NCBI GenBank assembly: GCA_944363715.1
Contig: CALVUX010000016.1
Coordinates: 1 to 38,076 of the forward strand
Direction of reading: 5' to 3'
DNA: 38,076 nucleotides
Origin: an uncultured Bacilli bacterium
GTDB lineage: Bacteria > Bacillota_I > Bacilli_A > RF39 > UBA660
The notes under the pieces were generated by a model. It was not told the DNA's origin. It did no database searches and saw nothing but the letters and a program-made list of their open reading frames with translations. The position numbers and the translations under genes were made by a program. Shown here piece by piece: positions 1 through 38,076 of this stretch (the first letter of the stretch is position 1; the number at the start of each line of letters is the position of its first letter).

Positions 1-88
1 AAACTACAATTTCAAGCAAAAACACCACTTTTTTAAGAAATTTGCAAAAACTACTTGTAAAAACTTAGAAAGTCACAGATTAAGAATT

Positions 89-123
89 AAAAAAAGTAAT
101 AGCAGTTAGATTATATCTATTAC
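89..123 (-). terminator. Rho-independent terminator of the DUF3592-like gene
   Basis: On the minus strand a 7-bp stem (GTAATAG with CTATTAC, 117-123 with 96-102) is followed by a run of seven T. It begins directly after the stop codon at 124-126. Bases 1-88 to its left hold no gene I can support. Confidence 0.75.
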
Positions 124-786
124 CTAATTAACATTTTTTAAATATTTATTCTTAAAATACTTAAATAAAGGCATTATTATACTTATCATACCAACTATTA
201 TGAAAGCCACTGCAAATAAAAGTGGTATTAACATACTATTAGTATAATAAGTAAACATTTTAATAAAAGAAAAATATCCAGTCGCTATATATGTAATTAT
301 ATAACCAAGAAATATCATAAGAACACCTGGTATAAACCCTAAAAACAAATTAATTATAGTTTTTAATTTTCCATCTTTTATTAATTTTTTAGTTTCAATC
401 ATAAAGGCAATAGAAGTTACAATAATACCAAATATACCTAAAAATGAAAATAAAAACTTTAATGATAAAGAAGGAATATAAGCTTCTTCCGGATTATTAG
501 GATTGTATTTTATAGGTCTTGGACTATTAATTCTAGGTAATATTCCACTTTCTGAAGAAGAAGAGACAGTATATTCAATTCCATTCACGGTATAAGAATA
601 AACAAGATTATACATTGTTTGATCTGAATTATTAACTTCTTTATAACTAATTAAATAACCAGTTGTCATCTCATAATTTTCTATATTTTCTATAGTAAAA
701 GAAAATACTAACATAAACACACTAAATAGAAAAGCAATGCAAAGCATAAATAAAGTTGTAACTATTTCTTTTTTGTTATTATCCAT
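124..786 (-). CDS. DUF3592-like membrane protein
   Basis: A 220-residue integral membrane protein of unknown function. The N-terminal hydrophobic helix (about residues 10-30) is followed by an external segment of about 80 residues. That segment has the DUF3592 pattern: a YTVNG strand, then YNPNNPEEAYIPS. Three further membrane helices follow (about 110-130, 145-170, 185-205). It is the last gene of a minus-strand run and ends in a terminator. The start is uncertain: ATG at 786 begins MDNNKKE, and an in-frame GTG lies at 795. The AGGAGG site (814-819) is separated from both by a small perfect hairpin, TCGAG-TTTT-CTCGA. No family member of known function is recognised. Confidence 0.75.
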   Translation of the reverse strand: MDNNKKEIVTTLFMLCIAFLFSVFMLVFSFTIENIENYEMTTGYLISYKEVNNSDQTMYNLVYSYTVNGIEYTVSSSSESGILPRINSPRPIKYNPNNPEEAYIPSLSLKFLFSFLGIFGIIVTSIAFMIETKKLIKDGKLKTIINLFLGFIPGVLMIFLGYIITYIATGYFSFIKMFTYYTNSMLIPLLFAVAFIIVGMISIIMPLFKYFKNKYLKNVN

Positions 787-797
787 TATTACCACTA

Positions 798-819
798 TCG
801 AGAAAACTCGACTCCTCCT
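798..819 (-). promoter_or_regulatory. Ribosome site separated from start by a mini-hairpin
   Basis: AGGAGG at 814-819 is 18 nt from GTG 795 and 27 nt from ATG 786, both too far for normal initiation. A perfect 5-bp stem with a TTTT loop (798-811) sits between. Folding removes 14 nt and leaves 4 or 13 nt. The role is inferred from spacing only. Confidence 0.45.
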
Positions 820-821
820 TT

Positions 822-1418
822 TTATTTATAAAATTTATTGCCCAATCTTAAAACTCTTTCATTCGCTTTCGCCATTTCCTCTTTTTTCTTATAATCATTT
901 TCTAAAGCTATTTCAAGAAAATACTTTTGATCTAAGAAACGTTCAACTTTATAGAAATCCCTATTCTTCTCTAATTCATCTAACTCTCTTTTTATTATTT
1001 CATCTTTAACATAATTTTCTTTATATTCAAAATTAAATATTTGTAAATATTCTTCTAAAGCTTTTAAATAATCTGGACTATTATTTTCCCTTAAAAATAT
1101 ATCTATTTCCTTAAAACTAATAATATCATGGCCATAATTAATAGATGTTAATGGTTTAAGAAAAGGACTTTCTTGTAAATATATTTTATAAGTAGCAGGA
1201 TAAACTTTCTTTCCTATCTTTCTTTTATCCTTTAATTTAATTTTTCTTAAATAATTATCATTAACTGGTATTAATCTATCAGTTATATCAACTACTCTAT
1301 TACCAAAGCTTGTAGAGATTTTATCTGTAATAAGATTAAAATCACTTTCTAAATAACTAATATTATATAAACTTAAAACTCCTTTATTAGGCAAATAAAA
1401 TTCTTTTCTAATTTCCAT
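822..1418 (-). CDS. Hypothetical protein, tandem paralogue A
   Basis: A 198-residue soluble, charged protein of unknown function. Its first 29 residues (MEIRKEFYL, NKGVLSLY, YLESDFNL) and its last 20 (EMAK-NERVL-LG) closely match the adjacent gene at 1431-2117. The middle is different in length and sequence. There is no signal peptide or membrane segment. ATG at 1418 has AAGGAG six bases upstream. It lies 12 nt after the sister gene and is probably cotranscribed with it and the U32 peptidase. No family was recognised; a short motif FNFEYKE-Y near residue 130 is shared with the sister. Confidence 0.7.
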   Translation of the reverse strand: MEIRKEFYLPNKGVLSLYNISYLESDFNLITDKISTSFGNRVVDITDRLIPVNDNYLRKIKLKDKRKIGKKVYPATYKIYLQESPFLKPLTSINYGHDIISFKEIDIFLRENNSPDYLKALEEYLQIFNFEYKENYVKDEIIKRELDELEKNRDFYKVERFLDQKYFLEIALENDYKKKEEMAKANERVLRLGNKFYK

Positions 1419-1430
1419 AATTCTCTCCTT

Positions 1431-2117
1431 TTATTTATTAGTACAACCTAATTTTAAAACCCTTTCATTAGATTTCGCCATTTCCTGTTTTCTATGATAC
1501 TCTTCTTCTATCTGTTTTTCAAGAGAATACTTATTACTAAATAGATTACTAAAATCACTCTTAATTATTTGATTTAACTCTTCTTTAATTAAATCTTCTT
1601 TAGAATAAACTTCTCTATATTCAAAATTAAAAACTTTTAAATATTCTCTTAGATATTTTTGATATTTATCTATATTATCACTATTTAAGAAACTAGCAAT
1701 TTTATCAAAGGTAACAATATTAGTAGGAAATGTTAGTCCATATAGACTTTCTTGATAAGTTATAGAATTAGTATTAATTTGGTTAAATAGCTGTAAATAA
1801 GACTGATGATTATAATCAATAGGAGTTAAATATTCTATAAATTCATCTTCTGGCATAGTATCTTTAAACATATAAAATGGTTTTTCCTTCTTTTCTTCAC
1901 TTCGTGTTTTTAAATCAGAAAAAAACATTTTCAAATCATTATCTTCAAAGGAAGGCAATTTACTATTAATAGAATTATAAAGTTCTGCAGAAGCCTCACA
2001 TTTTAAACTATCAGAAATATTTTTTATAACTAAATTAAAATCACTTTCTAAATATCTTATATCATATAAACTTAAAACTCCTTTATTATGTAAATAAAAT
2101 TCTTTTCTAATTTCCAC
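1431..2117 (-). CDS. Hypothetical protein, tandem paralogue B
   Basis: A 228-residue soluble protein, sister of the gene at 822-1418. It shares the conserved N-terminal block, the FNFEYRE-Y motif and the C-terminal EMAKSNERVLKLG block. The middle (about residues 35-140) does not align by eye. It starts with GTG at 2117 inside the end of the U32 peptidase gene (11-nt overlap), with AGGAG six bases upstream, which suggests translational coupling. The DNA of the first 55 bases is nearly identical to the start of paralogue A, pointing to a fairly recent tandem duplication or conversion of the ends. Function unknown. Confidence 0.7.
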   Translation of the reverse strand: MEIRKEFYLHNKGVLSLYDIRYLESDFNLVIKNISDSLKCEASAELYNSINSKLPSFEDNDLKMFFSDLKTRSEEKKEKPFYMFKDTMPEDEFIEYLTPIDYNHQSYLQLFNQINTNSITYQESLYGLTFPTNIVTFDKIASFLNSDNIDKYQKYLREYLKVFNFEYREVYSKEDLIKEELNQIIKSDFSNLFSNKYSLEKQIEEEYHRKQEMAKSNERVLKLGCTNK

Positions 2118-4101
2118 GATTTTCTCCTACAAAATAAACATTATCAAACTCTAACTCTTTCTCATCTAAATTAATGCTATAACTGGAATTAATATGAGTA
2201 CATCTTCCATCAAAGTAAGTTTTAAATTTATCATTTTTAACATTAACTAAAGTATAAGAAGTATCTTTATCTAGATTTAAAATATTACCTTTAATAAGCA
2301 TTACTTCTACATAACCTTTAGTTTTAATAACTATTGGAATATTCCCAAATCTTTTTCTAATAGATTCTATTAAATTTTTTAATTCTAAACTATTAAGTTC
2401 TACTGATAAAGTTATCCCTTTATATCCTAATTTATATAGGTAATAAGCAGTATATGAATTAAAGACATTTAAATGGTATGATGCTATTACATTAGTTGTT
2501 GGTCTAAATAAATTACTAACAATACTTTTATCTTTTAAGACATCTTTAATATAGAAAGGGTTTCTTTCTACTTCCCCGTAATTATCTAAATCTATTATCT
2601 CTTTAGTATTTATTTTATCAAAAGTTACTTCATTAATAATAGGTTCTTTATAATCATTAAGACGTTCCCCTATTAATCTTTCTGACAAAGTTCTTCTTGC
2701 AATATTTAAATCTCCTATTCTAATAAAGATATCTTCATCCATATCTATACTTATACGTTTAGAGATAAAAGGAGTATTACCTAGTTTTTCTAACTGACTA
2801 ATTAATCTTTCTTTAGATATAGGATTATTAATAGACTTCTCTACTACATTACCTGTATAAGTAACGGTATGAGATAAATCACTAAAACTTAAAGTAAATA
2901 CTTCTCCAACCTTTGCTTTCACTTCTATATTAATAGGAACTTTTCTAGTAATAGTAAAGTCAGTTATTTCAAGAGATTTATCTGTAGTCTTTCTAACTTC
3001 ATCTAGACTAGTAAGTTTAACTTTATTATCAACTTCAACTATTTGTTTAGGATTTCCTTTATTAATTAGATTATCTTTTAAATCATAGAGAAAATTTACT
3101 ATCATTCCTTTATTAGATTCTTTAAATCTAATACCATCACCTTGTAATAAAGGCCTATCTAATTCTATTCTAATTCTCTCATCATTTACATCTATAACTT
3201 TACCCAAATGACTTCCTAAATGATTAGGACTTTTCTTATTAATTAAATCACTATCATTAAATAAATGACCTTTTGTAAAGCCTCTATAAAACATACTCTT
3301 TAAGTCCTCTAAATCTTTAGTAGAAAGTTCTTCATTATCAAGTATTTTACGATAATACTTTGTAATAAAACCTACATAAGATGGACTTTTCATTCTTCCT
3401 TCTATCTTAAGACTAGTAACATTACTAGGTAATTTCTTAATATCTAATGATGTATTCAATTCTTTCATTGATAATAAATATCCTTCATCTATTAGAGTTT
3501 TATCTTTATATAATTTATAAGGTAATCTACAACTACCAACACACTCTCCTCTATTACCACTTCTACCACCTAACATAGAACTGAAGAGACAATTACCTGA
3601 ATAACTTACACATAAGGCTCCATGAATAAAGACTTCTATTTCAATAGGAATATCTATTTTCTTAATCTCATTTATACTCATCTCTCTTGGAAGTACTACA
3701 CGTTTTACTCCCATCTCATATAGAAGTTTAATAGTCTCATAACTACTACTATTTACTTGAGTTGAAGCGTGTATTTCAAGATTAGGATACTTTTCCAAAC
3801 ATAAAGAAATCATCCCAAAATCTTGCATAAGAATAGCATCTACACCTAAACTATATAAAAACTCTACTTCTTTGAGGAAATCTTCTACTTCACTTTCTTT
3901 TACTAAAGTATTCATTGTTACATAAATCTTAACACCATATATTTTTCCAAGTTTTAAAACTGTTTTTAACTCATCAATCGTAAAGTTCTTAGCATAACTT
4001 CTTGCCCCAAACATTTTACCTGATAAATAGATAGCATCTGCTCCATTATTTAAGGCAGCATAAAACGAATTTATATCTCCAGCTGGTACTAATAACTCCA
4101 T
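2107..4101 (-). CDS. U32 family peptidase, RlhA-like
   Basis: A 664-residue U32 protein. The N-terminal TIM-barrel domain starts with MELLVPAGD, contains the family hallmark around residues 175-215 (SGNCLFSS, GGRSGNRGEC, GSCRLPY) with several conserved cysteines, and continues into a long C-terminal DUF3656-type region. E. coli RlhA of this family is needed for hydroxylation of C2501 in 23S rRNA; a similar RNA-modifying role is inferred. The family start is MELLxPAG, so ATG 4101 is chosen although the frame is open to 4137. The ribosome site in front of it is weak. The stop overlaps the GTG of the next gene by 11 nt. Confidence 0.85.
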   Translation of the reverse strand: MELLVPAGDINSFYAALNNGADAIYLSGKMFGARSYAKNFTIDELKTVLKLGKIYGVKIYVTMNTLVKESEVEDFLKEVEFLYSLGVDAILMQDFGMISLCLEKYPNLEIHASTQVNSSSYETIKLLYEMGVKRVVLPREMSINEIKKIDIPIEIEVFIHGALCVSYSGNCLFSSMLGGRSGNRGECVGSCRLPYKLYKDKTLIDEGYLLSMKELNTSLDIKKLPSNVTSLKIEGRMKSPSYVGFITKYYRKILDNEELSTKDLEDLKSMFYRGFTKGHLFNDSDLINKKSPNHLGSHLGKVIDVNDERIRIELDRPLLQGDGIRFKESNKGMIVNFLYDLKDNLINKGNPKQIVEVDNKVKLTSLDEVRKTTDKSLEITDFTITRKVPINIEVKAKVGEVFTLSFSDLSHTVTYTGNVVEKSINNPISKERLISQLEKLGNTPFISKRISIDMDEDIFIRIGDLNIARRTLSERLIGERLNDYKEPIINEVTFDKINTKEIIDLDNYGEVERNPFYIKDVLKDKSIVSNLFRPTTNVIASYHLNVFNSYTAYYLYKLGYKGITLSVELNSLELKNLIESIRKRFGNIPIVIKTKGYVEVMLIKGNILNLDKDTSYTLVNVKNDKFKTYFDGRCTHINSSYSINLDEKELEFDNVYFVGENRGN

Positions 4102-4171
4102 AAACATCACTGTCTTTCTATTAATATTTAAATACATCTATATCATACAAAATATTAACGTTTTAAACAAG

Positions 4172-4202
4172 AAAAAAGTACTAAGAGTTATCTTAATACT
4201 TT
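4172..4202 (-). terminator. Terminator, copy 1 of a 31-nt repeat
   Basis: Minus-strand stem AGTATTAAG with CTTAGTACT (one G-T pair) and an ATAACT loop, followed by six T. The 31 bases are identical to 6367-6397. Here the left arm overlaps the last codons of the small gene at 4188. Confidence 0.8.
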
Positions 4203-4588
4203 GCTTCTTCCTTTTTCTGCGTAATCTTCTAATTTTTCCCAACTAAGATGTTTTGCATCTAAGATAGTTATTTCTTCCTCAGCTACGCTATTTATAGCAT
4301 CCTTATTTTCCATGAAATATTTTAATCTTTCCATTTTATCAACCTTAGTATCATAACGACTTTGTGTTGCTACACAAATTAATGGTATAGCTCCTCCATA
4401 TATGATAGGTGAAAATGGAGAAGAAAATAAATTACCAATAGTATTATAAGTTTCATTAATAACATTACCTAGACCTGTTCCTGCCATTATCGTTGGTTCG
4501 ATTCCAAATATATTTCTTGCAAATTAGTAACCTTTACTTCTTCTTCCTTTTTTCTAATTCTTTCTTCTTTAGTTTTTACTTTAAACAT
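4188..4588 (-). pseudogene. Small membrane protein, copy 1, frameshifted by internal deletion
   Basis: Two short frames here are pieces of one gene homologous to 6412-6726. The first (ATG 4588, GGGGG site eight bases upstream, 33 residues) matches copy 2 through KVTNL, then runs to a stop at 4487-4489. The second frame continues the homology exactly from base 4520: ARNIFGIEP aligns with ANNVFGMNF, then GNVINETYNTI with GDFVNNFYGTI, and KVDKM with KVRKM. The roughly 31 codons between VTNL and ANN, which hold the first membrane helix in copy 2, are missing here and the frame shifts by one. A 99-residue frame from ATG 4487 overlaps the first stop as TAATG, so a truncated product with one hydrophobic segment could still be made. 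It has a longer C-terminus than copy 2. Function unknown. Confidence 0.65.
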
Positions 4589-4616
4589 ATTAATACCCCC
4601 TTGTTAAAGTATCTAT

Positions 4617-4645
4617 ATTATACCAAGCAAGTATGATTGTGTCAA
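4617..4645 (-). promoter_or_regulatory. Consensus promoter TTGACA-17-TATAAT
   Basis: Both hexamers match the sigma-A consensus perfectly with a 17-bp spacer. The TTGACA box (4640-4645) contains the TGA stop of the Fic gene. It drives the small unit at 4588 leftwards. The leader after the -10 box is almost the same as that before copy 2 (6758) and resembles that before the gene at 11252. Confidence 0.85.
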
Positions 4646-5448
4646 ATATATAACTTATTATTATCTAATTCATTATCTTTACCTAATAATAAATTTTCAA
4701 AAAACATAACTAAGTAACGTTTATCTTCTTTAATACCTTTATTATAATTTGTATAATTCGCTCTTACTAAAGCATTTCTAAAATATAGAGAATTATCTTT
4801 AAATAATTCATTATTAACTTCAAAACCCATACTTATTAAATATTTTTGAATAAAGATAGCAGTTGTTCTAGTATTTCCTTCACTGAATGGATGCACTTGC
4901 CAAATTCTTGATGTAAACTCTGTTATTCTATTTACTAATTCACTCTCATTCATATTAATATAATCTATATTTTTTTCTTCTTCAAAATCATATTTTAAAG
5001 ACTCTTCTATCAAGTCATAAGACTGATAACTTACTGTATCATTATCTAATATTTCTTCATCTTTAGTAATATTATAAGTTCTAAATTCTCCAGGATGATA
5101 TATATCTTTATCAAGATTTTGAAATAATCTTTTATGATAGTTTTTATAAGTCAGATAATCAAATCTAAAGGCTTTATCACTTAATATCTCATAGATAGCA
5201 AGCGATACTTCATCAGCTTCTTTTTCACTATTAGATACATTGTTATCTTTAGAATAGTATGATGTTATATCATCTTTAACTTCTTTATATGTTTTTTTAC
5301 CATCAATATGTTCATTAGTTAACTCTACCATATATTTAGATGGTTTTAATCTATCAACATCTTGTAATCCAAAGGCAATATTCCAATATAATTGTTTAAC
5401 TTTAGGACTTTTTTCATCAAATACTTCAATATAAGTTTTTTCGTTCAT
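4642..5448 (-). CDS. Fic family protein with N-terminal VbhA-like antitoxin segment
   Basis: A 268-residue Fic protein. The Fic core carries the full catalytic motif HPFSEGNTRT at about residue 186, whose histidine activates the target hydroxyl for AMP transfer, and a FRTYNITKDE flap. The N-terminal 65 residues (GLQDVDRLKPSKY, HIDGKKTYKEV, YY) look like the VbhA-type antitoxin domain fused to Fic in many Firmicutes proteins, so the enzyme is probably autoinhibited; I did not find a clean S/T-x-x-x-E-G/N motif. The end (LLLGKDNELDN) is also typical of that family. ATG 5448 follows GAGGGAG by eight bases; the frame is open to 5457. It lies 20 nt after the PemK-like gene. The target is unknown. 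Confidence 0.88.
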   Translation of the reverse strand: MNEKTYIEVFDEKSPKVKQLYWNIAFGLQDVDRLKPSKYMVELTNEHIDGKKTYKEVKDDITSYYSKDNNVSNSEKEADEVSLAIYEILSDKAFRFDYLTYKNYHKRLFQNLDKDIYHPGEFRTYNITKDEEILDNDTVSYQSYDLIEESLKYDFEEEKNIDYINMNESELVNRITEFTSRIWQVHPFSEGNTRTTAIFIQKYLISMGFEVNNELFKDNSLYFRNALVRANYTNYNKGIKEDKRYLVMFFENLLLGKDNELDNNKLYI

Positions 5449-5468
5449 AGTTATCACTCCCTCTTAAT

Positions 5469-5828
5469 CTATAAATATAATTTTGATATTAAATCATCTT
5501 GATATGCTTGATATTTCTTTACAAATTCTTCTTTTTTACTAGAAGGTAATTCTGCTATTTTAACACCTAACTTACTTCTAGGTCCTGTATATATCTTAGT
5601 TGTTTTAATTATAGATTGTCTTGCTAATCCCAATTCTTTTGCTAACTTCTTATCTAATAAAACATCATAGATACCACATTCTGCAGATGAAGAGATAATT
5701 ACATAATGGATATCTACATACTGTAACTGATTATTACTATCATAACCAATTACTAAAACTGGTCTTACTTTCGCTTCTTTTGTATTATTAGGTTTTGTTG
5801 CTACATAAGTCCAAATTTCTCCCTGCAT
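5469..5828 (-). CDS. PemK/MazF-like toxin protein
   Basis: A 119-residue protein with the PemK/MazF fold signature: GEIWTYV at the start, KVRPVLVIGYD as the beta-hairpin with the conserved Arg-Pro, then VIISSS and a C-terminal helix. Family members are usually mRNA endoribonucleases. The variant here is divergent and its activity is not proven. ATG 5828 overlaps the stop of the upstream Panacea gene as TAATG and follows GAGGAG by about eight bases, so the two are translationally coupled. The antitoxin-first order is typical of type II modules, and no MazE-like gene is present. Confidence 0.75.
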   Translation of the reverse strand: MQGEIWTYVATKPNNTKEAKVRPVLVIGYDSNNQLQYVDIHYVIISSSAECGIYDVLLDKKLAKELGLARQSIIKTTKIYTGPRSKLGVKIAELPSSKKEEFVKKYQAYQDDLISKLYL

Positions 5829-6292
5829 TAATCCCACTCCTCATCATCTGGTTGTAATACATAACTAGTAAAATAGGAAGCAATATTAGATTTAGGAATT
5901 GTCTTATCACTTCTCTCATCTGGATCCAAACCTGTGCGTGATAATAACCAAGGTTCTTCTTTATGGATTATCTCTTCTAAATACTTGCCATCATATTTTG
6001 CATAATTTCTCTTAACGTATTCTAATAAGTCTATAACATCTTTATTAAAGTCTTTTAAGTTATAATTTAAATCAATAGGATTATACTCATAATTTTTATA
6101 TTCGTGATATATAGAAGGAATAACTGGCCCATGAACCCAAGCTTCAAAGTCATCATTAAATAGCGCTTTATCATAAAAAGCATAAGAAAAACCTTGAGCA
6201 AAATATAATAATTTTTGTAATTTTAAAGGTTCAGGATGTAGTTCATTTATAAAGTATTTAGCAATGTCCATAGCTTTATATTCATTTTCCAT
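5828..6292 (-). CDS. Panacea (DUF4065/SocA-like) antitoxin-type protein
   Basis: A 154-residue protein covering a complete Panacea domain: MDIAKYFIN, LKLQKLLYFAQGF at about residues 23-35, then FEAWVHGPVIP and YHEYKNY, the family hallmark. Panacea domains act as promiscuous antitoxins in PanAT systems, where the accompanying toxin varies. It is first in the operon, with AGGAGGAG eight bases before ATG 6292, and overlaps the PemK-like gene. By position it is the likely antitoxin of that gene, and possibly of Fic as well. There is no added DNA-binding domain, so autoregulation would need another protein. Confidence 0.82.
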   Translation of the reverse strand: MENEYKAMDIAKYFINELHPEPLKLQKLLYFAQGFSYAFYDKALFNDDFEAWVHGPVIPSIYHEYKNYEYNPIDLNYNLKDFNKDVIDLLEYVKRNYAKYDGKYLEEIIHKEEPWLLSRTGLDPDERSDKTIPKSNIASYFTSYVLQPDDEEWD

Positions 6293-6366
6293 TAATTAAT
6301 CTCCTCCTAACGTTTTATTAAATATAGAATAGCATAACCTAAACAAATATTCTAGTTATTTTATGA

Positions 6367-6397
6367 AAAAAAGTACTAAGAGTTATCTTAATACTTT
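6367..6397 (-). terminator. Terminator, copy 2 of a 31-nt repeat
   Basis: Identical over 31 bases to 4172-4202: stem AGTATTAAG with CTTAGTACT, then seven T. It lies 15 nt after the stop of the small gene at 6412. Confidence 0.85.
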
Positions 6398-6411
6398 TTA
6401 TCAAAAAAATA

Positions 6412-6726
6412 CTATTTCATTTTTCTTACTTTCTCTTCTGCTTTAGCTTGTGAGATTGCAACTGGAATAGATGCTAAAGCACCACTAGTTACTGCTGCAC
6501 CAAGCCAAGTTTCTATAGTTCCATAAAAATTATTGACAAAATCACCAACAAAAGTAGCATCATCCATTCTAAAATTCATTCCAAAAACATTATTTGCTAC
6601 AGCAATTCCCATAGGAATAGCAGCTAAAGCCACTCATGCAACCGCTCCTTTAATAGCATAGTTCCTCTTCAAATCTTTCTCATAGATTTCTAAATTTGTA
6701 ACTTTATTTTCTTTAGTATTTTTCAT
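6412..6726 (-). pseudogene. Small membrane protein, copy 2, interrupted by in-frame TGA
   Basis: From ATG 6726 the frame runs 30 codons to a TGA at 6634-6636 and continues, without any shift, for 73 more codons to TAG at 6412. Reading the TGA as the one-base neighbour TGG gives a 104-residue protein in which the position falls inside a hydrophobic helix (AIKGAVA, then VALAAIPMGIAVA). A second hydrophobic stretch (TSGALASIPVAIS) lies near the end. A GTG directly follows the TGA and could restart translation. The unit has its own promoter and terminator, both shared with the copy at 4188-4588. TGA is an ordinary stop elsewhere here, so a nonsense mutation is the simplest reading. Function unknown. 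Confidence 0.65.
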
Positions 6727-6757
6727 ATTAATATTCTCCCTTTACTAAAGTAGCTAT

Positions 6758-6787
6758 ATTATAATATTTTTTTCTTATAAAAGTCAA
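6758..6787 (-). promoter_or_regulatory. Promoter TTGACT-18-TATAAT
   Basis: The -35 box (6782-6787) overlaps the TGA stop of the alarmone synthetase gene; TATAAT is at 6758-6763. From TATAAT to the start codon the leader matches that of copy 1: TATAATATAG, TACTTTA, a GGG site and TATTAATATG. Confidence 0.75.
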
Positions 6788-7410
6788 ATAATTTCTTGAT
6801 CATCTTTAATTATTTGCATTTCATTATTTAATTTTAACATCTTTTGGTCTAGAGTATGGATATCCTCTGCACACTTATGCATACCTTCTTTTATTTCTTC
6901 TGGTATTTCTCCTTTAAATTTATAAGTTATTTTATGATCTAAACTAGCCCAAAAATCCATTGCAACAGTTCTAATTTGTATTTCTGCTTCCACCAAAGTA
7001 ACACCATCTATTAAATAAACTGGTACATAAACACTCAAATGATAACTAGAATAACCTGTGTCTTTTGGATTAGTAATGTAATCTTCTTTATCATGAACAG
7101 TTATTTGATCACTATTTTCTATTAATTCTACTATCTTATGAACATCTGATAAAAATGAACAAACAATTCTTATGCCAACCATATCATGAACATGCTCTTC
7201 TATATTCTTAGTTGTTACTTCATAACCTCTAGATATTAATTTTTTACTAGCACTTTCATAACTCTTTAATCTTGATTTTATATGTTCAACAGGATTATAG
7301 TTATTTTCAAGTTCATAATCTTGTAACAAAATACTAATTTCTGTTTCTAATGTTTTTAAGGCAGCAGAATATTTTAAGATTAATTTTTCTAATTCCTTAT
7401 CTTCTTTCAT
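6784..7410 (-). CDS. Small alarmone synthetase (GTP pyrophosphokinase, RelQ/YjbM type)
   Basis: A 208-residue single-domain RelA/SpoT synthetase making (p)ppGpp from ATP and GTP/GDP. Visible motifs are HVHDMVGIRIVCSFLSDV (about residues 65-85), the GYSSYHLSVYVPV substrate loop, EIQIRTVAMDFWASLDHK and a C-terminal helix. There is no hydrolase domain. ATG 7410 is chosen: the frame is open to a TTG at 7425, but that TTG belongs to the ribosome site GGAAAGGAGG. It is last in a run with sepF and divIVA. It looks like the housekeeping RelQ class rather than a toxSAS, though a Panacea gene lies only 0.5 kb away. Confidence 0.88.
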   Translation of the reverse strand: MKEDKELEKLILKYSAALKTLETEISILLQDYELENNYNPVEHIKSRLKSYESASKKLISRGYEVTTKNIEEHVHDMVGIRIVCSFLSDVHKIVELIENSDQITVHDKEDYITNPKDTGYSSYHLSVYVPVYLIDGVTLVEAEIQIRTVAMDFWASLDHKITYKFKGEIPEEIKEGMHKCAEDIHTLDQKMLKLNNEMQIIKDDQEII

Positions 7411-7442
7411 AATCCTCCTTTCCAAGATATAAGAACACTAGA

Positions 7443-7880
7443 CTATTTATCTTCTAAGTCTAGTGTTTCTATTTCTTCTACTACAGCCATTTGTTGTTCT
7501 ACAATAATTTTTAATTTGCGTTTAAATATCTTTACATTTTTTTCTAATCTATCCGCTTCATCTTCTATCTTTCTAGCTTTCAATAATGACTCCCCCACTA
7601 TCCTTGAAGCATTATGTTTAGCATCACTAACTATAATATCAGCTTCTTCTCTTGCTAGCCTCTTAACATTATCAGCAGTCTTTTCAGCATTAATTAAAGA
7701 TTGTTTTAAGGTATTCTCTAAATCCTCATAATGACTTAATTTATCTTTAAGATCTGCTATTTCTTTTTTTTGATCTTTACACTTTTTTATTATACCTTCA
7801 GTCTCTTTAATTACATCTGTTACAAATTTATTAACTTCTGCACGATTATAACCATTCGCTTCATAGTTAAATTTGTCCAT
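7443..7880 (-). CDS. divIVA: DivIVA domain cell-division protein
   Basis: A 145-residue DivIVA/GpsB-type coiled-coil protein. The N-terminal membrane-binding segment FNYEANGYNRAEVNKFV is followed by coiled coil from about residue 25 to the end (ETEGIIKKCKDQKKE, LSHYEDLENTLKQ). Such proteins sense negative membrane curvature and recruit partners to the division site or poles. The GTG at 7889 is only 2 nt from the AGGG site, so ATG 7880 is preferred. It lies 27 nt after sepF, its usual genomic companion. It is shorter than B. subtilis DivIVA. Confidence 0.88.
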   Translation of the reverse strand: MDKFNYEANGYNRAEVNKFVTDVIKETEGIIKKCKDQKKEIADLKDKLSHYEDLENTLKQSLINAEKTADNVKRLAREEADIIVSDAKHNASRIVGESLLKARKIEDEADRLEKNVKIFKRKLKIIVEQQMAVVEEIETLDLEDK

Positions 7881-7907
7881 TAATATCACATCCCTTAGTA
7901 CGGGTTA

Positions 7908-8336
7908 TTACCAATCAAATTCATCGTCTTCTTGTTTTTTAGATTTCCTTGTAGTCTTAGGAGCAGCATCATCACTAATTTCTCCTTCTACATTAACATT
8001 ATTCGGAGTACATAAAAATATTCCTCCTCCTAATTTTTGTAAGTCTCCTCCTATAGCATATAAAGTACCACTTAAAAAGTCTACTATTCTTTTCGCTTGA
8101 TCTGGTGTTACACGTTTTAAATTAACAACAACAGCATTTCTTTCTTTTAAGTAATCTGCTATTTGTTGACTTTCAGAATAAGCACGTGGTTCAAGTAACA
8201 TCATTTTACTGCCTGCAACACCATTTTCATCCATATAATCTTCTCTACTCACTTTATAATACTCCTCCTCTTTTACTTCTTCTTCATAATTACTATCATC
8301 ACTACCAATTAATTTTTTTAATTTATCTAAAGCCAT
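7908..8336 (-). CDS. sepF: Cell division protein SepF
   Basis: A 142-residue SepF. An amphipathic N-terminus ([11 protein letters not shown]) suited to membrane binding is followed by an acidic linker. The core domain (about residues 40-120) has [41 protein letters not shown] split across conserved strands and helices, and [21 protein letters not shown]. SepF polymerises and anchors FtsZ to the membrane in bacteria. ATG 8336 follows AGGAGG. The tail is Lys- and Asp-rich and ends in DDEFDW. It is followed by divIVA. Confidence 0.95.
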
Positions 8337-8360
8337 ATCTTATCCTCCTATTAACTATAT

Positions 8361-8389
8361 ATTATACTAACATATTTTTTTAAATTAGA
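8361..8389 (-). promoter_or_regulatory. Candidate sepF promoter
   Basis: TATAAT at 8361-8366 lies 25 nt before the sepF start; the -35 box at 17 bp (TCTAAT) is poor. Only the -10 box supports this call. Confidence 0.4.
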
Positions 8390-8396
8390 AAAGTAT

Positions 8397-10166
8397 TTAA
8401 TTACTTTTATACCAAATATTTTTAATATCAACGTTATTTGATAAAGGTTCAGGATCTGCTTTTTGAAACTGCATATTAATTGGAACTTTAAAAGCACTAC
8501 CAAAGGCAATAGCATTACCTGGTTTTAAACTCTTAAGTTGGTTAGCAACTTCTAGAGTTATTGATGGTACCATATCTTTAATATAGGTTAAATCCTTAGG
8601 ATGTAATGTTCTTAAAATAACAAAGTTTGAACATTGAGATATAGCAGTATCTGATAATTCACTAGGTCTTTGTGTAATTAACCCTAAAAGAACACCATAT
8701 TTACGACCTTCTTTAGTTATACGGTCAAAGATATTATAACCAAGTATTTCTGTATCTGTATCTTTTTGAACATATCTATGCGCTTCCTCAATAATTATAT
8801 GATATGGAACACTACCTCTATTCTCATTTGTAACCGCTGTATCAAAAATTAGTTTTGATATTATTTTAGTTATAACTTTTGCAAGTCTATCTTCTATATA
8901 ACTAATATTAAAGTTTACTATTTGACATCTATTTCCATCCATATTAGTAAATAATCTATCTAAATAAGTCTCTTTATTTATATAAGAAGTTGAATCAAAG
9001 AAAACATGATTAGGACTATTAGCAAGAGTATGTAATCTAACACTTAAAACATTAGCATAATCATAGACTTTATCACTTTTTAAGATTCCTTCACTAATAA
9101 GAGCGAAATCCATTGCAGTTTCTAAATCTTTTAGAGTATAGGCAATAAACTTCTCTGGTCTATCTTCTAAGTTAAAGTCATCCATTATAAATTGTTTAAC
9201 AAAGTTGACTACTAACTCCATTTCCATTAGTTTACCAGTCTTATCTATATATAAACATTGTTTAAAGGTTCTAGTATAACCAGGTTGTACTATTTTAGCA
9301 TCAAGACTTAAATCTTCGGTATTAAATTTAGTAAGTACTGCTATTACTTGGTCTCTTATCTTTGTAGATTGATGTCCACTTAATAAAATATCAAGAACTG
9401 CTCTTGCAATAATATCATTTTTATATTTAATAACATCTGGATCATCTCCTGTAAGGATTGTAACAAGTGATAATGCTTTTTCAATAATAGGAATTTGATT
9501 AGGAGTTGTAACATCAAGAAGTAATGCTAAATCATCTACTCCAAGTAACCACAAAGGTATATTTAATATTTCACTCATAGCATTATCAGGATTAGTTGTA
9601 TAAGTTTTATAATGTATATTAGGATTTACTTTATCAATATAACCCAAAGCTCTCGTATACTCTCCATAAGCATCAAACATTATGACGTGAGCCCCAACAG
9701 GACTTTTTTTAGGATTTGAAAAAACATTTTGTAAGATACGACTAACAGAAAATGATTTGCCTGCTCCAGAGTTACCTAGTATAGCAAAGTGATTACTAAA
9801 GAAACCATTTATATCAACATTAATTTTATAGTTTTGATAAATATTAGAAAAGCCAAAAGTAACCTCTTTATCAGTTGGTTCAACAGGACCAAGTATTAAG
9901 GAAAGTTCTTCCATAGTTACTATTCTAGTAGTAGATCTAAAAGATGGCTTAACACTTATACCTGGTAAAAATTCATTATTTTTAATCTCACCAACAATAT
10001 TTATTTTTAAAGTTGTTTTAGTACTATTAACAATTTCTCCTACTATTTTAGTTCCATTATCTTCAAAGATAACATGTAAATTCAATAAATTAGCTTGCTT
10101 AGTTATATCTATAGTTAAATCTAAAATAACATTGTTATCTACTATTTCTCTAATTGTACCTAACAC
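8397..10166 (-). CDS. HerA-like ATPase (DUF87 domain)
   Basis: A 589-residue ATPase of the HerA/FtsK superfamily. The N-terminal beta-barrel (about 1-95) is followed by the DUF87 ATPase domain with Walker A GNSGAGKS at about residue 131, Walker B IIIEEAHRY at about 455-465, and a conserved region around GRKYGVLLGLITQRPSEL. Relatives work as hexameric DNA translocases, often with NurA nuclease; no nurA is in this window, so the role is unclear. The start is GTG 10166 with AAGGTG five bases upstream. The gene has its own promoter (TTGTTA-17-TATAAT). Confidence 0.82.
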   Translation of the reverse strand: MLGTIREIVDNNVILDLTIDITKQANLLNLHVIFEDNGTKIVGEIVNSTKTTLKINIVGEIKNNEFLPGISVKPSFRSTTRIVTMEELSLILGPVEPTDKEVTFGFSNIYQNYKINVDINGFFSNHFAILGNSGAGKSFSVSRILQNVFSNPKKSPVGAHVIMFDAYGEYTRALGYIDKVNPNIHYKTYTTNPDNAMSEILNIPLWLLGVDDLALLLDVTTPNQIPIIEKALSLVTILTGDDPDVIKYKNDIIARAVLDILLSGHQSTKIRDQVIAVLTKFNTEDLSLDAKIVQPGYTRTFKQCLYIDKTGKLMEMELVVNFVKQFIMDDFNLEDRPEKFIAYTLKDLETAMDFALISEGILKSDKVYDYANVLSVRLHTLANSPNHVFFDSTSYINKETYLDRLFTNMDGNRCQIVNFNISYIEDRLAKVITKIISKLIFDTAVTNENRGSVPYHIIIEEAHRYVQKDTDTEILGYNIFDRITKEGRKYGVLLGLITQRPSELSDTAISQCSNFVILRTLHPKDLTYIKDMVPSITLEVANQLKSLKPGNAIAFGSAFKVPINMQFQKADPEPLSNNVDIKNIWYKSN

Positions 10167-10191
10167 GTTAACACCTTCTTATTCTATATTG

Positions 10192-10220
10192 ATTATACTA
10201 TAAATTCATTGCAGTAACAA
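10192..10220 (-). promoter_or_regulatory. Promoter of the HerA-like gene
   Basis: TTGTTA (10215-10220), a 17-bp spacer and TATAAT (10192-10197), 25 nt before the GTG start. It is divergent from the promoter of the small RNA locus on the + strand. Confidence 0.7.
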
Positions 10221-10260
10221 GTGCCTTTTTTGATATTTATTTGTTGCATTAAAAAGTTAA

Positions 10261-10289
10261 TTATGATACTATTTATTTAGAGATATAAT
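10261..10289 (+). promoter_or_regulatory. Candidate promoter of the type I toxin mRNA
   Basis: TATAAT at 10284-10289 with a weak TTATGA box 17 bp upstream. It would start a transcript near 10296 that ends at the strong terminator 10527-10569, about 275 nt. Confidence 0.5.
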
Positions 10290-10311
10290 ACTAATAACAG
10301 TTAGTTGATCT

Positions 10312-10347
10312 ACCTCCACAGCATATTTAAATATATAGCTAAGGAGG
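10312..10347 (+). promoter_or_regulatory. Hairpin hiding the ribosome site of the toxin mRNA
   Basis: ACCTCC at 10312-10317 pairs with GGAGG at 10343-10347. An inner ATATTT-AAATAT palindrome and an AGC-GCT pair extend the stem. This would sequester the only strong Shine-Dalgarno sequence of the transcript, as seen in type I toxin mRNAs. The fold is by eye. Confidence 0.5.
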
Positions 10348-10381
10348 GGAAAGCACTACACTATATATTTTTTTATGGGCG

Positions 10382-10465
10382 ATGCATTTAAAGTTGGAAT
10401 ACTTAGTATTTGTAGTTATTATCCTAGTACTAATATTACTTCCCGTAATAGCGGTTAAAAAATAA
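10382..10465 (+). CDS. 27-residue hydrophobic peptide, putative type I toxin
   Basis: A short frame from ATG 10382 to TAA 10463 encodes MHLKLEYL, then an unbroken Val/Ile/Leu segment, then PVIAVKK: one membrane helix with a charged end. This is the size and shape of BsrE/BsrH, Fst or Ibs-type toxins that depolarise the membrane. It has its own transcript: TATAAT upstream, a sequestered GGAGG, a structured 3' end and a strong terminator, with a convergent antisense RNA over its 3' part. The GGAGG lies about 34 nt upstream, so the initiation site is unresolved. An overlapping 27-codon frame begins at ATG 10375 (MGDAFKV) and could act as a leader. I infer the toxin role from architecture, not from homology. 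Confidence 0.5.
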   Translation: MHLKLEYLVFVVIILVLILLPVIAVKK

Positions 10466-10473
10466 TAGAGGGC

Positions 10474-10513
10474 AAAAGAAAGACACCTAACTTCTTCCTA
10501 GAAGTATGGTGTC
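10474..10513 (-). terminator. Terminator of the antisense RNA
   Basis: Minus strand: GACACC pairs with GGTGTC and CTTCT with AGAAG in a long hairpin (10482-10513), followed by TTTCTTTT (10481-10474). The same hairpin would lie in the 3' UTR of the + strand toxin transcript. Confidence 0.65.
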
Positions 10514-10526
10514 AACACACTTAGTG

Positions 10527-10569
10527 GAGATAACATCTAACAGGCAAGATTAGATTATATCTCTTTTTT
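10527..10569 (+). terminator. Terminator of the toxin mRNA
   Basis: GAGATA (10527-10532) pairs with TATCTC (10558-10563) and ATCTAA (10535-10540) with TTAGAT (10550-10555), followed by six T. It is a strong + strand terminator with no annotated + strand gene except the short peptide. Confidence 0.85.
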
Positions 10570-10597
10570 ATTTTATACAAATTTCTTTGACATATTC

Positions 10598-10626
10598 ATA
10601 GTATCACATTTTATGATACTTGTCAA
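10598..10626 (-). promoter_or_regulatory. Promoter TTGACA-17-TACTAT for the antisense RNA
   Basis: A perfect -35 box at 10621-10626, 17-bp spacer and TACTAT at 10598-10603, pointing left towards the toxin 3' end. The region is also a nested inverted repeat (CTTTGACA with TGTCAAAG, AGTATCA with TGATACT) without a T-run. Confidence 0.65.
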
Positions 10627-10644
10627 AGACAATAGTAAATCTAC

Positions 10645-10719
10645 TGGCGTCCCCAGAGGGAATCGAACCTTCATCTAAGCCTTAGGAGGGCCTTGTTCTA
10701 TCCGTTGAACTATGGGGAC
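10645..10719 (-). tRNA. tRNA-Arg (anticodon CCT)
   Basis: Minus-strand cloverleaf of 75 nt including encoded CCA (10645-10647). The acceptor stem is GTCCCCA with TGGGGAC, the D stem GTTC with GAAC, the anticodon loop CTCCTAA giving CCT (reads AGG), and the T arm contains GGTTCGATTCC. The discriminator base is G. It sits just downstream of a minus-strand terminator and upstream of the small RNA locus. Confidence 0.95.
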
Positions 10720-10723
10720 AAAT

Positions 10724-10755
10724 TAAAAAGATAACTATATTTTAGCATATCTTTT
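10724..10755 (-). terminator. Terminator after the membrane protein gene
   Basis: AAAAGATA (10748-10755) pairs with TATCTTTT, followed by T-rich sequence to 10724. It separates the gene at 10764 from the tRNA. Confidence 0.65.
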
Positions 10756-10763
10756 AATATTTG

Positions 10764-11252
10764 TTAAGCCATAGTAGGATTTAATAAAATATTTAAATTA
10801 CCATTAACCTCTTCACTATCATTAATCCACATAGTAATAGTATAAGTTTTAGTCTCATTTTTACTTAAATTATTTTCTAGAATATATCCATCAAGTGATA
10901 AATTTCTAATATCACTTTGATACCCTTCATTATCGGTTAAAACGTAACTAATATAGTTATTATTATCGTTAGTTAAATTGTTAAAGTTAATAATAAAGCT
11001 TATCTCTTCATCACTATCATTAGTAACTGTTAAGTCTTTTGTAATTTTATTAGAAGAAAGTTCTAAGTAATCAAAACCTGTATAGGCAATATCTTTATTA
11101 AATTCAATATTATTAGCTTCTAAAGACTCTCTTATTCTTACCTTATGTTGATATGGACCAAACCAAAACCAAGTAAGTAATGATATAACTACTACTACAA
11201 AAATTATATCTATAATATATTTTCTAATCAATAAATCTCTTGTATTAGTCAT
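10764..11252 (-). CDS. Membrane-anchored extracytoplasmic protein, unknown
   Basis: A 162-residue protein with one N-terminal membrane helix (about residues 12-32, FVVVVISLLTWFWFG) and an outside domain of about 130 residues rich in Asn, Asp and beta-prone segments (LTVTNDSDEEISFIINFNNL). The pattern of a strand, TVTN, then hydrophobic strand resembles the segment after the membrane helix of the surface protein at 13018-14868, so the two may share an Ig-like module; this is by eye. ATG 11252 follows GGGGG. It has its own promoter and terminator. Function unknown. Confidence 0.7.
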   Translation of the reverse strand: MTNTRDLLIRKYIIDIIFVVVVISLLTWFWFGPYQHKVRIRESLEANNIEFNKDIAYTGFDYLELSSNKITKDLTVTNDSDEEISFIINFNNLTNDNNNYISYVLTDNEGYQSDIRNLSLDGYILENNLSKNETKTYTITMWINDSEEVNGNLNILLNPTMA

Positions 11253-11278
11253 ATTAGTACCCCCTTTAATTAAGGCAT

Positions 11279-11307
11279 ATTATAACATATTTTCTCTAAT
11301 TAGACAA
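11279..11307 (-). promoter_or_regulatory. Promoter TTGTCT-17-TATAAT
   Basis: The -35 box (11302-11307) overlaps the stop codon of dnaB and TATAAT is at 11279-11284. The leader contains the CTTTAATTAAAG palindrome and ends AAGGGGGTACTAATATG, close to the leader at 4588. Confidence 0.7.
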
Positions 11308-12610
11308 GACTATCTATAAGTTTATCTAACTCTTCTCTTTCTTCTTCATTAGTATTATCAGTATCTAATTCTTTACCAAACCAGTCTGGTAATATTTCTT
11401 CTTTCGCTATTTTTTTAGATACAGTTTTATTTTTAGTGGTATTAGTGGCAAGTTTTTTCATCTTTTTATATTCTTTTTCAGTTAATTTCATCGCTTCTTC
11501 TACTGTTTCGATATTAAGACGTTTCCACTGTCCTGCAATTGTTTCTAAGTAATTACGGTTTAACTTCTGATTATTTATCTTCAAAGCATAAGAAATTAAA
11601 ACATTAACTACACCTGCACTTAGTTTTTGATCTAGCATCAAGTCTTCTATTAGATTTAAGTCTCTTTTAGTAGGTTCTGCTCCTTTCATTTTACTTTTTA
11701 GATAATCATATGGACTAGTATTTTCAAAAGTATAAGCCATTTTAGCCCACTTAGAAGTATCACCTTCAGGTTTCTTTAAATAATCTGGTTGAGTTTGATA
11801 AACAAGAGTTGGAAGATTTCCTACATTTTCAAAGGAATAGTAGTTACGACAATTCTTTCTTAAGAGAGTTTTATCAATTAAACCTTTCTCATTTAAAGAA
11901 GTCCTAACAAGTCCACACATTCTTTCTGTATCTATATTATAGACTAGAGCAAGATTATTAATTAGTTTTTTAGTCTCTTTATCAAAACAACGATTACTAA
12001 CAAGACCACTAGGAATAGAAGATATTAAAAGATTAAAGTCTATCATATCGTCTAGAATTATAGAAGAAGTTTCTTTCTTTTCTACATCTTCTATAACTTC
12101 AAATGGTTTTAAGTTACTACTTTTAAACACTTCATTAAATTTATGAGAGATATCTTCATAATCAGTTAATCTAACTCTTGGTACTTTAAACATCTCTAAA
12201 CGTTTATCATATTCTTTTTTACCAATATTATTGTATAGGACAATATTTAATATTGGATGATTAAAAAACTCATTAGCACTGATAGGAGAATATAAAAGAT
12301 AAACATAGTTATTAACACTTCCTTTTTTTAAATAGGTTTTTAAAAGTCCTACTGCTTCTAATTTCTCTCTTGCTATCATAATATCTTCAAGTCTAAGTTG
12401 CATTATACTCATTAAATGATGATGATTTAAATCATCACTGAGACGATTAAACTCATCTAAATCATCTATTAAAGTAAAGTAAAGACTAACAGCAGTATAA
12501 CCTATTATAGGTTGATAAAGCATAGTTAAAAGACGTCTATCTTCTTCATGAAGGACTGTTTTATTAACTACTATATAAGTATCTGCTGGTAATAAGGTAA
12601 TATTCTTCAT
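11300..12610 (-). CDS. dnaB: DnaB-family replication initiation/membrane attachment protein
   Basis: A 436-residue protein of the Firmicutes DnaB/DnaD family, which helps load the replicative helicase at the origin and should not be confused with E. coli DnaB helicase. The N-terminal winged-helix region (ADTYIVV, LYQPIIGYTAVSLYFTL at about residues 15-55) is typical. A DnaD-like C-terminal region includes NLIEDLMLDQKLSAGVVN, ISYALKINNQKLNRNYLE and the IAGQWKR motif. The start is ATG 12610, six bases after AGGGGTG, rather than the GTG at 12619. The usual partner dnaI does not follow; a membrane-protein gene does. Confidence 0.85.
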   Translation of the reverse strand: MKNITLLPADTYIVVNKTVLHEEDRRLLTMLYQPIIGYTAVSLYFTLIDDLDEFNRLSDDLNHHHLMSIMQLRLEDIMIAREKLEAVGLLKTYLKKGSVNNYVYLLYSPISANEFFNHPILNIVLYNNIGKKEYDKRLEMFKVPRVRLTDYEDISHKFNEVFKSSNLKPFEVIEDVEKKETSSIILDDMIDFNLLISSIPSGLVSNRCFDKETKKLINNLALVYNIDTERMCGLVRTSLNEKGLIDKTLLRKNCRNYYSFENVGNLPTLVYQTQPDYLKKPEGDTSKWAKMAYTFENTSPYDYLKSKMKGAEPTKRDLNLIEDLMLDQKLSAGVVNVLISYALKINNQKLNRNYLETIAGQWKRLNIETVEEAMKLTEKEYKKMKKLATNTTKNKTVSKKIAKEEILPDWFGKELDTDNTNEEEREELDKLIDSLV

Positions 12611-12640
12611 AGTCTTCACCCCTAGAAATAGTATAGAGGA

Positions 12641-12676
12641 AAATAAAAAAAAAGACTAGAATTTTTTCTAATCTTT
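12641..12676 (-). terminator. Terminator of the XRE regulator gene
   Basis: AAAGATTAGAA pairs with TTCTAGTCTTT (one wobble pair), followed by a long T-run to 12641. The left arm contains the TAG stop of the regulator gene. Confidence 0.8.
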
Positions 12677-12925
12677 TTTATTTTTCTTTTTCTTATCAAT
12701 TGGTACTATCTTAACAGTATAACCAATTGGTTCTAATATTTTCATTAGGGTATTAACTTGTGGAGATGTTATTAAATTTTCAATTCTTGTAATAGTTAAT
12801 CTAATAACTCCAGATTGATTAGCCATTGCTTCTTGAGTTAAGTGATTATCCTTTCTTAATTTAATAAAATCTTGTACAAAATCATACTCTAATTCTTTTA
12901 ACTTATCTTCTTTATTTTTATCCAT
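12668..12925 (-). CDS. XRE-family helix-turn-helix regulator
   Basis: An 85-residue DNA-binding protein. The Cro/CI-type HTH covers about residues 15-70 (FIKLRKDNHLTQEAMA, VIRLTITRIEN, PQVNTLMKILEPIGY), ending in a Lys-rich tail (KKKKNKKD). ATG 12925 has GGAGGG upstream; the frame is open to 12973 but that extension lies over the promoter. This small class often serves as a HigA-like antitoxin, but no adjacent toxin gene is seen. A perfect 16-bp palindrome upstream is a likely operator. Confidence 0.8.
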   Translation of the reverse strand: MDKNKEDKLKELEYDFVQDFIKLRKDNHLTQEAMANQSGVIRLTITRIENLITSPQVNTLMKILEPIGYTVKIVPIDKKKKNKKD

Positions 12926-12944
12926 GAGTATCCCTCCTGCTAAT

Positions 12945-13006
12945 AATGTAACATAGCATATACGGTTAATCAATAGTTTTTTGAAAAAAATTACGAAATT
13001 TCGTAA
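12945..13006 (-). promoter_or_regulatory. Promoter and palindromic operator of the XRE gene
   Basis: TTGATT (12968-12973), 17 bp and TACATT (12945-12950) form a fair promoter. A perfect 16-bp palindrome TTACGAAATTTCGTAA (12991-13006) sits 17 bp upstream of the -35 box. With no loop it suits a dimeric regulator rather than an RNA hairpin. Confidence 0.55.
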
Positions 13007-13017
13007 ATTTTATTGAT

Positions 13018-14868
13018 TTAACTGGCTAGATCAATGGTAAAAGGATTATTTTTTTGACCAGTCCCTGAAACTATAACGACACTTTGCTTTAAATTCAAAC
13101 TTGGTCTTATACCAACATTTCTTGATATTGATGATGGATTTAGCACTAAAGCACTACCACTCGTGCTCATACTCCATACTGATTGATTAGAAGCCGGAGT
13201 TAAAGTCCAATAATAAGTAGTAAGACCAGTTGCAATATTTTCTTGATTAGATGCTAAATTAAATTGTCCTGCCATTAATTCTCCATATCTTAATAGTCCT
13301 ACTTTAGCAGTAATAATATTTGTAGTTAAAGTTGTCATATCAGTATTTGTATATTTAGAATAAATATAATTTCTTCCATCTCCTACAGTTCCTAAATACC
13401 AAGTAGTATCATCTTCTATCATATCAACTTGATCACTTGTTAAATAACTATTAAGATAATTCCCATTTAAAAATGTTCCTATAGTATTATTTTTTGAATA
13501 AAGTGCAGAATTTCCAAAAGTTGTAGATTTAAAAATCCCACTATCTTTCAAGGGTTCAGCACTAACTATTTTTGTTAGTCCCTCTTTCTCATGGCTTACT
13601 ATTCGATATAAATTATTTTCTCCTGTTCCAAACTCTATATATTCACCACTGTACCTAGTATTTAATAATGTTCCATTTAAATTAGTATCATTATCTCCTT
13701 CTAAGCGATATGGATCTTCTTCTGTTCCAGTTCCATCTACTGTTTTAAGTCCAGATTTTAAATTCACTGATGGTCTAACACTATGGACATAAGTGGTATT
13801 AGAACCACCACTAGGATTAGTAGAAAAATCAACTGAAAAAGTCCAAACTTCGTTATCATTATATGGAGTTATAAGCCATGTATCTAAAGAGTTTTGTATA
13901 TACCCTCTATTATAGGTAGTATTAGTATAGGACATTACAATTTCGTATACATTTAATAATCCTACTGGAGCCGTTACCAAAGTTGTTTTAGCAGGCTTAT
14001 CAGTTGATGTTGTCATAGTAGCATTCCAAATACTATCCATTTTAATAAATTTCTCAGGTTCTCTTAAATTACCTAAAAAGCCATCTACACTTGTGTCATT
14101 CAACCACTTTTCCATATAACTGCCTTTAAATGTACTATCAGTATTATATGACATAGTTGATATATTCCATTGTGTTACTAATTTTACAGAATTATCACTA
14201 GGGTCAATAGATACTGCTCTCCATAACTTTCCACTATACCAAATATAATTATCAGGTTCTTCTCCAGTTATAAAGGTCTGTTCACTATCTGTTGTATTTA
14301 TATTATTATCTACATCGCTTAACAGTATATTAGATAATTCTACTGCATACTTATCAAATAAATAACTATTATCTTGCAACTCTAAATCATTATAATCAAG
14401 CCCTACCCCTACTCCTAAAGTAATAGTTATATCACTATTAGAATTATTAGTAATTCTTATTATATAGGTATTACTACTTCCACTTGTACCGTTCTTCTCT
14501 AGATTTACTCCCTTTGCTTCTGGTGTTATATTATAGCCTTCTTTTTCTAAATATCCCATATAAACATTACTAGGTAATCTACCCATATAATAAAAATTAA
14601 ACCTTGCTATTCTATTATTAGGATTACTTAATGTTAATATAAACTCTTTACTACTATTAGATGGTACACTTAAAGTATTAGATTCTTTTCCATCTACTTC
14701 CAACTTATAAGTTAAGTTCCCTGTTACTATACTTATAGCATTACTCTTCTCTTTTGTTACTGTAAACATAGCATAAGAAAAGTAACTTCCTAATATTAAT
14801 AGAGTTATTATAATCATTACTATCATATATATCTTACTAAAACTTGTTTCTAATAATAATTTCTTCAT
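13018..14868 (-). CDS. Large membrane-anchored surface protein with two DUF6273-like repeats
   Basis: A 616-residue exported protein. The N-terminal hydrophobic segment (about residues 12-36) is followed by an Ig-like stretch (FILTLSNPNNRIARFNFYY). Two related domains follow, about 200-390 and 400-616. Each has W or Y near the start (YSGKLWRAVS; TGENNLYRIVS), a FLNGNYLNSYL or YMEKWLND segment, VGLLNVYE or VGLLRYGE, a W-x-L/I-TP motif, and ends in RPSVNLKSG or RPSLNLKQS, then a short GTGTEEDPYRL-like box. This matches the DUF6273-type proteins of gut Firmicutes; function is unknown, carbohydrate or surface binding is a guess. AAGGAG lies seven bases before ATG 14868. A G9-bearing mini-gene and terminator lie directly upstream. 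Confidence 0.8.
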   Translation of the reverse strand: MKKLLLETSFSKIYMIVMIIITLLILGSYFSYAMFTVTKEKSNAISIVTGNLTYKLEVDGKESNTLSVPSNSSKEFILTLSNPNNRIARFNFYYMGRLPSNVYMGYLEKEGYNITPEAKGVNLEKNGTSGSSNTYIIRITNNSNSDITITLGVGVGLDYNDLELQDNSYLFDKYAVELSNILLSDVDNNINTTDSEQTFITGEEPDNYIWYSGKLWRAVSIDPSDNSVKLVTQWNISTMSYNTDSTFKGSYMEKWLNDTSVDGFLGNLREPEKFIKMDSIWNATMTTSTDKPAKTTLVTAPVGLLNVYEIVMSYTNTTYNRGYIQNSLDTWLITPYNDNEVWTFSVDFSTNPSGGSNTTYVHSVRPSVNLKSGLKTVDGTGTEEDPYRLEGDNDTNLNGTLLNTRYSGEYIEFGTGENNLYRIVSHEKEGLTKIVSAEPLKDSGIFKSTTFGNSALYSKNNTIGTFLNGNYLNSYLTSDQVDMIEDDTTWYLGTVGDGRNYIYSKYTNTDMTTLTTNIITAKVGLLRYGELMAGQFNLASNQENIATGLTTYYWTLTPASNQSVWSMSTSGSALVLNPSSISRNVGIRPSLNLKQSVVIVSGTGQKNNPFTIDLAS

Positions 14869-14892
14869 CTCTTTACTCCTTCCATTATCACA

Positions 14893-14926
14893 CTATAAAA
14901 AGAATAGAACTTGCCTCTATTCTTTT
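14893..14926 (-). terminator. Terminator or attenuator before the surface protein gene
   Basis: A perfect 10-bp stem (AAAAGAATAG at 14926-14917 with CTATTCTTTT at 14907-14898) followed by T5. The last three bases of the left arm are the TAG stop of the mini-ORF, so a ribosome ending there would cover that arm. Confidence 0.7.
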
Positions 14927-15018
14927 AAGTCATAATGAAAGAAAGTATTATTTAAACTACCATTTTGGTAATTTAAGCACCCCCCCCCGGTAACTTTTAG
15001 TGAACTTAACTTCTCCAT
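14917..15018 (-). CDS. 33-residue peptide with G9 tract (possible leader peptide)
   Basis: A short frame from ATG 15018, eight bases after GAAGG, to TAG 14917. It begins MEKLSSLKVTGGGC; the GGG is encoded by nine consecutive G. The rest is polar with NGSLNNTFF and ends HYDLKE. It has its own promoter upstream, and its stop codon lies in the left arm of a terminator. It may be an attenuation leader for the surface protein, or a small secreted peptide with a GG-type cleavage site; neither is shown by homology. One-base slips of the tract would end the peptide after 14 (G8) or 20 (G10) residues. Confidence 0.5.
   Translation of the reverse strand: MEKLSSLKVTGGGCLNYQNGSLNNTFFHYDLKE
14980..14988. 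repeat. C9/G9 homopolymer
   Basis: Nine C on the + strand in a very AT-rich surrounding, nine G in the sense strand of the mini-ORF. Such tracts are prone to replication slippage, and also to sequencing length error. Confidence 0.9.
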
Positions 15019-15055
15019 ATTTTCTACCTTCTTTCTTTATCTTTTTGTTAACCTA

Positions 15056-15085
15056 ATATTATCACATGATAAACTAATAAGTAAA
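15056..15085 (-). promoter_or_regulatory. Promoter of the mini-ORF and surface protein
   Basis: TTTACT (15080-15085), a 16-bp spacer and GATAAT (15058-15063), or 18 bp to TAATAT. It starts transcription about 30 nt before the mini-ORF. No better promoter is seen between the mini-ORF and the surface gene. Confidence 0.5.
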
Positions 15086-15122
15086 GTATTTATTTCTTCT
15101 CTTTACATTATCTTTTTTCTTT

Positions 15123-15159
15123 AGAAAATTAAAAATTGACCTCAAATTTAAGGCCAATT
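15123..15159 (-). terminator. Terminator of the Glu-rich membrane protein gene
   Basis: AATTGGCCT pairs with AGGTCAATT (one wobble), followed by TTTTAATTTTCT. The 18 bases at 15123-15140 recur exactly at 34606-34623 in the nadE terminator. Confidence 0.7.
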
Positions 15160-15178
15160 CACAAAATCCACATATTTT

Positions 15179-16294
15179 TTAATCTAACTTCTGCTGTAAC
15201 TCTTTTAATTTAGATAAAAACTCATTAGTTTTTCTAATCTCTTCATCAAACTTTTGTAAATTAGTAGTATTTTCTAATTCTAAAGTAGTATTCTTCCTAA
15301 CCGGTTCTTCTTCAATACCATATATCGGACTAATAATAGGGCTTGGATGATAAGTACTTTTCTTTTCACTATAAGCTTCTTTAAGTGGTGTAACTTTTTC
15401 TTTAGCACTTAAGAAGTCATCAATAGAAAGTTTAGGTTTTTCTTCTTTAGGTTCTTCCTCTACTTCTAGTACTTCAACTTGTTCTTTTTCCCTCTTATAT
15501 CTTTCTTCCAATTCTTGAATACTTATAGGTTCATTACCATCATCTTGATACTCTCGAACTTCATTTTGCTCTGTAATTGTTTTGCCTTTAGCGATTAGTT
15601 CATCTAAACTAATAATAGCATTTTCTTCTTGTTCTGTTTCAAACTTAGTAAGTTCTATATTTTCTTCTTTCTCTTCAGATTCTAGTTTCTTTAACTCTTC
15701 AGTAATTCTTTCAAGTTCAGCTTTCGCTTCACTTTCAGTATAAACTTCATCTTTATATTTAATTACTTCTTCTTCATTCTTAGGACTTTCAACAGGTGTA
15801 ATAACAGTAGGCTCTACTACCTCTACCTTTTCTTCAAACTGATTATTTAACATAATACTATCATTTATATTAACAGGATTTTCTTTAACACTAACAACTA
15901 CTGGTTCTACTTCTATAGGACTAGAGGCAAAACTTTCAATAACAACTTCAGGAGTTGGTTCAGTTTCTACTACTTCAACTTTTTCTTCAGGGACAATGAC
16001 TGAATCAACTACAGTAGTATTGCTAACTAGAGGAACTTCTATTTTTTCTTCTTTTATTTCTTCCTTTTTAGGTTCCTCTTTTACAATAGAAGTAGCTTCT
16101 TCTTTCTGTGCTCTTGCAACTTCTTCTACTAATTTATTAAGTTCCATAGTATTATTTTGTAATTTCTTTTTCTCCTCATGTTTTTTCATAAACTCATGGA
16201 ACCAAAGGATAAAATAAACAAATAAAATAAGTCCAATAATTGCTAGAACTATTAAAACCTCCTTAGTTGCTAAAAAATCTATTATATTTTCCAT
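15179..16294 (-). CDS. Membrane-anchored Glu/Val-rich cytoplasmic protein, unknown
   Basis: A 371-residue protein with one N-terminal membrane helix (about residues 14-33, VLIVLAIIGLILFVYFILWF) followed by HEFMKKHEEKKK, so the long acidic tail is probably cytoplasmic. Residues 35-250 are low-complexity with many Glu, Val and Lys, including repeated EEKVEVVE-like pieces. Coiled coil is likely around 185-225 and 340-371. This one-helix plus long coiled-coil plan recalls envelope or division scaffolds such as EzrA or ZipA, but no homology is claimed. ATG 16294 follows AGAGGTG. It is divergent from the flippase gene. Confidence 0.7.
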   Translation of the reverse strand: MENIIDFLATKEVLIVLAIIGLILFVYFILWFHEFMKKHEEKKKLQNNTMELNKLVEEVARAQKEEATSIVKEEPKKEEIKEEKIEVPLVSNTTVVDSVIVPEEKVEVVETEPTPEVVIESFASSPIEVEPVVVSVKENPVNINDSIMLNNQFEEKVEVVEPTVITPVESPKNEEEVIKYKDEVYTESEAKAELERITEELKKLESEEKEENIELTKFETEQEENAIISLDELIAKGKTITEQNEVREYQDDGNEPISIQELEERYKREKEQVEVLEVEEEPKEEKPKLSIDDFLSAKEKVTPLKEAYSEKKSTYHPSPIISPIYGIEEEPVRKNTTLELENTTNLQKFDEEIRKTNEFLSKLKELQQKLD

Positions 16295-16360
16295 TAATCG
16301 ACACCTCTTTACTACACTTGATAAAATCAGTTTAGCATAGTCTTAAATATTAAAAAAGTA

Positions 16361-16456
16361 GTTACATAAAATTTTACAGAAAAAATACACAGACTTTACA
16401 AAAGATATTTACATTTATTTACGAACATATTTTTACATATTTTTTAAGTTTTACAG
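16361..16456. promoter_or_regulatory. Array of TTTAC(A/G) boxes between divergent genes
   Basis: Seven TTACA/TTACG boxes on the + strand begin at about 16362, 16374, 16396, 16409, 16419, 16433 and 16451, in the 190-bp gap between divergent genes. Direct repeats of this kind are typical of OmpR-type regulator sites; the reverse complement TGTAAA resembles half of a WalR box, though spacings vary. No clear promoter hexamers could be fixed here. Confidence 0.35.
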
Positions 16457-16484
16457 TCATATATATAATTAGGAGGAGTACTAT

Positions 16485-17822
16485 ATGAGAAAAGAGACTT
16501 TTATAAAATCGACAATTATTCTAATTATTGGAGGCTTTTTAACTAAAGCTTTAGGAATGGTTATAAAGATAGTTATGAGTAGACTAATGGGTAGTGAAGG
16601 TATTGGATTATATATGTTAGTCTTACCTACTTTCTCTTTATTAATTGGTCTATGTCAATTTGGTATTCCCACTGCTTTATCAAAGTTAATTGCAGAAGAC
16701 TCTAAGAATAATAAAAGACTTCTCTTTTCTCTGTTACCTATTTCTTTAATAATTAATATTATAATAATTTCTTTTGTTATTGTTATTGCCCCTACTCTTG
16801 ACTTTAACTTTTTACATGAAGAACGTGCCCTGCTTCCTATTCTTGCAATATGTGTAGTTTTACCTTTAACTAGTACTTCTAGTATTTTAAGAAGTTATTT
16901 CTTTGGTAAACAGCAGATGCTTCCCCATGTTACTTCTAATGTTTTAGAAGATATTATAAGACTTATTTTAATTATTATAGGTGTCCCTATTTTTATAAAT
17001 AAAGGCTTAGAAGTTGCCGTTACTTTTGTAATATTAACTAATATTATTAGTGAACTCTCATCTATTTTAGTATTATTTTTCTTCTTACCAAAGAATCTAA
17101 CTATAAAGAAAAAAGATCTTGCTTTTAATAAGGGATATGCAAAAGAAGCGATGAATATAAGTATTCCATCTACTGCAAGTAGACTTATTGGTTCTTTTGG
17201 CTACTTTTTAGAGCCGATAATATTAACTAATGCTCTAACTTATGTAGGATATAGTTCTAAATTTATTGTAACAGAATATGGTGTTATCAGTGGTTTTGTT
17301 ATGCCCCTACTTCTATTACCATCTTTCTTTACAATGGCGATAAGTCAAGCCTTACTACCAGTTATATCAAAAGCGACAAGTAATAAGCATTATGACTATG
17401 CTAAAAAGAAATTAAAACAAGCGATTGGAATATCTCTTTTAATAGGTATCCCTGCATCGCTTGCCCTTGCTATATTTCCAGAGTTCTTCTTAGGATTAAT
17501 TTATAATACTCATGAAGGAGTCGCTTATATGAGATTTCTTGCCCCTATTTGTATTTTACAGTATATCCAAGCACCTTTATCTGCTTGTTTAGATGCTATG
17601 GGATTAACTAAGTTAGGACTTAAGGCAACTATTATAGGTACTTTAATTAGAACCATCTTCCTACTTATTTTCTCTTTATTAAAAATTGGAATGTGGGGAC
17701 TTATCTTTTCAACAAGTTTAAATGTAATATTTACAACTTTCTATAACTTATATCAAGTTAAAACAAGTCTAAAAAATAAAACCACTTCGCAAAATCGAAA
17801 AAGTTTGCTTTTTGCGAAGTGA
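16485..17822 (+). CDS. MOP-superfamily lipid flippase, SpoVB/YtgP-like
   Basis: A 445-residue membrane protein with about 12-14 helices, starting FIKSTIILIIGGFLTKALGM and IKIVMSRLMGSEGIGLYML, the signature of the SpoVB/YtgP branch of the polysaccharide flippase family. Members move lipid-linked cell-wall or polysaccharide precursors across the membrane; the exact substrate is open. It is shorter than B. subtilis SpoVB (about 520). AGGAGG precedes ATG 16485. The last dozen codons lie in a 12-bp inverted repeat and give an odd polar tail (TTSQNRKSLLFAK), which may be acquired sequence. Confidence 0.85.
   Translation: MRKETFIKSTIILIIGGFLTKALGMVIKIVMSRLMGSEGIGLYMLVLPTFSLLIGLCQFGIPTALSKLIAEDSKNNKRLLFSLLPISLIINIIIISFVIVIAPTLDFNFLHEERALLPILAICVVLPLTSTSSILRSYFFGKQQMLPHVTSNVLEDIIRLILIIIGVPIFINKGLEVAVTFVILTNIISELSSILVLFFFLPKNLTIKKKDLAFNKGYAKEAMNISIPSTASRLIGSFGYFLEPIILTNALTYVGYSSKFIVTEYGVISGFVMPLLLLPSFFTMAISQALLPVISKATSNKHYDYAKKKLKQAIGISLLIGIPASLALAIFPEFFLGLIYNTHEGVAYMRFLAPICILQYIQAPLSACLDAMGLTKLGLKATIIGTLIRTIFLLIFSLLKIGMWGLIFSTSLNVIFTTFYNLYQVKTSLKNKTTSQNRKSLLFAK
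17783..17821. repeat. 12-bp inverted repeat across the flippase stop codon
   Basis: CACTTCGCAAAA (17783-17794) and TTTTGCGAAGTG (17810-17821) are perfect inverted copies around a 15-nt loop. There is no T-run, so it is not a classical terminator. The GC-containing arms stand out from the AT-rich background. Confidence 0.75.
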
Positions 17823-17859
17823 AAATCTTATTAAGTATTTATGTGGAAAATAGTGCTTT

Positions 17860-18111
17860 TTATTCTATTCTTTTTATTTTATCAATCTTCTCTAGTTCTT
17901 TACTCTCTTTATGATTAGCATAAATAAACCTTGCCAGTAGGACACCATAAACTAAACTTGTCGCATAAAATTCATTCTTATTATTAAGAGAAATATTATT
18001 CTCTACTATACTTACATTATATAGAGTATTAACTGTATAGGCTCCACTTATTAGGCCTAAAACTGTACTATTGAACTTTATATTCTTAACTATGCTTTTA
18101 ATTTTTTTCAT
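17860..18111 (-). CDS. Small membrane protein, unknown
   Basis: An 83-residue protein with a basic N-terminus (MKKIKSIVKNIKF), one or two weak hydrophobic segments (TVLGLISGAYTVNTLYNV; LVYGVLLARFIYA) and a charged C-terminus. ATG 18111 has AAAGGTG upstream; the frame is open to 18165 but that part lies over the divergent promoter. It is transcribed away from the two-component operon and converges with the flippase. No family recognised. Confidence 0.55.
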   Translation of the reverse strand: MKKIKSIVKNIKFNSTVLGLISGAYTVNTLYNVSIVENNISLNNKNEFYATSLVYGVLLARFIYANHKESKELEKIDKIKRIE

Positions 18112-18137
18112 TTTTTCACCTTTTACTATGATATAAT
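18109..18137 (+). promoter_or_regulatory. Candidate promoter of the two-component operon
   Basis: TATAAT at 18132-18137, 22 nt before the TTG start; the -35 region is poor. The ATATAATATAT core is nearly symmetric and could also serve the divergent small gene. Confidence 0.4.
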
Positions 18138-18159
18138 ATATGCCAAAGAGGTGGTAGTT

Positions 18160-18831
18160 TTGCAAAAAGTAAAGATTCTAATCGTAGATGATGAGAAGAA
18201 TATTAGAGAAGTTATTAAAGAATACTCTACTTTAGAAGGTTATGAAGTTAAGGAAGCAGATTCTGGTGTTAAAGCTTTAGAACTATTAAATAGTGAAAAG
18301 TTTGATTTAATGATTTTAGATATTATGATGCCTATTATGGATGGATTTACTCTTCTTAATAGTATTCCTAAAGAAAAAAGAATACCTACTATAATATTAT
18401 CAGCAAGAGACGATGAAATTGATAAATTAGAAGGTTTTGATAGGGGTATAGATGATTATTTATGTAAACCTTTCTCTCCTCGTGAGTTAATGGCTAGAGT
18501 AAAAGCTATATTAAAGAGGACTAAAGGAGATGTTGATAGTTATTCTTATGATAAATTAGTTGTTAATTTCTTAGAACATACTGTTAAAATTGATGATAAA
18601 GAGATTAATGTTACTCCTAAAGAGTTTCTTATATTAAAGTACTTTATTCATAATAAAAGAATAGCTATTTCAAGAGAACAGCTTTTAAATAAAATATGGG
18701 GTTATGACTTTTATGGAGATGATAGAACTGTTGATACTCATATAAAGATGCTTAGAAATAATTTAGGTAGATATAGAGATTTGATTGTTACAGTTAGGGG
18801 TATAGGATATAAATTTGATGATGAAAAATAA
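18160..18831 (+). CDS. OmpR/PhoB-family response regulator
   Basis: A 223-residue two-domain response regulator. The receiver (about 1-115) has the acidic pair in IVDDEKN, the phosphoacceptor Asp54 in LDIMMP, the Ser/Thr of ILSARDD and the Lys of LCKPF. The winged-helix DNA-binding domain (about 130-223) has TPKEFLILKYF, LLNKIWGYDF, RTVDTHIKMLR and VRGIGYKF. The start is TTG 18160 eight bases after AGAGG; the GTG at 18151 is part of that ribosome site. It overlaps the histidine kinase by 14 nt. The regulon is not visible. Confidence 0.92.
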   Translation: MQKVKILIVDDEKNIREVIKEYSTLEGYEVKEADSGVKALELLNSEKFDLMILDIMMPIMDGFTLLNSIPKEKRIPTIILSARDDEIDKLEGFDRGIDDYLCKPFSPRELMARVKAILKRTKGDVDSYSYDKLVVNFLEHTVKIDDKEINVTPKEFLILKYFIHNKRIAISREQLLNKIWGYDFYGDDRTVDTHIKMLRNNLGRYRDLIVTVRGIGYKFDDEK

Positions 18832-20197
18832 ACTTGCTACTAAAATATTTATGTACTTGGCTATATTTTCTCTATTTATTTTAATATTTCTTTTCTTTTT
18901 CCAAGTTATATTTATAGATACTTTCTATGAATGGACTAAGACTAGAACTATTAAAAATCTATCTAAAGATATTTTAGTTACTGAGAGAGATACTTCTTTA
19001 TACGATAAACTTGATAGAGTATCTTACAAAGAGAATGTTTGTATTGAACTAACTAATGGTAATGGAGATAATCTATATTCTAGTTATGGGAATAATTGTA
19101 GACTAAGAAGTAAAACTATTAAAAGAAACTTTATCAATAGTAATAAAGAATCTAAAAGATATAATTTAGTTAATAATTTTACTAAAGAAAAAAGCATAAT
19201 GAGTGCTACTAAATTAAGTAATAATCTCTATATATTTATATCTACTTCTCTTATACCACTAGATTCCACTATAAATATTATTGAACAACAGCTAATTGTT
19301 GTTAGTATTGTTGTCTTACTTCTTAGTATAGTAGTTGCCTATTTCATCTCTAAAAGATTATCTCTTCCTATAACAAAAATATCTAAAGCTGCTAAATTAA
19401 TCTCTAAAGGTAAACTTAAAACGAAATTTGAAACGACAAGTGATATTAAAGAACTTGTAGATTTAACTAATGCTTTAAATGATATGAAAGATGAACTTTC
19501 TAAGACTGAAGAATTACAAAAAGATTTAATGGCTAATGTCTCTCATGATTTAAAGACACCTCTTACAATGATTAAAGCTTATGCTGAGTTAATTTTAGAT
19601 ATTAATATTAATGATAAAGAGAAGTGTAAAAATAATTTAAATACTATTATTGAAGAAGTTAATCGTCTTAATACTTTAGTTAATGATATACTTGCTTTAA
19701 CTAAAGTAGAGAACGATTTAGATAAACTTGATATTAGTAGTTTTGATTTAATTAAGTTAATAGAAAAAATTGTAAAACAGCATAATATTTATGTTACTAA
19801 AGATGGGTTTAGTATAGAGTTTATTCATAATAACATAAAAGAATTAGTGATAGATGCAGATAAAAAGAAGATAGAACAAGTAATATATAATCTACTTAAT
19901 AATGCTTTAAACTATACTGGTGAAGATAAGAAAGTTATTATTAAAGTAGTTGAAGATGATAAAGACTATACTATTATGGTAATAGATAGTGGTAAAGGTA
20001 TTGATAAGAAAGAGCTAGACCATATCTTTGATAGATATTATCGTAGTAAGAAAAAACATAAGAGATATGTTTATGGTACTGGTTTAGGTCTTTCTATTGT
20101 TAAAAATATCTTACTTTTACATAATTTTGATTATGGAGTTACTTCTAAGAAAAACAAAGGAACAACATTTTATTTCAAAATAAAGAAAGATTCTTAG
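18818..20197 (+). CDS. Membrane sensor histidine kinase
   Basis: A 459-residue sensor kinase, partner of the response regulator it overlaps by 14 nt. Membrane helix 1 is at about 12-34 and helix 2 at about 158-180, enclosing an external domain of about 120 residues. HAMP linker follows at about 181-235, HisKA with the phosphorylated His near residue 243 in NVSHDLKTPL, and HATPase_c with N-box NLLNNALNY, G1 DSGKGI, F-box RYYRSKK and G2 GTGLGLSIV. The signal is unknown. Two ATG codons (18818, 18821) are possible starts. The last codons lie in a bidirectional terminator shared with rsmD. Confidence 0.92.
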   Translation: MMKNKLATKIFMYLAIFSLFILIFLFFFQVIFIDTFYEWTKTRTIKNLSKDILVTERDTSLYDKLDRVSYKENVCIELTNGNGDNLYSSYGNNCRLRSKTIKRNFINSNKESKRYNLVNNFTKEKSIMSATKLSNNLYIFISTSLIPLDSTINIIEQQLIVVSIVVLLLSIVVAYFISKRLSLPITKISKAAKLISKGKLKTKFETTSDIKELVDLTNALNDMKDELSKTEELQKDLMANVSHDLKTPLTMIKAYAELILDININDKEKCKNNLNTIIEEVNRLNTLVNDILALTKVENDLDKLDISSFDLIKLIEKIVKQHNIYVTKDGFSIEFIHNNIKELVIDADKKKIEQVIYNLLNNALNYTGEDKKVIIKVVEDDKDYTIMVIDSGKGIDKKELDHIFDRYYRSKKKHKRYVYGTGLGLSIVKNILLLHNFDYGVTSKKNKGTTFYFKIKKDS

Positions 20198-20209
20198 TCT
20201 TTCTTTTTT
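20182..20209. terminator. Bidirectional terminator between kinase and rsmD
   Basis: AAAGAAAGA (20182-20190) and TCTTTCTTT (20198-20206) form a perfect 9-bp stem, with T-rich sequence beyond it on the + strand and TATTTT on the minus strand. It contains both stop codons of the convergent genes, which overlap by 4 nt. Confidence 0.7.
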
Positions 20210-20733
20210 AGTATTCTAATATATTTATCACCATATTTTTTTGTCTTAATCTCTTCATAATAATCACTAAAGTCTAACTTATCTAAATCATCACTTTCTA
20301 AGACTACTATTCCCTTTAATAGATTTAACTCACTTATTTTCTTTAAAGATTTACTTAAATAATCAGTCTTATAAGGAGGATCTAAGAAAATAATATCAAA
20401 CTTTTTAGGATAAAGTTTATCTAATGCTTTTAAATAGTCCATATTTAGTACTGTTGCATTAATATTAGAATCTAGCATAGTTAAATTACTTTTAATAGTT
20501 TTACAAGCCATATATTCTTTATCTACAAAGATTACTTCACGGGACCCCATACTTAAAGCTTCTATTCCAAGATTACCACTTCCTGCGAAAAGGTCTAGAC
20601 AAACACTATTATTAAGTTTTTCATTAATAGTTGCAAATAAGGATTCTTTAACTCTATCCATAGTAGGTCTTGTTCCTTTTAAAGTATACCCTTTTAAAAC
20701 TCTACCTTTATACTTACCACTAATTATTCTCAT
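20194..20733 (-). CDS. rsmD: 16S rRNA (guanine966-N2)-methyltransferase RsmD
   Basis: A 179-residue methyltransferase. It starts with the family signature MRIISGKYKGR, followed by RPTMDRVKESLF, the SAM-binding LDLFAGSGNLGIEA (about residues 43-56) and the catalytic DPPY motif at about residue 117. It methylates G966 of 16S rRNA in E. coli. It overlaps the ylbF gene by 14 nt, the same order as B. subtilis ylbF-ylbG-ylbH. The usual next gene coaD is absent. Confidence 0.95.
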   Translation of the reverse strand: MRIISGKYKGRVLKGYTLKGTRPTMDRVKESLFATINEKLNNSVCLDLFAGSGNLGIEALSMGSREVIFVDKEYMACKTIKSNLTMLDSNINATVLNMDYLKALDKLYPKKFDIIFLDPPYKTDYLSKSLKKISELNLLKGIVVLESDDLDKLDFSDYYEEIKTKKYGDKYIRILKKKD

Positions 20734-20998
20734 TTATATCACTACTTTCTTTAAATATCTTATTTAATTTCATTATTAAGAGATTAGTCTCATTCTCTAA
20801 TCTTTTATACCTAATAAATTTCTCATTATTATAGATTTCTTTTTTCAACTTTTCATCCCCTGTTTCTTTATATTTGTTAATTAACTTAATCAATTCTTTA
20901 TCATTATATATATCATTTAAAGATTCTTTTATATCAAAACTTAACTTAGAGTTCTTTATATCAGAAAGTAGTTCTTGATAAATAATATTATAATTCAT
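20720..20998 (-). CDS. ylbF: YlbF-like protein
   Basis: A 92-residue helical protein of the YlbF/YmcA family by size, helical pattern and position directly before rsmD. In B. subtilis YlbF, YmcA and YaaT form a complex that acts on RNase Y and on developmental regulation. Sequence similarity is modest (YKETGDEKLKKEIYNNEKFIRYKRLENE), so synteny carries much of the call. It is shorter than B. subtilis YlbF (about 149 residues). Confidence 0.65.
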   Translation of the reverse strand: MNYNIIYQELLSDIKNSKLSFDIKESLNDIYNDKELIKLINKYKETGDEKLKKEIYNNEKFIRYKRLENETNLLIMKLNKIFKESSDINENN

Positions 20999-21089
20999 CT
21001 TCTTCCCTCTTTTCTTTATTAATATATCACATTTTTCTTTCCTTTTACTAGAATAAAATATATAATAAAGGTACTTGGGGGAATTATGT

Positions 21090-22055
21090 ATGAATAGCTT
21101 AAAAGATAAAAATAATCATAACATATTGATAAATAAAAGTTCATATACTAGAGGTTTTACTAAAGATGACCTTAGTTTATTAAATGACTTAATAATTTTT
21201 AATTGTAAATATCAAGATGCTTTTTTTAATACTGATATAGATAATGATATACTTAAAATGATTGATAATGTTATAGATGAAAAGTTAAAGATTGTCAGTC
21301 CAAATTTAGCTTTTAAGTTTCTTAATAGAATTTGGACTATATATGGAAATGTAAACTCTACTCTTGATTCTTATATATTAAATGGAGTTGAAATTGATTT
21401 AGTAATTTATAGATTATCTATACAGCTTCTTGAAAAAGTTACTAATGATAATGAGTTAATTTATGATTTGATAGCTGGCGGTGATGGATTGCATAATTAT
21501 TTAGCTTATAATTTTTATAATAGTTTTTGTGATTTAGGATTAAAAGCTAATAAGATGTTAACACTTGACCATGTAGATATTTTTTTAGCTTTATTAAACG
21601 GTTCTAATGATATTGAAGAGATAACAAAAGATTCCATAACTAATATATATTTATTCTTATATAGAGATATTTTTGAGGAAATATTAAATAACAAAATAAC
21701 TAGAAAAAGTTGTAATGTTTTAGCTCAAAGATTTAATGGTTATGAAAGATATGTAATTAACAAACATACTGGTATTAAAGAAAGTAATATCTCTATTCAA
21801 TTTGCATCTGAAGCAATGTCTATGTTAAGTTACAAAGATAAAAATTTAACAGAGGAAGATATAGAGTACTTAAAAGTAGGTAAAATATATTTAGATAGTT
21901 TACTTATGCCGTTAAAAGAATATGAGTTGGATAGAGTATTAAGTTATTATAATGCAAATGAAGTTAATGTAGATACAAGAGAATGCACTAAAGCTTTATC
22001 TTATGTAAAGAAAAGTATTAATGAAAAAGATGAACAACTAAAAAGAAATAGTTAA
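21090..22055 (+). CDS. Hypothetical protein inserted in the ylb cluster
   Basis: A 321-residue soluble protein with no recognised family. It is mostly helical and rich in Asn, Asp, Leu and Ile; notable pieces are FKFLNRIWTIYGN, LIAGGDGLHNYLAYNFYN and ALSYVKKSINEKDEQLK at the end. No signal peptide or membrane helix. ATG 21090 follows GGGGG by eight bases; a TTG at 21075 is also in frame but lies in front of the ribosome site. It is on the + strand between ylbF and ylbE, which are otherwise contiguous minus-strand neighbours, so it is probably a later insertion. Confidence 0.7.
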   Translation: MNSLKDKNNHNILINKSSYTRGFTKDDLSLLNDLIIFNCKYQDAFFNTDIDNDILKMIDNVIDEKLKIVSPNLAFKFLNRIWTIYGNVNSTLDSYILNGVEIDLVIYRLSIQLLEKVTNDNELIYDLIAGGDGLHNYLAYNFYNSFCDLGLKANKMLTLDHVDIFLALLNGSNDIEEITKDSITNIYLFLYRDIFEEILNNKITRKSCNVLAQRFNGYERYVINKHTGIKESNISIQFASEAMSMLSYKDKNLTEEDIEYLKVGKIYLDSLLMPLKEYELDRVLSYYNANEVNVDTRECTKALSYVKKSINEKDEQLKRNS

Positions 22056-22057
22056 AA

Positions 22058-22279
22058 CTATCTCATAACTTCTAGAAAAGACTGTATCATCTTCATAGTA
22101 TTAGAAATATTTTCTATTTTATCTACTGATCTTAAACGATATTTTTCTTTCATTTCTTCTTCTAACCTTCTTAGAAATATAGGACTTCTATTAAGATATT
22201 TATACCAATATGAATTTTCTCTTAAATATCTATAAAGATTAGGATTACTTTTAATCTTTAATCTTGTTTCTACTTGCAT
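22058..22279 (-). CDS. ylbE: YlbE-like protein
   Basis: A 73-residue protein matching the YlbE-like pattern: NPNLYRYLRENSYWYKYLNRSP followed by a helical charged segment. Function unknown in all species. It overlaps the ylbD-like gene as TAATG at 22279 and lies in the B. subtilis order ylbD-ylbE. It converges with the unknown + strand gene, 2 nt apart. Confidence 0.7.
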   Translation of the reverse strand: MQVETRLKIKSNPNLYRYLRENSYWYKYLNRSPIFLRRLEEEMKEKYRLRSVDKIENISNTMKMIQSFLEVMR

Positions 22280-22632
22280 TAGTCCTCATAGTATTTATTA
22301 ATAGGTCGTTCTTCATATTCAGGTATATATTCATCATTATTTTTAGGGACTATTTCACTAATAAGACTAATAGCTTTCTGTAATCCATTTACACTTCTTT
22401 GAACAGTATCTAAGTCAATATTTCTAAATAAATTAGTTATCTCTTTAAATGAGGAAGAAGATGTTTCTTTTACCTCATTTTCTGGTGTTAAAACTTCATC
22501 AAAGACACTACTATCTTCTCCATACATATCATAGGCTTCATATAATTTTTGAAAAGTAGTCTTATTATTAAAGACAGCCTGGGCTAATTCTGGTCTTTTT
22601 TTAATAAACGCTTTAAAACTCTCTTTAGACAT
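22279..22632 (-). CDS. ylbD: YlbD-like protein
   Basis: A 117-residue protein. The N-terminal 45 residues (SFKAFIKKRPELAQAV, TFQKLYEAYDMYGED) match the YlbD family, called a putative coat protein in sporulating Bacillus; nothing suggests sporulation here. The middle is Ser/Glu-rich, and the C-terminal NGLQKAISLISEIV is helical. ATG 22632 follows AGGTG by six bases; a GTG at 22641 is part of that site. It is the first gene of the pair with ylbE. Confidence 0.7.
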   Translation of the reverse strand: MSKESFKAFIKKRPELAQAVFNNKTTFQKLYEAYDMYGEDSSVFDEVLTPENEVKETSSSSFKEITNLFRNIDLDTVQRSVNGLQKAISLISEIVPKNNDEYIPEYEERPINKYYED

Positions 22633-22659
22633 AAACATCACCTATTAAATAATATGTAG

Positions 22660-22698
22660 AAAAAAAAGAAAAAAGACGACTTATTTCAAAAAGTCATC
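22660..22698 (-). terminator. Terminator of parC
   Basis: GATGACTT (inside the last codons) pairs with AAGTCGTC, followed by TTTTTTCTTTTTTTT. The stem spans the parC stop codon. Confidence 0.8.
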
Positions 22699-25176
22699 TA
22701 TTGTCATTAATCTTTTATCTATATCTTCAAGAGATACTTGGTCTTTCTTAGGAGTATTATCTTCTTTAATAGTTTCTAATGTCTTATAAAGGAAAGCATT
22801 AGTTAGTCCTTTTTTATTAATAGTACTACCTGTTGAATATCTATCGGCAATAGGTAATTCTGTTGGTTTAATTAAGGTAATTTCACCATTTTTAATTCCT
22901 ATATGGTCTTTATTAGTAGGTATTAATGCTTTAATAACATGATATGGATTAGTTTTAACATCTCTTATAGTCATTAACCCCCTTCTTGCTCTACTACTCT
23001 TTTCAAAATCTTTTAACTTAACTCTTTTACCTGTACCTTTATCAGTAAGTATTGCAAGATAATCACTAACTTCTTCATTAAAGTTAATTGTACTAACAAT
23101 AGTATCATCTTTTAAGTTAATCGCTTTAACTCCACTAGCTTTTATACCAACAATTGGTACTTCGTCTTTAGAAAACCAAAGTCCATAACCTAAAGATGTC
23201 GCGATAAAGATATCAGGATTAGTATCGAGCATTACATCAACAACAGTATCATCATCTTTTAGTTTAATACAACTACTAGGTTTAGAGGTTCTAGTTATCT
23301 TAAAGTCAGATAGACTTGTTCTTTTAATCATACCGTTAGCAGTAGATACAATTACATTAATATCTTTCTTAAAGTCTTTAACAAGTAGACTAGATACTAC
23401 TTCTTCTCCTTCTCCTAAAGGTACTAAATTACTAACATGTTTACCAAGTTCTTTCCATTTTAAGTCATAGATAGTATGAACTGGTATAAATAAGAAGTTA
23501 CCTTGATTAGTGAAGACTAATAAAGTATCTAAAGTAGAAGCCTCATATAGTCCCACTAAATAATCATTTTCTTTTAGAGTAGTTTCTTCATCATTACTTG
23601 CACTATAACTCTTAAGACTAGTTCTTTTAATATAACCATCTTTACTTAATGTAACAATAACATCTTCTTTAGGTATCATTACAGTAGTATCTATTTTTAT
23701 TTCAGTTATCTCTTCTTTTATTTCTGTAAGACGAGGAAGAGCATATTCATTTCTTACTTTACGTAGTTCATCTTTCATAACTTTCTTTAAGACTTCTTCA
23801 TTTCCTAATATTGCTGTTAGTCCTTCTATTATTTTCTTTAAGGTAGCCATTCTCTCTTCAAGTTCTACAACGTCAGTATTAGTTAAACGATATAGTTGTA
23901 ATGTTACAATAGCTTCAGCTTGAGCCATACTAAAGTCAAACTCTTTAACTAAGTTCTCTTTAGCATTAGCTTTATTTTTAGATGCTCTAATAACACGAAT
24001 TACTTCATCTAGAATAGATAAACATTTTATAAGTCCTTCAACGATATGTAATTCACTTCTGGCATGATCTAAATCAAACTGACTACGACGAGTAATTACT
24101 TCTTTTTGATGGTCGATAAAAGCATCAAGAGCCTGTTTTAGACCTAAAAGACGTGGTCTTTTCTTAACAATAGCAATCATATTAAAGTTATAACTAATTT
24201 GTAAATCAGTATTTTTTAATAAGTAATTAACAATTAATTCTTTGTTAGCTGTTTTCTTTAAATCAACAACAATTCTAACATCTTCTGCAGACTCATCTCT
24301 AACTTCAACAATACCATCTATTTTTTTATCAAGACGAATATCATCTATTTTCTTAACTAGTAGGGCTTTATTAACTTCAAAAGGTATTTCTGTAATTACT
24401 AGAGAGTTACCTTCAAAAGCATACTTACTTCTAATAATAACTCTACCCTTACCTGTTTCATAGGCATCTCTTATTCCTTTAATACCTTCAACAATACCAC
24501 CAGTTGGAAAATCTGGTCCTTTAACATATTTCATTAAGGTATCTAAACCACAATTAGGATTATCAATTCTATGAATGGTAGCATCTATTACTTCTCCTAA
24601 GTTATGAGGAGGAATATTAGTAGCATATCCTGCAGAAATACCCATCGCACCATATACTAGTAAAGCAGGAAATCTTGCAGGTAGTACAGTAGGTTCAAGT
24701 GTTGTATCATCAAAGTTAGGAGCCATTTCTACCGTATCTTTATTAATATCACGTAACATTTCATTAGATATTTTAGAAAGACGTGCTTCTGTATAACGGT
24801 AAGCGGCAGGACTATCTCCATCGATAGAACCATTATTACCATGCATATCAATATAAGGAAGTCTAGTTTTCCAAGACTGACTCATACGAACCATGGCATC
24901 ATAAATAGATGTATCACCATGAGGATGGTAATTACCAATAACGTCTCCTACCGTCTTTGCACTCTTACGATATCCCTTATCATAAGTATTTTTCTCTTTA
25001 TACATAGAATAAAGAATTCTTCTTTGTACAGGTTTTAAACCATCTCTAGCATCAGGGATAGCACGTTCTTGAATGATATATTTAGAGTAACTTCCAAAAC
25101 GCTCTCCCATTATATCTTCAAGAGTATAATCCCAAATACGTTCTAATACTTCTTTAGTTTCTGTTTTCTTAGCCAT
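22681..25176 (-). CDS. parC: DNA topoisomerase IV subunit A
   Basis: An 831-residue type IIA topoisomerase A subunit, which cuts and rejoins DNA during decatenation of daughter chromosomes. The N-terminal breakage-reunion domain has GERFGSYSKYIIQERAIPD, RDGLKPVQRRILYSM, and the catalytic Tyr in AAYRYTEARL (about residue 125). The C-terminal domain has beta-propeller repeats such as KDGYIKRTSL and NGMIKRTSL. It lacks a standard GyrA box (only SSRARRGLMTIRD), and the length and pairing with the adjacent B subunit support ParC over GyrA. The ribosome site before ATG 25176 is weak. An unknown gene separates it from parE. Confidence 0.92.
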   Translation of the reverse strand: MAKKTETKEVLERIWDYTLEDIMGERFGSYSKYIIQERAIPDARDGLKPVQRRILYSMYKEKNTYDKGYRKSAKTVGDVIGNYHPHGDTSIYDAMVRMSQSWKTRLPYIDMHGNNGSIDGDSPAAYRYTEARLSKISNEMLRDINKDTVEMAPNFDDTTLEPTVLPARFPALLVYGAMGISAGYATNIPPHNLGEVIDATIHRIDNPNCGLDTLMKYVKGPDFPTGGIVEGIKGIRDAYETGKGRVIIRSKYAFEGNSLVITEIPFEVNKALLVKKIDDIRLDKKIDGIVEVRDESAEDVRIVVDLKKTANKELIVNYLLKNTDLQISYNFNMIAIVKKRPRLLGLKQALDAFIDHQKEVITRRSQFDLDHARSELHIVEGLIKCLSILDEVIRVIRASKNKANAKENLVKEFDFSMAQAEAIVTLQLYRLTNTDVVELEERMATLKKIIEGLTAILGNEEVLKKVMKDELRKVRNEYALPRLTEIKEEITEIKIDTTVMIPKEDVIVTLSKDGYIKRTSLKSYSASNDEETTLKENDYLVGLYEASTLDTLLVFTNQGNFLFIPVHTIYDLKWKELGKHVSNLVPLGEGEEVVSSLLVKDFKKDINVIVSTANGMIKRTSLSDFKITRTSKPSSCIKLKDDDTVVDVMLDTNPDIFIATSLGYGLWFSKDEVPIVGIKASGVKAINLKDDTIVSTINFNEEVSDYLAILTDKGTGKRVKLKDFEKSSRARRGLMTIRDVKTNPYHVIKALIPTNKDHIGIKNGEITLIKPTELPIADRYSTGSTINKKGLTNAFLYKTLETIKEDNTPKKDQVSLEDIDKRLMTIDDFLK

Positions 25177-25183
25177 TTTATCA

Positions 25184-25681
25184 CTACTTTCTCATCTCTA
25201 ATCGTTTAATTCTTTCTTTAGTCTTCTCATAACTACCATCTTGATATCTTTCAAAAAAGCATCTATACATTCTTTTAGTATTTTCATTACTTGTTAAATA
25301 AGCTTCTTCCATATGTTCTTCATAGAGTTTATCAATAGTCTTCTTACAATTCTCGTTAAGAAATGTATCTTCAAAGTAAACTCCCTTAAAATTACAAATA
25401 GTAGCAGGCTGACTTATTTTTTCAGACCTTTCTATAAAATTAGCAGCCTTATAATACGTTGTTCCCAAAAGAAATAATTCTTTTGTCCCTAGCAATTCTC
25501 GTACTTCTTCTACTTTTAAACCATCTATATTTTCAAAAGGAATTAATAAAATATCATTCTTTTTTATATTATTTTTATTAAGTACAGTCTTATAATCAGT
25601 GAATGTATGAAATAACCTACCATCATTAATTTTTACAGTAAAAAATTTATATGCTGGTACATCGAATGTATTTTCTCTCAT
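25184..25681 (-). CDS. Hypothetical protein between parE and parC
   Basis: A 165-residue soluble protein of unknown family. It has an alpha/beta pattern at the start (YKFFTVKINDGRLFHTF, DILLIPFENIDGLKVEE) and a charged helical C-terminus (RMYRCFFERYQDGSYEKTKE). ATG 25681 follows AGGAGG by eight bases; it lies 12 nt after parE and 7 nt before parC, so it must be cotranscribed with topoisomerase IV. No DNA-binding motif is apparent. It could be a lineage-specific passenger or a topoisomerase-associated factor; the sequence does not decide. Confidence 0.7.
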   Translation of the reverse strand: MRENTFDVPAYKFFTVKINDGRLFHTFTDYKTVLNKNNIKKNDILLIPFENIDGLKVEEVRELLGTKELFLLGTTYYKAANFIERSEKISQPATICNFKGVYFEDTFLNENCKKTIDKLYEEHMEEAYLTSNENTKRMYRCFFERYQDGSYEKTKERIKRLEMRK

Positions 25682-25693
25682 AATCCAAACCTC

Positions 25694-27595
25694 CTATATC
25701 TTATAATCATCTTCCAAAGTAAACTCAACATTTTCATCTATCCACTCTTTACGAGGTGCGACATCATCTCCCATAAGAACAGAGACACGTTTTTCTGCAA
25801 GTTGAGCATCTTCTATTTTAACTCTAATTAAAGTTCTTGAACCAGGCTTCATAGTAGTTTCACATAACTGGTCAGCATTCATTTCACCAAGACCTTTATA
25901 TCTTTGGATTTCACATTTCTTACCTTTAGACTTTTCTTTCATCTCTTCTACAGTATAAGCATACTCTATATTTTTACCAGATTGTATTTTAAATAGTGGA
26001 GGAAGTGCTACATAAAGTCTTCCATCTTCTATTAATGGTTTCATATAACGATAGAAGAATGTTAAAAGTAAACACTGTATATGTCCTCCATCTTCATCAG
26101 CATCGCTCATGATGATTACTTTGTTATACTCACAATCATTTATATCAAAGTTAGCTCCATATCCTGCTCCTATGGTATAAATCATGGTATTAATTTCTTC
26201 ATTTTTTAAGATATCTTCTACTTTAGCTTTCTCTGTATTTAAAACTTTACCACGTAAAGGAAGTATGGCTTGATATTTTCTATCTCTTCCTTGTTTAGCA
26301 GATCCACCTGCAGAGTCACCCTCTACTAAGAATAGTTCTTTTTTAGTTTTATCTTTAGATTGAGCTGGTGTTAGTTTACCTGATAAAGCTCTTTCTTTAG
26401 GATTTTTACTCTTACCCTTTCTTGCTTCTTCTCTTGCCTTCCTTGCTGCTTCCCTTGCTACTTTACTCTTTAATGATTTAGTAATTATCTCTGTTGCAAT
26501 CGCTTTATTCTCTTCTAAGTAAAACTGTAATTTCTCAGTAACAATAGAATCTACTATTGTTCTAGCTTGAGGGGTTCCAAGTTTTCCTTTAGTTTGGCCT
26601 TCAAACTGTAACATATCTTCTGGTATTTTTAAAGAGATAACTGCAGTTAAACCTTCTCTAACGTCACTACCCTCTAATGCTTTCTCTTTACCTTTAATAA
26701 ATCCATTATTTTTAGCATAGTCATTAAAGACACGAGTTAGGGCAGTTTTAAATCCTACTTCATGAGTACCACCATCACTAGTTTTTACATTATTAACGAA
26801 TGATACAATATTTTCCTGATATGTATCAGTATATTGCATAGCGATTTCTACATCTATTTTATTTTTAACTCCTTCAAAGTCTAAAACATTATGTAGTGTA
26901 GTTTTATCTTCATTAAGATATTCTACAAAAGCGACTAAACCTGTTTCATAACAAAACTTAGCATGTCTATCATCTTCTTCATCATGCACTTCAATAGTTA
27001 AACCTTTAAGAAGAAAAGCAGACTCTTGCATTCTTTCACAGATAGTTGTATATGAAAAGTTTGTAGTTGAAAATATTTCAGGATCTGGTAAGAATCTAAC
27101 AGTTGTACCTGTTTTGTTAGTAGTACCTATTTTCTTTAATGGTTTATCTACTTTTCCTCCATCTTTAAAACGAATAAAGTACTCTCCTTTATCTCTTTTT
27201 ATAGTTACTTCCATCCATTTAGATAAGGCATTAACAACACTACCACCAACACCATGAAGTCCTCCAGATACTTTATAACCAGACTCTTCAAATTTACCAC
27301 CAGCATGTAGTACTGTATAAATAACTTCTGGAGTAGGTTTACCTGATGCATGCATTCCAACAGGAACTCCACGTCCTTCATCACTTACACTAACACTTTT
27401 ATCAGAGTGTATAGTTATAACAATATGTTTTCCATATCCATTTATCGCTTCATCTATAGCATTATCAACAATTTCCCATACTAAATGGTGAAGACCTCTT
27501 TTATCAGTAGAACCAATATACATACCAGGTCTTTTACGAACCGCTTCTAATCCTTCTAATATTTTTATTGAACTATCATCATATTTTACTGCCAT
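25694..27595 (-). CDS. parE: DNA topoisomerase IV subunit B
   Basis: A 633-residue ATPase subunit of topoisomerase IV. The GHKL domain has RKRPGMYIGST, EIVDNAIDEA, DEGRGVPVG and GGLHGVGGSVVNALS. The TOPRIM domain has EGDSAGGSAKQGRDRKYQ, LPLRGKVLN and the metal-binding MSDADEDGGHIQ, where most family members have DxDGAHI. The C-terminus has QRYKGLGEMN. The length and DxEDG pattern fit ParE, as does the following parC. ATG 27595 follows AAGGATG. Its leader carries a second intrinsic terminator-like hairpin after the promoter. Confidence 0.93.
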   Translation of the reverse strand: MAVKYDDSSIKILEGLEAVRKRPGMYIGSTDKRGLHHLVWEIVDNAIDEAINGYGKHIVITIHSDKSVSVSDEGRGVPVGMHASGKPTPEVIYTVLHAGGKFEESGYKVSGGLHGVGGSVVNALSKWMEVTIKRDKGEYFIRFKDGGKVDKPLKKIGTTNKTGTTVRFLPDPEIFSTTNFSYTTICERMQESAFLLKGLTIEVHDEEDDRHAKFCYETGLVAFVEYLNEDKTTLHNVLDFEGVKNKIDVEIAMQYTDTYQENIVSFVNNVKTSDGGTHEVGFKTALTRVFNDYAKNNGFIKGKEKALEGSDVREGLTAVISLKIPEDMLQFEGQTKGKLGTPQARTIVDSIVTEKLQFYLEENKAIATEIITKSLKSKVAREAARKAREEARKGKSKNPKERALSGKLTPAQSKDKTKKELFLVEGDSAGGSAKQGRDRKYQAILPLRGKVLNTEKAKVEDILKNEEINTMIYTIGAGYGANFDINDCEYNKVIIMSDADEDGGHIQCLLLTFFYRYMKPLIEDGRLYVALPPLFKIQSGKNIEYAYTVEEMKEKSKGKKCEIQRYKGLGEMNADQLCETTMKPGSRTLIRVKIEDAQLAEKRVSVLMGDDVAPRKEWIDENVEFTLEDDYKI

Positions 27596-27618
27596 TATTT
27601 CACATCCTTCAAGATTTC

Positions 27619-27648
27619 AAAAAAAAGATACAAAAGCTTTATCTTTTG
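27619..27648 (-). terminator. Terminator-like hairpin in the parE leader (attenuator candidate)
   Basis: AAAAGATA (27640-27647) pairs with TATCTTTT (27623-27630), with eight T at 27626-27619. It lies between the parE promoter and its start codon, so it would stop transcripts from that promoter unless bypassed. Confidence 0.6.
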
Positions 27649-27673
27649 CCCTTATCTATTCTTTTCAACGTTT

Positions 27674-27702
27674 ATTTTATCAAAAAAAAGAAGTAAATTC
27701 AA
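27674..27702 (-). promoter_or_regulatory. Promoter of the topoisomerase IV operon
   Basis: TTGAAT (27697-27702), 17 bp and TAAAAT (27674-27679). The -35 box lies inside the stem-loop of the upstream gene's terminator. Confidence 0.6.
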
Positions 27703-27711
27703 GAAATTTAC
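27682..27711 (-). terminator. Terminator of the Asn-rich membrane protein gene
   Basis: GTAAATT (27705-27711) pairs with AATTTAC (27693-27699) around a 5-nt loop, followed after TTC by eight T (27689-27682). Confidence 0.7.
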
Positions 27712-27738
27712 ATTCTTTATGTCAAATTTATTTTATTA

Positions 27739-28506
27739 CTATCTTTCATTTCTCTCACATGTATAACCACTATTTTCTAATTCTTGTTCAATAGTAGTTA
27801 CACTTTGATTAAGTTCATATTCTGGATAAAAACCTTCAAACTCTGTAATGTTATCAGTAATAAAATCCATATCAAGCTTTTCATAATCTATATTTTGAGT
27901 AGTTATTTGTACTGCAGCACTTACACTACAATCTGCAGTCATACCAATATCATTTTCATCTAATACTGTTTTAAGGAACTCACATGAATTTTCTCTTTCT
28001 GTTAAAATACTACTATCAGTTGCAGTATCCGCTAATCTACTTGTTGTAGTCATTCTACTACTCTTTAATCTATTTTTCTCATACTTAAAACTTAAATCAT
28101 AGGTATAATCTAAATTATCAGTAGAATTACTAAAAGTACAAGACATAGTACCACTCTTTAACTCATTCACACCTGTTTTCTCATTCATATAATCTGTTAT
28201 AAAATTTGTTATATCTGGTAAAAAGAAAACAAAAGCGAAAAGAAATATCATTAATAATACTAAAAACACAGGATGTCCTTTCTTTTGTTTACTAGTAGTA
28301 TTCTCTTCTATTTGTACAGAAGTTGGAACTACATTATCAGTATTATTTTGACTAGTATTAGTCTCTACTGTCTTTTGATTTACTTCATTAGTATTAGTAA
28401 CTTCTACAATTTGAGGTTTATTATTTTCAACATTATCTGTTCCTGGTGTTATTACTTTAGGAGTTTCTTCGTTAATATTTTCATTATTATTATTTTTATT
28501 ATCCAT
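27739..28506 (-). CDS. Single-pass membrane protein with disordered N-terminus
   Basis: A 255-residue protein. Residues 1-75 are low-complexity Asn/Thr/Glu, a Lys-rich patch precedes one membrane helix (about 79-100, FLVLLMIFLFAFVFFLP), and about 150 residues lie outside with four Cys (MSCTFSNS, SCEFL, ADCSVS, YTCERNER), which could form two disulfides. The DUF is not recognised. AGGAGG precedes ATG 28506. It lies after rpe with its own candidate promoter. Confidence 0.75.
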   Translation of the reverse strand: MDNKNNNNENINEETPKVITPGTDNVENNKPQIVEVTNTNEVNQKTVETNTSQNNTDNVVPTSVQIEENTTSKQKKGHPVFLVLLMIFLFAFVFFLPDITNFITDYMNEKTGVNELKSGTMSCTFSNSTDNLDYTYDLSFKYEKNRLKSSRMTTTSRLADTATDSSILTERENSCEFLKTVLDENDIGMTADCSVSAAVQITTQNIDYEKLDMDFITDNITEFEGFYPEYELNQSVTTIEQELENSGYTCERNER

Positions 28507-28535
28507 AGAGTCTTCCTCCTCTTTATTCTAAATAA

Positions 28536-28564
28536 ATTATAACATTTAACTATTAAAACGTAAA
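28536..28564 (-). promoter_or_regulatory. Candidate promoter inside the end of rpe
   Basis: TTTACG (28559-28564), 17 bp and TATAAT (28536-28541), 30 nt before the start of the gene at 28506. Confidence 0.5.
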
Positions 28565-29184
28565 CTATTTATTTGTTTTTGAAAGTCTGTACTACTAGTT
28601 ATATAATTGCCACTTACTATTATATCTGTTAAATTATATATTTTCTTTGCAACTATATTATTAATCCCACCATCAACACTTATTTTAAATTTAAAATCTT
28701 TATACTCTTTCTTTAGAACTTTTAATTCTTTTAATTTATCTATAGTCTTATCGATAAACTTTTGTCCCCCTTTACCTGGTATTACTCCCATTACTAATAT
28801 TAAATCTATATATGGTAAGTATGGTATTAAAGATTCTACTTTATCAGTTGGATTAAGGGCAATACCTGTTTTTATTCCATAACTTTTTATTAATTTTAAA
28901 TTACTTAGAGTATCTTCTACAGTATCTAAATGTATTGTAATATACTCAGTATTTAGACTAGCATAATCACTAATATATTTACTTGGAGACTCTACCATTA
29001 AATGAACATCTAATCTTTTATCTGTAAACTTATAGATATGTCTCATCTCTTTAAATGGTAATGATTTATTTTCTACATATTTACCATCCATAACATCTAC
29101 ATGGATAAAATCAACATCTGTGTCATTTAATTCTGTTAAAGTTTTGGGGATATCTTTACTAGTTAAAAAAGATGCACTTATCAT
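28546..29184 (-). CDS. rpe: Ribulose-phosphate 3-epimerase
   Basis: A 212-residue TIM-barrel enzyme interconverting ribulose-5-phosphate and xylulose-5-phosphate in the pentose phosphate pathway. The metal and catalytic residues are visible: HVDVMDG near residue 28, DVHLMVE, and SVDGGI with the second catalytic Asp. The usual MxVNPGFGGQ loop reads MGVIPGKGGQKFI, an unusual form, and the N-terminus is MISASFLTS instead of the common SLLSADF form. Its ATG overlaps the rsgA stop (ATGA), the common rsgA-rpe arrangement in Firmicutes. Confidence 0.88.
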   Translation of the reverse strand: MISASFLTSKDIPKTLTELNDTDVDFIHVDVMDGKYVENKSLPFKEMRHIYKFTDKRLDVHLMVESPSKYISDYASLNTEYITIHLDTVEDTLSNLKLIKSYGIKTGIALNPTDKVESLIPYLPYIDLILVMGVIPGKGGQKFIDKTIDKLKELKVLKKEYKDFKFKISVDGGINNIVAKKIYNLTDIIVSGNYITSSTDFQKQINSLRFNS

Positions 29185-30014
29185 TTAAACGCCTCCTCAT
29201 AAAATTTTAAATAACTATCATATCTACTCTTAAGGATTTTACCATCCTCTACTGCTTTCTTAATACTACATTCAGCCTCTTTAGTATGAGAACAATCTCT
29301 AAAAGGACAAGGGTAATTAGAAAACTCTCTAAAAGCATATTTTATATCTTCTTTTTTATAAATAGATAAGTCTAAGGCAGAAAAACCTGGGGTATCTAAG
29401 ACTTTACCATCTAAAAAGTCATATAGTTCTACATTTCTAGTTGTATGTCTACCTCTTCCTAGAGCAAGAGATACTTCCCCTGTTTTTAAATTCCAATCAG
29501 GATTTAATCTATTTAAAAGAGTACTCTTACCGGCACCTGTTTGTCCTATAAAAACAACGGTGTTATCTTTAATTAGTTCTTTTATTTTATCAATATCATT
29601 GTTAGTAAGAACTCTATATCCTATATTAGTATAATATACCATTATCTCTTTTATTTTTTCATAAGTTTCTTTATCAACTAAATCAGTTTTAGTAAGACAG
29701 ATAACAATATCTACATTATTAAGTTCCATATGAGTAATAAATTTATCTAATAAACCTAAAGAAAAGTCAGGATTAACGAGACTTGTAATGATGAAAGCTC
29801 TATCAATATTACTCACTACGGGTCTATTAAAAGTATTTTTTCTAGGTAACACTTCTTCTATAACTAAGCTTTTCTCATTAAAGACTACATAATCTCCGAC
29901 TTTAGGTATTATCTTATCTTTTCTAAATTTACCTCTTGGAATAGTATTATAGTTTATCCCATTACTATTAACAACATGTCTATTACTACTTATTTTAACA
30001 ATTTGTCCTTGCAT
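29181..30014 (-). CDS. rsgA: Ribosome small subunit-dependent GTPase RsgA
   Basis: A 277-residue circularly permuted GTPase acting in late 30S subunit maturation. The N-terminal OB-fold (about 1-65) is followed by the permuted G domain with TKTD (G4), GQTGAGKSTLLNRL (G1, about residues 168-181) and DTPGFS (G3), and a C-terminal zinc motif with CPFRDCSHTKEAEC. ATG 30014 lies 2 nt after the prkC stop, with AAGGAGAA supplied by the prkC end. It precedes rpe with a 4-nt overlap. Confidence 0.93.
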   Translation of the reverse strand: MQGQIVKISSNRHVVNSNGINYNTIPRGKFRKDKIIPKVGDYVVFNEKSLVIEEVLPRKNTFNRPVVSNIDRAFIITSLVNPDFSLGLLDKFITHMELNNVDIVICLTKTDLVDKETYEKIKEIMVYYTNIGYRVLTNNDIDKIKELIKDNTVVFIGQTGAGKSTLLNRLNPDWNLKTGEVSLALGRGRHTTRNVELYDFLDGKVLDTPGFSALDLSIYKKEDIKYAFREFSNYPCPFRDCSHTKEAECSIKKAVEDGKILKSRYDSYLKFYEEAFK

Positions 30015-30016
30015 AT

Positions 30017-31774
30017 TTATTCTCCTTGAGAACTTGTACCAGAATTATCTGTTTCCCCATTATCTTCTTCATCAACTGGTGTCTCTGGTTCCTCAGCAGG
30101 CTGTACATATTTACCAATAGTAATTGTTACACTATCACCATTTCTAACAGTAGAACCATTTGGACGAGACTGTGTAATAATTTTACCATCTAAATTCTTA
30201 TCTGTTACATTTTGATATTCTGTTGTTACAGTTACACAAGAATTATTAGCCCAACTAGTTACAACATCTTCAGTTTGTAAGTACCAATCTGGGAAGGTAA
30301 TATCTTGTAATATTGTTAAAGTTATTTCATCTCCTGATTTAACTTCACTACCTTCATCAAGTGATTGAGATATAACTAGGTTTTGACCAATAACAGAACA
30401 AGTTGTAGAATCTGGTTCTATCTCTTGTATTTTTACTTCTAAGCCCATATCTTCTAGTATAGCTTTCACTTCATCTATATCCATATTAACATAGTTTTCA
30501 AGTTCATAAGTTTTTACTCCTGTTGATTTATATAAAGTTACACGAGTTCCTTCTTTAACAGTACTACCACTTCTTGGATCTGTTCTAATAATTCTATTTT
30601 TCTTAACATCTTCACTACTTACTTCTTCTATTTTACTATTAACAGTAAGTCCTGCATCTTCTAAAGTATCTTCAGCTTTACTTACAGTCATACCACTAAC
30701 ATCTGGGACTTTAACATCTTTTTCTGCTGTTACAGCAGGTATTATAAAGAATACTGCTAGTAATGCTATTACAATAACTCCTGCAATAATTGATAAAGCG
30801 ATTATTAATTTATTAGATTTTTTTGTCTTTTCATCAGTAATAGGAGTAGCAATACCTTCATTACTATCACTTATTGGTTCCATTATTTTAGTAGTCTCAT
30901 CTACTTCATTTTCAGGATATGGATAAACATAAGGTTCTTCATTTATTCTATCATCGTTTAATGCAGTTAATAAGTCATTATGCATACTCTTAGCATCATC
31001 ATATCTATTTTTAGGATTTTTAGCAGTTGATTTTAAGATGATATTTTCTATACTTTGAGGTATATCATTATTTAGTTTATGAACATCAGGAAGTGGTTCT
31101 TTCATTTGTTTTAGAGCTATTTCAACAGCACTATCACCTTTAAATGGAAGTTCTCCTGTTAATAGTTCATAGAAGATAATTCCCATTGAATAGATATCAC
31201 TTTTTATAGTTGTCCCTTTACCAGCTGCTTGTTCTGGTGGTAAATAGTGAACTGAACCCATAACAGAATTAGTTTGCGTTAACTGAGTTGAGTTAAGGGC
31301 CATAGCAATACCAAAGTCTGTTATCTTAATCTGTCCATCATCTTGAATCATAATGTTTTGTGGTTTTAGATCTCTATGAACGATATATGAGTCATGTGCA
31401 TGAGCCATACCATCTGTTAGTTGTAACATAATATCAATCGCTTCTGATAAAGTTAGACTACCACGTTTTTTAAGTAATTGTTTTAATGTCTTTCCTTCAA
31501 CATATTCCATAACAATATAGTATAGTCCATCATCTTCTCCTACATCATACATGGCAACGATATTAGGATGAGAAAGACTAGATGCTGATAAAGCTTCACG
31601 TTGAAAACGTCTTACAAATTTTTCATCATTTGCAAGGTCTCCCCTTAATACTTTTATCGCTACATTTCTATCAAGTATAGTGTCATATGCAAGATAGACA
31701 TTAGCCATACCACCTTCGCCTATTGATTTAATTATCTCATAACGATCATTAATTTTTTGCCCCTTTGTAACCAT
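30017..31774 (-). CDS. prkC: PASTA-domain Ser/Thr protein kinase
   Basis: A 585-residue membrane kinase. The Hanks kinase domain (about 10-270) has GEGGMANVYLA, VAIKVL, HRDLKPQNIM and DFG. A juxtamembrane segment rich in acidic residues is followed by one membrane helix (about 325-347, IIALSIIAGVIVIALLAVFF) and three PASTA repeats (about 357-415, 425-485 and 495-555), which bind peptidoglycan fragments, then a Glu/Pro/Ser tail. This is the PrkC/StkP type regulating growth and cell wall synthesis. It overlaps prpC as TAATG and presumably is dephosphorylated by it. Confidence 0.95.
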   Translation of the reverse strand: MVTKGQKINDRYEIIKSIGEGGMANVYLAYDTILDRNVAIKVLRGDLANDEKFVRRFQREALSASSLSHPNIVAMYDVGEDDGLYYIVMEYVEGKTLKQLLKKRGSLTLSEAIDIMLQLTDGMAHAHDSYIVHRDLKPQNIMIQDDGQIKITDFGIAMALNSTQLTQTNSVMGSVHYLPPEQAAGKGTTIKSDIYSMGIIFYELLTGELPFKGDSAVEIALKQMKEPLPDVHKLNNDIPQSIENIILKSTAKNPKNRYDDAKSMHNDLLTALNDDRINEEPYVYPYPENEVDETTKIMEPISDSNEGIATPITDEKTKKSNKLIIALSIIAGVIVIALLAVFFIIPAVTAEKDVKVPDVSGMTVSKAEDTLEDAGLTVNSKIEEVSSEDVKKNRIIRTDPRSGSTVKEGTRVTLYKSTGVKTYELENYVNMDIDEVKAILEDMGLEVKIQEIEPDSTTCSVIGQNLVISQSLDEGSEVKSGDEITLTILQDITFPDWYLQTEDVVTSWANNSCVTVTTEYQNVTDKNLDGKIITQSRPNGSTVRNGDSVTITIGKYVQPAEEPETPVDEEDNGETDNSGTSSQGE

Positions 31775-32514
31775 TATTCTTCACCTTCTCCTAAAATTAA
31801 GTATGCTACTGATATATTATCAGTTCCCCCTCTATTGTTAGCTTTCCTAATTAGTTTAATAACTTTATCTTCAATATCTCCTTCTCCAGTTAAGACTCTT
31901 TCAATAGACTCTTCATCTAACATATTAGTAAGTCCATCACTAGATAAAAGAATTGCATCTATTTCCATATCACAATCAAAGATATCTATATCGATAGGAT
32001 CATTAGCTCCAAGTGCTTTCATCAAAACATTTTTCTTAGGATGATCCTTCGCTTCTTCTTCTGTTAATTCACCAGCTGATACTAACAAGTTAACTAATGT
32101 ATGGTCATATGTTACTTTATGTAGTTTCTCATCTTTCATAACAAATCCTGATGAGTCTCCAATATTTCCAAATAATATATAATCTTTTGTAATGATAGCA
32201 GTGACAAGGGTTGTTCCCATTCCTTTACTTTCTGGATGAGTCTTTTCATGTCTAAAGATACTATCATTTATTTCATTAACACTATCTCTTAAAAAATTAA
32301 CAGCATCCATCTTACTCATATTATGGAAGTTTTCATTAAAGTCTTTTGCAAGATGGGTTATAGCGATAGATGATGCTACTTCTCCAGCAGAATGTCCCCC
32401 CATACCATCAGCGATAGCCATAAGTGTATCGTTATCACTATTATGTACTATTAAGACACTATCTTCATTATGGTCTCTAACCTTTCCTGCATCAGTTAAA
32501 TAAAACGATTTCAT
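31774..32514 (-). CDS. prpC: PP2C-type protein phosphatase
   Basis: A 246-residue PPM-family phosphatase, partner of the downstream kinase. Metal-binding motifs are present: GKVRDHNEDS near residue 11, ADGMGGHSAGEVAS at about 35-48, GMGTTLV, GNIGDSSGF (a variant of GDSRxY), SSDGLTN and GTDNISV. It starts at ATG 32514 in ATGA overlap with rlmN; AAGGAGG is supplied by the last codons of rlmN. It overlaps prkC by 1 nt. Confidence 0.95.
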   Translation of the reverse strand: MKSFYLTDAGKVRDHNEDSVLIVHNSDNDTLMAIADGMGGHSAGEVASSIAITHLAKDFNENFHNMSKMDAVNFLRDSVNEINDSIFRHEKTHPESKGMGTTLVTAIITKDYILFGNIGDSSGFVMKDEKLHKVTYDHTLVNLLVSAGELTEEEAKDHPKKNVLMKALGANDPIDIDIFDCDMEIDAILLSSDGLTNMLDEESIERVLTGEGDIEDKVIKLIRKANNRGGTDNISVAYLILGEGEE

Positions 32515-33530
32515 ATATCCTCCTTCTTACTTCTAAGCTGTCCACAAGCAGCACTAATAGTACCACCAAACTCTCGCCTAATTGTAACTGTAATATTGTT
32601 TTTCTTTAGTATATCATAAAACTTAGCAATTGTTAAAGGTTTACTTCGTTTATACTGTAAAGCATCTGTTTCATTATATGGTATTAAATTAACATATGAG
32701 TTTATTCCTTTTAATAAATTTACTAATTCTAAAGCATGTTCTTCTTTATCATTAACACCATCTAACATAATATATTCAAAGGTTACTCTTCTATTTGTTT
32801 TTTCTAAGTATACTTTAATGGCATTTATTAAATCTTTTAGAGGATATACTTTAGCGATAGGCATTATCTCTTTTCTTAATTTATCATTTGGAGCATGCAA
32901 GCTAATAGCAAGATTTACTTGATATGGAAAATTAGCAAACTCTAATATTTTAGGAACAAGTCCACAAGTTGATACTGTTATATGTCTTGCCCCTATATTA
33001 AGGCCTTTAGGATGATTTATTATTCTAATAAAATTACAAATGTTATCATAGTTATCAAATGGTTCTCCTATTCCCATAATAACGACATGACTTATTCTTA
33101 GGTTAGATTCATCTTCTACTTTAAGTATTTGCTCTACCATTTCTCCTGTAGTTAAATTACGTACTTTCTTACGTCTACCTGATTCACAAAACTTACACCC
33201 CATATTACATCCTACTTGGCTAGAAATACAAAGACTATTACCATAATCATGATTCATAAGTACCGCTTCAACATGCTCTTTATCATTTAGTTTAAATAAA
33301 TACTTTCTAACATCTTTAGCTTTTTCTACTGTAACGATCTCTATATTAGAAATAGTAAAGTCTTTACTTAATTTCTCTCTTACCTCTTTCTTTATATTAG
33401 TCGCTTCATCAAAAGAAGTGATTCTCTTATTATAAAGCCAAGAGAAAAGTTCTGTTGCATAATATTTTTTTTCATCTATTTTTAGAAAATATTCCGTTAA
33501 TTCATCTATAGTTAAATCATATATACTCAT
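32511..33530 (-). CDS. rlmN: 23S rRNA (adenine2503-C2) / tRNA (A37) methyltransferase RlmN
   Basis: A 339-residue radical SAM enzyme. The iron-sulfur cluster motif is CNMGCKFC (about residues 109-116), followed by GEPFDNYDN, and the C-terminal methyl-carrying Cys in ISAACGQLRSK. It makes 2-methyladenosine in 23S rRNA at A2503 and in some tRNAs. It is the first gene of the rlmN-prpC-prkC-rsgA-rpe operon. ATG 33530 follows AGAGGTG; a TATAAT lies at 33554-33559, with a weak -35 region. Confidence 0.95.
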   Translation of the reverse strand: MSIYDLTIDELTEYFLKIDEKKYYATELFSWLYNKRITSFDEATNIKKEVREKLSKDFTISNIEIVTVEKAKDVRKYLFKLNDKEHVEAVLMNHDYGNSLCISSQVGCNMGCKFCESGRRKKVRNLTTGEMVEQILKVEDESNLRISHVVIMGIGEPFDNYDNICNFIRIINHPKGLNIGARHITVSTCGLVPKILEFANFPYQVNLAISLHAPNDKLRKEIMPIAKVYPLKDLINAIKVYLEKTNRRVTFEYIMLDGVNDKEEHALELVNLLKGINSYVNLIPYNETDALQYKRSKPLTIAKFYDILKKNNITVTIRREFGGTISAACGQLRSKKEDI

Positions 33531-33573
33531 AACTCACCTCTACAACTACATTTATTATACATTAAAACTTGAG

Positions 33574-33614
33574 GAAAAACATCAAAAAACTGATAAAATG
33601 TATCTATCAGTTTT
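33574..33614 (-). terminator. Terminator of the Rpn-like nuclease gene
   Basis: AAAACTGATA (33614-33605) pairs with TATCAGTTTT (33595-33586), with a T-rich tail. It directly follows the gene at 33622. Confidence 0.8.
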
Positions 33615-33621
33615 ATAATAT

Positions 33622-34473
33622 TTAGTCAGTTAAGTTTTCTATCTCTTCTATACTTAAACCAGTATTTCTAGATACTACCTCTATAGGTATACCATCTTTA
33701 AGAAAGTTTTTTGCAATAGCAATTTTCTCTTCTTCTTTTCCTTTAATAATTCCATTCTCATAACCATCATCATAGCCATCAAGTCTTGCTGAATTTATCT
33801 CTTTTCTTCTAACTAACTCTACATTATAATCTGTTCTAAACTTATCATCTTCATTTAGTCTTTCTAACTTATCCACGATATATAACGCCTCCTCATTACC
33901 ATTTGCAATCTCTCTCATCTCTTCATATGAACTTGCTATCATCATCGCTGCAAATGTTTCTTCTTCGTTACTACCATTATATCTTACATTTTTTAGACTT
34001 TCAAGATAAATATTGTGTATTTTAATATCATCTATTACATCATTATATTTTTCATTTCTTAAAGTATAATCAACATTAATTGCATCAGGTTTTATCTTAT
34101 AAAGACTATTATTAAAGTTAATTAATGCAGTTTTCATCTTAACAAAATCTTCTCCTTTTTCTAAGCCACCGCCGGCAATAAGGAAAAGATACATTCTATT
34201 TTTGATCAAGACTCTTTCTGATACATCTTTATTCATTTCTACTATTATAAAATCTCTATCCTTCTTTAACAAAACATCAAGTCTATAATCTCTTGCAACA
34301 TTTCCACTATTTATTTCATTATCATATAATTGATACCCCTCTAAATCCAATTTAGAATAATATTTAATTACTTTTTCAAAAAAGAATCTACTATCTTCAT
34401 CTTTAAACATCCTTTTAAATGTTGTGTCAGATAAAAGTGTAAAGAATTCTTTTTTAGTTTCTTCTTTTTGCAT
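33622..34473 (-). CDS. Rpn-family PD-(D/E)XK nuclease
   Basis: A 283-residue protein of the Rpn/YhgA-like group, often labelled PD-(D/E)XK nuclease family transposase. It starts LLSDTTFKRMFKDED, then RLDVLLKKDRDFIIVEMNK at about residues 63-83, containing the D and E-x-N/K of the nuclease core, and ends in IAKNFLKDGIPIEVVSRNTGLSIEEI, the common C-terminal helix. A repeat GYDDGYENGIIKGKEE precedes it. E. coli RpnA promotes RecA-independent recombination; the present role is unknown. It is not part of an insertion sequence: no inverted ends are seen. No AGGAGG is obvious before ATG 34473 except ACCTCC-complementary GGAGGT. Confidence 0.82.
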   Translation of the reverse strand: MQKEETKKEFFTLLSDTTFKRMFKDEDSRFFFEKVIKYYSKLDLEGYQLYDNEINSGNVARDYRLDVLLKKDRDFIIVEMNKDVSERVLIKNRMYLFLIAGGGLEKGEDFVKMKTALINFNNSLYKIKPDAINVDYTLRNEKYNDVIDDIKIHNIYLESLKNVRYNGSNEEETFAAMMIASSYEEMREIANGNEEALYIVDKLERLNEDDKFRTDYNVELVRRKEINSARLDGYDDGYENGIIKGKEEEKIAIAKNFLKDGIPIEVVSRNTGLSIEEIENLTD

Positions 34474-34562
34474 AAAATTTTACCTCCAATAATTTAATTT
34501 CTTTCTAGAAAGTGATTTAACTCTATCATGGAAGGAAAATTAATGCAAAAAGAGAATTTTGT

Positions 34563-34590
34563 AAATTCAGTTAAAAACAGGACTGAATTT
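34563..34590. repeat. 8-bp inverted repeat
   Basis: AAATTCAG (34563-34570) and CTGAATTT (34583-34590) around a 12-nt loop, no T-run. It lies in the 188-bp gap between the Rpn gene and nadE, which otherwise holds the nadE terminator. Confidence 0.5.
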
Positions 34591-34605
34591 ATTAAATTCG
34601 TCTAG

Positions 34606-34647
34606 AGAAAATTAAAAATTGACTCTAAAAAATAGGACCAATTTTAA
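34606..34647 (-). terminator. Terminator of nadE
   Basis: AAATTGGTCCT pairs with AGAGTCAATTT (imperfect), followed by TTAATTTTCT. The 18 bases at 34606-34623 are identical to 15123-15140. Confidence 0.65.
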
Positions 34648-34661
34648 AAATTCATACTTTT

Positions 34662-36584
34662 TTAAGAAATTTTATCTAACTCTTCTAAAATCATCTCATA
34701 ACTTGCTTCACTAGGCATTCTCAAATCCCCTCTAGGAGATAGACTAATAGTACCTACTTTAACACCATCTGAAACAGCATTTCTTTTAAATTGTTGTGTA
34801 TAGAAACGCCTAACAAATACTTTTAACCATTTCTTTATCTCATCATCACTAAAACTATCTTTAAAAGTTAATTTAGCAAGTAAATATATCTTCTTAAAAG
34901 ATGCTCCATATCTTAACAAATGATATAAAAAGAAATCATGTAAAACATAAGGACCTATACTAGACTCTGTCTTCTGTAAGATATTTCCTGCTTCATCAGG
35001 TGGTAATAACTCTGGAGATATAGGAGTAACTAAGATATCTGTTAATATTTTCTTTCTTTTATCTGTACTATTATCTTTAACATATTCTACTAAATATCTT
35101 ACTAAAGTCTTAGGAATAGATGAATTAACAGAATACATACTCATATGATCACCATTATAAGTACACCAACCTAAGGCAAGTTCTGATAAGTCTCCCGTTC
35201 CAATAACAATACCACCTAACATATTAGCGATATCCATAAGTATTTGCGTTCTCTCTCTTGCTTGAATATTCTCATAAGTAACACTTCTATCAGATTCATC
35301 TAGTCCAATATCCTTCATATGAAGTATACTTGCTTCCTTAATACTAACTTCCCTTAAAGTCGCACCATATTCTTTAACTAAATTAATAGCATTTAAATAA
35401 GTCCTATCAGTAGTACCAAATCCTGGCATAGTAACACCTATAATATCTTTATTATCACGACCTAGTTTACGAAAAGCACGAACTATAACAAGAAAGGCAA
35501 GAGTAGAATCAAGTCCTCCAGACATACCAATTACACACTTAGTATTATTTAGATGAATTAAACGTCTTGCAAGGGCACTACTTTGAATCTCTAATATCTC
35601 TTCAAATCTTTTTTCTTTATCATTAACAGGTATAAAAGGATACATCTTATAAGTCCTATCAAGAATCTTTATTTTATCACAAACATTAACTTCTATTACT
35701 TTATAGTCTCCATTATAAACACTACCAGTAAAACTACTATTACGACATCTTTCATTAATTAATCTTTTAACATCTATATCTGTATATATTAAATTACTCT
35801 CTAACTCAAACCGTTTATTAGATTTAAGTAACTTACCATTCTCATAAATTAAAGAAGCCCCTCCAAATACTAAATCAGAAGTTGATTCCATAATACCACT
35901 ACTTGCATATACATAACCTGATATTGTTTTAGCAGATTGCATAGAAACTAGATTTCTTCTATAACTATCTTTACCAACAATTTCATTACTACTAGATAAA
36001 TTAAAGATAATAGATGCTCCATTTAAAGCATGATTATTACTAGGAGGATTAACCGCCCATAAATCTTCACATATTTCTATTGCAAAGATAACTTCTCTAT
36101 ATTTCTTATCTCTAAATAATAACTTAGTAGAAATAGGAACAACTTGACCTAATAGTTTTACTTCACTTACTCTTAAATCAAAACTAGAAGTAAACCATCT
36201 CTTCTCATAAAATTCACTATAATTAGGTATATAACTCTTAGGAACAATACCAATAATATTACCTTTTTCTATAACAACAGCAGTATTTAAAAGTTGATTA
36301 TTACACCTAATAGGCATCCCTATAATAGAAATAATATCTAAATATTTAGTTTTCTCCAAAATAATACTTAAAGCTTTCTCTGTTTCATTAAGTAATTCAT
36401 CTTGTAAAAACAAATCCCCACAAGTATAACCAGTAAGAGCAAGTTCAGGAGTAGTAACAATTGATACACCTTCTTTATCTGCTTTTCTAATCATTTTAAC
36501 TATCTCTTTAGCATTGTCAACGGGACTAGCAAGTACTAACTTATTAACAATTGTTCCTACTCTAACAAAACCATATTCTAACAC
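34662..36584 (-). CDS. nadE: Glutamine-dependent NAD+ synthase
   Basis: A 640-residue two-domain enzyme making NAD+ from deamido-NAD+, ATP and glutamine. The N-terminal nitrilase domain carries the Glu-Lys-Cys triad in TTPELALTGYT, PKSYIPNYSEF and EICEDLW. The C-terminal synthetase domain has the ATP loop GMSGGLDSTLAF at about residue 355. The start is GTG 36584: AGAGGAG is nine bases upstream, and the first residues MLEYGFVRV match family starts. The ATG at 36593 directly touches the ribosome site. It follows the nudix gene in the pncB operon. Confidence 0.93.
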   Translation of the reverse strand: MLEYGFVRVGTIVNKLVLASPVDNAKEIVKMIRKADKEGVSIVTTPELALTGYTCGDLFLQDELLNETEKALSIILEKTKYLDIISIIGMPIRCNNQLLNTAVVIEKGNIIGIVPKSYIPNYSEFYEKRWFTSSFDLRVSEVKLLGQVVPISTKLLFRDKKYREVIFAIEICEDLWAVNPPSNNHALNGASIIFNLSSSNEIVGKDSYRRNLVSMQSAKTISGYVYASSGIMESTSDLVFGGASLIYENGKLLKSNKRFELESNLIYTDIDVKRLINERCRNSSFTGSVYNGDYKVIEVNVCDKIKILDRTYKMYPFIPVNDKEKRFEEILEIQSSALARRLIHLNNTKCVIGMSGGLDSTLAFLVIVRAFRKLGRDNKDIIGVTMPGFGTTDRTYLNAINLVKEYGATLREVSIKEASILHMKDIGLDESDRSVTYENIQARERTQILMDIANMLGGIVIGTGDLSELALGWCTYNGDHMSMYSVNSSIPKTLVRYLVEYVKDNSTDKRKKILTDILVTPISPELLPPDEAGNILQKTESSIGPYVLHDFFLYHLLRYGASFKKIYLLAKLTFKDSFSDDEIKKWLKVFVRRFYTQQFKRNAVSDGVKVGTISLSPRGDLRMPSEASYEMILEELDKIS

Positions 36585-36589
36585 ATTAA

Positions 36590-37183
36590 TCATCTCCTCT
36601 TAATATATTTTTTAGATAATTCTAAAGCATATTTAGACTGTATATCTTTAATATACCCCATTTTAACAAGTTCTAGTACTTCATCATAATTACACAAGAA
36701 ATATCTAACAAATTCATCTTTATCTAGCTTCTGTTCTTTTATCTTTTCACAGTCTAAAGCAAGATAAGCATAGTTATATGCTTCACTACAACCTTGGTCT
36801 TGATAGAAAGAATCAAGATACTTAATATTATTTGAGTAATATCCTGTCTCTTCAATAAGCTCTCTTTTAGCAGAAATCAAAGGATTTTCTTTATCTTCTA
36901 CATAACCTGCAGGAAATTCTACTAGAAATCCTTCTTTAACTGGTCTAGGTTGTACTATTAATAAGAACTCATTATCTTTAGTAACAGGTAGAGTAACAAC
37001 GGCATCGCCATTACTATTACCTTTAATTATTTTATCTCTTACGATAGTGATACCGTTATTAAGTAAACAGTTATAGTTTTCTACTTTTATATATGAATTA
37101 TTACTTCTTTCTAATAAATTTCTTCTAATTATTTTTAATTCTTCTATATAACTATGTAACTCTTCTAACTTCTCTTTTCTCAT
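36590..37183 (-). CDS. NUDIX hydrolase, ADP-ribose pyrophosphatase-like
   Basis: A 197-residue NUDIX enzyme. The box GYVEDKENPLISAKREL-EETGY (residues about 97-120) matches GX5EX7REUXEEXGU. The upstream FPAGYVED is typical of ADP-ribose pyrophosphatases, and the context in an NAD salvage operon fits breakdown of ADP-ribose. The N-terminal 35 residues form a charged helix. ATG 37183 overlaps the pncB stop as ATGA and follows AGGGAG. Substrate not proven. Confidence 0.88.
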   Translation of the reverse strand: MRKEKLEELHSYIEELKIIRRNLLERSNNSYIKVENYNCLLNNGITIVRDKIIKGNSNGDAVVTLPVTKDNEFLLIVQPRPVKEGFLVEFPAGYVEDKENPLISAKRELIEETGYYSNNIKYLDSFYQDQGCSEAYNYAYLALDCEKIKEQKLDKDEFVRYFLCNYDEVLELVKMGYIKDIQSKYALELSKKYIKRR

Positions 37184-38076
37184 TTTTTCTCCCTACTTTT
37201 AACTAATTTCTTTTCTTCATCTATCATTTTATTTTTAACATTCCATAAATCATAACTTAAATCAACATGTACAGGATGAGGATTTACAAATCTTCTATTC
37301 TCTTCACTCAAAGTGTCTTTTTCCATACTACAGTAATCTCTAATATTCATTACATTATCACTTTTATAAACACATTCCCCATTTATAAATATTGGTTCTA
37401 ACAACTCTCTAACTGTATAAGTACCTTTCTCTAATTCTTTTCTCTTCCAAGTATCTACAGGATCAAACATTATAGTTGTCTTATCTTCATTATATTTTTC
37501 ATTTGCAAAGCCAATAATATCTCCCCTAATTTTACCTGTTTCTTTATCATAGAATCTAAATACTTGTTTATCTCCTGGATTAGTAATTTTTACTCTATCT
37601 TCACTAAGTTTAATCTTAGGAATAATTTCTCCACCTTTCTTAAGCACAGCTAGTTTATAAACTCCTCCAAAGCTAGGACAATCTTTTGAAGTAATCAAAC
37701 TTGTACCTACTCCCCAAAGATTTATTTTCGCTCCTTGTTTTTTCAAATCTTCTATTAGATATTCATCTAAATCATTAGAAGCACAGATTGTTGCATCAGG
37801 AAATCCTGCTTCATCTAACATAACTCTAGCCTTTTTAGATAGATATGCTAAATCTCCACTATCAAGTCGTATTCCATATTTTTTAGGCATCTTACCTTCT
37901 TCTTTTAATTCTTTAAATACTCTTATCGCATTAGGAACACCTGAATTTATTGTATCATAAGTATCAACTAGTAAAGTTGCATTATTTGGAAAAAGTTCTG
38001 CATATTTCTTAAAAGCCTCATATTCACTATCAAAACTCATAATAAAGCTGTGAGCATGAGTACCTGCAACAGGAAT
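37180..38076 (-). CDS. pncB: Nicotinate phosphoribosyltransferase (5' end outside window)
   Basis: The C-terminal 298 residues of PncB, which makes nicotinate mononucleotide from nicotinate and PRPP using ATP. The frame is open to the window edge, so the start is missing: the visible N-terminus reads IPVAGTHAHSFIMSFDSEYEAF, corresponding to the conserved G-T-x-A-H segment with residues upstream missing. LLVDTYDT, GIRLDSGDLA, ATICASNDLDEY and VGTSL are family motifs. It overlaps the nudix gene by 4 nt (ATGA). The ATG at 38040 is internal. Confidence 0.93.
   Translation of the reverse strand: MPVAGTHAHSFIMSFDSEYEAFKKYAELFPNNATLLVDTYDTINSGVPNAIRVFKELKEEGKMPKKYGIRLDSGDLAYLSKKARVMLDEAGFPDATICASNDLDEYLIEDLKKQGAKINLWGVGTSLITSKDCPSFGGVYKLAVLKKGGEIIPKIKLSEDRVKITNPGDKQVFRFYDKETGKIRGDIIGFANEKYNEDKTTIMFDPVDTWKRKELEKGTYTVRELLEPIFINGECVYKSDNVMNIRDYCSMEKDTLSEENRRFVNPHPVHVDLSYDLWNVKNKMIDEEKKLVKSREKK

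Follow-up and report, generated by a model that had tools for sequence, protein, structure and literature searches.

A short leader open reading frame (ORF) containing a tract of nine G residues precedes a putative surface-protein gene on the minus strand of the window, a 38,076-nucleotide stretch of DNA from an uncultured Bacilli bacterium. We propose that the locus is a phase-variable attenuator, in which tract length sets the leader reading frame, with a second lock acting on Shine-Dalgarno (SD) sequences. We place the probability of this reading at about 0.84.

According to the proposed mechanism, transcription would start 5' of the leader ORF and replication slippage would alter the length of the G tract read by the ribosome. 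With one length class (G9 in the window, to which G6 and G12 are equal) the ribosome would cross a CTTTCTTTCAT box and stop in the left arm of the terminator. A ribosome at this position would block the hairpin, RNA polymerase would proceed and the surface gene would be on. With the two other length classes the ribosome would come off before the box and the terminator would form. The untranslated box would then pair with the SD sequences of both the surface gene and the leader, leaving leaky transcripts untranslated. Up to about 28 such switches per genome would govern different surface proteins, with most of them OFF.

The original prediction, made from the window alone, was that the tract controls the surface gene by attenuation. 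The results below support this interpretation; switching within populations and transcription readthrough are inferred only. Three elements go beyond it: some 12 copies in the genome, the experimental precedent of pil1 and the second lock, which we consider likely.

The leader locus in the window

The locus comprises the following features.

15058–15085, minus strand: possible leader promoter, TTTACT-16-TGTGATAAT; weak, from a consensus scan only
15025–15035, minus strand: leader SD region GAAAGAAGGTA, with 11 bp complementary to the CTTTCTTTC box
14917–15018, minus strand: leader ORF, 33 codons plus stop, MEKLSSLKVTGGGCLNYQNGSLNNTFFHYDLKE; ATG at 15018, TAG at 14919–14917
14990–15005, minus strand: bipartite motif GTTCACTAAAAGTTAC, a degenerate copy of GTTWACAANNNGTWAC, just 5' of the tract
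14980–14988, minus strand: G9 tract (contingency tract); 6–13 G in relatives
14946–14979, minus strand: spacer holding both OFF-frame stops (14975 for G8, 14959 for G10); ON frame open
14935–14945, minus strand: CTTTCTTTCAT box, translated in the ON frame only; proposed anti-SD element for leader and surface gene
14898–14926, minus strand: intrinsic terminator hairpin, with the ON-frame stop (14919–14917) in its left arm
14876–14888, minus strand: surface-gene SD region ATAATGGAAGGAG, complementary to the CTTTCTTTCAT box
13018–14868, minus strand: switched gene, for a putative surface protein of 616 aa that has a membrane helix at its N-terminus and matches DUF6273

The 33-codon leader and its G9 tract (14988–14980) are present as predicted. 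The leader stop had been described as the last triplet of the left terminator arm. It does lie in that arm, but the fold places it 2 nt before the arm ends. The hairpin has 12 bp and a loop of 5, is followed by a U-rich stretch and has a free energy of about −11 kcal/mol (−15 kcal/mol and z = −4.05 for the extended fold). We simulated different tract lengths in the window leader. Translation stopped at 14919, in the terminator arm, with G6, G9 or G12. With G8 or G11 the stop was at 14975, 56 nt earlier, and with G7 or G10 it was at 14959, 40 nt earlier. Both distances fall within the 30–60 nt or so that had been expected for tracts of the wrong length.

The surface gene was thought to lack a clear promoter of its own, and an independent promoter would have refuted the attenuator. 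No promoter-like site was found by consensus scan of the window between the terminator and the surface-gene ATG at 14868. Across the region, the same type of scan gave promoter-like sites at chance level. Another terminator-like hairpin, at 15133–15160, separates the leader from the 371-aa gene upstream, so a promoter specific to the leader is to be expected. An Rfam search of the window returned a tRNA as its sole match.

The G tract could instead be a promoter spacer, as at porA of Neisseria, with its length tuning transcription initiation, and a TTTACA-like sequence is indeed found 5' of the tract in most copies of the element. However, promoters with the tract as spacer scored 6.9, compared with 7.1 for shuffled spacers, and 9 of 12 was reached by 3/176. 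Moreover, spacer lengths differ while the reading frame is kept. Since a tract between −35 and −10 boxes performed no better than shuffled spacers, the porA-type arrangement was rejected; we see next to no chance that it is correct.

Leader frame, terminator and tract length among copies

The genome that contains the window (1.40 Mb in 39 contigs) was searched at the DNA level for paralogous leaders. There are 12, with tracts of 7–11 G, and they are mostly 5' of surface-protein genes. The genome has 12 G runs of at least 8. These leaders account for 11, and the exception is a prophage relative, situated in a tail region and preceded by a related sequence. Hence, the placement of the G9 tract in a leader is more than chance. 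The window locus and the copy at C1:3479 are predicted to be ON and nine copies OFF, while the C3 copy is without a clear leader. At the second ON copy (G000 C1:3479–3657, L006) an ON-frame leader is accompanied by a degenerate terminator (−3 kcal/mol), and this copy is probably locked ON. The C3 copy (G000, L082:4475) has a TGA just 5' of its G7 tract and is probably locked OFF.

We then searched the genus (35 genomes) for elements, requiring an unaltered CTTTCTTTCAT box. This yielded 177 elements in 27 of the 35 genomes, with a maximum of 28 per genome; a scored leader start is present in 157 of the 177. Exactly one frame is open beyond the box in every element (177/177), and the two remaining frames stop 5' of the box, again without exception (177/177). 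The stop of the open frame falls at +23 to +32 from the box start, at the end of the left terminator arm, in 170/177 elements. This three-frame rule was met by 121/121 distinct spacers (16–44 nt), compared with 21.4 ± 4.2 in dinucleotide shuffles. For mutually dissimilar spacer clusters the figures were 16/16 and 2.7, respectively. The copies are related by descent and p-values therefore overstate independence. Invariance of the box is not evidence, because the elements were gathered with CTTTCTTTCAT fixed; box variants exist (CTTTCTTTAATC, CTTTCTTTTGTT). Judged from these comparisons, leader translation and its frame are the target of selection, for which the three-frame rule is the strongest evidence. 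A second class of leaders (L018, L019, L050, L061 and similar) has long N-termini with repeated QGKI(I/N)RQFWGKLIRQ units.

The terminator hairpin was found in 139/140 distinct copies, with a mean of −12 kcal/mol and a left arm that ends at the ON stop. Its arms co-vary, with AGAATAGA/TCTATTCT in some copies and GAGCAGGATA/TATTCTGTTC in others. At one pair the change is double-sided, being U-A in 50 sequences and C-G in 47. The RNAalifold consensus for the whole attenuator is weak because loops and SD spacing vary. Taken together, a long frame that is kept, short frames that are closed and a terminator that co-varies show selection for the frame and terminator-arm logic put forward at the outset.

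The long frame is also conserved in its ending (...TFFHYDIRAG or ...TFFHYDLKE), as might be expected if the leader were a functional small protein switched by the tract, with the terminator merely following. Conversely, the copies have unrelated N-terminal and central portions, and the frame in which the motif 5' of the tract is read varies. The constants are the stop in the terminator arm and the closure of the other frames. We regard a role for the leader as a small protein as highly improbable.

A minority of elements (including L017/L081 and L019/L083) have a second promoter-like sequence before the surface gene, often with the palindrome TGTCAAAAATATTGATATTTTTGACA. In these copies the leader, frame rule and terminator are all intact. 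Here the leader seems to control little and the gene should be independent, which counts against the attenuator reading.

Tract length ranges from 6 to 13 G. A fixed tract length in all strains would have spoken against the original prediction, and this is not what we found. Two orthologs of the window locus, which share its neighbours (the 371-aa gene and a spoVB-like gene), show 99.05% identity across 4,922 nt. The sole indel is in the tract, which has 11 G in one and 9 G in the other; the G11 copy is predicted to be ON and the G9 copy OFF. Copies flanked by these neighbours are also present in about 10 other genomes, where the tract has 6 to 11 G. ON-frame leaders account for 31 of the 157 scored, which is below one third (p = 0.0002) and counts against the attenuator reading. 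Thus, judged by the majority sequence in the assemblies, most switches are OFF. Reversible slippage, and so switching within a population, is inferred from this variation across genomes, and homopolymer errors in metagenome-assembled genomes are not excluded for single copies. Tract lengths might even be static, or assembly noise, and the leaders ordinary attenuators that are either constitutive or OFF. The mode of 9 G (91/177 copies) and the absence of read data leave room for this. It is nevertheless unlikely, given the range of lengths among copies, two assemblies that differ over 4.9 kb by no indel other than a 2-G change, and the confinement of all G runs of at least 8 in the genome to leaders or the relative.

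The switched proteins are mostly 400–660 aa long with an N-terminal membrane helix; their surface location is inferred from such sequence features. They belong to several N-terminal families, for example MKKLLLETSFSKIYM... and KKKENIIIIVVLV...GVSYAAF, and some contain DUF6273. AlphaFold predicts a mainly beta structure for the window protein, with a single helix at the N-terminus (mean pLDDT 78). A fold search with this model found no convincing solved relative (best E 0.026).

The box and the motif before the tract

The CTTTCTTTCAT box is complementary to two SD sequences. In the window, the predicted duplex with the leader SD has an energy of −13.5 kcal/mol and that with the surface-gene SD −13.0 kcal/mol. 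The mean for box and surface-gene SD was −11.8 kcal/mol in 85 elements, compared with −7.3 kcal/mol for 95 control genes with similar SD sequences (p = 3e-19). It was only −6.2 in the 38 elements in which the gene start is remote or a different promoter precedes the gene. For box and leader SD, the values were −13.6 kcal/mol (134 leaders) and −7.6 kcal/mol (186 controls; p = 8e-47), and the duplex is usually a gapless helix of 11–12 pairs. When RNA up to the terminator was folded, the box paired with the leader SD in 100/103 leaders. When folding was extended to the gene start, it paired with the gene SD in 60 and with the leader SD in 42. Hence, the two pairings compete in the folds, which is a point against the proposed reading. 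A stable pairing of the G tract with CTTTCTTTC was rejected as the main structure; it appeared in 3/103 folds only, the box preferring the leader or gene SD. The complementarity is thus specific, and a second lock through the box is likely. Its anti-SD action is inferred from computed complementarity. On this inference, both OFF stops are 5' of the box because only ON-frame ribosomes clear it.

The same data raise the possibility that control is purely translational. Tract length would determine whether the CTTTCTTTCAT box is covered by a ribosome, and the box would accordingly free or mask the surface-gene SD. The hairpin would be minor as a terminator, much as in translational attenuation at erm or cat leaders. 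The high specificity of the box–SD complementarity is in line with this, as is the position of both OFF stops, always before the box and not merely before the terminator. Against this, a U-tailed hairpin is present in 139/140 copies, it co-varies, and the ON stop is in its arm. We think it improbable that translation alone is controlled, but the option deserves to be kept in mind.

The attenuator with its second lock, as preferred here, leaves one conserved element unexplained. This is the 16 nt motif GTTWACAANNNGTWAC, which precedes nearly every such tract and is conserved whatever the leader frame. In four genomes (~5.7 Mb) the motif occurs 55 times and is followed directly by NTNGGG in 49 cases; the reversed motif, used as a control, had 2 matches in the same genomes. 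Motif plus G7 was found in 15/372 genomes of the family, representing 8/150 genera, and the reversed pattern plus G7 had no match in the 372 genomes.

The exact element pattern was not found outside the genus, in the 149 other genera sampled. A looser search revealed the same attenuator logic in genus g104, where the motif is in a leader ending in a terminator arm, with another spacer. In genus g73 the motif is within prepilin-like genes and the tract shifts the frame of the gene itself. The prepilin-like genes of genomes G106 and G141 (L352, L355, L358, L363, L371, L381), which have an FTLIEL motif, carry a GTTAACAAATAGTAA-type motif and G8–G11 in the N-terminus. To judge from their sequences, these genes of other genera would vary in phase by frameshift in the classical manner, again with this motif.

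In the prophage tail region of the window's genome (G000 C23:2586–2595, L079:2586–2595), a G10 tract directly follows GTTTACAATATGTTACAT in a short leader. This leader precedes small tail-fibre-like genes (MNEVLKDKDEKILNPKIPRYE...) and adjoins a GH25-like lysin; relatives are present in two other genomes (L347, L386). The arrangement suggests a phase-variable prophage tail gene. Viral contigs contained no attenuator, no motif plus poly-G and no prophage variant.

Motif and poly-G may together form a portable, dedicated contingency cassette. An unknown DNA-binding factor would recognise the motif and govern slippage or recombination of the tract, and the cassette would have been adopted by attenuator leaders, by the leaders of prophage tail genes and by prepilin genes within their coding sequence. 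We raise this because the motif stands before almost all tracts irrespective of frame, and because it occurs with poly-G in 8 of the 150 genera, with none for the reversed control in 372 genomes. It is no more than a tentative suggestion.

Comparison with known switches

Among the papers that could be searched, leader-frame attenuation has one experimental precedent as a phase switch, in one species. This is the pil1 (and pil3) pilus switch of Streptococcus gallolyticus (Danne et al., 2014; PMC3894217). There, GCAGA repeats in the leader move the stop from before to within the terminator, and mutants proved the dependence on leader translation (PMC3894217). Like pil1, the elements described here have a repeat tract in a leader ORF, a stop set by frame before or inside an intrinsic terminator and a surface structure downstream, and heterogeneous expression would be expected. 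Several features of a pil1-type switch are present at the window, namely a short leader ORF with an SD 5' of the regulated gene, a repeat within that ORF, three frames that lead to three different stops and a surface gene (its location inferred from sequence) with no promoter-like site of its own. In 177/177 elements one frame ends in or beyond the terminator and the others before it.

In translational attenuation, as at erm and cat leaders, an antibiotic stalls the ribosome in the leader. Here too, leader translation would free a sequestered downstream SD. The defining relation, that of the gene SD to a leader segment uncovered by translation, holds here as complementarity and not as pairing itself. 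Unlike erm and cat, tract length would be in control, not antibiotic stalling, and a terminator is also present. Poly-G tracts also act as contingency loci in Neisseria and Campylobacter, where they are part of the controlled gene itself, in its coding sequence or its promoter spacer. A slipping G tract would likewise control surface molecules in our case, but from a separate leader ORF. The prepilin-like genes of a related genus (G106) are of the classical Neisseria and Campylobacter kind.

We found this combination in no other paper, in a literature search without most subscription journals. With a genus-wide regulon in uncultured gut bacteria, most of its switches being OFF, every cell would display a surface coat of its own. 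The ON or OFF state is legible in the DNA, so metagenome reads could be used to score surface repertoires directly. Further switches of this kind could be sought by the three-frame rule, which is a clean signature.

Attenuation was proved by experiment for pil1, whereas here there are no experimental data and it is deduced from sequence. The apparent novelty relative to pil1 is in the repeat, the number of loci, an apparent SD lock and a dedicated motif. Thus, the repeat is a mononucleotide G tract and not a GCAGA pentamer; the element lies before unrelated N-terminal families, in about 12 copies here and as many as 28 in one genome; and a box complementary to both SD sequences is combined with a conserved bipartite motif 5' of the tract.
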